A DNA stretch of 64,000 nucleotides from Alligator mississippiensis (lineage: Eukaryota > Chordata > Crocodylia > Alligatoridae): assembly GCF_030867095.1 (NCBI RefSeq), contig NC_081829.1:87050261-87114260 (forward strand). The letters run 5' to 3'. The position numbers and the translations under genes are program-made. Shown one piece after another: positions 1 to 64,000 of this stretch; within the stretch, counting starts at the first letter, position 1; each line of letters begins with the position of its first letter. The notes beneath the pieces were generated by a model. The model was not told the origin of the DNA. It searched no databases and saw only the letters and a program-made list of their open reading frames with translations.

Positions 1-2482
1 ATAATGACTTTGCACGCTTCAGATGTGTTCCAGCACTTGCTGGCAAACAAAGGCAGGGGAGTCCGTAGTTTACAGGTACAGCATCCTGCAAGTATTTTGT
101 AAATTCAAAAAAAAAGATAAATTTGGGGTTTTGACTTGGTCCAGCAACAAGAAAGCATAAAATCTGGGTAAATAAACTAAATGCTAGGGAGACTAGGGGA
201 AAGTAAAAAATAAATTTAAAAGGCTTAAGATAAAACTGTCAAATATTTGTGTCTCTCTACTATTAATATTTCAATATTATACTGTGCTTTTTGAGGCTGC
301 TAAAGTACTCTGACATTTAAATAATGGTACCTGGTGACAGGCAACATTAAAGGGAATGCAATTACTGTATCCTTACACATAATTTCTTACATGCAAATAT
401 TTATTTCATTAGAAGACACAGTAGATATAGAATTAGGGGCAACAGTATTTAATCAGGTGGTAGATAAAATCATTAATATTTTAAGACCACAATGGCGAGT
501 CATTATGAGGTGGCCAGCTCAGCTGAAAGTTGATAATGAGATATAAGAAAAAAGGTAAAAGAATATGAATCCAGTGCATGCTAACAGGAAAAAAGATGTA
601 ATGTAGTAAACTAGAAATGATTATGAAGGGGTGGCAGTGGAGTGTGAGTAGGTTTAAAATGTAGATATAAAGCAGTAGCTAGGCACCATACTAATGCTGT
701 GCTAGGGTGCATAAAGGAAGGAAAACCAATATTGGAAGGTGAAGATGAATTTTGAATGCCATCATATAAGCTATTAAGAAGCAATAGCAGTGGAAAAGAC
801 AGGCACAGCAAGCCTAAAGTTTTCCCGATTTGTCAGAATTTTTCCTTGCTGTGAAAAGGAGTTCAATGGGGCCAGCAGCATAAGATATGCAAGTTACACC
901 ATCCTGAGGATAATCACTTTTTTCCATGTATGGTTTAAAATGTAATTTAAAAAAAATGATTATCTTTGCTCTTCTGAAGGCAATTTTATAAATGCACAAG
1001 TAGAGGGGAGGTGTCTCAGAAAATCTCCATTTCTGTATTTCTATGGCACCAAATACCAGTGAGAAAGCAGAGCCCCATAAATCCACCAAGACACTTAAGC
1101 GCCTTGTCACTCAGTCAATTCATATCCTCCAAGTTTGGCAGGCAGACTCCCAATACAATGCACGAGGTAAAGGAGACACTCTGAAATGGGATCCTTGAAC
1201 ACAGCACGCTGCATGGGAAGCTGTCCAAGCCAGGAGAAAGGCTGGACACAGCTGCCACCTCACCAAAGCCACTAGGAATCTGACTACAGGCTTGAGGAAT
1301 CCTCACCCGTGAGCCTTTGCTGGAGGTCCGCTGCAATCGTGTGTCCATCTCACAGGTGGATCCACGGTTTCCTCAACAGAGGTGCAGGAGCAATGACTGG
1401 GGCTGCACAGGTGGCAACACTCCCTGCTCCCAGCCTCTGCTGGCTTCCACCAGCAATCCTGCTCAGCAGCACATCCTCTTCCCACCCACTCCCGCCTCCC
1501 CCACTGCCCCTGGTTAACCCATGGGCAGGGTAAATGCTCCTAAGCCAGGCTTGGCCAGGAACAGTGGCAGTGGGGGCGCTAAGCTTGCTTCCAGGCTAGC
1601 AGAAACACCCAAGGAGATGGGGGGGGAGTGCACCCACTGCCACCACCACCATTAATGTCCCTAACTAAACCAGCTTCCCGTGCGGCCTGGCTGGAACACG
1701 CCCCGCCGCCCCACGCAATCAGATGGGGACAAGCAACTACTCTGAAAGATGAAGGAATGGAAGAAGACAAGAGATGCTTCTGAACATGGAGGAGAAGGCA
1801 GGTTGGGGATGGAAATTCATGGATGGTCTGAAAGGGAGGTGTCACTGTGCTACCATATGCCCTCTGGATAGGCCCCTGCTCCATCCCATTATATTCAATG
1901 TATACAGAGGTTACACATGCCCAGCTTATGCAAGACTTCAGCAGTTTAACAAATGCCCACCAGCAGACACTTTAGACGGCTAAAGTCCTTAGAGATTAGA
2001 CTACCATTGGGAAAGCGTTTGGAGTTTCTCTGTGGCACCTAAACGTTCAATGTAGGCACCAAAGTCTTAGCTTTCAAAATGTATGCACACACACCTTCCC
2101 AACAACCCGAAAAAACCTGCCTCAAAAACATACAGCCTACGGAGCTAAAAATCGAGAATTACCAAGTGCAAAAATAGCACAGCAGTTAAATGCATTCTCT
2201 TGCTTGAGCACTATCTCCTATAACGTATTTTCTAGTGCTCTACAGGCTTAAACGGTATTCTGGACTGGCACTGTGGGATATCATATTTATTGATTCAATG
2301 GCTTCTAGACAGCATCTTTACCATTTAGCATTTACTTAAAAGATTTCTTCTTCTGGTTGCCTGCTCTGAAGACAGGAGTAATAAAAGACTTGTTCATGGG
2401 CAATTAAAAATTCTGGTCAAAAGATGCCCCACTACTTCCAACAGGTTTTGCACAGTTGTGCCTCACCAACAACACTGCTATA
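1..2482. other. Intergenic, no gene recognised
   Basis: AT-rich sequence up to about 1130, then a more GC-rich stretch (about 1190-1900) likely to be repeat-derived. Short open frames have no recognisable similarity and no splice-supported structure. Confidence 0.6.
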
Positions 2483-3247
2483 CAGGTTTCCCTCCCTTTA
2501 TGCTGTACAAGAGTTCCTAGAAAATGGCACGTAACTCAAACTCACATAAAGGAATCCACTTTACAATGTAACAAATAGACCTCAGCTGTACCGACCCCCA
2601 GACCAATTTCTACCATTTTTACAAGACAATTTTGGTACTCACCAACAGCAGACAGTATACACAAGTGCAGGGTGGCTGGGACTAAGGGGGTTCAGCCCCC
2701 GCAAACACGGGACCGCAGACTCCGGGCAGCTGCAGGAAGGGTAGTGATGGGTGTGCACACAGCTGGGATCACAGCCAGGCAGAGGCAGCTGCTGCTGCTG
2801 CGCGCTGCACTTTGCACCCAGCTGCAGCTGCCCTGGAAGCAGTGCCGCTGGGCTGTGCTGCGCCCCCTGCCCGCCCAGTGGCGGGACACATGTGGCATCA
2901 TGCCACTCCTGGGGCAGCTGCAGCTCCAGAAGCACAAGCACCAGCTGCCCTGAGCGGTGGCCGCAGACGCTGCTGCCAGGCAGCTTCATGGCTCCCAGCT
3001 CCAAGGGCACCACACTGGGCTGCAGGGACCGACGCTGTAGCCTGGCCCGGGCAACACCACCCGACTCAGCCTATGGCATCACTCCTACAATGCACCACAC
3101 AAAGCAGCTGACTGTGGGCTTCTACCACACCAACTGCATAAGAATGAATTTACCTTGAATATAACCAAATTTTTCTATTAAAAGGGTTATTGCATAAGCG
3201 TGAATTTGCACATCCAGAACCGATAAAGCATAAAGCAAGGAAACCTG
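2483..3247. mobile_element. Pogo/Tigger-like TIR element, CAGGTTTCCCTC ends, copy 1
   Basis: It starts CAGGTTTCCCTCCCTTTATG and ends GCAAGGAAACCTG, with TA on each side as in mariner/pogo insertions. The inside is GC-rich with CAGCTG-dense stretches; open frames there are low-complexity chance frames. Confidence 0.82.
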
Positions 3248-3297
3248 TATTAAGTTCTGGCCGGTTACGAATGGGACTAAATCCAGCTTGTTATTTC

Positions 3298-3336
3298 AAT
3301 AAAGCCAATGGGATTAAAAAAAAAAAAAAAAAAAAA
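3298..3336 (+). repeat. AATAAA followed by a 21-A tract
   Basis: AATAAA at 3298-3303 precedes a run of 21 A at 3316-3336, resembling the tail of an inserted transcript copy. No parent gene was recognised, and the element at 2483-3247 lies immediately upstream. Confidence 0.5.
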
Positions 3337-5877
3337 TCAGGAAGTTTGTTACTCTAGTAAGCAGAAATAAATTGGTACATACAGGGGTCAAATAACTTGC
3401 AATTTTTAAAGTCAATGTTTACAACACAACACAACACACATTTTCAACTGATGGAGATTATGTTCTCAAAAATGTCCCCTCCCACTCCAAATAGTTGCTT
3501 ACCTTGTCTTTTTATTAAGTCTAGGGAGGTAAAAAGAAATAAGTACAAATTCTTTGGAATTAGAAACTGTTATTAGCTTTAAAATATGCAAGTAACATAC
3601 AACAGAAAAATTATTACTGTTAACAAATGAAGCAGTTATTTCCTTTCATAATAATGAACAAAATCAAAAAGCAAGCTGAATTCCCATTAGAATTTGGCTT
3701 TAGTATAAAAGTAGAAGTCATATGCAATATTCTCTAGAGTTTTTTTTCCCATTAAATTTATTTGGTTTGCCTTTACGTATTCACTTCAGCACACTGCACA
3801 CATTCAACATAGCTGAAGATTCTCAGAAACCTTTACATCTTATATGCTTTGGTATTTTATCCTGTACTAGGGGTAACGTGACCTGAATACCATTTGTAAG
3901 GATCTGAAAGCTGTTGAGAAACTTTGTTTAATACTGAAGGGCTTGGGTTTTTCCATGTGTTGTACCATCAGGCAAAAGGCTCCGCTCTCAGTTTCTGGTG
4001 ATATTTTTTGGTTAAGTGAAAATAAAGTGGAAGGAAAACTTTACTGTAGTAAACATTGAACCAAATGTTCAGAATGAGGAAGTGACACCACGAGCATCCA
4101 AATAGTCAGAATACAAATTAAAATCACCAATGGGACATGTACAAAACCTTGCTGTAAAGATCAACTGACATTAGAGTATTTTAATTATACTAACCAAAAA
4201 TATATACACAAAAATGTGTTTTATACATATACTTTAAAAAAGCCAAACAAACAACTGTGTTCCATGAGAATCCACTATGTAACCATTAGCAAAATGCATC
4301 TACTGTAGCAACAGAAGCAAATTTTGGCAGCATTAGGGTTATAGGTACTTACTATTAAGAAAATGAGAAACAGCTTGCATTAAAAGTTGAAGCCAGAAGG
4401 AAGTTACAGTGGTCACAGAGAAACAAATCTATAAAACCTCATCCCATCCAACTCCCACTGATTTCAGTAGATGAAAATGGAGCGCGGGTCATAGGCCTTG
4501 ACTCTGCCTGTTGGATTTTGCTCTCACAAGCTTCAAATAGTCTCTACATTCATCTACATTTTCTCACAAGGCAGTAGCCACTAGGCCACACTAAAATCTA
4601 CATAATTACTAAATTGAAATGATATTTGATATCTTTGTTCCCTGAATCATTTACATAACAAGTTATATGAAGGCTGAACCAACTGCAACAAACTTCTGGC
4701 ATTTTCTACAGCAAAAAGTCATTTTACCTCTATCAGAAGAAAACTCCTTCAACAGAGGCTTGAAAAGGTTTTATAAAATCTCAGTATTAAGCTTACAGTA
4801 GTAAGAAATTGGTTCTGGTCACCTGTCTTAGTAAATACAAACAGCTAGATGTCATTTGTACTAAAGCAGCTTATGACTAAAATTCACATTTTGTTTTTAA
4901 AAGATGGAACAACAGTTGTTTTAAGAAAAGCAGATTATTCCCATTTCTCAACAAGTCCTTACTTTAATTCGGAACATACTGCCTTGATGGACACTAGATG
5001 TCTGATAGCCAAATGAAACAGCAGAGACGGAGGGGCAGAAATAATAGTTTGCATGCCACAAATATGCTTCACTGGTCACTTATATTTGGCAAGTGTACAA
5101 TTAAGCTGATTTACAAAGGTTGAAATAGTGTCATTCCAATTACGTGGACCAAACAGTGGTGCTGAGCTTTTCAACGTTCTCAATTTTCTTGAAGTGAAAC
5201 AAGGAGGCAGTAATCCAAATCCAAGAGCTTTGGGCTGACAGAAGAGGCTGCCATTGACAGTCTGATTCCTGCTCCATCATCTGTGACTAGGGAAATACTG
5301 GGAGTTCTTCAAATCGGTTTTTCAGCAGGTCAGCCACAACACTGACAGCAGATCAACTGCGGAAAGACAAAACAAAATACCCTCACACACACGCATAAAA
5401 GTTTAAACAGATGATTTTCTAGTTTCACACTGCTACAAGTGTGAAAAAATAGACAGGTTAATGTTCTTTTTGAAAAGAAAGAAACCAATTAAGAACACAC
5501 AAACACCTTTCATTGCTTTTTAAAAAACATCCCAAGTTTTGTATTTTGTGGATTCATTCTACTGATGAGAATTATGAAAGTAAAATGGGAGAGATGGCGG
5601 TATGGTAATGGAAGTTACCCAGCTCCATTCGCAAATAATAATACCCAACCCCACAACCCGAAAACCTGAACTTTAAATATGACCCTACCTTCTGACCATG
5701 AAGATGCTTTCATTATATAATTAATTCTATTTTACCTCATTTGACACAAGTGCTATAGTATTTGAAGCCAGAGTTTAGGAGCTCTGAATTTACAGAAATT
5801 ATAACGTATCTTTTGTGTCTTTTGGAGGAGACTTAGGGAACACCTCCCCGTCCCCACCAAAAAAAGAGAGAAAATTT
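3337..5877. other. Unique AT-rich DNA downstream of SEC23IP
   Basis: No coding frame or clear repeat is visible. It could include distal SEC23IP 3' UTR on the minus strand (reverse-strand AATAAA matches occur, for example at 3757-3762), but no polyadenylation site can be assigned. Confidence 0.5.
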
Positions 5878-6682
5878 TAGGGGTGCACCGATAGAGACTT
5901 TTTGGGCCAATACCAATGGCCGATTTTGAAGGAGCCATGTCAGCCAATATCAATCCGATTCCAATATGCAGCTTGGAGACCAGCATCAGGCTGGCAAGTC
6001 TGTTGTGGGGAAAGGAGTTGGGGGAGGGAAGGAGTGTGGGAGGGGGCAGATCGAGGGCTGGGGCCAGGACAGCGCTGGGTTCTTATCGGTGGAGGCTGGG
6101 CCAGGCTGTGCGCAGGGTGGGCAGTGGTGACACTAGAAGGGGGGGCTGCAGCAACCCCAAAATTCACCCTATTCCCCGCCCCCTGAAGCCCTGCTTCCAG
6201 AACCGCTGCCACTCGCCCCAAGGGTAGCCCACCCCAGCCCACCCTCCTCCCCCCCTAGGAAGAACCCAGTGCCGTTCTGGCCCCAGCCTGCAATGGCAGC
6301 CCAACGGGCATGTCCCCCATGCCTTCCTGGGGTGCATGTAGCAGTGGGAGCTGCCCCCCCGCACCCCTCAGACAATCCATGACTCTGTCCCACACCCCAC
6401 CCCACCCTGGCTGTGCAGCGCCTGCCCCTGCCCCACTCCCTTCCTCACCACAGGGGCCTCTATCTGCCCCCCACCATGCCCCTTCCCTCCCCCCACAACA
6501 GAAATACCAGCCAATGCTGCTCTCCAAGCCACCAGGCTGCACTCCTGGCCATGTGCATGCACAGCGTATTTATTGGACATATTATCAGCCACATCAAGCA
6601 AAAAAAGCCAACTGCCAATACTTTCAATTTTCCCTATATCGGTGCCAATCCAATATGGGACCAATGTATCAGTTCAACTCTA
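5878..6682. mobile_element. TIR element, TAGGGGTGCACCGATA family, copy 1 (downstream of SEC23IP)
   Basis: An 805-bp element starting TAGGGGTGCACCGATAGAG and ending TATCAGTTCAACTCTA, flanked by a perfect 8-bp duplication GAAAATTT at 5870-5877 and 6683-6690. AT-rich arms containing CCAATA/GGCCGA phrases enclose a very GC-rich core (about 6000-6540). The 8-bp duplication suggests a hAT-like transposase. The family could not be named from sequence alone. Confidence 0.9.
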
Positions 6683-9600
6683 GAAAATTTAAGTTGTCTA
6701 AAATAGCTATGATGAAATAAATAAAAAGAAAATAGCAGCAATTCAGATGCCACCATTACAGTAGAGTAACTAGGAGTGGATGAGAGGGGCACCAACCCCT
6801 GGGTGCTGACTTAGGAGGAGCGCCAAAATCTTCCTCAAACTGACATTACAGTCTACACCACACTGCTACTGATTTACAAACAAGAGCCAGGGCATCCAGA
6901 GCATGTGCAGGCAGCACCAGCAGCAACTGGAGACTCATTACAACTCCTGTGCCTCTCCTACAGGGTTTGCCCAGGGTATAAACTCTGCTTGTTATACTAC
7001 TGCATCACTAAAACTATTCAGGAGTCAAAAAATTATACCTGCAAGTGCCAGCTATATAAAGCACCTTATGAAAAAAAATGATTATATCTTGACATCATTT
7101 TCTATTTCAATTAAGCTATACTTCTGTGCTTCTGGAAATCACATTATTATTATTCTCGGATAGCATAGGTTCAGGACTTTATTCCTTAAACCATGAGAAA
7201 TCCACATCTTGTAGACCCTGCAGCATCACAGTTATTCCAGATATATATTTTACAATGTATTACAGTCAATTCATAAGCAATCATAATTCATAACCCAGAC
7301 TTTTCCAAAAGACAGATTCAGGAATTGAAAATACCTACCAACATCCCACATATTTTACAAAATAAAAGCTTTATGACTTTATGGAACCTGGAAATTTTTC
7401 CTTTGCTCAGTCTACCTCAACAATGGAACAGAAAAAGATCTTCTTCCAGATCTCACAGAGTGAAAAGACCTGCGTCCACACTGCATTGATTGAGTTTTAT
7501 CTATTTCACATATTAAAGACTTAACAAAACCTTAAAAGCTCTGAAACTTCAAAATACTGCAGAAATTTGATTGTTCTCACTAGCCTAAGAAAATCCTAAC
7601 TTTTCTTCCCACAGAAGGATTTCTTGAAGGTGCTTTATATTGTGTAAGCAAAACCTTTTTGTTATTGAAAAAAAAAAAATCAAGGGAAGACATGGAATAT
7701 TGTTACTTTTTTTTTTTTAATTAAGGGACAGAATACTCTGCCAGCCAGGACACTTGGACTTTAACCCTGGTCTCACATGCTTACTGACTAGCCAAGGGCT
7801 GGGATACCCCCTAATAGATCCTAAAGCAATTACATCTGATCCCACACTCCTGACTGACTGTTGTTCGTTAGGCAAGAGAGGATCAGGCTACAATATCTCA
7901 ACCTCACATGTTCTTTCCTTTGCATGGAAATTGATGTCTATTAGCTGAAGCTCAAAAATCAAAGACTGTGTATTTGTTGTAGCATGAATTGCGACTAAAC
8001 AAGCCAAAAACATGGGTATTGAGAACCATTTCAGTAATTTTTTTAGTCCATAAGGGGAACCATTTAAGAAGCAAAAGTAGAGAAAGCAACTCTACAATTA
8101 TAATGACTTGATGTGTTCTATATAGCATCTAAATAACTGATAAGCAATTGTGTGGCTAAGCAGTAGTTTCAAGTCTGGTTTTTCATTTTATTCTGCTACA
8201 CTTACCAAAAAAAAAGGAAAAAAAGAAAGAAAAAAATAAGTACAGTTGATCGGCTACGACATTTCAGCAAAACAGACCAGCACTGACATTAGGCCAGTGC
8301 AGAATGCCCGTCAGCAATCATTTATAGTGGCTATTTGATACTCTGAGTACCAGAAGCATTCTATTATAAAAGCCTATTATTAGGATTGTACAAGCTGCAC
8401 TTCAGGCATGTGGAATACTCCTGAACATTCAGATACTTTCCCTGAGTACTGAAACCCCTGAGCTCTTACTAAACTGGGAGAGCATCAGCATCTCTGGATT
8501 TTTATTGGTAACTGTAAGCATGAGGAATTAGAAATTTTTTTCTAGACTTTCCAGAAAGTAAGTTTTTTCTTTGTTTTTTAATATTTTCATATTCCTAATG
8601 GTCACTAACTGAAAATGAGATCAAAGCAATTGCCACTGAACACAAGTGTGATTTCACTGAGCCACAACCAAGAGAGAAAAATAAGCTCCCCGTTTTATTG
8701 ATTTCTGCAGCTGTTACTGTCTCGGTTGCTTTAAGTCCAACAATTAGCACAAAAGACCCAAAACAAAAAGGCAGAAAGCTAAACAATATGGTGCCTGACT
8801 GGAGTCCAAGCTCTACCTCATACCTCGTGCATAGCAGGAGAAATTCTCAGACTGAGGACACTCAACTGGAAAACTTAATTCTTAGATATGTTCTGTACTA
8901 GAGATAATCTTTATACACAATGTGCGCATCTACACATGCACATTTACTGCGCAGTAACCTAAATTACTGTGCAGTATGGGCACGCAACTACACATGTACA
9001 CCAGTACTGCACAATAAATATAGTGACTTATGCCGACTTGGGTATAAATTTGATACCTGCATCATGCACACATGTAGACACCTTACTATGCAGTAACACT
9101 GCGTATGTGGCCTGACTTCAGTCCACACACACTGTTACTGTGCTGTAATGCCTGCCGTGTACATGCCGGCCTAAACCCTCTAACTGCACAGTAATTTACT
9201 GTGCAGTAAATTTAACGCACAGTAAATGCACATGTAGACACACCCAATATAGAGTGTATTTTATAGTTTCTTTTTGAAGGGATCTAAATTTTCCCAGGAG
9301 TCTAATTTATGCTGCAATTCTCAAAGCTCTGTAGTGTTACTAGCCAAGTTAGTCTACTGAATAAAAAAAATACATTAAATGGTCAAGTATAAAACTTTTA
9401 TACAATAGCTTGAGTTCAATGTTTTACAGTTTACTCCAGCAGAGTACTTACAGCATTTCACATTTAAGATTTTATGCATTTGCCCAGGCAGGGGACCTTT
9501 TTAAAAGGAAAGTCATTCAGCTTTCCCCAACTCCCCAGCAAACACGCACTTTAACAGTGGGTGGAATATCACTATAGCTATAACTACAATTTGTACACTG

Positions 9601-10029
9601 CAGTGACACTGAACAGTTGGGATTGCTTTTCAATTTACTGCATTATACAAAGAATTTCCCCATGACCACTGTTACTATAAGCAGGTTCCACTAACTATAT
9701 TTAGATATTCTCTATACAACTGTGGTGGGAAAGAATGGTGGGGGAAAAATACAGCTCACGTCAGGCTGATTCTTGCTCTCAGCTGTAGCAAAAGCTCTGG
9801 TCTAATCTACCCTTTTGAAGGGGCAGACAGAAGAAGCAAAATGTATGCATAAACCTAGAAATTACTTTTTACAGTATTCGAAAGAAATTGTCTAACTCTC
9901 TGCTTCACACTGTAGATTTTAGAGGAAAGAGGAGAGTAAGTTATCTCTGGTACCATTCTCACTAAATTATACTGGGATAATGATGAGAAATAATACTAGG
10001 ACAAGCTTACAAAGTCAGGGACCCTTCCA
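6683..10029 (-). other. SEC23IP: SEC23IP 3' UTR and downstream DNA, extent unknown
   Basis: The sequence after the stop codon is AT-rich and mostly unique except for the foldback element at 8921-9245. Reverse-strand AATAAA candidates occur near 7176 and 8694, but none is decisive. No other gene is seen. Confidence 0.5.
8921..9245. mobile_element. Foldback element with CTACACATGCA ends (SEC23IP 3' side)
   Basis: The left arm GCATCTACACATGCACATTT pairs with the right arm AAATGCACATGTAGACAC. The inside has more self-complementary units such as AATTTACTGTGCAGTAAATT. Edges are approximate because no duplication was read. Confidence 0.7.
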
Positions 10030-10111
10030 TCAGTGTTGTGGCTGTTCAGGACTGATGTTCATAGTTCTGTATATCTCTTTGAGAAGCAGCAAGGCAGTAT
10101 CTTCAGATTCC
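10030..10111 (-). CDS. SEC23IP: SEC23IP coding exon 18 and stop codon
   Basis: The last coding exon encodes [20 protein letters not shown] then PEQPQH and TGA, the exact human C-terminal ending. The acceptor is TTACAG. The 3' UTR continues leftwards from 10029; its polyadenylation site could not be fixed by eye. Confidence 0.95.
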
Positions 10112-13100
10112 CTGTAAACAGAAAAGGCTTGTTAATTATTTATAAATCAACTTTATTTCTTCAGAGACACACCTCACCTTAACCTATAGCACATTTGGTA
10201 TCTGTAGAAAAAAATACACATGCAACATGATCTTCCTGATCACTGAGGCTCATAACCTCTCTCACTGGACTTGTCAAGTTGCCATTTGCCTCTCATCTAG
10301 GCTTTCATTTGCATTCTTTCCTCTTGATCCCCACTGCTAACAGGGCTGGTGTCTTATCTTTTGTGACAGGTTAGAGCAATTAAGTCCTTCCTGTCCTCAC
10401 TACTTCACTTCTCCTTTAATATGCTGCAACTAAAAATCTTCTTCGTTGTCATATCCACCACTTCAATATTATTCTTCTGCTTGAATTCCTCCATTTTGGT
10501 ATCCCATCACAGTTGCTGTCCTAAAGTTCCTGTTCCAGCACATACCCTGCCAACATCTCATCTATCAAGCCTTCAACTTGTATTTTTCTGATTTTTACCC
10601 CAAAGTCAGAATTCAGAATATCCTTCCCAAGTCTCTGAACAAACCTCTCCTGGTGGGCAGGTACCACACTTATACTTTCAGGATATGCTATCAGGCCCAA
10701 TCAGAACGTTACGCATGCATATGTTACATAATTGTATAAAATAATCATTCTCCTGCCCAAACCAAGAACAATTCAAATGGCATAGTATCTCATTATACTC
10801 CTCTCCTCCTCCTTAATCACAGGCTGTTACAGAACCTCATCTTATATTCTGAGGGCTAAGGCCTCTCCCCAAGAAACTGACTTGTCTGTAAGATGTTACA
10901 CGCATCTATGGCTATTACAAAATAAAAATGAAATGTTCAATTTAAAATATTTTTTTTAAATCAAATATGTAAATATTAGACAGTGAATGGCAAACGTGCT
11001 TTTGCAATTGCCACTGATGGCTATAACGAGCATGACAAGAGCCTTAATGTAAAGCTACCACACAATTCCACAAAGAGGACAATCTGAATTCTTGGGTCAT
11101 TAGCCACTGCACTGCTCTTACTCAGATTATGCAAAAGAATAACAAATTTTTAGGCAGGTAACTATAACTACAGACTGCCACCTTCTGGCAAATAAATACT
11201 ACTACTTAGAATAAAGATAATACAGACAAGATGCTGCATGTCCTTGAAGAAGAAAATCACTACTATGGGAATTCATCATCAATTGCTCAGGGGAAATCCA
11301 ATGACTAGAGGCAAATAGTTGATACTGCTCATAGACATAACGACTGGAGCATCAATCTGAATATCCCATATGCTGTCAGCAATTGATTTACCATGCTTTA
11401 AAAATCAGGGGTGTCAAATTCATCTGGCCCCGTTAGGCAGATGAATGGCACAGGATCGACTCATGGGCTGGATCAAACTATGCCCCTCCCATGCCTGCTC
11501 CAGCACAGGCAGCATCCACTAGGTTAGTCAAGGACACTGGCCCAAGTGAGCGCAGCAGGCAGCACACACCCCAGATGCGGCATGTAGGGATGGTCAGGCA
11601 CAGCAAGAGGGGCAGTACCAGGGGATGGATTATGGGGCTCCGTGGGCTGGATCCAGCCCCAGGCAGTATATTTCACAGTAAGAGCCCCTGTTAGAAACAC
11701 TAAGAGACTCAATAAAGTTTGATTTCAAGCTTCTTGCTTTATTTTTTAAACTATTTATTTTATTTTCCAGAAGCACTTTGGCACATGCTAGTAAGCACCT
11801 ACTTGTGTCTCTGACTATAAAAATTACAAAGCTAGTTTTATTTAGCAAAGAGGAAAAACAAATTGGAAATAGCTCGTTTAGTTTCCTTTTGTTGAGTCAA
11901 GTATCAACTGCCCTTTGCAACAAGATGCAATCATTTGGTTTCTGAGGATCAGATGTTGCTCATTTTATATAGAAGCTGTGTTATCAAATACAGTTTATGT
12001 ACCATCTGAAAATAAACAGGCAATTCCACATATATGGAAGATTTATGCATGTTATTGCACAATTATAAAGATGCACAAAGTGAGCAATTAAGAATGTGTA
12101 AGAGAAAAAAAAGCAGACTGATAGCTTTCTTAATAGTGTATTGCATGGCTGATTATATGTTGATATTGAAATCTGCTCATTTTATATTCATGTGCCATAA
12201 ACAGTTTTGATGGCAATATGAGCAACAATGGCATGTAAGTAATGAGTTATAAAACAAGATCTACCATGACAATGTTTCTTTTAATTTTTATTGTTGTTGT
12301 TGAACTCTCATGACAGTGTCACTACCCCCCTATTTATTCCCACACACAATAAGTTTTGGTGCTCTACTGTCATTTCTTCAGGAAGAGTGATTTGAAAAAA
12401 ATGTAGTTATCAAAATGTTCACGGTGCTCCCATCTTGCTTGGAAAATGATCATTGTTACAAGCATGTGTTGTGTGTATCCAGTTCAGAACAGGGGTAAAG
12501 TGAAGGCAAAGCATCCTACTGGAGAAAGGAATATAAATTTGTTTTTGTGGTAAAAGCTGTTCACATTTCAGGAAAAAAAGATAACAATGCTGTGTAGATA
12601 GCTTCGTGTACTTTTGAGAGTGACATTCAATGATAACCTCGGGTGCGGGGACAGGAATTAAAGGACTGGATGGTTTCAAAGCAACAATACCATACACACA
12701 CCAAAAATACCATGACAAGTAGAATAGACTGAAAACACCATCTGTAAGATAGGTCAGTCTATAAATAAAAGTGTGCAGTCACAGAAACTTAAGATATCCA
12801 GAAAGGGAACCCTATTAAAGAGCTGACTCTTTCAATAAAGAATTAAAAGAATTCCTAACTTAGCAGGGTTAAAAAGGGATAAATTACAAACAAAGAAAAA
12901 TGAAATCAGAATTCAGGCCAGGAGGCTCAGATGGAGCAAGAATGTTTTCAGAGAGATGGGCAGATGGCCTAAAGTAAGTCTTCCAATTTCTAACTTGTTC
13001 GAGTAGTGTGTACAAATTCCATGTGAATGCACACAGGCAATATTTAAATCAGAAGTCTAAGATTTAAAAAGCAGTCCAGCATTCCCCTGATAAGGTGCTT

Positions 13101-16100
13101 ATTAACATGACTTTGAAACTGCAGGTCAGACAGAAAGAACTGAGGTGTTTATGCTCTTGGAGATAGCTTGAATTAGCATACCACTCAAAAGCAGCAAAAA
13201 AGTTACATAGCCATTTACAAAGCTTTTACTCAGCTTTACATTAGAAGCCAAGGAATATTTCATATCGAGTTGGTGATGAGATCTTGCCAAAAATAGGAAG
13301 AAGATAGTGGCAGAAGGCTTCTTTAAACAGAAGAATAGATTTTATTCTGATTTATACTGAGTAGAAATTTTGTCCCTCTGGAATAAAACTTCCTAATGCT
13401 AAAAATTCATAAGCCGTGTCCAGACGAGTGCAGCTGTGTGGTATGTGGCACGGCAGACCCACCTGCAGCACAACACACTGCACATTCAGGTGTTTCCTGC
13501 ACTGCTACCTTGCAGCATAGGAGGTTTTTTTGATCCTGGGACATCACAGGGCCAAAAAACCCACGTGAAAAAAAAAACTGGGTGGCAGCGCACGCTGCCC
13601 AAAAATGGAGCCTAACCAGCTCAAGTCACACTCCAACTGTTGTCCAGGCTCCTAGTGGCAGGATCACCCTGGCTGCAGCTCCCTGAGGCCCCCAAGTAAG
13701 GCTGCTGAGACCATCACAGTTTTGGCCCCAGACTCCTCTACCCCACCTGGGTTAACTGGTCAAGGCCAGAGGGCCCAGCACAGGTGTTCCCCAGGGACAC
13801 ATAGCAGTGGCACAAGGTGTGCCACTGCTTCTTGTCCCCGGGGAAACAAATGCCCACGCTGACATGGCCATATGCACTAAAATCCCTGCCTCACCACATA
13901 ACAAGCAAGGAAATCACCGGAATGGTTTTCCTTTCCATCATGATTCAAAACTGGAAGAGAAAATATTTCTCCCAAAGAAGACACTTGACCTACATCACAT
14001 ATTTGTTACTTGCTTTAGACATTTTTATATGGTCCCTATTACTGTAACCCTGATCACCAGATAATATTTAATCTCCTTATCCTCCTAACACCTTTGGGTG
14101 GCAGGAAAATGGTTTTTCAGCACAAGGAATTAAGGTAGTGAGACTAAGGGTAATATTTTCAAAAAGGCTTAGATCCTAAATCACTTAAACACATTTCAAG
14201 AGTCCCTTTGGTTTTCATTTTAAAAAAAGAACTAGGCTTCAGGGCTTGCTCAAGATCACACAAATGGCCTCCCAAGTTCTAGGCTACCATTGTAGCCACT
14301 GGAACATTCACTTTCAGGACAGTTCATAGTACAGTGCTGTGTCAAAGATAACCCAGTTTTACCTCAGTTCTGATGTGTACTAGCAATATCACAGCAAAAT
14401 TACTTATTTTCTGCTTGCTATTGTTTCTAGCTTGCACCTAATATGTTCTTCATAACACTTCACTAAGCCCCGTTCTGAAGAACAGGCAAAATATATTTCT
14501 GTCAAAAGATAATGAGAAATGAAGTGTATGTGCATGGTATTTTGGGGATCCTCCAAGTTTTTGTTATTAAAAATACTCAGAACAGAATGTACTAAAAAGT
14601 TAAAACTGTAATTGCACTGGGAAAGCAATTTTTGTGGATGTGTGGAAGTGAATATTTAATTCTTACCAATAACACAGGTGACTCTGTAGTGCAAAAAGGT
14701 ATTCATTGAAGCTTTCTATTGGTTTTTCTTGCAAAACATAATCAATACGGCGTCCTCCATTTAGCATTCCAACCTTCACAGATAAATCCTCATCCTTCAA
14801 AAGATCTGGACTTTCAGTGATCTTTTCAACTACAATTCAAGAAGTAGTAACATTTCAGCCAGTCACAAGTACAATCATGCCTGACTGTTCAGTTCCATTG
14901 CTGTCAATAATTATCACAATCAAGAAGCAAACAGATCCATGAACATATGGATTGATATTGAGATTAAGTCCAAAGAGTATATCTACCTGCAAAAGCAAAT
15001 TATTGCAATCTGTGTCCCTCAGCAGTAAAGACCATCATCAGTTTTGCCTGCATGAAACTAAGGAACTGTTTGCTCATTCTGCACAGATATAAACTCAATA
15101 CACGCTGGTAAATGAATACCTGCCACACAAGTCACAGCAGGCAGGAAACAAGCTCTTTGCCTCCCAAAAGACTAACATCTCTAAGTAATACTCTTACAGT
15201 ATTTATCTTTGTTTCTGCACATATACCCAATACTTAATTTTTGTCCTGTCAAATTTTTGTCCTAATCAAAAAGCAGAAACTCTCCAGATGTGAAAAACTT
15301 GTTTGTGCTCATTTTGGTTAGACTACAGCTGGGAAGATATATCAGAAAAGACTTTTAGTGTAAAGTGTTAAATTTATGTACAGGACAAGGAAATACCATA
15401 GCAAATATGAAAAGTTAGGTTTCCCTAACAAGATCAGGATGTAATTCAAGGACATAACATTTAACCATTTAACAACTGTTTGATATTAATATGCTAACAG
15501 CACACTAGTGGAATGCCAGCCTACCTTCTACCACTTGTTTTTCTTCTTCTTCTTTAATCTGATTAGCTACTTTCTCCAGTTCTGCTTGCAGCTGAGTTGA
15601 GGAGGTGTGAGCACGAGCAAAATCATTAAGTGTCTGCCAGGCACTCTTCAATGAACTGATAAAGCCTTGTTTCAGATCAGCTCCCATTCGAGAAAGAGAG
15701 TCTTTCAGCTCTAAAAAGATGACCATACCAAAAGTATTTAGTTAGTGCCCATCTAAAAACAAAAAAGTTTCAAATAAAAAAAATCCCTCTACTGTCCAAA
15801 GGCACCCATTTTTTTGGCAGATATATGCCCATCGTGCTGTCAATATAATCTTTTACCATTTCTCTTATTTAAAAGAAATTTGAAAATATTCTCTCCATGA
15901 AATCATTCTTTCAATTTTTCTAAATAAAAAGTTAGAGAGAAGTATTTGCTAAGTTCTATTAAGAGTAGCGAACCAAAGAAGGGAGACTTCTTCCTCAGTT
16001 TGCTTCTAATTCTTGCATTTGTAATATAAAAAGTTTGAATTTGCAAGAGTTTTCAAGTCCAAAGTTGTGATCCAAATCATGGTGTCCAGCCACTTAAAGT

Positions 16101-19100
16101 CTCACTGTGTGCCTCCCTAGTGTAGCCTGAAAGCTCCCTACATGCCTGTAGCATCAGTTCTACATGAGCATAGAGCTGTTCTCGTCTGAGTAACTAATTC
16201 CCACCCAAACCCACTGGCAACGAGAACTAGACAGAATAACACCTAAGACCTCAGAGATGCCCAATATGATAAGCAGGCTCAGAACATGCCTAAAACTCAT
16301 CAACAGGATTGGGCTTTGTACAACATGTAAGCTGTCATTCAGCAGTCACCAAGGAAAGAAGAGAAGGAAGGAGCTGATGTTGCTGCCCAGCTTCTATATC
16401 AGGGGCAGGCAATTATTTCAGGCAGAGGTCTACTTACTGAGTCTTGGCAAGCCATCGAGGGCCGCATGACAGGCAGCCAGGGGCAGATAAATATTGTCTA
16501 AATTTTTTAAGGGCCCCGTGGGCCGGATAGAATGGCCTGGTGGGCCGCATCTGGCCCGCGGGCTGCGTTTTGCCCACCCCTGTTCTATGTAGCGTTTTAA
16601 TGACTGGAGTACTTGCCCAGGAAGACAGAGTTCTGGTTCCAATTTTCAGGTTTTCAAAAAAAATTGTAATTGTGGATGCTTGAGACTCTTTAAATAGGTG
16701 TAATTTCAGAACAATCAGAACCTGCCCTTTGCAATTAAGCATCTTCAGAAGAATGTCAAATTAGGCACTCCCCCAGTGTGCATCTCCACCTTCTCAGCCC
16801 CCCAAAATATCACCAGTCTCTTGGGAAGTGACCTAAAGCATTTGTTACATTAAAAAATTGTAGAAAACATATATAGATAGGTAGGCAGGTAATCTGGACT
16901 TTTTTTTTATTTACCAAGATGAAGTCTTTTTCTGCCTTTGTGATGTGGAATGAGAACTGGTTTTACATCCAAGTGTGGAATAATCATAGGTTCTAACCTG
17001 TAAGCTACTGGGTCAAGCTGTAAACGAAAGGAAAATCAGAATCAAAGATAAAAAATTGTAAATTTACTCAAAATTTTAATTGTCAGTATAAAAAACCCAA
17101 ACCTGTTAACTATTAGCAAAGATAAACATTTGTGAACTCTGTTCTACTTCAGTTTCATACTTAGCTCACTAATGTTCATTTAAATTACAAAGTTGCTGCT
17201 GGTTCATGAATCAGTAAGTTTTCATTCTAAATTCAGACATTCTAAGGAATATAATAACAGAAGAGAGCAAAATAATGTTAACGTGCTGCATTATGGGCAC
17301 AGAGTATCCTTCACTAGAGAATTAGCACACCAGTAGTCATTGTGCTAAACCAGTGGCTCCCAACCCCTTTTTTTGCTGTGACCCTAAATCTGGGTTGCGA
17401 CCCCTGCCGGTCGGTGCCAGAAGAGCCCAGGCCAGGCCGGGATCACAAGGGGCAGCAGCGGTGAGAGTCGCATGGACAGTGCACCGGGAGAACCCTGCAG
17501 GCAGGAGAGGCAGAGTGAGGGGCGGACTCCACATGACGCTGATTTAAGGTGGGACCTGAGGTTGGAAGCAACTGCGCTAAACTATGCACGAAAGCGAGAT
17601 GGGGCAGAATAAGACAACTACTGCATCTCTTGTTCCAAAAAACGCATACAACTGACTGGTTTGTACCAGTAACGTATTGGGTGCAGACAGAAGTGCAGCT
17701 CCCCACTGTAACCAAGAACCAAGGGGAGGGGAATGTAGCAATGGTTGCAACCCTGCAGCTGGTTTCCCCTAGCAATAGCCTTTGCTCAAAGCTGGGCTGC
17801 CAAGTTTTCATAGTGGGAGGGGGGAAAGGAAGCAGAGGGAGCTCATTCTAAGGGCTCCCCAGCCAGCACTGGAGGGTGGGGTGGGTGAATTGGAGAGCCC
17901 CCCAACCTGGAGAGGGCTCCAGTACACCCACCCCACCTTTCAGCAAGGGCTGAAAAACCTCCAGAACAAAATCCCTCTGGTCCCTTCTCCCCTCCCATTC
18001 TGAAAACAGCTCGAGGCTGGCAGGCAGGGCAGACAGAAGTTACAGAAGAGGCTCTGCTTTGAAACATCTTCATCTGACCCCTCATACAACAAGGGGTCAG
18101 ATTTTTACCCGACTGGCCATTTTTTAAGCTGTCTGCAACCATGCACTTGTGTTTGGTCATGGCTAAACTGCTTTCAGTGGCCAGATCAGGTAAAAATTGT
18201 CACTTCTGTCTGTGCCCAAAGAGCACCATGGCTGAGGCGTTAAAAAACGTAGAGAGCACCATGACAAAAAAGCAATCCCTAAAGTTTACTATTTAGACTC
18301 CAGAAAATGAACTAGGGCTTTGGCAGTTGGGCTTGGTAATCAGGCTTACTATTTATTAAATGCACACCTTCCCAAAAGCCACCATTTCTCTGAACAATCT
18401 GTAACACTCATTTTTTTAAACTTATTATAAGATAAATGCAGTTCTTTCCACCTTCTTTTTCTCTCTGTTAATTGAAATTCAATCTCAGAAGCACTTCTCA
18501 CTTACTGGATGGTAAATATTGAAGAATCCCTTGCAGGTAGGAAGTCTGTAGTTTTCATCAATCTTCTCTACTCCTCGCACAGTGAGGAACACACCAATTG
18601 GAGAACCAAGGGCAAAGAAAATTTCTGGTTCGAAATCTAGAGTATTGTGAACCACGGAAACCTAACAGGCACAGAGTAATTAAATAAAATAAATGGTTTC
18701 TCAGACTTGGCAGGCAATTAACTTTAAACCAAACTTGAAAAAAAATCATATTTGACTTAGTAGGCCAATAATCCACAAGCACACTCCAGTGCAGAAGAAA
18801 TAATTTCATAGTAGTTAGGGGTCAGAAGGGACGTGAATAGATCATCTAGTCTAACCCCCGCCACTGGCTGGAGCACACACTGGGATCACACGACCCTAGA
18901 CAGGTGTTCATCCAACCTCTTTTTGAATTTACCCAAGGTAGGAGCGAGGACTCTCTAGGAAGCTGGTTCCAGATCCTAGCTACCCTGACAGTGAAATAGT
19001 GCCTCCTAATCTCTAACCCAAGCCTATTCTCTAGCAGCTTCTGGCCATTGTTCCTCATCACCCCAGGTGCTGCTGGGGGTAATAGGACTCTTCCTATTTG

Positions 19101-22100
19101 CTGCTGATCTCCCCTAACGAGTTTGTAGGCAGTCACCAAACCCCCCTCAGCCTCTGCCTGCCAAGGCTGAACAGGTTCAGGTCCCTCAGCCTCTCCTCAT
19201 AGGGGCTGCCCTGTTGCCCTCCAACCAAGCGGGTGGCCCTCCTCTGAACCCTCTCAAGGCAGGCCACATCCTTCTTAAAGTGCAGTGCCCAGAACTGGAC
19301 GCAGTGCTCCAGTTGAGGCCAGACCAATGTCGTGTAGAAGGGGAGTATCACCTCTCTGGACCGGCTTGAGATGCATCCTTGGATGCATGACAAGGTGCGG
19401 TTGGCTTTGCTGGCTGCTGTCTGGCATTGGCGGCTCATGTTCATCTTGGAGTCCATAATGACTCCAAGATCTCTTTCCGCCTCTGTGCTCGCAAGGGGGG
19501 AGCTCCCCGGCTTGTATGTATGCTGTGGATTCCTTCTCCCCAGGTGCAGCACCCTGTATTTATCTACATTAAACCCCATCCTATTACCATCCGCCCACCT
19601 CTGTAGTCTAAGTCTAATTGCAGCCTCTCTCTCCCTTCGAGTGTGCCAGCCTCTCCCCACATTTTGGTGTCATCGGCAAACTTGGACAACGTGTTTTCCA
19701 CCCCCTTGTCCAAGTCGCTGATGAAGATGTTGAACAGTGTAGGCCCCAGGACTAAGCCCTGGGGGACCCTTACTGTTCACATCCCGACAGGTCAAGTACA
19801 ACCTGTCCACCACCACTCTCTGGGTGCGCCCCATTAGCCAATTTTTGACCCATCCAACTGTGTAGGCATCAATGCCACAGTCGCTCAGTTTATTAATGAG
19901 AATGGGGTGACAGACAGTGTCAAAGGCCTTCTTAAAGTCCAGAAAGACTACGTCTATGGCGACACCGTCATCTTGGGATTTAGTTACCTGGTCATAAAAG
20001 GCCGTCAGGTTGGTCTGGAAGGACCTGCCTTTGATGAACCCATGTTGACTTCCCCTTGGCATGATCTCCCCTGCTGGCCCCTCACAGATGTGCTCCTTGA
20101 TAATTTTTTCAAGGTTTTTCCCCAAGACCAATGTGAGGCTTATGGGCCTATAGTTTCCCGGGTCCTCCTTCATTTCTTATAGATGGGGACCACGTTAGCT
20201 AGCTTCCAATCTCCGGGCACCTGGCCCATGGACCACGATCGCTCGTACAGCTGGGCCAGGGGCACAGCAATGACCCCCGCCAGCTCCCTCAACACCCGTG
20301 GGTGGAGGGCATCAGGGCCCACAGATTTAAAAACATCCAGCCCTTCCAGAAGATCCCTAACTAATTCTGCGCAGACCCAAGGCCTGGCAGTGCTATCCTC
20401 AAGATTGCCCCTACCTGTGGTAGGAAAGCTGTCCTGTTCCCTGTCCAAGAAAACAGAGGCAAAGGACTTGTTAAAGGTTTCAGCTTTCTCGTCTGGCATA
20501 GCCACAAGATTATCACTTAAGTCTAACAGGAGCCCTACACTACCCGGTCGGTGCCTGCTTCTTACTCCCAATGTATTTGAAGAAGGACTTTTTGTTGTCC
20601 TTAATCCTGGTCGCTAGCCTAAGCTCCACTCTCACCTTGGCCTTCCTAATGGCCATCCTACACTCATGGGCCAAGGAGGAGTATTCCTTCTTGGTGACAG
20701 CCCCTCTCTTCCACCGGGTGTACGCCTCCCTTACGGCCCTCAGGCATTCTCGAATGTCTTTGCTGAGCCATGGGGGTTTCAGAGCACTCTTACCCCCCTT
20801 CTTTCTCTCAGGGACTATCACACTCTGAGCCTGGAGGATCGTCCCCTTAAGGTATGACCATCCCTCATGGATTCCCATATCCTCTACCTTTCGGGCCCTC
20901 AGTGCCTCCCCCACTAATCTCCTAAATTTGGTGAAGTTGGTTCGTTGAAATGATCTGTCAACACTGTTTATAAAGAGAACACTTACAAAGACACCTTAAA
21001 CTCACACTTCTTTACTGGATTAAAGCCAAACTAAGAGGTATCAGTGCTTAAAAAAAAAAAAAAAGTAATAGTTCACCTTTAAGAAATTAATGAATGGTTC
21101 AACAGGCTATTCAAATTTTAGATCTACAGAGTTACAAAAAAATGAAATATGTAAGTATCCAAAGAAAACCTAGTGCAGGAGGACTGCGCCTTATGATCTA
21201 CAAGGTCCCTTCTAGCCCCTACAATCTATGAAAACCTAACTGACCACTCAGCAATGCAGCCATAATATGCTCTTAATGTAGGAAACCATGATTTAATAGC
21301 ATGGTTTAAACATGGTTTACTGGGCTGCTGAAAGGGAAAAAATGAATCGTGATGGCTTCATTGCTAAAAAGACAAGCCCAGGTTACATTAGCCAACCCTC
21401 CCCAACCTACCTGCACACTGACAGATACTGAAGTCCTATGCCTGACTATAAGTGGGATACTAAAGCAGCCTTAAAAAAACACATACAAGACTGTTTTAAA
21501 CCAATCATTTGAAGTCATACAATCTTACCTGGCCAGTACCAACTTCAAAATACTCATAATCAATGCTCACAGAAGAAACAGAGGCACCCACAGGAAGCTT
21601 TCTCTTTGACTGCTCCTGTAGTCTACCACGTTCTATAGAGGAGACCGAAGAAACTGCTTCTTTTGCCTTCTGAGCAGTTTCTTGAGCTTGCATCATTGCT
21701 TTTTTTTCTGTTATTGCCTTTTTCTGTTCCTATTAAAACAAAGCTTTGATTTAAACTGATTTACTAGAGATCTCAGGAACATGCTATTCTCCACCCTCCT
21801 CACCACACACTCCCTCCCCCAAATCCTGAATTGGTAAACATAATTATGGGAATCTAAAATTAAGGATTTGTGGCACATGAAGCAGGAAAACTTTCAGGAA
21901 GTCAAATAAAGGATTAAATATAAAAGACAAAGAAGCCAAACTGTATTGCTGAAACAGCAAGCACCACATTCTTTGATTTTTTCCAGATGATAATGATTGA
22001 TTGGTAACTAGATGTGGTAACACCAAAGTTAAGTTTGTGTTAAGATTACTAAAAGAAGACAGCCAGAGAGCATTCTTCCATTCATTAGTCTTTACAACTA

Positions 22101-25100
22101 GTATTGTTTATAGTGAAGTTAAAATTAGCTTTCTTTATTCTCTGGAAAAAGCACAAAAATTATTAGTACCTGACTACAGAGTAGGAGAGAGAGAATTATC
22201 TGTGTATACAAGAAGTCATGAGCTACCTAGAATTAGTTGGTAGCTGTTTTAGAGTATTCTGCTATGATTTTAACACTAAACACCAAGCTCTAGTGTTAAG
22301 AGTTAAAGCATCAATTTAAAGAAGAAAGTAATCTGAATCTGTAGTTGAAAAGAAATACCTTTTTAAGTGACTAATTAAAATGGATTTCAATTAATTAGGT
22401 TAAATGATATTTCAAAAACAATTAAAGGGCACAAACTCAAGGTCAAAAGATACAGGGGTATGTCATAGGACTGAGTAGGACACAAAGACAAAGCTAAGTC
22501 GTACTCAAATCTAGCTCCGATCAATATAGTCTCTAAAGATAATTTCCAGTTTTTGTTCAGTGGCCTACAGTGTTCCCTATAAAACAGACCTGCTTTGTTA
22601 CTATTTTAATCTCTCTACATCAGCATTAATCCATGCCAACACATCAGTGCAGTGTGCTGATCAACAGTAATATAACAAAGTAAGTTTCACTGTTCAAACA
22701 AAATTTCTGAGCTTTAAACAATCACAGAGAAGCAGAGTTGGAAGGAAGGCCCTCTGGAGGGTATCTAGTCCATACCCCTGCCTGACATGATTCACTACCT
22801 CAACATTTTATCAGAGCCTTCACTGCTTCTGGATTCGCTGACGGTGGTACTTTTTAAATCAGCAGCAACTGGTTACAATGAAAGCTTTCACAAATTTTCA
22901 TAAAGGTGAGTCTGTCAACAGTTATGAAAAAGACAGTTTTTGCTAAAAAGCTCGGAAAAATTCAAGCAAAACTTTTGTTAAAGTTCTCAGACAGTATAAC
23001 ACCCGGTCACATTTTCTCACTTCAGGTCTGGGGTGTCGTTCCCTTTAGGTCTACATGACATCAACTGCTGAACAACACCTAGAATAACTTCACCCGCGCA
23101 TTCGCAGGTTTGAAGCATACAAGCAAGAACAGGTGGCACGTACTTGGGGTCATTCTGAGTTAGGTCACGCTGCTGCAGCAGCGCAGTAAACTTGTCTTAA
23201 GTCACCTAAGACCTGGCTACGTTTACCTCCTCATTTCTCCACACGCTCAATCACAGCAGATATGATTAAAGCTCCTGTTCAAAGCCAAATTGATGCATTT
23301 TGTATCCCATCAATTTTTTTTCCCTCCCCCCTCAGGATAGGAGGAACTAAGGTAAAAGCCGATTTTATCTAGTAAGGAATGTAGTGATTAGGGCATGGGA
23401 AAGAAACTATTCATAATGAGGCAATATGATCTGCCCACCAGCACTGTTCACTTTGATACATGTTATTTGATAGTAATTCAGTGCATAAAATAAAACAGGT
23501 CGGGCAAAATATTCTGAAGTAAACACGTAACTTCAGAATCTGAGGTCCATTGATTTGCGGCTAGGCATTTGAAAAAAAAGCTGTAATGACTATTGGACTT
23601 TGTATGCTTTTCTGACAATATAAACACATAGTTTGGTTTAACCTTGTCTAGCTAAAAGTATATTAGGAAAGAAGGGAAGTTAGTATACCTGAAGAAGTAA
23701 GATTTTTTTTTTTTTATACACACACACACACACACACGTAATATGACCAAGTTTTTTCAAATTAAGCAGTTATATAGCAAATTAAGATGTTATATAGTAA
23801 CATCACAGTGAAAGGTTCATTGTTAGTAAAATCCCCCAGGTTCTTGAAACAATTTTCAACAGTTGGGCAGAAAATTCTTTATAAAGAAATAGTGTATGTG
23901 CCTCCAAAAGTTGCCAAAAAACACTTTATACTTGAAAAATTCATTTAATTCAAAATGCAGGGGACCAGAAAGTGCTGACTGAAATAAGTGGGTTTGAAAT
24001 AAAGGTACCCATACTGATTTGCATACATGTATTTAGTTTAAAGGCAAAAAGCTCATGATATGGGATATAGTTCACTGGGCTGGACCCCAGCAAAGTCAAC
24101 AGTATATTTCAAGCCAGGGTTACCCCAGAACTCAGCACTACTCAGTATGTGTGTGAACTCCAGATACACCCCACAAAACATACGCTAATTAGCCCACACT
24201 TGCAACTGGAACTGCATGTCTTGTCATGAATCTTGGGACCCTCCAAAAACGTGTATGTAGACAAGGCACTGGGCTGCCTGGTCTGGCTCCACCCCAGGGA
24301 AGGCAGGGCCACACCAGGTGCGTGCAACAGGCCACGAGAGGGAGCAACAGAGCCTCTCATCTACATAGGCATTTGGTAACATTTGCCAGACATTAAAGGC
24401 TGGTGAATAAACAGAAATAATTGGAAACAGGACAGAAAGGTGCTACTCAGCTTTGGGAATGAATAGGAAGTTGAAATGTATTTGATGTTGTGGTTCACTG
24501 TGACCTGAAATGGAGTCAGGGGGACAGAGTGTAACGGCTACTATGTCTTATTCAGGTAGGCTGTCCTAACTCAGCTTTATGGCAGGTTTCACCAGCATCT
24601 TTGCCCAGTATGGGCCTTGGTCTTGGAACATGTTTAGCATGGGCTGATTTCAAACAACTTTATAGTTGATTTCCATGACTGAGCATATGTTGCAGCAATT
24701 AATGATAGATAACATTTTTAACAAGGTATTCCTGGTCCAAGGGACAAGAAAATGGCTTAGAATTGCAATGTAACCATATGTTGAATTTTCTGCATTGTTA
24801 TGCATACAAAAACCTATCCTTTTGGCTGGGGGGGGAGCAGGGGTGACAGTAGCATCAAAGTATCAGATACTTTAAACAATCCAATATCAATCTAACCTGT
24901 GCTTGGACGTGACAACAATAAGCATGTTAGATATAAAAGGAGTGAAATCATTTGGGCTACTATATAGCACCAAAAAGTTTGTTAATATAAACAGAAAAAA
25001 TATGGGTGCACCTGCAATTAATGCAACACAAGAAACTCCAGAGCAGCGTCCACAGGAGTACACTGCTCCTGAGCACAGCATCTACACATGCACTTGAGAG

Positions 25101-28100
25101 AGCAGCACTTTGAACTAGGGACAGAGCAGCCCTGGGCTGGCAGAAGGGTGAGGGGGTCAGCCCCGAGCTCCGGACATTAGCAGCAGGCAGTGGAGGAGTT
25201 GGCCGGAGCACGAGAGTGTGGAGCCATGTAGGTGACCCCGAGCCTGCTGCCAGCCCAGGGCTGCTCCATCCCAACTGGAAGTGCTGCTGCTCCAGTCACT
25301 GTTCACACATACATTGCAGTGCAGTAAATGACTGTCCCATAAGATAGTACTGTCCTCAACAGTACTATATTAAGGAGGAGTTAATTTACTGCACCCTAAT
25401 ACCAGTGCTCGTGTAGACAGTAGTGCTTTACTGTGGAGCTACTTAGTTAACTACACAGTAAAAACTCACGTGTAGATGCACCCGGTGAGTGGTAATAAGA
25501 ACCCAACATAAATACCTTATGTGAACATTTACCTGTTCAGCTGCTCTGTCTTTTACAAAATTAGCAATTTTCTTTCTTGGTCCAAGAGGTATTTCCATTT
25601 CCTTCAGGTCATCAACTGTACACATCAGCTAAAATAAATGACACCATATTTTACAAAAAAATACAACTTAAAAATGAGTTAAGAAATCTAAGAAAGAAGG
25701 ATTATTTTACAATGTTACATGACTCTAAAACAGGGGCGGGCAATTATATTGGGCGGAGGGCCGCTTACTGAGTTTTGGCAAGCCATTGAGGGCTGCATGA
25801 CAGGCAGCCAGGGGCAGATATATATTAATTTTCTAAATTTTTTAGGGGTTCCGCAGGCTGGATAGAATGGCCTGGCAGGCCACATCCGGCTCATGGGCTA
25901 CATTTGGCCCACCTCTGCTCTAAAAAAATCAAGCATATATATAAGATACTTAAATACGTGCAAAAATCGGACAACAAAATCTACCCAGCATAAGAAGTCC
26001 TGGAGCCATAAAATATATTTCATCTTAATGTCATGTCTCATTAAAGTTGGGATTTTTTGCCTATAAGTTAACTATTTCCATGACATGAAACTCTAAAGTA
26101 AACATCTGTCCATCCTACAATTATGGTTGAAAATACTGGTTGTACCAGAGATTCCATATCAATTCTCTCTTTTTCAAATATACTGATGTATTCGGTAAGA
26201 CTGAGCATTTCCAGAGTCTTCTGCAAGGTTGGAACTTCATCATCCATGCTCGGTTCATAGGACTCATCACTAGAGGGAGTAACTGAAGTACCCAATGAAC
26301 TGGTATCTTCTGTTATCTTAAGACAAGATCAAAGGAGCATAATCAGGTTGTCAGACAGAAGGAATGAAAAACAGTACTGTTAACATCTAAAACTGTTAAT
26401 CATCACATGTGAAGTTTTAATGGCACATACAAACAACAAACTTTTCAGCTAATATTGAACTAAGCTAAATAACAACTACTAAATCTGACAATGTTTTTTA
26501 GATATCCATGATGTACACAAGTGCACTCCCTCCAAGGTAAAATTGTGTGCGTTTAGGGGGGCAGCAGCAAACTGTTGTTTGATTGTTTCATCAATTTCAA
26601 ATATGAGAAATGAAACAAGATATGTGCATCTTTCATCACTTTTATACAACAACAGTGAGGAAAGATACACATATCTTTACCTTTCTTCTACAGATCAGGG
26701 AACAGACTTGGCGATTCTTTGTCCTACACATGGAAGGGCCAATATTGATTAACAATGTCTGCAACCCAGATTGATACTCAAAACCAGTAGGTACAATGGC
26801 CCCTACTGAGACTCTGGCCTCTTTAAGCTCATACATTCACTCTTCCTTTTAACTTACAGACCATAGAAACACAAATCATCTACATAATTAGTTTGTTAAA
26901 ACTTACTATTGCATCATGTGTAGCATTTAACTGGCCAGAACAGTTCTGACATGAGAAACACCCACTAAAAACAAGATTAATCTACCTAAAAGCAGACATG
27001 CAAAAAGTACCTGCTTATCAGAAACAGCACCATCTTTCACAACCCCATTTACAGCAGAGAGATAGCCAGAGCTTCCTGATGAAGCCAAGTCTTTCTGGTT
27101 GGACAGTATGTCAAACAGAATTAAAGAACCTGGAAATATAAAATAAGAAACAAAACTGAGTAAAGTATTCAGGTTTTTCCTGATCCAGTAAGGTGGGTTT
27201 TTTGGGTTATTTTTAACTAGAAAAAGTATTCCTATGAAATAAAGGCTTTGAGGTTCAGATATTAAAAATTTACATACAGTTGAGAATTCTTGGCACAGAG
27301 GATGTGATTTATTGACTTCTTTGCTTAAGTTTATATCACTTGAATAAGTAAAATAGCCAAAAACACATTTTTTCACCAGCCCGGGCTATGGCCACTTTCT
27401 AGAACCCGAAGCTAGAGGTTCTCACTGCCAGAGCTGCATATTGCTCATTAGACAAGCAAGTATTATTTGTCTTTTACCAAAGGGGATGCTGATGGAAATT
27501 ATAATTAATGCAGGCCACACATATCAAGTCACTTTTTTACCCTGGATTAGAATCCAAATTTTGTGGCATTCAGTATCATGTTCCAACCCCTAGATCATAC
27601 TGCCTCAAAATTTTAAGTAGAATAAACTAAACTACTTATCAGCCTTTTGCATTTAGAGCTAGCAACATCCAGGGCACTATTACCATCTATCTACCAGATG
27701 AGCCTTTCCCTACTTTTAATAGACTTTGCATTTTTCTTGTCCCAGGAATGCTATTTTATTTCCATCAGATATATAAATGAGTTACCTAAACCAGCGTTTC
27801 TTAACCCATGGGCCGCGACCCAAAAGTGAGTTACAAGAATATATAAAAGGGTCACAAACAAACTTAAAAAGTGGATCAACAAACTTTTAAAATGGATTCT
27901 GTGGGTTTTCCCTTGCAGGTTGACAGAGTTCCAGCCTGCAAGGGCCCCCCCCCCACACACTCCCACTCCCTGCCCCACACACAGGGGGGTCTGGGGGTGG
28001 GGAACAGTGGGTCAAGAATGAGGGGCACTGGGTTGGGACTGGCCATCCATGTTTACAAATGAGTCCTGGTATAAAAAGTTTGAGAACTACTGACCTAAAC

Positions 28101-31100
28101 TGTGCCCAGCAACAGAGACTCCGCCTTTAAAATCTGGGTTGCGACTCATGAAAAGTGAATACAGGTGATTCATTTCCATTCCAACTTTATCCACAATTGT
28201 CTGACAGTAGGTGGGGCTGTTGTAAAACAGTATATCAAGCAAGGTCTCATTGGTGAAGTGGCGCAGACGTCCAATGCTTGGCAAAGTGATTTTCTTAATA
28301 TTCCTGGTAATTCAAAAATGTTGGAGATAAAACAACTTAAAAGAAATCTAAAGAAAATATTGGAAGTTCCACTTTCTGTAATTGTGAATATTTAAATATC
28401 TGACAATCTATTCTCAGCAGCCTAAACAGGAATTATGTTCTCCCTCTGCTTCAAACTAAATTTTTTTGCCTCATTATGTACTCATACATTAGCATCATTG
28501 CCCTTTTTAATTGCCAGTATACATTTAAATTAAGAAACTAATACAATCACTTAAGTTGTTATTTCTAGCCTTAACGGAATGACTAAGATGTTACTTCACT
28601 GGAGTCCTGTCCTTTTCCCATGACAGGGACAGGGTGGATGGGGAGAAACAACATATAACAACAGGAAGGGAAGGAACCACAGCTCTTTGACAAACCAGTA
28701 ATGGATAAGAAGGGGAAAGAACACAGCAAAGAGGTAGGGACAGACAAGAAGATAGGATCTGAGAGAGAAACTACAAAAGAAAAAGTTAACATGAAAAAAT
28801 ATCTGAAAAGATGATGCACACTAGTCCCCTTTAACTGCATTCAACTGTAGAAAGGGTACGTAACTGAACTGTAAAAATACTTCCAGTAGTTTTTACGATT
28901 ATTACATGAGACACTGTTTCCCTTTTTAGTGTTGTACTAGAGCAGGGATGGGCAAAATGCGGCCCGCGGGCTGGATGTGGCCCGCCAGGCCATTCTATCC
29001 GGCTCATGGGACCCCTAAAAAATTTAGAAAATGAATATATATCTGCCCCTGGCTGCCTGTCATGCAGCCCTCAATGGCTTGCCAAAACTCAGTAAGCGGC
29101 CCTCCACCCAACATAATTGCCCACCCCTGTACTAGAGCCTACTGCCAGTATGCAGCTTCAGTAGAGTTAAGATAACCATAGCTGACTCCATCCAGGCAAG
29201 AAGGGGATACTGTTTCTAAAGTTGTGCCTGGATCAAAGGAGGCCTAAAAACCTCCAAGGTAGTTTGGGTAAGCCAAAAAGCTGACAAGCTGTGAAGATAC
29301 ACAGAGACGAGCTGTTCCTGCCACAGCTAGAGTTAGATAGAATAAGCATGTAGGTTTCTTATTACAAATCCAGTTCTCTAAGCACTGTGTACCTTTTGGC
29401 TAAATAAGCCATACTGTCTTTTGGAGAAGATTTGCTTGTTCAAAGTTTGTTTGTTGTTACCGCCTGCTATCACAGGCTCACAACTGGGAAATCCTTGCAG
29501 GGTCTAATTTCAGTTGAACCTACTGAATTAGCCACAGATGATCACAAAGAGGCTGTAACCCAGGTCTTAGTCTAGAACAAGGTTAGAGAGTTTTGACCAT
29601 TGTGGTGTTAACTGAGTTTTGACCACTGCCTTTCTGGCTTTTACAACACATATTCTATCAAAGGGTGGCCGACTTAAGAAAATGTGTGTTTCAATTAGGT
29701 CTATGGAAGAAACATTCAAAAACAAAAATTGTTAAAAGGAGATAAAGCACTATTCTAGATATTAGAAATGATAAAAGACAAGCAATTCTTCTTGTATTTA
29801 AGGAAAAGCACTTTGAACTAAGATATACAGACGTACTAACATGTACTATACTGTACACATATTCAAATAAAAGTACTGAAGAGAGAAATACAATTTTAAT
29901 GGAAAGTGAAAAATTAAGATTAATTTTTAAAAGAAACAATTTTAATATACTGTTTGCTTGTATCTTGAAGGAAAGAAATCCTGTTTGTGAAATTCTTAAA
30001 TAATATTTAACCTATGAAAAAAATCAGAAAAAAATCACTGTATGTTCAACTTCACTCTGTTCTTCAATATTCAGATTCATAATCTGGCTCTTTTTCACCT
30101 ACTTTGGCAACTGGCCTTTTATAGTACATTACAATACCGTTTACTTTTCTACTTTGCCTTTAAGATGTGAGCAACTTTTCCTTTCCCTCTGTTTAACTCT
30201 ACAAAGTAAGAATTAGGCAGTTTAAAATGTAAAGACACAGTTGCATATTACTAAATGTTGCTTGGTATACAGACCTGTCTACACCTGTCGCATCCCCATG
30301 TAGAGCACTATGCCAGTGAACTGGGAGAAATTCAACTCTGCTCACTTGAAATTCCTCTACAGGCTTCTTAAAATGGGTCTGCAACAGCTTCAGAGATACT
30401 GTCCTGAAGTCATCAACTTAAGGGAGAGTGATAGGAAAAAGTAATGGAAATATGTTATTCAAATAACAAACATAACAAGCGATATTCAAATATGTTTTTC
30501 AACTACATTGAACATTTACATCCTCTTTGTCCATTTACACGTTAAAAAACCTACTTAAACAGGTATAAGAAAAAGGTCAGAAAATTGAAGTATCCCAGTC
30601 AAAAGTGTATATGGCTTCTCCCAAAACAAACTTCATGGTCAAATATGCTCTTATAGGGTTTGCTTGGGATTTGTTTTTGTTTAGAATAAATACAAGTTTG
30701 CACATGTCAAGTTACACCTGAATTTATAGAAATCTGTGAGCTCAGTGCTGAGGAACTAATATCAACAACTAAAAACTCAATAATTTGTCAGTAAACTTTT
30801 TTAAATAGTTAACACTGCAAAAAATTCTCTTTACTGACTCCTTTAAGGTGGTATAGAATGCTTTCATGCTATTTATGAAATATTATTTGAAGCTATTCAT
30901 GAAAGAAGGCAACCCAAGATTAAAGAATTAAAAGTATGATAAACAACTTACCACATTCAACAATGCTTCTAAATCTTAAATCACACACAGGACCTATCCC
31001 ATGGACCATAAACACTAAATGGTCAATCTGAGACATCTCTCCTATAGAAAGAGAAAATACCAGTACATTGATACTGTTAATTTATCTCAAGGATGCAATT

Positions 31101-34100
31101 TATAAGGTAGCAAGCATTTAGGGACTTAGAACTGGAATAAAATTAGGCCTGGAAGTTTTCTTTTATAAAGAAGAACAATCTCTCTCCAACATCATGCTTA
31201 AATCTATACCAGTAGTTAAAGAAAAAATTAACTCTTAAGTTTTCTACCTCTATTAGTAGAGGCCTACTTAATTTGCAATTTTGCAGAAACCAATAAATTG
31301 GGCACTGTCCAAGAAATGCATGAAAACAAAAACAAAAAACCTTACTAAAAATAAAATGCTGGCTCTCCACTGAGAACCAGTGGTCCTCGTGGCCACTGCA
31401 GCCTGGCCTTGCAGCCCACTGGATGGAAGGGGAGGAGCACCGATGCAAATGGAAGCAGCCAAGAAGGCAGGTGCCCCCCTGGCTGCTGATTGGCTGAGAT
31501 GGCTGCCCACTGTGGAGCCACCAGGGTTCCTGAACCAATCAGAAACAAGGGGCAGGTTTGCCACAAAAAGGCAGCAAAATTGGTTCCATGCACTGCAAGT
31601 GGCCTGCAAAAATCCCTTTCATTTGCTGCGGCTTAGGTAGATCACTATCTATTAGCTGCTGTGGCATTAAATACAGTGGCATTAAATACAGATTTCATTG
31701 GTCACCTTTCTTTTTCACATACAAGTCAGAAAATTAAGTTATAAAGTATACATGCATCTCAGACAGCCTGCCCACAGAAGCACAGTGCAAGTTCAAGGCG
31801 ACACGCACACACACACGTGCACCCTGCCCCCTGCCCCATTCAGGCACCTCACCCAGAGGAAACAGCTAGATCTTTGTAGTCCAGATACTCCAGAAAGACT
31901 GTAGCTTTAAGTGAAACAGTCTAACATTTCTACAGTTAGCACTGAACTAATGTTATCTAATTGTTCTATCAAACGGATTACATTAATTAGCAGAAAACTC
32001 TAAAGTATTAATGTTAACTTTTCAAAGTCATGAGACATCGTGACCAAAAAAGAATCCATGAAGTTCCAGCTTTGGGAAACAGAATTAACAGTGAAACAAA
32101 AACATTTATTTGGCATGAAGAACAACAAACTGCCCTTATAAAGAAACTCGTGCTCTCCATGAGTACTCATGACAGTTTTACTATTAACACGTGGCTAGAA
32201 GAGTGGTGTCCTGCAGCAAATACCATGCATGAAACAAATATGTTAATAAGAAGACAATTGTTTTGCAAAGCTTTGATCAATCATATTTACAAACTACATG
32301 CAAGGGGGAGGGGGGGAAGGAAGAGATTCAGACAAATCAGCTGACCAAGAGAGCCTGCAGGTCCTTCTGCTATTCACATACCATCAGGAATTTCATCATG
32401 ATCATCATCAATGCCACGTTTTACCACCCTTGGTCTTGTCTGACCATCTTGCGTGGTCCCCCACTCATCTGGTATCAAGGAAGGTTGGAACTGAACTATT
32501 ACCTGAAGCAAAATATATTCAGCTTTAAACAAGGAAAACTCATTTTCTAGCCTGTTTACCTGAAAATATTGTACAGTTTAATGTGTCTCATCATTTATTG
32601 CATTTAAGTCTTATGACAGACACTAAAATATAGTCTGCCACAAACTCATAATAAGCACTGGAATAAGACCATTTACTGTGAGAGTGGCTAGATGGCCAAA
32701 ATACAAGATGCAAATAATTCTTGGTTGTTTAGGGGGAGCAACTAGATGATCTGGAAAAAGTTACTTTGTTTGGTTCCCTCTACTTGGAAGGTTGGCCTGC
32801 TTAACTATGGCCTGTAATCTTACTGGTGTCCCTGGGGGAGAATGATACCCAAAGCCCACATTTTTCAACCCTCATACCTAAGCAGATTGTCATAAAGTTG
32901 GTCTCTTGAAAGAAAAATAGCCCATCAGCTCTTTCAACCTCAAAGAGCCAACACTGTGATGTCACATGTGAAAAAGTACAATCTGAAGTCAGTACAGAAA
33001 CTTCAGTTATTGCAGAAAACAGCAACCTGCTAGCATATGAGTTTCCAGCGAGAAGCGCATTATACGTAAGCTGCATAACCTTTGCTTGGTCAATGCAATT
33101 TAACTTACAGTTTTCAAGACACACAGCTAAAACTGATTTGCATGTGGCCTGCCTAAAAGATTAACAGGATGAAATTTCACAGCCTATGTCAGAGGCATTC
33201 AACTTCTGAATGGCCAGAGGCACCCTGAGCTGCATATTTGGCATGGACCACCTGCACCCCACTGTTCCCATGCCCTTGCTCCCTATATACTGCATTGCAT
33301 GGCCACCTGCCTCACAGCAGGCCCTCCCACCGCACCCTGCCTGTATTCCCAAACCACAGAGGGTCCATCAAGTCTTCCTAAATCCCCAGCCACTGGTTTC
33401 TGCAGCTGTGTTGCTCTGCCCCACCCCACAGCTTCAGCTGGAGTAGTGGCAAAAGAAAAAGCTCCTGGATAGGGAACCTGGGCCACAGCCATCAGCTTGA
33501 TAGCCTTGGCCTATATTATACAGTATTTCATATTAGATGATCACATTGGTTTCCCCTGCTCCCCCTCCCACCCTCCTCCCGCCCCCCCAAAAAAATCTAT
33601 CACTGCACCTACCCCTACATGGTACCACAGCAGCCAACGTCAACTGAGCTGGAAGCTCTGAAGGTAAACACTAGGGAATTGTCAGAAGGATATTCACAGC
33701 AAAAGGCCTTTAACTTTAGAAATTGCTCCATATTCCCAATAACCTGCAAGCCCTTACAATTATATCAGGCTTTTTATTGTATCTGGTATATTGCTAGGGC
33801 AAGGAGAGCTTATTCATTTATAAGCTTTATTATTTGAATATACAGAAACAATGGATAGGTAAATTTTTTTAAATTCCTATGGACAAATGTAACTTAGAAA
33901 AGGGAAGTCACTGCCATCAACTGTTACAATGTAGCTACTATACTGCATGCTCCTGTAGCGATGCATTTAAATCCCTGTGACTATAACCCTGAAAGCAACA
34001 GGTTTAAAGCTGCAGTGGTTTTTCTATTCTTGTATCATTAGTGCAACATGTAAACATTTACACTGTAACAGCTTATACAAGCATCACTAGATGCTTGTGT

Positions 34101-37100
34101 CAATAGCAATCTATACCCTCGGTTAACATTCAGGTTATGTTTGAATATACATACACACTCGCTCAACTACATTTTATCTTGAAAGAAACAAAAACAGAAT
34201 AATTAACATTACCTTAGGATTGTGCATAATAATCGTTTCCCCGTTAGGAAATTCAAGTCGCCGGTGCCACTGATTCGTAGTTAGCGCTTTTTTATATTCT
34301 GCCTGTGAGAGTACAGTTATGAAAAATTAGTGTCTCTTTTTAGACTAGTATGTAACACGTCAGGCCAAAGTTATCCTATACAGGCAACCCCCGCTTAATG
34401 CTGTTTCACTATAGCACTCATTTAGAATTGATACCTGCTTCCACTAAGCACTCAGTGAGTTTCATTATAACGCTCGCGGTCGCCGTCTTGGGTCATTAAA
34501 AACACTTGCAGTCGCCATCTTGGGTCGTCAAAAACTTTTGGTTTCACTTAACGCTTGGTTTTTAAGAACCAATTAAAACTGCTAAGCGGGGGTTGCCTCT
34601 ACTAGGAAACAGCTTGCATAGCTTTATTCATAAGAAAGAAAATGACTGGTATATACAGTACTACAGAGTGGCTCCAGTTATTACATGAGAAACTGCACAA
34701 GCATATTTTAAGCCAGAGGTGTGAAACTCACCCCAGACCCCACGTCAGATCCAGACTGTCAGACCAACAGTAACTATAGCGGAGCTGTGTTGGGGTGGCA
34801 GCACGAAGCTGAGGCCCTGCCACCAATGGGACCCTGGACTGCAATGGACACAGCCAGAATTCTGCAGCAGTCTACTCCCCGCAACTCCTGGCAGCCCGTT
34901 GGACTACTGGCACGCTGCATGGAACAGCTCTGCAAGCTGAATCCAGCCTGCAGGCCATATGCTTGACACTCTTGTTTTAAACCAATAGCACAAGGGGTCA
35001 GAGGCAAATAAATCAATAACACTCCATTCAATGCATTACAAGAACATCTGATGAAAAATAGTCCATTAAAAAAAATCAGAACTGTACAAAATGGCCACAT
35101 CAACCTTATTTAGGTTTATTTAAAAGTAATACTGACCTCTAGCTTCTCACTGAAGTCTTCCTCATATGGAACGAATCTGCTATCTTTGTCTCCTTTATAA
35201 AACCACGTACATCGTCTCACTTCTGAGGGCTCTTCTTCCCAATACACAGCTTTCCTCATTCTGTCATACAGGTATACATCATAGCGCCCCCCATCCGTGC
35301 TCAAAATAACACTCTCAGGATCTGGTTGGACTACAATACAAAATTCATGCTCTGTTACAACATGCTTTTGCATTAACCAATTAAGTGAGTAACCTAAGCT
35401 ATGAAAGGTGCTCAAAACCTTACAGCTCCACACTTTTACTTGAAGAATGTATGTGTTTTCACAGTGATAACTTGGAGGAATTTGCTTTTGCTGATGGAGA
35501 CAGAATACTACTCAAACACTTGTCTTGGAAAAAGTTCCTTTTGACTATTGTTTCATGCCACTTTCCCCATCAACTCCACTCTGTTCCATTATGAAATTCA
35601 TCATACCGAGAGCAGAATTAAAAAAACATCATGATGACCCATGTGGTCAACTGCCTCAAAGACAGGGTTTCCAAACAGCGGCCCGACATCATACTGAAAA
35701 GAGTGGAGTCTGTAAGTGGGACAGCACCACAAGTGCCAAAGAACCAAAATAAGAAAACTAACACAGACCACAAAAGGAAAGAAGCAGACATGAGAAGAAA
35801 CACTAAGAGAACCTGTCATTAGAAGAGCAGCAAGTTGGCAAGTTTTTGTAGCATCTCACCCCTGAGTTTCCTAGGAAATCTTTGTACTTGCTGTACTTTG
35901 TATACAAACCAAACATTTTTGCATACAACTCTAAGATTCAGTCCCCTTACATACTACAGAATCAAAGTCCTGAAAGTTTACTTTCACTGCTTGATTGTAT
36001 GGGGGAGACTTAATTCCACTCATGGCAGCACTTAGCAGAACCATTCCACATGCACACAAACTCTCATAGTTAATAACTTCCATGATGTCATTAATAACCA
36101 TTTTGCAAGGACAAAGAATCAACTGAAATAGCAGCTTTCTAAATGATTTTTATTGCTTGTGGAACACTTTACTATAATTCCAACTACAGATTTTTCCCAT
36201 TAGATCTTCAAGAATAATTACATTACAAAACTTGACCAGTTTTTTACTTTCAGTACCTGATAACATTGATTAGAAAAAAAATAGCTATAAACAGGCATAA
36301 CATTAGAACCACCAGCTGCTTTGAAAGAACAGCTATGTTTGCCGTGATCAACTCAACAAATTGACACTAGGCCTGCTCACAAGAATCAAGATGCAAGGCA
36401 AAACACAGGGCACATGATCCCAAACAGGTGAAGGTATGGGCCTGTGTTATTGTGGGATGGTAAGATATACATTAGGTCTGTAAATTCTGACAGCAACGGT
36501 GCCAAGCAAACAACATTCTAGACCAGGCATTGGAAACTTGTGGCCTGTGGGCTAGATCTAGCTTGCCAAGCAACAGTATCCAGCCTGCAAAGCTGGGATG
36601 CTGGTGGCAGTGCAGCAGGGAGGTGAAGTGGCAATCCACTTTCAGGCTTAGCTTTGTTAATTCAGCTTGCTGCTCCCAAAAATTTTCTGATCTCTGTTCC
36701 AGACATTTAGACAAGCATGCCTCAGAATCAGTAAAGGGTGGCACCAGCTTCCTAGTGGCAAAGCAGTACTCATTCTCACGTCATTTCTTCTCCAACTTCA
36801 CAGCACTTCAGCATCATTATTCACATTCAAGGGCAAGATTAGCAAAATAAACATAAAGAAAATACAAATAGATGTCACGTTTCTAAACGTACCAGAGTTA
36901 TAGACTTCCTCCAGCTTTACAGAATCTAAAACACTGAATGGCATCCATATCTGTTTGTTTTCCACTTCCCTGCAGTAAAACCAATGGGGCTGAACTGGTT
37001 CATACTGGTTCTGCAGTAAAACAGGTGGCGCCTGCACCAAGGGACCTGCAGGTCTCGAAGTTTGTAGAGGTTGGGAGGCTGACGGCAGTACTGACTGTGA

Positions 37101-40100
37101 CGGAGAAAACTGAAAATATCTGTTTTAATACATATGTTTCAAACACCTCAATATTTCAAATAAAAGATGCTTAAAAATACTGGATTACAGACAATATTCT
37201 CGCCCGTGTTTTCACAAGTTCCTCTCTTTCCAATATAGTACCCTTTGGGTCTCCAAGTGTTATATGCAGGATTTGAATCTCTAAAAACCCTATACCTTTT
37301 TGCAGGTTAACAAAGGAATATGAATTTCTCTTTCGACAGAAATATCTGAAATAGCTGAAGTTTGAAATTTATGGCCTAATTATTTTTCTTAGTTTGAAAA
37401 AAAATATTTTAAAATAATTTTGGCATTTGAAAATTCAGGCTGAGCATGTGGTGCATTACTTGCATGCAGCATATTAAGTAAAGTATGTTACTCTATTAGC
37501 TGCTCTCTTGTAGACAGACAACACAGAACATATAATGTAGCTAACGTCAGTATGTAGCATATATTCCTTCGGTTGAAATAACACACATGATCTATCTCCA
37601 ACTCTACAAACTGACCTTGACAGGGAGACTTAAGGTGTCCATTAACCCAGCAATCCAGGAAATTACGGGCCTGAGTTTGAGAAGCATCAGGTGCTACTCA
37701 GTACTCATTTCACAGGAGTTCTGAACCAACAAGTTCAGGATTTTAAAAGGAAGCTGCCAAATCATGTAACCTAGAAAATGTTGATGTAGGTGCTCACTTA
37801 ATACATCAGGGAACTTTCCCAAAGCACTAATCCCAGATCTGTGATGAAGTTCAAAGGGGGCCCAAGATTTTCCTGCTCAGCTAAAGGATAAAATGTGCAG
37901 AAATAAGAAGGGAAAATTAACAAGACTAGGCAAAAAAAGCAATTAGAATAACCTTTCCCCTCCCCATTTATACTAATACTAATAAATAAAAGACCATTTG
38001 CATACCGGTGATAATGACCCCGGAGGTGTCTGATACATGTGGACAGGCGGTACAGCTGGTGGTGGTTGAACTGACTGACTTGGCATCTGCTGCAGCTGGG
38101 GTGGAGTTATGTAAGGGTTAGCTCTACTGCTCAAGGAGGTATGGCGATACGGGTTGTATCCTTGCTGTGATGTTCCATGGGGAGGAGCTGAAAAGCTTGC
38201 AGTTGGGGGGCAGCTCTGCTGAGAAGCCTGATGAGCACTGCTTCCCACTTGTGTGGTAGGTGGTGTATTATACAATGTTTGTGACTTTGGAACATGTGCT
38301 GGAAAAGCATTCTGCCCATCCTGTGACCCTGGCACGAGTGGCAGAGAAGCTGGAGGCTTGGAGAAAGTTGATGACCCAACTGGTGGTGCCCCAGTTGTTA
38401 AGGGTAGCTGCCCAATGCTTCCAAATGGATCCCCACTGCTAGGTACTTGGGAGAAATAACTAAAAGTCTGTGGTGGGTTAGGACTTGCAGAAGTCTGACC
38501 CAAGAAGCTGTCCTCTTCACCAACATCTGCAGAATCATCTGCAATGAAATAGAAAGAGCTCATTAAAATGGAGGTGTTAAAGGAATTTCAACCATTTGCC
38601 TTAGAAGCTGTGCTACAATAGAGCAAAATATGATTCTTAATCATTATAAATACGCTATGAACTGAAACAGAAGGTGGCGAGTCTCCAAAAACACTTGAAT
38701 GAATTCTGGAGTCTATTTAGAAAAGCACATAGACACAGCAGTGAAAGTGATGAGACCTAGAGTTTTACCCTCAAATCTGAACTCCTCACTTACATGTTTA
38801 TCATGTCACCCTTTGGGGGCACTTTTACAATACAAAAAAATATGATAAAAAGTTTTAAAATATCTTTACACTGTCTTATTCCTTGCCCTTCCCTATGCTG
38901 TGCAAGAAAAAGACCATTTAAACTTAACACCACCTCTTCAGAAAATCCCAAATTCATATGGGATAAGTATTATAATCTGTGTGGAGGACTGACCTATTTA
39001 GTCGCACCTAACTACATCATACTTCTGCCAACAACTACAGCTAGCAAAAACTGGTGTTCCTGCAGTCAGGTCCCAGATCTTTTATTGTTATGTATGTGTT
39101 ACTTGTGTAACTAGCTGGTTGTTCCTCCAACCTCCCAGCTCTACACACAATATTGATGGTGTTACCCCGAGTTCCTCTACTTTGCATACTCCATCTGTAT
39201 TTTTCCACGAAGCACGAATACACATGGTTGGGCAACAAAGTACTTGTGGATGCATAAACAAAGCAAACACACAATCCATTGTGAAAAGTTCTGATCCCAA
39301 TGCTGTAACAAGCATTGTATACCAGGTTACACAGCTGTAACAGCACAGGAGTTGTAACCTAAATCTGGGGACTATGAACTCATCCCAGTTTTACAGATTT
39401 CTTCTAAGCAGTCCAGGAAATGGTTTTCTCCACCATTTATTTTTCTGCTTCAGAGTCACTAAAGTTTAATACCAAATCCTAGAAAGAGGAAGCTTCTTCA
39501 ACTGACATAACTTTATAGATGTGAGGTCTTTTTGAAAATCCACACTTTCCTTGAAAACAATAATGTTCGTTTCATTGGCTACATGAAACCATTCCTTGAA
39601 GGGCAGCGCTCTCGCTGTTTACACATTTTCCCTAATGAAAGCACATATCTGAAATGACATCTCATACATCATAGCTCGCACCTAACACAAAAGTGAAAAA
39701 TACAATTTCCCTACGCTAGGGGTGTCAAAGATAGGGCCCACAGAGCCCTGTCATCTGGCTTGCAATGCTGCCTGTGGGTCTCAAGCTAAAATCACATGCA
39801 TGCATGTATGCAAGTGCACACTATATGTGGCACCTGTGCCAAAATGGCCCCTGTTCCAGATTCAGCATGCAGGGCCGCAGGCCCAAACTGGCCTGTGGAC
39901 CAACACCCAACCATACTCATCTGGTCCACAGGGCTCAAGGAATTTGACATCCCTACCCTACACCATTACAAAAACGTTGTGACTGTAAATAAGCAAGCAG
40001 GTGAGTGTTTCTTAATAGAGAAGCTTGGTGTATATGGCAAGGAACAAGAACTGAGAACAAGTGGACACTTTTGGTAACTAAGCTGGTAGATTTGAGGAAG

Positions 40101-43100
40101 CTCTTTCATCTGAGGTTGAAATGACACTCCAAATAAGCTTTGCCCATGTCAGCATCCTGGTGTTGCCTTCTGGGAATGGGTCTCCCATACATATTCTTTT
40201 GTGTAAGTACTAAAGATTATTACTTCTACTTTGCTTCCATCATCTTTATCATCAGAAGCCACTTCACTTCACAGGGACAACCTGCCAAAGACTTGCCCTA
40301 CTTTTAACAACTCCAGACAGTACACAGGTCACTCCCGCTTAGCGCTCTTAATTGGTTTCTGAAAAACCAAGCGTTAAGTGAAACGAGCATTCAGCGAAAC
40401 CAAAAGTTTTTGACGACCCAAGATGGTAACTGCAAGTGTTTTTAATGACCCAAGATGGCGACCGCGAGGGTTATAACAAGACTTGCTGAGCGCTAAGTGG
40501 AATCAGGGATCAATTTTAAAAGAGCGTTATAGCGAAACAGCACTAAGGAAACAGCATTAAGCAGGGGTTGCCTGTACACCTCAACTGAAAGCAGGAGAAT
40601 CATTACGTAAGTAGTAGGTAAGCATGCATTTACTTCAGCTGGATAAACTTCCAAGATAACTTAGGGCTTGGACACATGACAAGTTCCCGACACTGTAAAA
40701 AAGAAGCAGACACAGACTGTACAGTCCTCCAACAGTGTAACTTAGCTCGATCCAGTATAGAATCACTGCAGGAAAAATCAAGGGTACAACTGTCCCAGTC
40801 TTAGTGTTGCATGTCCACAGTTTATCCTAGATTAACTATTTCGAGTAAACATGTCATGTATAAACTATCCCCTTGCCACCTGGTGGCATGAGGCTATTAA
40901 CAGCCTACTGCATGCCCTTCTCAGTCTGCTCCAGAGCCCCTTTGGTGTGGCATGTGTCCAGGTCCTCAGCATAAGCTTTCAGTATATAAAATATCTTTTA
41001 GTGAAAGAACACAGAAACTGCCACAATGAATTAGATCAGAAGATATCCAGTCCACAACCCAACAGTGGCCATTACCAGCTTTTTCAAAGGAAGGGGTAGG
41101 AAAGCCTGCAATATCAGTTCTAAAAGAAATGAGTGAAATCCTTCCTCTGGCCTTCCTAAGTGGGCAAACACCTTGCCTCACAGCATCCCAGCTCCCCACC
41201 ACCTGCAACCAGAATCCTGAGCCCGGTTCCCTACCATGTCACACTGTCCTTTAGCCCAGAGCCCTCCGTGGCAGGCTTTCAGGATCAAGTCCAGAAATAG
41301 AGTTCTTAGAGCAGAGCTCTCCAACTTCTAAGCAACCAGGGCAGCATGCCCTGCTGCAAAGGCCGCACCAGCACAAGCCACAGGGACCATGTGTGTGGGG
41401 ACCCTGGCTGGTCCTCAGCTCCCCAGCTCACTTCAAAATCACATCTTCTGTAGGTATGAGGGGAAGTGCCCTTCTCCAGAGCAGTTGCCTCTCCACCCCA
41501 TTAATGCCATTTGGCTAGGTCCCCAGTCCTGTTTAAACTTTTTATTTGAGACTACCTCAGAAACTACTTTATGGCACAAAGGGAATAAAAAAACCCAGTC
41601 GGCAACTGTCTGTAAATTTCAGGCAATCTGTAGAAGACAGTTAAAAATCATTATCTGTAAAGTCTATAAAATATTTTGATGTCCATAACGTTTATGGACA
41701 CTTGGCAACCCTGCTCCACCCGCTGCTGCCCACTGTGACCCAAGGAAAGCAGAAAGGCTTGGATGTTGCATGTGTGGGAGGCCAGATTCTTCCTCACTTG
41801 CTCTCAGAGCAGAGGGGGGCCTGGCTGGCAAAAACCATGTCCAAGCACAGGGGTGGAGCCTGGAGTGTCCCCATCCTATGCTCAAGTTCCCCGCTCTGTC
41901 CTATCTACCTTGTGGAGCACGCATCTCCTGCCCATCACCCAGGGTAGCAAGGGTAGTGCAGAGTTGGCCGGGGGGGGGGAAGAAACAGGGAGCTTGGAGG
42001 CCGGACACAGAGTCCACTGGCATGACCTGGGAGGCTGCAATGCTCCAGGGATAGAGGACAGACACCAGAGCCCAAGCTGCTGTGGAAAAGTCAGGGCACC
42101 ACTGGGCTCTGCACAGGCATCCCAGGTCTCTGCCCTGTAGGGTGGAGGCCCCCCAAAGCAGCAAAGCCCAGTCCCTTCACTCCTGCCCCACACTGCATGG
42201 ACTCCCTGCGAGCCACCCCAAGCCTGCACACCTTACTCAGGGCCCTGCCTGGAGTTGGCCTCAAACACTGGCACCCTTGCAGCAGGTGCCTGCTGAGTGC
42301 ACCCCAGAAGGATATATGGCTCCTTCCCCTGGTCCACATATCACAGCAGCTCCAGGTCAGCCCCAGGTACACAGGCTGAGTCAGACTGCTGGCACTAAGA
42401 GTGCAGAGACAGCTGACAAGACTCCTAGGTTCTTTTTGCACCAGCCTCATTCAGGACCCCGCGCAGTACATCCCTTCTGGGGAGGGGAATCAGACTCTTC
42501 CCTGGATTGCATGTGCATGGGCTAATTCAGATTATATTACATAAAAATATGTCTGTAAAAAAATGTGCAAATTGTCAGTAAAAAAAAAATTCTTGGGTTA
42601 GCAACCCTGAGTATGAGATACCCTTGCCCTGTGCATCCTTGTGCTAGTCCTCTACATCAGGCAAATTTCAATTATAGTGAGTACATAAGAACTTAATTCA
42701 TAAATCAAAGGGCTGCGCAACCACAGTTCCTGCTGTGCAATGCTTCACAACATGAAACATGTGAAAAACCAACTTAGCCAAATGATTTGGCCTACCAAAG
42801 GCCTCACAATGAAGACAGCTGGCAATTTTGTGGGGCACATTTAGGGCATGACCTTAATAGTCAGAACAGCTCTTTGCAGGCTGTTAGCAGCCAAGACAAT
42901 TTTAGAAAACCACAAGGCTGTCCTAAAGGCTAAGTACAGACATTCAAAAAACCCGAGCCTGAATTGATTCAATCTCTGCAGGTTAGTCTGACCTATGTAG
43001 ATTGAACCAATAAGCAAGTGAAGAGACATTCACTTTTGATTCCGGAAATGAAGGCACATGCTTACAGTGGCTCAGTCTAGAAGCTGAGGGGCCTAGAGCG

Positions 43101-46100
43101 AGCCCTCCCTTCCTTTTGCAGTGACCAGAAGGCTGCAGGGAAGCTAAGCTGACAGGAGGAGAGGAGGAGAAGGGTAGCCAGGCCCCAGCAGGCCAAGTAT
43201 GGCTAGGGAGGGGTTTAAACCCCCACCCTGGCCTGCAGGAACCCCAGCCAGGGTGTATCAGAAGAGAGAAGGGGAAGCAATGGAGCCTATCAATGCACAT
43301 GCTGTCCCCCTCCCCTGCAATGGGGAGGATTAAGACTGCCCCTTCCCCTCAGGCTACCTTTACCTGGCCATGCCCCTGTTCCTGCTGCTGGAGCAGCCTG
43401 GGGGGTTGAAGAGGGTTGGAGATGCCTGACAAGGGCTGATGCTGCCCTTCCAGGCAGACCCAGCTGAAGGTTTCACACCGCCACCCCAGTCTCAGCCAGC
43501 CAGAGCAGTGATAGTGCGCCAGCTAGGGAAGAGAGGGGTAGAGCCAACCCTGCTCGGCTAGAACAGACAGCACAGCCTAGCTCAGGGCTGCAAAGCATGT
43601 TGGGATGCTGGGGGCATGTAAGTTAACTTAAACCAGGAAGGGGTCTGGGACAGACATTCCGTAAACTGGTTAGACCTAAATCAGCTAAGTCTGATACTAC
43701 ATTCAACCAGGTTCATCTTAAACCAGTTTTAGCCATTTTGAAACTGGTTTATGTGCACTAAACTTCTGTTCTGTTACAGGTTTAAATGAGTCTCTGACAA
43801 CTTAAACCAGTTTGTGTGTAACTTCTGCCCCTAGCCAAAGTGCACCTGCAGTCAAAATGACCTCCAGAGTTTGGAAAGGAAACATAGTGTTACTCTTCCA
43901 CTAAAACACAGCCAAAAATACAGCCCAAATATCTACATAGTTGCAATCCACAATAAATGGATTAATCTGCAACCAAAGGAAATCACTGTAAATCTCTCCT
44001 CTAATAAAAACATATAACTATGCTTTTCGGTTAAAGGAAAATACTATCTTCATATGTCAATTTTTTTCAGATATGTACAAAGAAGGCCGAATTGCTTTTT
44101 TTTATAAATGCCAAGCACAGCAGGGTTTGGGGTTTTAAGGCAGTGTATAATCCTAATGAGTTACTCAATTAAACTATGCGAAGTTATCCACAGATCAAAG
44201 CCCTTAGTTGTTAAACTGTAATGGTCCATTTTCCTCTGGCACTTTATTAATACAGTGGAAGTTAAGTGACACACTATGCTTCAATAATTCACATTCCATC
44301 CAAAAGGAACCAGGAACTTAGCTATAATTACCAAGATAAGCACTATGTATGCTATAAAGGTATTACTTCAGATCCGGCTAAAAACCCAGGACCTCCTACA
44401 TGTATCTTTCTATTAGCAGAACCACTCATATTTTGAATTCTTTAATGTCATATATAGATTATTATAATTACTGATATCTGAGACAAGAAAGGATTTCTAA
44501 CACCACTAAATTTTTATTTGCAAAAAACACTACTTTTATTCTATGTTCCAGAGCTGTTTGAAAGTACATAGCTAACAATGTTTTCTTTGAAAATCACAAG
44601 AAAAGTTTCTGATAGAAATTTTGCAAATCTAGTTCTTCCCAATATTAAACCTGCCAAACTAACCTTGAATGTAAATTTGAAGGCCATTTGATATACAGTA
44701 AGACAGCAACAGAAAAAAGGGCTGATCACAAAAACAACTGTGTTCACATATAATGGTAATATATAACTGTATTAACGACTTTTCTTCATATGCTGCAGTC
44801 CTTTTTTAACAGTAGTTCTGACCACATCTTTAACCAAGGCCATCTGCCCAACAATCATTTCAAAGCAATGTACCATTTTAGTGTGCTCAACTCTGCTCCT
44901 ATGGATGATATACACCAGGGGTGGGCAAAATGAGGCCCATCAAGCCACTCCATCCGGCCCGTGAGGCCCCTAAAAAATTTAGAAAATAAATATTTATCTG
45001 TCCTGGGGTGCCTGTCATGTGGCCCTCGATGGCTTGCCAAAACTAAGTAAGCAGCCCTCTGCCCAAAATAATTGCCCGCCCCGATACAGACTCTTCTGAA
45101 GCTGAGCAAAAGACAGCATCCTTCCTTCTCCAAAAGCTGCCAGCTTTTAAAGACAAAAGATTTATGAAGGCACCTTATTTCCAGATAGTATCTGGCAATT
45201 CACTTTGGTTTTGATTCCAGAAGACTATGGTTTATAATAACTGAAAGGCTTCTTCCTTTAATGTGAAAATGACCCCTAGCTCTACATGCTGTGCAGATGA
45301 TCCCTATGATGTCAACAGAGCTTTGCAGGGGTCCAAGGATCCACAAAGGCAGAGCATCAAGCAGGACCAAACCTTAATCTGACAAGTACAGCATTCCATC
45401 ATACCCCTAAAACCATCCTGCAGGAGTCAGGCAGTGATATGCACCCTGGCTAGCAGGCCTTTTGTTTTCAATACACTGTACCTGGAAATCTATGCCTGAC
45501 TAATGTCTAAAGCAAAATGCATCTTTGATCAAGAATTTTTATCAGCTCTATGGGATGGACTCCTATTACCAGATATATTTACAGTGTGGCATATCATTTA
45601 TTCACCTAGCATCCACTTACAACAAATATTTGCATTACTAGGGCTTGAAAATAGCCAGCTCTTTTGGGGAAAAACTTGTGTAACTGCTACAAAGTTAACA
45701 AATATTGCCCAGAAGAAAGGAGCTGGCCATGGGGACTGTAGAAACATGGGGCGTCTATACACATGCTCAGGGAGTGGGGAGGGGAGAGAGGGGGGCCCTT
45801 TAATTACAGCGGCTCTCAGAGCCACTCTAATTAAAACACTCGGAGCATCTTGCACATCAGCGTCCCCACACTGAAAAATGGTGGTGGGGTACGTTAACTA
45901 AAGCTTGTTGAACAAGCTTTAGTTAAAGGGCCCTTGCTGCAATTTTTCAGCACGGGGATGCTAATACACAAGACACTGGAGTCTGCTGGAGCACATTAAT
46001 TACCACACTCCAGCAGACTCAATTAATTGACTCTGCTCTGATGCACTATAATTACAGCGCATCAGAGCAGCCTTGCTGCATGTGTATAGGTGCCCATGGG

Positions 46101-48810
46101 TTTTTTTTAAGTATGTGCAGTTCATTCAGACAATCCATTGTCAAGGACATCAGCTGTTCACCAACCCAGTGTACTTATATCTTCTTACTCATCTAATGCT
46201 TTTATTTGACAAAAAGGGAAAACTGGAAGCCTCACTTAAAATTATTATAACCAAACCTGTTATACAAAAGTAAATAAATAACTAAAAGGATGCATTCAGT
46301 TCCTGATTATCCAATATTATCTTTAGTGTCTTAATAAATGTTTAATGGGCTGAATCATAGCATTGATGGATCCAAATCTTAACTTTTTGGCCCCTGTGTA
46401 TTTTAATTTCTCTATAGGATTACACTAATATCATTTTGTATTTCCCAAAGAATATTAAAAGAGGCAAAAGATATGTTTTCATTGGCCATACTTTCAGGGA
46501 TTTTTGCACTGCCTGAAGTTATACTAACTGGGAATTTCAAATTCAAATAGATGTACTTAAGCATGCTTATTTGTGCATGTACCTGTCAGTACACCTTCGC
46601 GACTACAGGAAAAAAAAATCATCATCACACTTATGCACTTAAGTTAATAAGGAAATTAAAGTGCACATGCTGAGCATGCTATTTTTCTTGTTTATAGCCT
46701 ATTCATGAACTGATTAAGTTCTGACTCCAGGGGCAGAGAATGACATGGGACACTCCTCTGAGGACTGCTCATCATACCATGCTGGAAACATTAAAGTGGA
46801 ACCATTAATTATTCTTCTACACAAAGTACCCAGCTGGGAACAGCTACACGAGAATTAAAACAGGTAGCTGAAAATATTACAAAAAGTGTTGTTTCCTCAA
46901 ACATCCCAAATGTATAGCTAAAAGACACACAGGAGAAACTGCAGCTCATAGAGAATTTTCTATTAAGGTTTGGTGAACAGAAAATAGGAGATGGAAAAGA
47001 AAGTTAGCACAGAGAACGAAGTTAAGGTCAAATTAAAAGTCCGAGTAGGTATGACATTTGGCAATTGACTTGAGGCAGGACAGCATGCAGATGATGGAAT
47101 AATTGACCTAGGCAAACTTGAAGTGGAAAGCTGAAGAGAAGAACTGTCTTTTCACGACTTTTCTGATTAGGTGGTGCAATGGACCAACAAGTAAGGATCA
47201 GCCAAGAAGGCCCATGGCACTGAAGTAACATCCAGGGTCACATAACTACATAAGCTACAATGTTCACCACTTGAGCACTTAGGGTAAGCACATAATTCAC
47301 TTTATTGCACAGCACCACACAGGTCCCAATGTTTTGCCTCTTGCTTACACTGTAACAAACTTCAGTTGTCTGCCTATCAGTTGCATGCTACTTGTGTAGT
47401 GACTTTTTGGTCCCGCTGTAGGTAACTGCATAATTTGGGAAAGGGAGTGGGACCCAGCAGTATCCAAGCTTTTAAAGCAGCCTTGAACAACCCGACTGTG
47501 TCAATGTCAAGAGCCAGCAGCCATGTATCAGACAGGGAAGGAGGCTCTGCTCAGGGGGAACCCCAGAGACTGCGGCGCTGTTTTCCTGTCCCTCATCCAT
47601 CCACAACTCCAGGCAGTTTCACTGAGCAGCGTCCGCAGGATCCTTGGACTTGTTTGCGGGGCAGTGGGCCCTGGCTGGCGTGCTCTTCTTGCTGTCCCCC
47701 TCCTTGCAACAATCATTATTAACCACAGACGCAAACTCAAGTTCCTGTTTTTTCTTCTGTTGTCCCCAGAACCTCTTCTTATATAGCTAGTTGCCTCCCT
47801 AACTGAGGGCGGTTTATAGGCATAAGCCCACTGCTGCTTTAATAACAAACAGGCCTGTCAACTTCAAGCCTGCTATCAGAGGCATAAGCCAATCAGAGAA
47901 ACAAGGTGCCTGGCTTCAATGAGCTGCGAAAGGCTCCTCCTGCAGCTAAGGAGCACTGCTCACGCTGGGTCTGGGGAAACACGTAATGCTGGGCGAGCCT
48001 TGTCCCAGGCCCTAGGCCGTGCACCCCAATGGTGCACGCTGCGCAGTGCCCATGGCACTAAACCCCTGCTGCTCCCCACCCTGGGCAATGGGACCTCTGC
48101 AAAGGAAACAACGACGGGCACCAGGGCAGACGCACCGCGCCGTCGCCGCACCTAACCTACGCCAGGCCCCGGCCACTTCCCCAGAAGGCGCCGTGTGCGG
48201 GACATGGGACTGAGCATCCAAAACCCCACAGGGGGCCAGGTGCTCACTCACCTGCTCGCTTTCCTCCACCAGCCAGCTTTACCAGGACCCAAACTTCCTT
48301 CCAAGGCTGTCCCCACCACCGACCGCCCCATCGCGCCCATCAGCCTCTCCCCCACCCACACCACCGAGCCCCCTCCCCGCATTACCCACCGGGAAGCTCC
48401 CTTCCCCCATTACCCCTCCCCCATTGATCCCCCAACCCTCACTGCCCCTCCCCCATCGAGCCCCCTAACCCCACTGCCCCTCCCCCATTGATTCCCCACC
48501 CCCACTGCCCCTCCCCCATCGAGCCCCCTAACCCCACTGCCCCTCCCCCATTGCCCCTCCCCCATCGAGCCCCCTAACCCCACTGCCCTTCCCCCATCAA
48601 GCTACCTAACTCTCCTGCCCCTGCCCCTTCCCCACGACCCCTCCCGCACGTACCCGCGCCGAGCAGGGCGGGCCCCGGGGCGGGGGCGGGGGCGGTGTCG
48701 GCGGGGGCCTGGCTGACCGGGAGGAAGGGCACGGCGAAGCTGAACTCGGTGGCGGAGGAGGAGAAGAGCAGGTTGGTGCCGCCGGGCCCGGGGGGTTTGG
48801 CGGCCGCCAT
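10030..48810 (-). CDS. SEC23IP: SEC23-interacting protein (p125), complete, 18 coding exons
   Basis: SEC23IP (p125) binds the COPII coat at ER exit sites through Sec23 and is a PA-PLA1/DDHD-family protein. The 18 exons found by eye join with matching phases into about 1004 codons; human SEC23IP is about 1000. Order of domains: an N-terminal Sec23-binding proline-rich part (residues about 50-240), a WWE domain (about 260-405), a lipase-like region with GHSLG at about 576-580 (serine about 578), a SAM domain (about 646-703) and a DDHD domain (about 778-990), ending in ISPEQPQH. The chosen start is [11 protein letters not shown] at 48810, as in human; an in-frame ATG also lies at 48858. All introns look GT-AG. 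The family lipase motif is intact, although p125 itself is reported to have little or no phospholipase activity. The gene shares a bidirectional promoter with MCMBP. Identity is from remembered human sequence. Confidence 0.97.
11406..11690. mobile_element. hAT-like element, CAGGGGTGTCAAA family (SEC23IP intron 17)
   Basis: It starts CAGGGGTGTCAAATTCATC and ends AAGAGCCCCTG, with flanks TTAAAAAT and TTAGAAAC that match at 6 of 8 positions. The inside has phrases such as GGGCTGGATCCAGCCCC typical of this family. Confidence 0.72.
14667..14829 (-). CDS. SEC23IP: SEC23IP coding exon 17
   Basis: The exon starts [20 protein letters not shown] and continues [20 protein letters not shown] to [19 protein letters not shown] is a conserved DDHD block. 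The acceptor is TTGTAG and the donor GTAAGA, ending in phase 2. Confidence 0.95.
15525..15710 (-). CDS. SEC23IP: SEC23IP coding exon 16
   Basis: The exon encodes [20 protein letters not shown] through [19 protein letters not shown], a helical and coiled-coil-like insert in the DDHD region, almost identical to human. The acceptor is TTTTAG and the donor GTAGGC, ending in phase 1. Confidence 0.95.
16400..16582 (-). mobile_element. hAT MITE, CAGGGGTGGGCAAA family, copy 1 (SEC23IP intron 15)
   Basis: Ends are CAGGGGCAGGCAATT and TTTTGCCCACCCCTG, flanked by TTCTATAT and TTCTATGT (one mismatch). It shares the segment around GCAAGCCATCGAGGGCCGCA with three other copies here. Confidence 0.88.
16915..17017 (-). 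CDS. SEC23IP: SEC23IP coding exon 15, DDHD domain
   Basis: The exon encodes [20 protein letters not shown] then [23 protein letters not shown] is the D-x-V-A-Y-R-x-E-P block that lies in the DDHD domain. The acceptor is TTACAG and the donor GTAAAT, ending in phase 1. Confidence 0.95.
17351..17574. mobile_element. hAT-type element, CAGTGGCTCCCAACC ends (SEC23IP intron 14)
   Basis: It starts CAGTGGCTCCCAACC and ends AGGTTGGAAGCAACTG, with flanks TGCTAAAC and CGCTAAAC. The phrase CTGGGTTGCGACCCC is typical of this family and recurs in other copies. Confidence 0.87.
18506..18661 (-). CDS. SEC23IP: SEC23IP coding exon 14, start of DDHD domain
   Basis: Fifty-two codons encode [20 protein letters not shown] then [20 protein letters not shown] and [20 protein letters not shown] and FFNIYHP are hallmarks of the DDHD family. 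The acceptor is GTTAG and the donor GTAAGT. Confidence 0.95.
18806..20965 (-). mobile_element. CR1 LINE, 5'-truncated, reverse transcriptase fragments (SEC23IP intron 13)
   Basis: Minus-strand frames carry CR1 reverse transcriptase pieces: [15 protein letters not shown] and [14 protein letters not shown] near 20200-20400, [13 protein letters not shown] and [15 protein letters not shown] near 19900-20170, the FADDTK catalytic box near 19665-19690, and [19 protein letters not shown] near 19480. The endonuclease and ORF1 parts are missing, as expected for 5' truncation. The reverse transcriptase is split over at least four frame segments, one shift falling just before the FADD box, so it is dead. 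The 3' end (about 18830) has the usual CR1 tail phrase GATGATCTATTCACGTCCCT. Orientation matches SEC23IP. Confidence 0.93.
21172..21237 (+). mobile_element. CR1 3' terminal scrap (SEC23IP intron 13)
   Basis: GATCTACAAGGTCCCTTC followed by TAGCCCCTACAATCTATGAA is the last part of a CR1 3' UTR on the plus strand. Confidence 0.6.
21529..21729 (-). CDS. SEC23IP: SEC23IP coding exon 13, charged linker
   Basis: The exon starts [20 protein letters not shown], a lysine- and glutamine-rich probably helical linker, and ends [13 protein letters not shown] where it rejoins the human sequence before the DDHD domain. The acceptor is AATAG and the donor GTAAGA, both phase 0. Confidence 0.94.
22716..22830 (-). 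mobile_element. Old CR1 3' tail scrap (SEC23IP intron 12)
   Basis: ATCACAGAGAAGCAGAGTTG and the following phrase ending GGGTATCTAGTCC resemble a diverged CR1 tail in reverse orientation. It is older than the copy at 56221. Confidence 0.55.
23703..23737. repeat. T-run plus (AC)10 microsatellite (SEC23IP intron 12)
   Basis: A run of 13 T is followed after TATA-like bases by ten AC units at 23718-23737. Confidence 0.95.
25077..25481. mobile_element. Foldback element with CTACACATGCA ends (SEC23IP intron 12)
   Basis: The left arm GCATCTACACATGCACTTG and the right arm ACTCACGTGTAGATGC are inverted. A GC-rich middle replaces that of the copy at 8921. It lies just upstream of exon 12 in plus coordinates, inside intron 12. 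Edges are approximate. Confidence 0.65.
25533..25628 (-). CDS. SEC23IP: SEC23IP coding exon 12, second half of SAM domain
   Basis: Thirty-two codons encode [20 protein letters not shown] then [12 protein letters not shown], the closing helices of the SAM domain. In p125 and DDHD2 the SAM-DDHD unit binds phosphoinositides. The acceptor is TTTTAG and the donor GTAAAT. Confidence 0.95.
25731..25917 (-). mobile_element. hAT MITE, CAGGGGTGGGCAAA family, copy 2 (SEC23IP intron 11)
   Basis: A 187-bp element with a perfect 8-bp duplication CTCTAAAA at 25723-25730 and 25918-25925. It has the same orientation as the copy at 16400 and the opposite orientation to 28943. Confidence 0.92.
26146..26316 (-). 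CDS. SEC23IP: SEC23IP coding exon 11, first half of SAM domain
   Basis: The exon begins [20 protein letters not shown], a diverged acidic/serine linker, then enters the SAM domain with [20 protein letters not shown] and ends IDMESL. The acceptor is CTTAAG and the donor GTACAA, a weak site. Phase 0 at both ends. Confidence 0.93.
27011..27129 (-). CDS. SEC23IP: SEC23IP coding exon 10
   Basis: The exon starts [14 protein letters not shown], directly continuing the GHSLG helix, and then enters a variable linker ([20 protein letters not shown]). The linker differs from human apart from the shared AVNGVVK-like core. The acceptor is TTCCAG and the donor GTACTT, ending in phase 0. Confidence 0.93.
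27792..28092. mobile_element. hAT-type non-autonomous element at the SEC23IP exon 9 donor
   Basis: The 301-bp element starts CAGCGTTTCTTAA and ends TTTGAGAACTACTG, imperfect inverted ends of the hAT kind. It is flanked by a perfect 8-bp duplication ACCTAAAC at 27784-27791 and 28093-28100. The right-hand copy contains the exon 9/intron 9 junction, so the element lies at intron position +3. The middle holds a C-rich run. Confidence 0.92.
28095..28303 (-). CDS. SEC23IP: SEC23IP coding exon 9, lipase GHSLG motif; donor rebuilt by a transposon
   Basis: The exon encodes [20 protein letters not shown] through [16 protein letters not shown] and carries the GXSXG nucleophile motif. It ends TTTAG|GTCAGT. 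Only the first two intron bases belong to the target-site duplication of a 301-bp hAT element; from +3 onward the donor is the transposon tip. The other duplicate copy, at 27784-27791, keeps TTTAG followed by GTAACT, probably the ancestral donor. Reading through the proximal donor meets a TAG stop at once, so splicing here is needed for a full-length product. Confidence 0.95.
28943..29129 (+). mobile_element. hAT MITE, CAGGGGTGGGCAAA family, copy 3 (SEC23IP intron 8)
   Basis: A 187-bp element starting CAGGGATGGGCAAAATG and ending TTGCCCACCCCTG, with a perfect 8-bp duplication TACTAGAG on both sides. Confidence 0.93.
30275..30416 (-). CDS. SEC23IP: SEC23IP coding exon 8
   Basis: The exon begins [20 protein letters not shown] and ends [23 protein letters not shown], a stretch strongly conserved in the family. 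The acceptor is TTAAG, the donor GTCTGT, ending in phase 2. Confidence 0.94.
30952..31041 (-). CDS. SEC23IP: SEC23IP coding exon 7, start of lipase-like region
   Basis: The exon encodes [20 protein letters not shown] and then [19 protein letters not shown] is the conserved strand that opens the alpha/beta-hydrolase-like region of the PA-PLA1 family. The acceptor is CTATAG and the donor GTAAGT. Confidence 0.94.
32382..32502 (-). CDS. SEC23IP: SEC23IP coding exon 6
   Basis: The exon encodes [20 protein letters not shown] then [20 protein letters not shown], matching the human segment between the WWE and lipase-like regions. The acceptor is CTTCAG, the donor GTATGT, ending in phase 1. Confidence 0.94.
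34213..34302 (-). CDS. SEC23IP: SEC23IP coding exon 5
   Basis: Ninety bases encode [20 protein letters not shown] and then [10 protein letters not shown], the end of the WWE region. The acceptor is TCACAG and the donor GTAATG, both in phase 0. Confidence 0.94.
34381..34599 (+). mobile_element. Pogo/Tigger-like MITE, CAGGCAACCCCCGC ends, copy 1 (SEC23IP intron 4)
   Basis: A near-palindromic element starting CAGGCAACCCCCGCTTAATG and ending AAGCGGGGGTTGCCTC, with TA on both sides. Inside are two CGCC(G/A)TCTTGGGTC repeats. Confidence 0.88.
34714..34974. mobile_element. hAT-like element, CAGGGGTGTCAAA family (SEC23IP intron 4)
   Basis: It starts CAGAGGTGTGAAACTC and ends GCTTGACACTCTTG, flanked by TTTTAAGC and TTTTAAAC, an 8-bp duplication with one mismatch. 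Confidence 0.85.
35137..35330 (-). CDS. SEC23IP: SEC23IP coding exon 4, WWE domain
   Basis: The exon encodes [20 protein letters not shown] through [20 protein letters not shown] and ends EKLE, nearly identical to human SEC23IP. It completes the central WWE fold. The acceptor is TTGTAG, the donor GTCAGT, and it ends in phase 0. Confidence 0.95.
36893..37094 (-). CDS. SEC23IP: SEC23IP coding exon 3, start of WWE domain
   Basis: The exon begins [17 protein letters not shown] after a CACAG acceptor and continues into [20 protein letters not shown], the opening of the WWE-type domain with its conserved HWFYC. It ends at GTACGT in phase 1. A second CAG four bases downstream could act as a tandem acceptor but would shift the frame. 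Confidence 0.94.
38006..38538 (-). CDS. SEC23IP: SEC23IP coding exon 2, proline-rich Sec23-binding region
   Basis: This is the largest coding exon (533 bp). It starts [15 protein letters not shown] after a TTGCAG acceptor and ends at a GTATGC donor in phase 0. It is rich in Pro, Ser and Gln, and the segment [20 protein letters not shown] is nearly identical to human p125. This N-terminal region carries the Sec23 interaction in the human protein. The middle part differs from human more than other exons, as expected for low-complexity sequence. Confidence 0.95.
39717..39955. mobile_element. hAT-like element, CAGGGGTGTCAAA family (SEC23IP intron 1)
   Basis: It starts TAGGGGTGTCAAAG and ends TTTGACATCCCTA, flanked by CCCTACGC and CCCTACAC, an 8-bp duplication with one mismatch. 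Confidence 0.87.
40325..40574 (-). mobile_element. Pogo/Tigger-like MITE, CAGGCAACCCCCGC ends, copy 2 (SEC23IP intron 1)
   Basis: It starts CAGGTCACTCCCGCTTAG and ends AAGCAGGGGTTGCCTG followed by TA. The inside, with two GACCCAAGATGG units, is in the opposite orientation to the copy at 34381. Confidence 0.86.
42928..43850. repeat. Possible long TIR element (SEC23IP intron 1)
   Basis: The left edge GGCTAAGTACAGACATTC resembles the inverted right edge near GTTACACACAAACTGGTTTA. AAACTGGTTTA-type repeats lie on the right and a GC-rich middle between. Class and edges are uncertain. Confidence 0.4.
44916..45083 (+). mobile_element. hAT MITE, CAGGGGTGGGCAAA family, copy 4 (SEC23IP intron 1)
   Basis: It starts CAGGGGTGGGCAAAATGAGG and ends ATTGCCCGCCCCG. 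It is slightly shorter than the others, and its flanks (ATATACAC, ATACAGAC) keep only a weak duplication, so it is probably the most eroded copy. Confidence 0.82.
45748..46095. mobile_element. Foldback element with nested hairpins (SEC23IP intron 1)
   Basis: Outer arms GGGCGTCTATACACATGC and GCATGTGTATAGGTGCCC are inverted. Inside are three clean hairpins: 45894-45926 (16-bp perfect arms), 45979-46020 (13-bp arms) and 46033-46070 (12-bp arms). The first is enclosed by a longer imperfect pair (about 45852-45877 with 45940-45968). Confidence 0.75.
48410..48608. repeat. Pyrimidine-rich minisatellite in SEC23IP intron 1
   Basis: Roughly 32-bp units built from CCCCTCCCCCATCGAGCCCC and CTAACCCCACTG repeat about five or six times with variation. 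It begins 46 bp beyond the exon 1 donor, so the SEC23IP nascent RNA carries the G-rich strand. Confidence 0.88.
48654..48810 (-). CDS. SEC23IP: SEC23IP coding exon 1 (start)
   Basis: This exon encodes [20 protein letters not shown] and then a short Ala/Pro-rich stretch. The start lies in a good context on the minus strand. The donor is GTACGT and the exon ends in phase 1. It sits inside the CpG island. A second in-frame ATG at 48858 would add 16 mostly Asp/Val/Ala residues. Confidence 0.93.
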
Positions 48811-48889
48811 GTCTGCGTCCGCGTCCACGTCCACGTCCCCGGGCGTCACCGCCCCCACGGCCCCTTCCGCCCGCAGCGCTGCCCGGCTC

Positions 48890-48901
48890 CAAGATGGCGG
48901 C
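48890..48901 (+). promoter_or_regulatory. YY1-type motif CAAGATGGCGGC
   Basis: The 12-base match to the YY1 consensus lies midway between the two start codons. YY1 sites of this form sit close to the start of many CpG-island housekeeping promoters. The motif contains an ATG that is in frame with MCMBP. Confidence 0.7.
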
Positions 48902-48942
48902 GCCGGCCTCAGCGCCTCACGCCCGGGGCGGGGCCCTTCCCC

Positions 48943-48952
48943 GCCGCCATTG
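48943..48952 (-). promoter_or_regulatory. Second YY1-type core, minus strand
   Basis: GCCGCCATTG on the plus strand reads CAATGGCGGC on the minus strand, a YY1-like core in the opposite orientation to the one at 48890. Its position fits the bidirectional promoter; function is inferred from the motif only. Confidence 0.45.
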
Positions 48953-49028
48953 CTGCAGCGGGAGGCAGGAAGTTGGCGGCGGCGCGGGGCTCCGTGTGCT
49001 GCCGCCCGCTCTCCCGCCCGCCCGCAAC

Positions 49029-49086
49029 ATGCCGTGCGTGGCCGACTGGCTCAACAGCCCGCTGCGCCTCGTGCAGGGCCTCTTCG
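49029..49086 (+). CDS. MCMBP: MCMBP coding exon 1
   Basis: It encodes [19 protein letters not shown]; human has MPC..DWL..PL..VQG.F. The donor is GTGAGC and the exon ends in phase 1. The frame stays open upstream to an ATG at 48894. Confidence 0.93.
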
Positions 49087-52000
49087 GTGAGCGGGGCGGC
49101 CTCGTGCCGGCTGCCATGGGGCCAGCGCGGGGGTGCCTCAGTTTCCCCGGCCTGGCCTGGCCTGGCTGCGGGGCGGGGCGGCGTGAGGGATGTCTCCCGG
49201 TGTCGGCCTCACGCCGCAGGCTGCCCGGGCGGCGCGTGCTCGGCGCGGGTGAGGGGGGCGGTGTGGGCCGGGCCGAAGGGTTGATGCGCTTCACACGGGG
49301 CAGGGACTTGACCGGTCTCAAATAACCCTGAGACCCCCTTTCCACTTCCAAGCAGGGAAGCAACACTGATGTGGAGGGTTTCTGTCCCCCCCCCCCCGAG
49401 CCCCAAAACACCTGTGGACTGTGATCTCTGCAAGCAGGATACCTTTGGGCAGGATGGGCGTCCTGGCTGCGCTCCATCCCAAGCGGTGCGGGTTGGGATG
49501 CTGGCGGGCTGACCGACACGAGGCACAGAGTGCTTTATGTCCACACCTAACACTGAACCGCTTCAGGGACGACTGGCTCAAAATCATACGTGTTTTTTCT
49601 AGGGTGCTTGTAAAACGTTCCGGTCTAAAGTTGCACGTGCATCTAGGATCTTGGGGTTCAAAGTGTAACATTTATTGCATCTGCCCACCTTGGGGCATCA
49701 AGTGTGTGTCTGCGCACACCCTGCGAGGTGTACCGAGGAGAGGGGTGAGAACAGCTAGCTAGCCACGGCTTCTGCACCTCCGAAGTAGATGGCACGGAGA
49801 CGCGAAGGCAAGCGAGGCTGTCTGAGAGAGATGTAGGGACTTCTTAAGGCGCGTATGCGTGGTTTGATCCCCGTCCGCATCGGGCTCCAAACCAACGTGA
49901 GGAGCTGGGCTTTGTGTAAGCTCAGCGAGCAAGTAGGGAGAGGTGTCAGAAATATCTTCCTGTCTGGAATCAGAAATGCTCTTCTATTACGTTGTTCTAG
50001 CCAAGCAAACGATGTTAGAAACGATTTTGAAAATGAAACCTTCAACTCTGCTCATGCATTTGGGACCTTTAAAATGCAGCAAAACCCTTGCCGAGTTCAT
50101 TCACTGCCAGTTCTGCGTTTTGATCTCGTTACGGTTCCAACAGACAAAGCTTTGCCAATCCTGCACTTGGTATTAATCCATGTATGGCTTATTTTCTGGA
50201 AAAGCACTTGTGCTGAAACAAGCTTTCCAAAAACGTGACCGTGTGTGCACAGAAAGTAAGAAAGGTGGCTGATTCGCCCCTTCCTTGCCTGCTGGTCTGT
50301 GGCGTATTTGTAGTCCCGAGTTCTTGAGCCTCGTCTCACTTAAGCAGTGATGTGCTTGCTGTTATCGTTAAGAGACGGAGGAAGACATGGTGTTAAAATA
50401 GTCATAATGTGCACGTGTGCAGGAACAAGTCTCCCATAAAAATGTCGTTACCTTGCCAAACTGTGTTTACTTCACTCCGGTTCAGAGTGGTACATAAAAC
50501 TCCGAAGTACTGTCCAGTTGCTTTTCTAAATACAGTTCTTTTTTTTGGTTTTTTTTCTAGCCCAAAGTGGTCCAAATCCTGAATGGGAGAAAAAAGTAAC
50601 TGAATACTTCAGAGAGAAACTAAAAGAAAATAATGCTACTAACTGGGTGAGATTGTTTAGGAGTCTTTCCTTAAATTTCCTTCCTTTTGCATCAGTGATG
50701 ATGATTTATTGTTTGCCAGGTTTTTCACTTTTAGAACTTGCTGATACCAGGCTGAAGAAGACACTGGAGACACTGGAAATCCCTACTTTGGCTTACCTGC
50801 AAAGTCACTGAAATGTGAAAAATCTGTCCAAAAATCAAAAGTGTAAGATCCTGATCCAAAGTCTTTTGAAACTCATGCAGTTGACTTCAGTGTACTTTGT
50901 ACTATGACCCACTAGGTGGCAGTAGCTGACAAATGCAATCATCTGCAATGTATTCATTAAGGTATAAAAATCTGCCCTGGCTAGTCTAAAATTAGAGATA
51001 AATAAGTGTATACCAGAAGTTTCTGGCTAAGCACTTTCAAACTGATCAGGTTATATGATCTGTTACAGCTTTTGATGCTTTAAATGATTGGAGAAATAGT
51101 TGTTAAATTTCATATTTTAGTTTGGTTGAGGGAGATCATTTATTTTAATCTTCTACAAACTGTACCATATTATGTCAGTCTAAGCCCCTATTCTGTATTC
51201 AAAGATTAGGCAGCTAGCATGTATCTGATCTTCATATACAAGAAAAAGTTAGCTTGATTCCAAAATTGTTGGTCTACTCTGAAGGATAACTATAAAAATG
51301 GTATTATGGAATTCTGGATTTCTTGGCCCTCAAGTTAAATATGTTCAGTTTATCAGTAAAAAGAAAACCACCACAACAAACACAAGTATTTTTCCAATTT
51401 CAAAACACATTGAGAACCAAGAATCTTGTGTTTCAAGGAAAAAAACATTTTGTAACTAAAACTTTATCACCAATTGCATTTTTAACTGACTGAACTGCTA
51501 GGCATTACTAGTACCTGGGATGGAATAAAATATTTCTTTTCCTCTCTTATACAGCTGTGTGGGACCCCTGAGTTAAACTTTAAGTTGGATACAGTTACTT
51601 TAAAAAAAAAAAAAAGCAAATGCTATGGTGTGGATGTTCAGTCCGTGGTTACCATTTTTATATGATTGTAATTCCAGTAACTATATTTCACATTGAATGT
51701 ATTTTTCCCTAATATGACAATGCAGTTAATACTGATTCAGAAAATCAAATAGACCTTGAATGAAAGGTGCACAGTACTGTTATTTCAGTAATTTGGAGAT
51801 TTGGTTGCCTGGACAAGCCGTGCGCTTATCTTTTCCCATGGTCATCTCCTGTACAGATAAGCTTCTGTTACCTCAAAGCATGCCCTACATGTTTCTTTTG
51901 AAAGCGTGAATGCTTTGAGTACCAGAAAAGATGTTTGCTTGTTTTGCTGTGAGATGGCAGTGTTTCTTTCATGTTGCTTATTACAGTATTCCTAGTTGTG

Positions 52001-55000
52001 TTTTTCCTTGTCAAAAAAGTAAGGGTTTGGAAAAATGTCTTCTGTGCATCTGACAGTGTGTGAAACTTTAAATTTGTGCTGACCAGAAGGAATCCAGACA
52101 AATTCGATGAGATGAAGAATGTGACACTTAGCAATTAATTTTTTTGGGGTCAGTCTTAAAATGCACAAGAAAGAGGAGATTTTATATTGAATGGGTAATA
52201 GCAGATAGAGGGTGCAAGAATGAACTGGCGTGATCCTGATTCAGTAGGCTATCATTTGAAAATAAAATTTAGTCAAAGAGATGTTAACTTGATTTTGTTT
52301 TAAAACCAGTTAATTTAAATAAATTGATAAAGCATATTTCATTAACATTCATTGAAAGGATTTGTAAAGGCTTGTTTAATTCCCCCATTAAAATGGGCGG
52401 GGAGGAGGACAGTGACCAATAACAGCACTGCCGAAAATTGGTCCAGTCCCTGTCTGAACTTGCCTTCCACGCTCTTCAGTTACACTTCTAGTTTTACTGC
52501 ACTTCTGGATGATCCCCTTTTTCAAAGGGTAGGAAACAGCAACATAAAAGTGCACCTGACATTCCAGTTAGTGAACTTGTATAAGCAAACTGCTTCAAAT
52601 AAACCAAAACAAAATAGGGAAATTATTTTGTCTGTCTCTTTATATTAATCTTATCTGTCACTTATAGCAGTGTCTACAAAAGTTTCAGAAAGCAATATAA
52701 CTCCTTAAACAGTCTTGGGTAAGACAATAGATGAGGCAAAATGACCAAAAAATCTTAAAGTTAATAGCTGACTTATCGATCATCCTTGTCCATTCCTTAC
52801 TGCTCTTGCATTTATTGAGTGCTTGAGACAAGTAAGTGAATAGCAAGAAGTGCCATAATTAATTGACATATGTGGAAGTATTTTTGCAGTATCTATCTTT
52901 ACCCATGATTTTTATCTTGAACAACTGGTATAAAAATGTGAGGCTTTTTTAAATATTAATTTGAAGCTTGTTCATGCTTCTTAAAGGTTCCATCGTTGAA
53001 TGATGTCCCTTTGCATTACCTGAAGCCAAACAGTTTAGTCAAATTCCGCTGCATGGTTCAAGATATGTTTGACCCAGAATTTTACATGGGAGTTTATGAA
53101 ACAGTTGACACAAATACCAGGACACGTGTAAGTAGAACACAGATTCATTACTAAGACAAAAGTTTACTATTTCCCTAATTGTAGTCTTTGTACTTTTCTG
53201 CTTCCTTAGTTTAACCTTTTACTTACCCAAAAGTTCACAATATTAATTCAGTTTATATGTGTTAGTTCACATTGTGGACATGCCATTTTGTTCTTTTTTT
53301 GGTTGTTATCTGTTACAAGTAGATACAATTGTGGAACTGTTATTGCATGTAAGATCCGTGGGAATTAAAAGAACATTCTCTCTCCCTTTAAATTCTTGAA
53401 ACAGGACAAGTTTATACGGGTGGGTTTTTTGGAAAGACTTCAGACTGCATTTTTTCTGTTCACACTAGTCATTTATGTAATTCAGGATGCTGGAAGGAAC
53501 ATAACTATGGTTTTTCTGTTTTACAGGTTTTGCATTTTGGTAAATATAGAGATGTAGCAGAATGTGGGGTAAGTGATACTTGTACAAATGCTAGAGTTTA
53601 ACTGTTTAATTTGAAACATTTAGTTTGAGATTATCATTTTCTTCTCCACTTAGTAACCTGCAATAAAACATGCAATGAACCATCAAATTAATTAAGTGAA
53701 CTCAGTTGCCTTCCCTTTACTTATGTGTCGCATGTCATTTGTGTTGTTAAGTATTTTAGGCAGGATGGAAGTTGGAAGGGAGATGTAGATCAAAAAGGGG
53801 TGCACTGATAAAGATTTTATTTGGCAGATACTGATGACTGATTATTAACCAGCCATATCGGCTGATACCAATCCAAAAGCCAATTTACAGGATTGCAGCC
53901 CAGCAGCTTAGAGCAGCGTCTTGCCAATAAGTCTGAGGGGTGGTGCAAAGGGGGTAGCGGGCAGATTGAGGCCCCCCCACTGTGAGGGAGGGAGTGGGTA
54001 GGGGCAGACACTGCCCAGCCAGGGCAGTGAATGGGACCCCAGGGCGGGGAGTGGGATGGAACCACAGTGGAGTGAGGAGGGGGGGGTGGCTCCCCACCAC
54101 TACATGCACCCCCAAGGGAGTGTGCCTGCTCAGATTTGTGTGCAGAGCGAGGGTAGGCTGCTCACTGCGGGCTTGGGGCCAGGGGCTGCGCCAGCCTTTT
54201 TCCGAAAGGGGGGCCGGACCGGCAAGGGTTCAGCTGTGTGGGGTGGGTGTTGGCAGCGGCACTGGAAGGGTTGGATATGGGAAATTTTGGGGTGGCTATT
54301 GTTCCCTAAGCTCCCCACGGCACTGCCCTTCTTAGTTCCACCATCCACCCCGTGCAGCTGAGTCCTCCCTGAGCGCAGCTCCAGCCCAGCCCTGCTGCCG
54401 GGAAGAGGCTGGTGCAGCCCTTGACCCTGAGCCTGCAGCAGCAGCCTGCCCTTGCCCCATGCACAAGTTGGGGGGGAGGGGCGGAGGGAGACACATGCCT
54501 CCCCTGGGGGTGCGCACAGCAGTGGGGAGCCACCCCACTCCTCTGCGCCCACTGGACAAGCCGCCCACAGCTCCATCCCACTCCCAGCCCCAGGGTCCCA
54601 TTCACCACCCTGGCTGGGCAGCTCCTATCCCATTCCTTCTCATTGTAGAGGCCTTGATCTGTCCCCCACCCCACACATACACCCCTTTCCTCCCACACAA
54701 ACTTACTGGTCAGGCACTGCTCTCCAAGCTGCAGGGCTGCATTTGTGGCCACGTGCATGCTGTGGCTGCACACAGCATTTATCAGTAATGCTAAAGGTCA
54801 AAAAAACCCGATTGCTGATAATGTTAATTTTCCTGTTATTGGTGCCAGTCCAATATGCAGTCCATATATCAGTGCACTTCTAAGATCAAGGGGCTTAAGA
54901 GTTATGCTAACTCTTTGTCCTTGCAAACCAGTTCTTTTACATCCATTTCCTGTCTTTAAATTATATAAGTGTAACTTTAACTGTTTTGGAATCCTTCACC

Positions 55001-58000
55001 TCGACTCATAGAAATACTACTTTGGGGATTTAGATGAGTTCCAGGTTTGGGGAGCAGAGAATTTCTCCTGAAGAAGTCGCAAGATATGTCTATTTCTACT
55101 TTCAATTAGTGTCACTTGCTGATGCTATTATATGTGATCAGCCTTTAATATTTCAGCCAGTGATTCTTTACCAAGAAACTGGGCCACTGGCAAAATAGAT
55201 CCTGAAAGAATATCCTATGAGAACTACTGGAGATTAAACATGGAGTTACATTATGAGAATTTAAATCAGTCTGCATGCTCTAAAGCACTGAAATAGTTTG
55301 AGACTTCAGATGCCAAGTTGTAACTCATGACTAAGAACATACATCTTATTTTTTCTGTCTATAGAATTGACTTAAGACTATGACCTTATTTTTGTTTTTT
55401 TAACATTTCTGTCGTTATTTTTGGTATCCTAGCCTCATCAGGAAATAGATTTAAATTCTTCACAAACAGTCACTTCAGAGAGACAGACCTTCTACTGCGT
55501 TCCAGTGCCTGGAGAGTCAGCATGGGTGAAAGAAATATCTTTTGGCAAGCTTGTGATATAGTATACATTTTTTTTATTAGTAAACAGTATGTTTAAAATG
55601 TCTTTGATTTTGAGGTGAAAGGAAAATTTTGATGATAATGGTTAACTGTCTTAAAATGAAAAACTTTGGAGTACTATATGCCAGATGAATGAAGATATGG
55701 ATTTGGCAGCCGCCTTTGCTATTTAGGGAAATATTTGGGGCTAGATTTTCAAATGGATGGGCACAAAGTGCTTGACCATTGTTGTTGGTCTCTGTTTGAA
55801 AATGTTTAAAAAATACCATATGACATACCTATCAGTTGATATTCCCCTTGTTGGTTGATCCATAAATTTCAATTGTCGTGTAGCTACTAACTTTGCTATG
55901 TTGAAATACCTCAGAGTGAGCAAGGAATACTTAAAGTCAGTAGTTTTACAATAGTTGTTAGACTGGTTTATGTTCCACTTAGGTTTCTCTGAATAAATTG
56001 GGACTACAGTATCTAATGGGGGCATCTAATAATATTATAAAGCACCTATAGAGATGCACGGTCATGCTGTGGTAACATGGCAAGTTAACCTTCCTTGAAA
56101 TCTGAGTTCTCCAAGGAGCATATTTTTAAGAAGTTGAGGTATGGTTTCTCATTTCCTAAACCAGTCCAGCAAATGTGTTAGAAAATAAATCAACCTCAGT
56201 TTTTCTTTCTTGCAAGCAGAGTCATAGATTCATAGATGTTAGGGTCGGAAAGGACCTCAATAGATCATCGAGTCTGACCCCCTGCATAGGCAGGAAAGAG
56301 TGCTGGGTCTAGATGACCCCAGCTAGATGCTTATCTAACCTCCTCTTGAAGATCCCCAGGGTAGGGGAGAGCACCACCTCCCTTGGGAGCCCGTTCCAGA
56401 CCTTGGCCACTCTAACGGTGAAGAAGTTCTTCCTAATGTCCAGTTTAAATCTGCTCTCTGCTAGCTTGTGGCCATTATTTCTTGTAACCCCCAGGGGCAC
56501 CTTGGTGAATAAAACCTCACCAATTCCCTTCTGTGCCCCCATGAACTTGTTGGACTATGCAGAACAGTTGGTAGAATTTCAGCTTATCAGTACTTTTTTG
56601 GAAAATGTTATGTATGTCTTCCTTCTGTGTGGGTAGGAGGGATTAAAACATTTAAGCTAGTTTGCATTTTAAAAAAATGATAGACAAATCAATGGTTAAT
56701 CTTGTCTCTCTGACTTGACACCTCAGATTTTGACTTAAGAATTTGTTTTAAAACTAGTTTCAGCATTTGGCCCTAAAAAGCAAAGCGTTAAAAAAAAGTG
56801 AACATCAGTAGAGAGGTTTCTATTATTTTTATAAATTTCTAGGGGAAAATGTTCTGTTTGAATGCAGGGTTTCTTTTCCCTGCCATGTTTACAACCTTTC
56901 AATGAAAACCTGAAAGTGAACTACACTGTAGAAAAATTAAACTGATTCCGTTTGCTCACTTGTCAAGTTGAGAGAAATGCAAAAGAATCATAAATAGTAA
57001 ATGTAAATAAGATTTTTTTGAAGTTCAGTTTTAAGTATGACTAGCATTGTTATTAGCCTAACTTATTCTGAAATGCTGTCTGAGATATTTAAGTTGACAA
57101 TGCTACTTTAAATGTACCAGGTAGTAACACTTTTAAAGACTGAAAATACATAAAGTATATTGGATACTTAGACTGAGTAGGAAATATAGGAAAGAGAAAA
57201 AATCTCCAGTGTTCTGATTTGATCTCTGAGGGTGGAGAGGGGAAGAATTGTTAGGGTTGTTTGGGGGGTGTTGTTTAAATTTATGAACCCAGTGTTTAGA
57301 CTTGATTGCTTTCTAAAGATTGGATGGGTACCTAAGACTTCAAATAGATGTTATTTTGTTTCTGCATCCGATCTGATTGATCAGCAATAAACAGATGTTG
57401 CCAGAGCTGTTGTCCCACAGGATCAGGCATCTGCTTCTCAGGGCTTCAGGGGCCAGTTCCTGTAGAACAGCAGCTTTGGGTGCCATGCCCTAACCTGGGA
57501 GGCAAGTCTTCAACTAGGGTTTTCCCATAGGATTTCCCCCACTTGCAGATGCATAGCCTGGGAATCTATCTTAAGAGTCAGGGTATGGCAGTGTGAAACA
57601 CATGCTCCCATGAGGACAGTGGCCCCAGGTGTGCCCTACCCCACCTCAGGGCACACATTCCCTGGCCCCCTGAAGGTGGAGAAACTCCCATGGATTGGGG
57701 TATGGCAGTGTGAAGCAGAGGTTCCTCTAGAAAGGGCACAGCAGTGTGGAACACGCCCTGGAATCCCCTGTATGGTAATTCCTGAGTCATGCAGTAAGCG
57801 AGGATTTCCTCCCAAAAAAGGGGTCATGCACATTGTTAGGCAGTTGGAGTGTGACAAAGGACAGGGATGTCTGTTTGCTTGCAACGTATGCGGCCATAGC
57901 AAATTTTGGGGCAGATAATGGCGACATGTGTTTGCACCATAAGAGTTAGCAATCTGGACTCTGTTCTCAGCTAAACTGTGGACTCACTATGTAGGAAGAT

Positions 58001-61000
58001 GGCTAATTAGTAAACTTAAATAAGCCTTGGTGGACAGCATCTCAGTAGAACTTGCTACCTTTTATTCTAATATATTTCCAAATAAAAGCAGGTAATTTAG
58101 TATTTGGCAAATGAAACACATTGCATGACTTTTGCCTTAGTATGGTATTGTCCTTAATTTTTAATTTTACGCATATATTAGTGCAAGTCAGGCTCGAGTT
58201 AGTCCTTCAACATCATATACTCCAAGTCGCCACAAGAGGAGTTATGAGGAAGATGAAGATATGGAGCTGCATCCATCTAAACAGAAAGAGCAGCACACGG
58301 GTAACAGTTTATATTCATGATTGGACATTACAGTAGCTTTTTGGAATTAACACTTTGGACTCTGTCTGGGTGAGCCAGTAGGGTTGATGGAGCTTTTTAC
58401 TTCTGTGCTGATGAGTATGGGCATTTTTATACATGCAAGCAGCGCAGCGCTGAGTGCTTTGAAAAGTGCCTGGCACTGCATCGCTTGCAGTTGTATAAGC
58501 GGCAAAATGCTCATCAACACTAACAAAATGGCAACAACATGCTCTTGAACTTAAACACATCGGAGGTGTTTTAGTTCAAAAGTGTACCACTGCCATTTTC
58601 TGTGCGCTGACATGCGTTTCGCCACTTATGCAACTGCACACAATGCAGCGCAGTTCGCATCAGCTTGCGCGTGGAGCAGACTCGATTAATCAAGTCTCCT
58701 CTGAAGCGGTGGATTTCTGGTGCGTCACAGGGCAAAAATGTATGTGTATAAATGCCCTTTGCATACCCACAGCTGAGACAGATGGCATTTTAATTTTGAG
58801 AAACTCCAAGAGCCAACAAAAAGCAGGGTGGGTTTATAGCACACATGCTGCTGATGATGCTTCCTAAAAACTCATGTTTCAAGGCCACCCAAGTAGATTA
58901 GTGATTGCTGCATAAAAACAAAAGAAACTTCTAGTATTGGGTTGGGCCTCATGAAATCTGGTTTACTTCTCAGCTCTACCACAGACTTCCTGTTTGACAT
59001 CAAGACTGTCCCTTAATTTCTCTCCTTTTCTGTTTCTCAACATGTAAAATAGGATTTTAAAGTAGAGGGTGGCACTGTATTTCTAAAACTAGTCTATGTT
59101 AGGAAGAATTAATCCGGTTTCTGTGGACATCCTACTCATTCACAAACAGGCAAGAATGTTCCTTGCCTTAGTCCCTGGTTCCTACATGGAATTGAATGAA
59201 TTGTTTGTTTGTTGGTTGAACAGGAAGAGGCTAGTTTAAAAATAATAATAAAGTTCACAGAAGCTGTTACTTAAAATTTTGTTTGGTGTTATTCTTCAGT
59301 CAGTTTATCTGTCAGATTTTAAGGCTTTAAATGTTTGTTTTCTAGTAGTTTACTGTTTTTTAAAAGGTGTTGTATTATATTTTAAATACATACGGTACTT
59401 CAGATTGCTTAGCTCACATGTGAAGACAAAACAATCACAGCATGGCTTTTAAATAGTTGCCTTATTACAGCAAATCAAGAGATTCCTAATTGGTAAGTTG
59501 TTTAAGAACAAGGTAAACTTTCAGGGAAAAAAAGAAACCTCAGGTGCAAAATGGATCGTTACTAGGGCTCTTCTGAAATCTACAAAATATAATGCTTAAA
59601 TAGACATCTAAATAGAAGCCAAGGAATTCTGATTTGACTACAGGTTTCCCTCGCTGTATGTGGGTTGGGTATGTGGGTTTCTTGTGCAGTGACCCTTTTT
59701 ATACCCAAAATGTGTTTTATGAGAGGTAAATTCACTCTTATACAATAGGCAGTAGGTAAGTCTGTGAGGGGAGGGGAGGGTCGGGGACTGCCGGGGGGGC
59801 AGATCAAAGCCCCAGCAGTGATGGAGGGAGTAGGGCACAGGCAGGAGCAGGGGCTGGGGTGAGTGGGGCCTTGACCTGCCCCTCCACTGGTGGTGAGCAA
59901 GCAGGGCTGGGGCTGGGGCAGAGGCAGGCACTGCACAGCTGGGGTGGGGAATTGGACTGGGGGTGAGGCTCTGCTGTTATGGGCTGCCATGCCAGACTCT
60001 TTCCTGTGGGGGTCTGGGCTGCGCACGGGGCAGCTGGTGGCAGCACTGGGGAGATGGAGGGGGGGGATCCTGCAGCCACCCCAAAATTTGCCATAGCTCC
60101 CCCAGCCCCCCTCCCAGCACCGCCGCTGCCTGCCCCAAGTGCAGCACGGCCTAACCCCGCTCCCGGAAGAGCTTAGCGTGGCCCTAAGCCCCAGCCCATA
60201 GCAGCAGGAGCTGTACTCCCCATCCCGTGCCCTGCCCTGGCTGTGCAGCGCCTACCCGAACCCCAGCCCCACTCCACCTCTCACACAGGAAGGCGGGGGG
60301 GAACCGATGGAGACCCCACTCTCTGCAGCCCTGGGTCTGGGCTCTTCCCAGTGCAGGGGATGTGCTCTGCTGTGCTTGGGGCAGGTGGTGCTGGGTGGCG
60401 AGCTGGGCAGGGAGAGCTATGGTGAAGTTTGGGGTGGCTGCAGCCCACCCCCTCCCAGCGCCACCGCCCTGAATGCAGTGTAGCCTAGCCTGGCCCAGCC
60501 CAGCCCCCTAGCAGGAAGAGCCCAAAACTGCCCCAGCTCCTGCAGACTTACCTGCTGCTGATGCAGTCAAGGTCTTGTACCCTATCCCTATTTGTTACTT
60601 TGTAAAGTGGGTTCCCTTTATCCGAATTCGAGGTGTGCGCAGTTTTTCAGGAACGCATATACCGCAAAAAACAAGGGAAACCTGTATATGTTTAAGACCT
60701 GCAGATTTTTACAACTAGGCCATCATGCATTCATCATGCTGCTCGTATTTGTCACTAGAAGTACACATCTCTGCCTTCCAAAAGGGACAGTTAAATGACT
60801 AGGAGAAACTACTGCTTCCAAAGCAATTTCTTTATTAGTGCTTCTTCAGGGTTCCTTATTGATTCAGCTTGCCTTATATTGCTCCCTGAAGGAGTGCATG
60901 TTGCTTATTTTAGCTTTTGTGCTTGATGAAGCTGTGGAAAGCTGTCATTCCTTCATGTTGCAGGGAGTGTAGGTGATATCCATGGGTGTGGAGAGCCAAA

Positions 61001-63357
61001 GCGATTAGAAACTGAAGCTTCCGCAGGACATCATCTGACCTCCCCAAACTGCTCCCCTCCACTTGATCTAAACTTCCCACTGCCAGGAGAGAAAGGCCCT
61101 GCATGTCTCGTAAAGGTAACTAGATCAAAAGGGTGATTGCCTCACTGAGGGGATAAACAAGAGAAGGAAGTGAGAACCCTGAAAGCAGAGTAGTTATTGT
61201 TAAGACACTACGTTAACTTAGACAAAAATATTTTGCCACCTTCTAACTTCTGTTTTCTACCCAAAAATGTAATACTGTTTCCACAAATAACTTCTGAACT
61301 CTGTTTCCCTTGATTACCAATAAGGGATATTAGAATTGCTGACATCAATGCTGATAGGTGTTGTAGCACATTTATTCACAGCTGTACTTGGCAAAAACAA
61401 AATTATTGTCATTTGAAATGCCCAAGCGTAAGGATGATCTTGACTCATGGTACTTGAGTATGTTGGAGCTGGGGTCCTCTCTGAAGAGATGGGGAGAAGT
61501 GTAATGGAGCAAGGGGGGAACAATTCATTGCTTGCATTTCACTTTTGCATTTAAAGTAGCTTTTTATTGATTGATGCATATTATGAGTTTGAAAGTGAGG
61601 AGTAAAGTCCCTTCATTGTATCTCTGTTTTAATATTTGGCAGTCTTTCTGCAGTTAGAACTGAATCCCTTGATGCAGAGGTGTCAAATTCATCTGCCCCC
61701 GCAGGCTGGATAAGCGGCTTGGGGCCAGTCCACGGGCCTGATCAAGCTCTCAAGCACCCTCTTTCTCCCCCCTTCCCCAGCATATCTGATCCAACAGCTG
61801 TTCCACCCAGTCTGGGACCTGTGCTGTGGGTGGTACAAATCCCAGAGCAGCCAGAACAGGCACCAAGTGTGGCACAATCCAGCCAGAGCAATAGCTGTGC
61901 TGCACACAGTGGCCACCCCAACTGGACTGTGACACGCACCATGGGTCCTGGACTGGCTGGAACAGTCATGGTGCGTAGCACAGGCATTGCATGTGTTGCA
62001 GTCTGCCCAGGGCAGCCGCTGCATGCAGAGTGGCTGCTTCTGTGGCCAAACTGTAGTACACGTAATGCCTGTTCTGACTACTCTGGGATCCAGGTCTCAC
62101 ACAGTGTGGGTCCCACACCATATGGAGTAGCTGCTGGATCAGGTATGCAAGGGGAAGGGGAGACAGTCTGTGAGCCAGATCTAGCCTGGGGACCAATCCT
62201 GCACCACAGACAAACACTATGTCTTGTGTGGGTCTGATCAAAACCAGGAACAGCACCACAGGGCCAGATGGCAGGGCTCTGCAGGCTGGATCTGGCCTAC
62301 GGCCATATGTTTGACACCCATGCCTTAATGGAAAAGAATATAGTCTTAATGAGTCTTAATGCATCATTCTGCTCTGTATCCTGTTTGTTTTATCTCACAC
62401 TTCTTTTTTGGCAGGTCTATGAGAGCTGGGATAGTTTCAAAGTCAATGATATTCTAGAGGTATATGGCATTTTGTCTGTGGATCCAGTGCTAAGCATAGT
62501 GAACAACGAAGAGAGGTAAGGCTGAAATCCAGACTTGTAGGGATTATAATTGAAAATGCACAATGTATATAAATGTTCTGCCCTAAAAACTGAAATGAAA
62601 GAGCCATTTGTCAGAGCATTGTCCTAAGACGCTTTTTTCCTCAAGTTGAGCTTGATGCTCAGGAGAGGTGCTGGATTCATAGCCATGTAAGTTGAAGTCC
62701 TCTGTCCACAAAATCAGTATTGCAGGGACACGTTGCCTCAGTGTGCCTCAAACCAAAAGGGGAGGCCACTTCTAGCTGAAACATTAGTTCATTTTTCATG
62801 CTTATTCAGTCCAGGAGGAAAGACTTTTTTGAACATCTGGTTTCCTTTGTGATCTGTCTAGCTAAGTAAGCCTCAATTTTTAGTTTTGTAACCATTAAGC
62901 TAAGTTAAATGTCAAGCATTTCTTTGTATTCTGGATTGGAACACTTCTCAGTTCATGGTAACTGAGAAGTAAAGCAAGATGGAAACCTGTATAGCTAAAA
63001 GATCATTCTGAGAACAACTGAAGCCAAAGCCACCACATTTAAATACATCAGAAGCAGGGAGCCTGGAAAATAATTGGTATGTCTAGAGAGCAATGAAAGA
63101 AGGATAAGGACTTTATGATGAAGCTAAACTTTTTTCTACACTGTTCTTCATCTTGGAGGATGTTGGGGAGATAATTATGCTTTTCAGGTAATAAGGATGA
63201 AGCACTGTTAAAGAGTCAAGATTTGGTGCTGGAACAAACTAAAAAAGAAAAGGGAGCAGCTTGTGTTCATCCAAGAGTTGAGAGAAAAACAACAGTGGCC
63301 AAACTAATTCAAGGAAACAATCTTTCATTCAGTATAGGTCCTATTCTAAAGGGCAGT

Positions 63358-63419
<62 letters not shown>

Positions 63420-64000
63420 ATAGAAAAGGCTAGATGATCCATAGAACTAGACTGAGAAAAATAATTAAAGCTATAATAGTTATTATAAAACCTTTTAACA
63501 GTATAGCAGAAATAGAAAAGGGTTGAACAGAAGAGCAATGAAAATACAGCAGTGGTTATCAACCTGTTTAGATGCTGGATCCCCCTGATTAGAATTAAGA
63601 CACCCCTCAAAAAATGCCAGCTCTTAGCTTTCACTCATTTTTTGACTCAGTTTTTGATGTTATGGATTCCTATTTGGAATCTTTTGTGAATCATGTTTGT
63701 ACACACGACAGTGCTACTATCGTATGCATCCTGTGGTACCCTTAAGGCACTCACAGTCCCCAGGTGGAGAATTACTTGGTTAAAGGCATGAATGGCATTC
63801 CGTAGGAGGTGAGTGAAACTATTACAGTTCCCTGGTGTAGAAAGGATATAAGAAATATATAAAATAATAATTGGTGTAAAAGAGTTATAGCAGATGCTCT
63901 CTCCTTTCTCATCATAACACAACAAAGGGATGACTAATTAAACTTAGATTACAACTAAGATAAGTATGCATCCTTTTAAAGAAGAAATCTTAATCTGTAG
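49029..64000 (+). CDS. MCMBP: MCM-binding protein, 5' part (8 coding exons; 3' end outside window)
   Basis: MCMBP is a nuclear protein that binds MCM3-7 in place of MCM2, helps assemble and unload MCM complexes and supports sister-chromatid cohesion. Eight exons encode about 270 of the roughly 640 residues in the human protein, from [19 protein letters not shown] to [19 protein letters not shown]; the last coding base seen is 62515 and an intron runs to the window end. No catalytic motif is expected in this half. Two oddities stand out. Exon 5 has one T more than the conserved frame allows (a TTT run at 55500-55502). Intron 5 has AT-AC ends with U12-type signals. A start at 49029 matches human; an in-frame ATG at 48894 would add 45 residues. 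Identity is from remembered human sequence. Confidence 0.95.
49087..52986 (+). other. MCMBP: MCMBP introns 1 and 2
   Basis: Intron 1 (49087-50560) is CpG-rich at its start and then plain. Intron 2 (50647-52986) is AT-rich. Neither contains a repeat I can name, making this the cleanest non-coding part of the window. Confidence 0.6.
50561..50646 (+). CDS. MCMBP: MCMBP coding exon 2
   Basis: It encodes [20 protein letters not shown] then LKENNATNW, close to human. A long pyrimidine tract precedes the CTAG acceptor, and the donor is GTGAGA in phase 0. Confidence 0.95.
52987..53127 (+). CDS. MCMBP: MCMBP coding exon 3
   Basis: Forty-seven codons encode [40 protein letters not shown] and DTNTRTR. 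The [13 protein letters not shown] block is the most conserved N-terminal segment of MCMBP. The donor is GTAAGT. Confidence 0.96.
53527..53568 (+). CDS. MCMBP: MCMBP coding exon 4 (42-bp microexon)
   Basis: Fourteen codons encode [14 protein letters not shown], identical to human as recalled. The acceptor is TTACAG, the donor GTAAGT, phase 0 at both ends. Confidence 0.95.
53795..54882. mobile_element. TIR element, TAGGGGTGCACCGATA family, copy 2 (MCMBP intron 4)
   Basis: A 1088-bp element starting AAGGGGTGCACTGATAAAG and ending TATCAGTGCACTTCTA, flanked by AGATCAAA and AGATCAAG. It has the same plan as the copy at 5878: AT-rich arms and a GC-rich core (about 53935-54700). It makes up most of intron 4. 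Confidence 0.9.
55433..55535 (+). CDS. MCMBP: MCMBP coding exon 5, with a one-base frame break
   Basis: The exon opens [20 protein letters not shown] then YCV in the right frame. After the TTT at 55500-55502 the conserved [11 protein letters not shown] continues in the next frame. The exon is 103 bp where 102 would keep frame with its neighbours. The donor is not GT but ATATCTTTT, a U12-type AT-AC donor. The extra T could be an assembly error in a short homopolymer, an individual variant, or a real change; the first is most likely, because every other exon is intact. Confidence 0.9.
55536..58170 (+). other. MCMBP: MCMBP intron 5: probable U12-type AT-AC intron
   Basis: The intron starts ATATCTTTT (U12 AT-AC consensus ATATCCTTT, one difference) and ends TTTTAC. 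A branch-site match TCCTTAAT lies at 58151-58158, with the likely branch A at 58157, 13 nt before the end and within the short spacing typical of U12 introns. No GT-AG alternative keeps the conserved junction [20 protein letters not shown]. The intron also carries a CR1 tail at 56221-56545. Confidence 0.88.
56221..56545 (-). mobile_element. CR1 LINE 3' tail (MCMBP intron 5)
   Basis: The sequence begins TCATAGATTCATAGATGTTA and runs through GGACCTCAATAGATCATC, a typical sauropsid CR1 3' end in reverse. It retains a frame encoding [19 protein letters not shown], the last part of the CR1 protein. It is 5'-truncated and antisense to MCMBP. Confidence 0.92.
58171..58300 (+). CDS. MCMBP: MCMBP coding exon 6
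   Basis: It encodes [20 protein letters not shown] then [20 protein letters not shown] and QHTG. It begins directly after TTTTAC, the 3' end of a U12-type intron, and ends at GTAACA in phase 1. The acidic cluster matches human. Confidence 0.93.
58419..58757. mobile_element. Foldback element, GGGCATTTTTATACATGC ends (MCMBP intron 6)
   Basis: The left arm GGGCATTTTTATACATGC and the right arm TGTATGTGTATAAATGCCC are inverted. CpG-rich GCAGCGCAGCGC units lie inside. It begins about 120 bp after exon 6. No duplication was read. Confidence 0.7.
59641..60684. mobile_element. Pogo/Tigger-like TIR element, CAGGTTTCCCTC ends, copy 2 (MCMBP intron 6)
   Basis: It starts CAGGTTTCCCTCGCTGTATG and ends ACAAGGGAAACCTG, with TA on each side. 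Its core is GC-rich and shares blocks with the differently ended elements at 5878 and 53795, for example CCCTGGCTGTGCAGCGCCT. Confidence 0.85.
60964..61115 (+). CDS. MCMBP: MCMBP coding exon 7
   Basis: It encodes [40 protein letters not shown] and [22 protein letters not shown] and [17 protein letters not shown] match human. The acceptor is TTGCAG, the donor GTAACT, ending in phase 0. Confidence 0.95.
61675..62322. mobile_element. hAT-like element, CAGGGGTGTCAAA family, 648 bp (MCMBP intron 7)
   Basis: It starts CAGAGGTGTCAAATTCATC and ends TTTGACACCCATG, flanked by CCTTGATG and CCTTAATG. It is longer than its relatives here. Open frames inside it do not look like transposase and are treated as chance. 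Confidence 0.88.
62415..62515 (+). CDS. MCMBP: MCMBP coding exon 8 (last in window)
   Basis: It encodes [20 protein letters not shown] then [13 protein letters not shown], near-identical to human. The acceptor is TGGCAG, the donor GTAAGG, ending in phase 2. The next exon lies beyond 64000. Confidence 0.95.
63361..63416. repeat. (TC)28 microsatellite (MCMBP intron 8)
   Basis: Twenty-eight uninterrupted TC dinucleotides. Open frames across it are artefacts of the repeat. Confidence 0.98.
63550..63779. mobile_element. Probable hAT-type element (MCMBP intron 8)
   Basis: It starts CAGTGGTTATCAACCTG and ends near GGTGGAGAATTACTTG, imperfect hAT-like inverted ends with GATGCTGGATCCCCC inside. No convincing duplication was found, so the edges are approximate. 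Confidence 0.55.

Follow-up and report, generated by a model that had tools for sequence, protein, structure and literature searches.

A hAT transposon insertion with its target-site duplication across the exon 9 splice donor of SEC23IP in the alligator genome

SEC23IP and the insertion at the end of exon 9

The stretch of Alligator mississippiensis DNA analysed here (the window, 64 kb) carries on its minus strand a gene of 18 coding exons, in order and stop-free. These exons were located by tblastn using a human SEC23IP bait sequence, on which the assignment partly depends, and the gene is probably SEC23IP. The predicted protein contains a DDHD domain according to Pfam (193.3 bits, E 1.1e-56, profile positions 1-244 of 258); the piece translated from exons 9 and 10 has no Pfam match. 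Exon 9 (28095..28303, minus strand, 209 nt), placed by tblastn and in-frame spliced translation, encodes the GHSLG serine-hydrolase motif and ends in ...GGGCACAGTTTAG. Exon 10 (27011..27129, minus strand) was delimited by spliced translation, with TTTCCAG|GTTC as its acceptor and CAG|GTACTT as its donor. By the same approach, intron 9 in its present definition extends from 27130 to 28094 on the minus strand and measures 965 nt, or 656 nt once the element described below and one copy of its target-site duplication (TSD) are subtracted. ARAGORN detected no tRNA in the 64-kb window. A search of the alligator's own genome with the exon as query revealed neither a retrocopy nor a second copy of SEC23IP, the three matches among six candidates being the locus itself, a 73%-identical paralogue and a 51%-identical match. 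A scan of viral contigs for exon 9 returned 14 pattern matches, none of which was confirmed.

The octamer ACCTAAAC (plus strand) occurs in two copies, at 27784..27791 and 28093..28100, which are identical at 8/8 positions, lie 309 bp apart and enclose a 301-bp non-autonomous hAT element (27792..28092, minus strand) delimited from its tips, its copies in the genome and their consensus. The ends of the element read CAGTAGTTCTCAAAC on the minus strand and CAGCGTTTCTTAACC on the plus strand; both start with CAG, and the terminal inverted repeat of this copy is imperfect, with an ungapped match at 9 of the first 14 positions. The original prediction had placed a 301-bp element with hAT ends between 8-bp duplications and the right duplication over the exon 9/intron 9 boundary. 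Both statements hold: the proximal copy (28093-28100) encompasses the exon end at 28095, covering on the minus strand the last bases of exon 9 (GTTTAG) together with the donor GT. A hAT insertion with an 8-bp TSD across the exon 9/intron 9 boundary of SEC23IP is thus confirmed.

On the minus strand the sequence at 28095 runs ...GGGCACAGTTTAG|GTCAGTAGTTCTCAAACTT..., and 309 bp further on it runs ...AAGAAACGCTG|GTTTAGGTAACTCATTTATATA. The proximal donor, GTCAGT (28089..28094, minus strand), is therefore composite, GT belonging to the TSD and CAGT, at +3 to +6, to the transposon tip, so that the frame-keeping junction reads GTTTAG|GT + CAGT. The distal TSD (27784..27791) includes, by sequence comparison, what was probably the donor before the insertion, read on the minus strand as GTTTAG|GTAACT. 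Its claimed role as a marker of the empty site is supported by the 8/8 TSD and the distal TTTAG|GTAACT, the empty site being deduced from this copy only.

Among the three versions of the exon 8-9-10 join that were translated, only the one using the proximal donor is open, and it joins exon 9 in frame to exon 10 (27129-27011). Use of the distal donor, which makes exon 9 518 nt long, or retention of the intron leads to GHSLGQ followed by a stop, in agreement with the original prediction of a protein cut short right behind GHSLG when the distal copy is used. SEC23IP probably still splices normally, by way of four transposon letters.

The hAT family, its target preference and its age

The search of the alligator's own genome covered 2.35 Gb in 195 contigs. 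The best 40 of 4006 candidates scored consist of this locus and 39 other copies, 73-80% identical. In their alignment, a TSD-like octamer is followed at one and the same position by CAGT in 33 of the 39 other copies; the remaining six start with CAGC (three copies), CAGG, TAGT and CAAT (one each). The CAGT next to the SEC23IP donor GT is consequently transposon sequence, in line with the prediction of a donor made of TSD TTTAG|GT and transposon CAGT, and the number of copies sharing this start rules out a chance resemblance to an element. In the family consensus the outer tip CAGTGGTTCTCAACC comes straight after the TSD-like octamer and the opposite end reads GGTTGAGAAACGCTG; the tip of the SEC23IP copy, CAGTAG, departs from the consensus at its fifth base. 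The 8-bp TSD, the short CAG...CTG ends and a dispersed multicopy family with a central-TA target preference were all found, and judged from its ends, TSD and copies the element is a non-autonomous member of the hAT superfamily.

The element also contains a hairpin (window 27910-27944, CCCTTGCAGGTTG / CAGCCTGCAAGGG) whose 13-nt arms are 92% complementary; it is present in the family consensus too.

The octamers preceding the tip are TCTAGA-like with a TAG core, with T at position 4 in 88/98, A at position 5 in 89/98 and G at position 6 in 60/98. These 98 octamers combine the 39 similarity-chosen copies with 59 tips read from a position-ordered sample of 60 places, one of which (L132) was dropped as it had no tip at the expected place; 18 of the tips in the position-ordered sample belong to the family of the SEC23IP element. 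TAGGT stands directly before the tip in 0/59 cases of the position-ordered sample and in 2/39 of the similarity-chosen copies. A target ending in TAGGT followed by a CAGT tip gives the junction TAG|GTCAGT. The exact junction TAGGTCAGTRGTTCTCAA occurs at 168 places genome-wide, against 0 for a reversed-pattern control, and the tip CAGTRGTTCTCAANC, a pattern that is not nested with TAGGTCAGTRGTTCTCAA, at 8,273 against 21 for its control. Reading of the junctions revealed that several related hAT subfamilies carry the common tip. A crude search at 30 of the 168 places (L052-L081) found a matching second octamer in only 6/30, and the 168 should therefore be read as tip junctions and not as 168 proven whole insertions; among them, the exon-end position was checked for the window junction alone.

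Three of these places, L071-L073 (C1:230827847, 230835461 and 230843075), have identical junctions and flanks at a spacing of exactly 7,614 bp. They count as one repeated unit, probably a longer sequence that carries a hAT copy and is arrayed in tandem.

Masking of two low-complexity stretches leaves 214 sites, 22 of which differ between the SEC23IP copy and the consensus (K2P 0.113). Of the similarity-chosen copies, whose median is 0.100, 11/39 diverged at least as much. The position-ordered members have a median K2P of 0.118 (n=11), obtained from 18 matches of which 14 span the element, L087, L090 and L129 being dropped as matched in two pieces. An unmasked K2P of 0.19 for the SEC23IP copy was set aside since the G-rich middle was misaligned. 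For a crocodilian, the divergence would place the insertion at roughly 80-90 million years. The alligator-crocodile split dates near 80-90 million years as well, and the insertion is consequently likely, but not sure, to be present in all crocodilians.

Is a landing on a donor to be expected by chance? Counting both strands, the window holds 84 instances of TAGGT, equivalent to ~3.1 million in the whole genome. A genome holds ~200,000 donors, of which ~6% are of the TAG|GT type. By this back-of-envelope estimate, 168 insertions into TAGGT would hit ~0.65 real donors, or about one, so that a single case fits blind landing if the insertion was harmless and targeting of exons is not needed.

The probable former and present donors and other splicing routes

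At the corresponding codon position, a paralogous exon on another contig, 73% identical and presumably that of DDHD2, has a boundary that resembles a donor, ...GGTCACAGCTTAG|GTAAGG (AGCTTAG|GTAAGG), as read off the sequence alone. This shared boundary, which in the paralogue is free of the hAT tip, makes it probable that intron 9 predates the element. The 51%-identical genome match covers positions 28-75 of the 79 in the query, and with them the junction at position 68, and may lack an intron there, in which case paralogues need not all carry it; the motif sought in this match was not found.

The paralogue donor has G at +5, a base for which donors usually show a strong preference. Considering this preference and the ~11% divergence, the ancestral donor may with about equal likelihood have been GTAACT itself or a GTAAGT that later decayed. 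The earlier claim of a C-to-G change at +5 is unsafe, as the distal copy has been unconstrained since the insertion, and hence free to drift for perhaps 80-90 million years.

In ViennaRNA duplexes with U1, the proximal donor reaches -8.0 kcal/mol, the same donor with the consensus tip -7.5 and the distal (or empty) site -6.4. The proximal value is the middle of those for the gene's donors (range -4.4 to -11.0, for 16 of 17 donors; exon 11 has none above threshold, and the coding sequence ends with exon 18). Donors at the gene boundaries were picked with a table of base frequencies; neither this table nor U1 pairing, the two measures of donor strength used, is a trained model. If the earlier donor was GTAACT, the insertion probably kept or slightly improved it. 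The composition of the new donor does not stand out either. Exon 4 ends in GAG|GTCAGT (35131..35139, minus strand, last exon base 35137), found by donor scan, with the same hexamer and no hAT tip after the donor, and the exon 8 donor, CAG|GTCTGT (minus strand, window 30275), also has C at +3 with no hAT tip following. C at +3 is rare among vertebrate donors; with two such donors elsewhere in the gene it is nothing special within SEC23IP, where GTCAGT looks ordinary. The weight that the original prediction put on the donor change as something unusual is thus not supported, the U1 pairing being mid-range as well, and the earlier interpretation as a whole is partly supported.

Several other routes of splicing were weighed. 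The distal copy could compete with the proximal donor, a sizeable share of transcripts then carrying the 518-nt exon 9 with its early stop and SEC23IP output being lowered by nonsense-mediated decay. The distal TTTAG|GTAACT is indeed intact, with all 8/8 TSD bases and A at +3 and +4, and on the frequency table the two sites score nearly the same (3.09 for the proximal and about 3.05, computed by hand, for the distal, a gap of <0.1 bit). Yet the distal site pairs less well with U1 (-6.4 vs -8.0), is 309 bp more distant from the acceptor and requires a 518-nt exon, and its stop would be a fixed cost that selection would be expected to oppose. We consider such competition improbable.

Still less probable is a recursive route, in which the proximal GT would be spliced to the distal TTTAG, regenerating TTTAG|GTAACT for a second step to exon 10, with the TSD acting as a zero-length exon. 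The duplication makes the distal copy AG|GT by construction, so that the geometry is right, and a search of the open-access literature found no report combining recursive splicing with a transposable element and a target site duplication. As an acceptor, however, the distal copy scores very poorly: its pyrimidine fraction at -20 to -5 is 0.38, compared with 0.56-0.88 in 17 gene rows, and its score of -3.33 from base frequencies is the lowest of 18 rows, in a table where the exon 16 row is misplaced and the value for exon 13 (-3.16) is provisional. Finally, that the element simply broke the donor and left a decaying or silent allele, as insertions at splice sites are usually harmful, is hardly credible given 18 coding exons without stops, donor candidates at 16/17 internal boundaries (none for exon 11), a DDHD domain of 193.3 bits over positions 1-244 of 258, no second SEC23IP copy among the three matches of six candidates and ~10-11% element divergence, which is time enough for decay to show.

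A probable donor takeover and its relation to known systems

We favour, at a rough probability of 0.86, a near-neutral takeover of the existing SEC23IP exon 9 donor by the hAT insertion. A hAT transposase preferring TCTAGA-like octamers with a TAG core would have inserted the element into GTTTAGGT, an octamer comprising the final six bases of exon 9 and the first two (GT) of intron 9. Duplication of these 8 bp would then have preserved the exon end and GT on the exon side, while the transposon CAGT took the place of the old +3 to +6. As TAG|GTCAGT is predicted to pair well with U1, the boundary and frame of exon 9 would have been kept and the intron merely lengthened by 309 bp, so that the insertion may have been tolerated and gone to fixation. 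A cryptic site, the old donor GTTTAG|GTAACT, would persist 309 bp further downstream; transcripts spliced there would encode GHSLGQ-stop and would presumably be degraded by nonsense-mediated decay.

This takeover would offer a clean example, in a vertebrate, of a transposon that substitutes for the inner half of a donor already in place and leaves the predicted protein unchanged. It would be tolerable as the duplication preserves both GT and the end of the exon, the tip providing A, G and T at +4, +5 and +6. The case further suggests a testable rule for other hAT-captured donors, namely a TAG-core target plus a CAGT tip, giving the junction TAG|GTCAGTRGTTCTCA. An extension of this idea, which we regard as unlikely, is that the family is pre-adapted to regenerate donors: insertion into TAG|GT would always rebuild TAG|GTCAGT at nearly no cost, and intron 9 would be one of a series in the lineage, some perhaps removed recursively.

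No paper on the SEC23IP donor case was found in the open-access literature searched, which does not by itself prove that it is unpublished. The nearest relatives are found in other settings. Like maize Ac/Ds, the SEC23IP element is a hAT transposon whose end furnishes a splice donor; Ds ends are described as furnishing donors in this way (PMC5432752). The donors of the maize elements, Ds1 among them, lead to alternative (exonized) transcripts, whereas in SEC23IP the TSD retains GT together with the end of the exon, the replacement is confined to +3 to +6 and no change of the protein is predicted. In Alu-type and other vertebrate exonization a transposable element likewise gives bases to a functional splice site, but a new and usually alternative exon is added, while the old SEC23IP exon sequence is unchanged.

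The TSD of TcBuster is 8 bp long with a central TA, nnnTAnnn (PMC3499496). TcBuster/hAT-Buster elements and the SEC23IP-element family have these two features in common, to which the latter adds a flanking TCTAGA-like preference. Fungal stwintrons, in which one intron is nested in the donor of another (PMC12403724), share the nested layout. They split the donor between bases 1 and 2 and show no TSD, and a two-step removal at SEC23IP is unsupported by the acceptor.

Among introners, some are described that bring one splice site with them and take the second from the TSD, and others that draw both wholly or partly on the TSD or exon (PMC9860276); for vertebrates, the same source sees no pattern of introner gain. 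A splice site divided between TSD and element is likewise what SEC23IP presents at the level of sequence. Introners create a new intron, whereas the SEC23IP intron, judging from the paralogue boundary, probably existed already. Set against maize Ds and introners, the SEC23IP case, as its junctions read, is one in which an existing donor is partly overwritten and nothing new is made.
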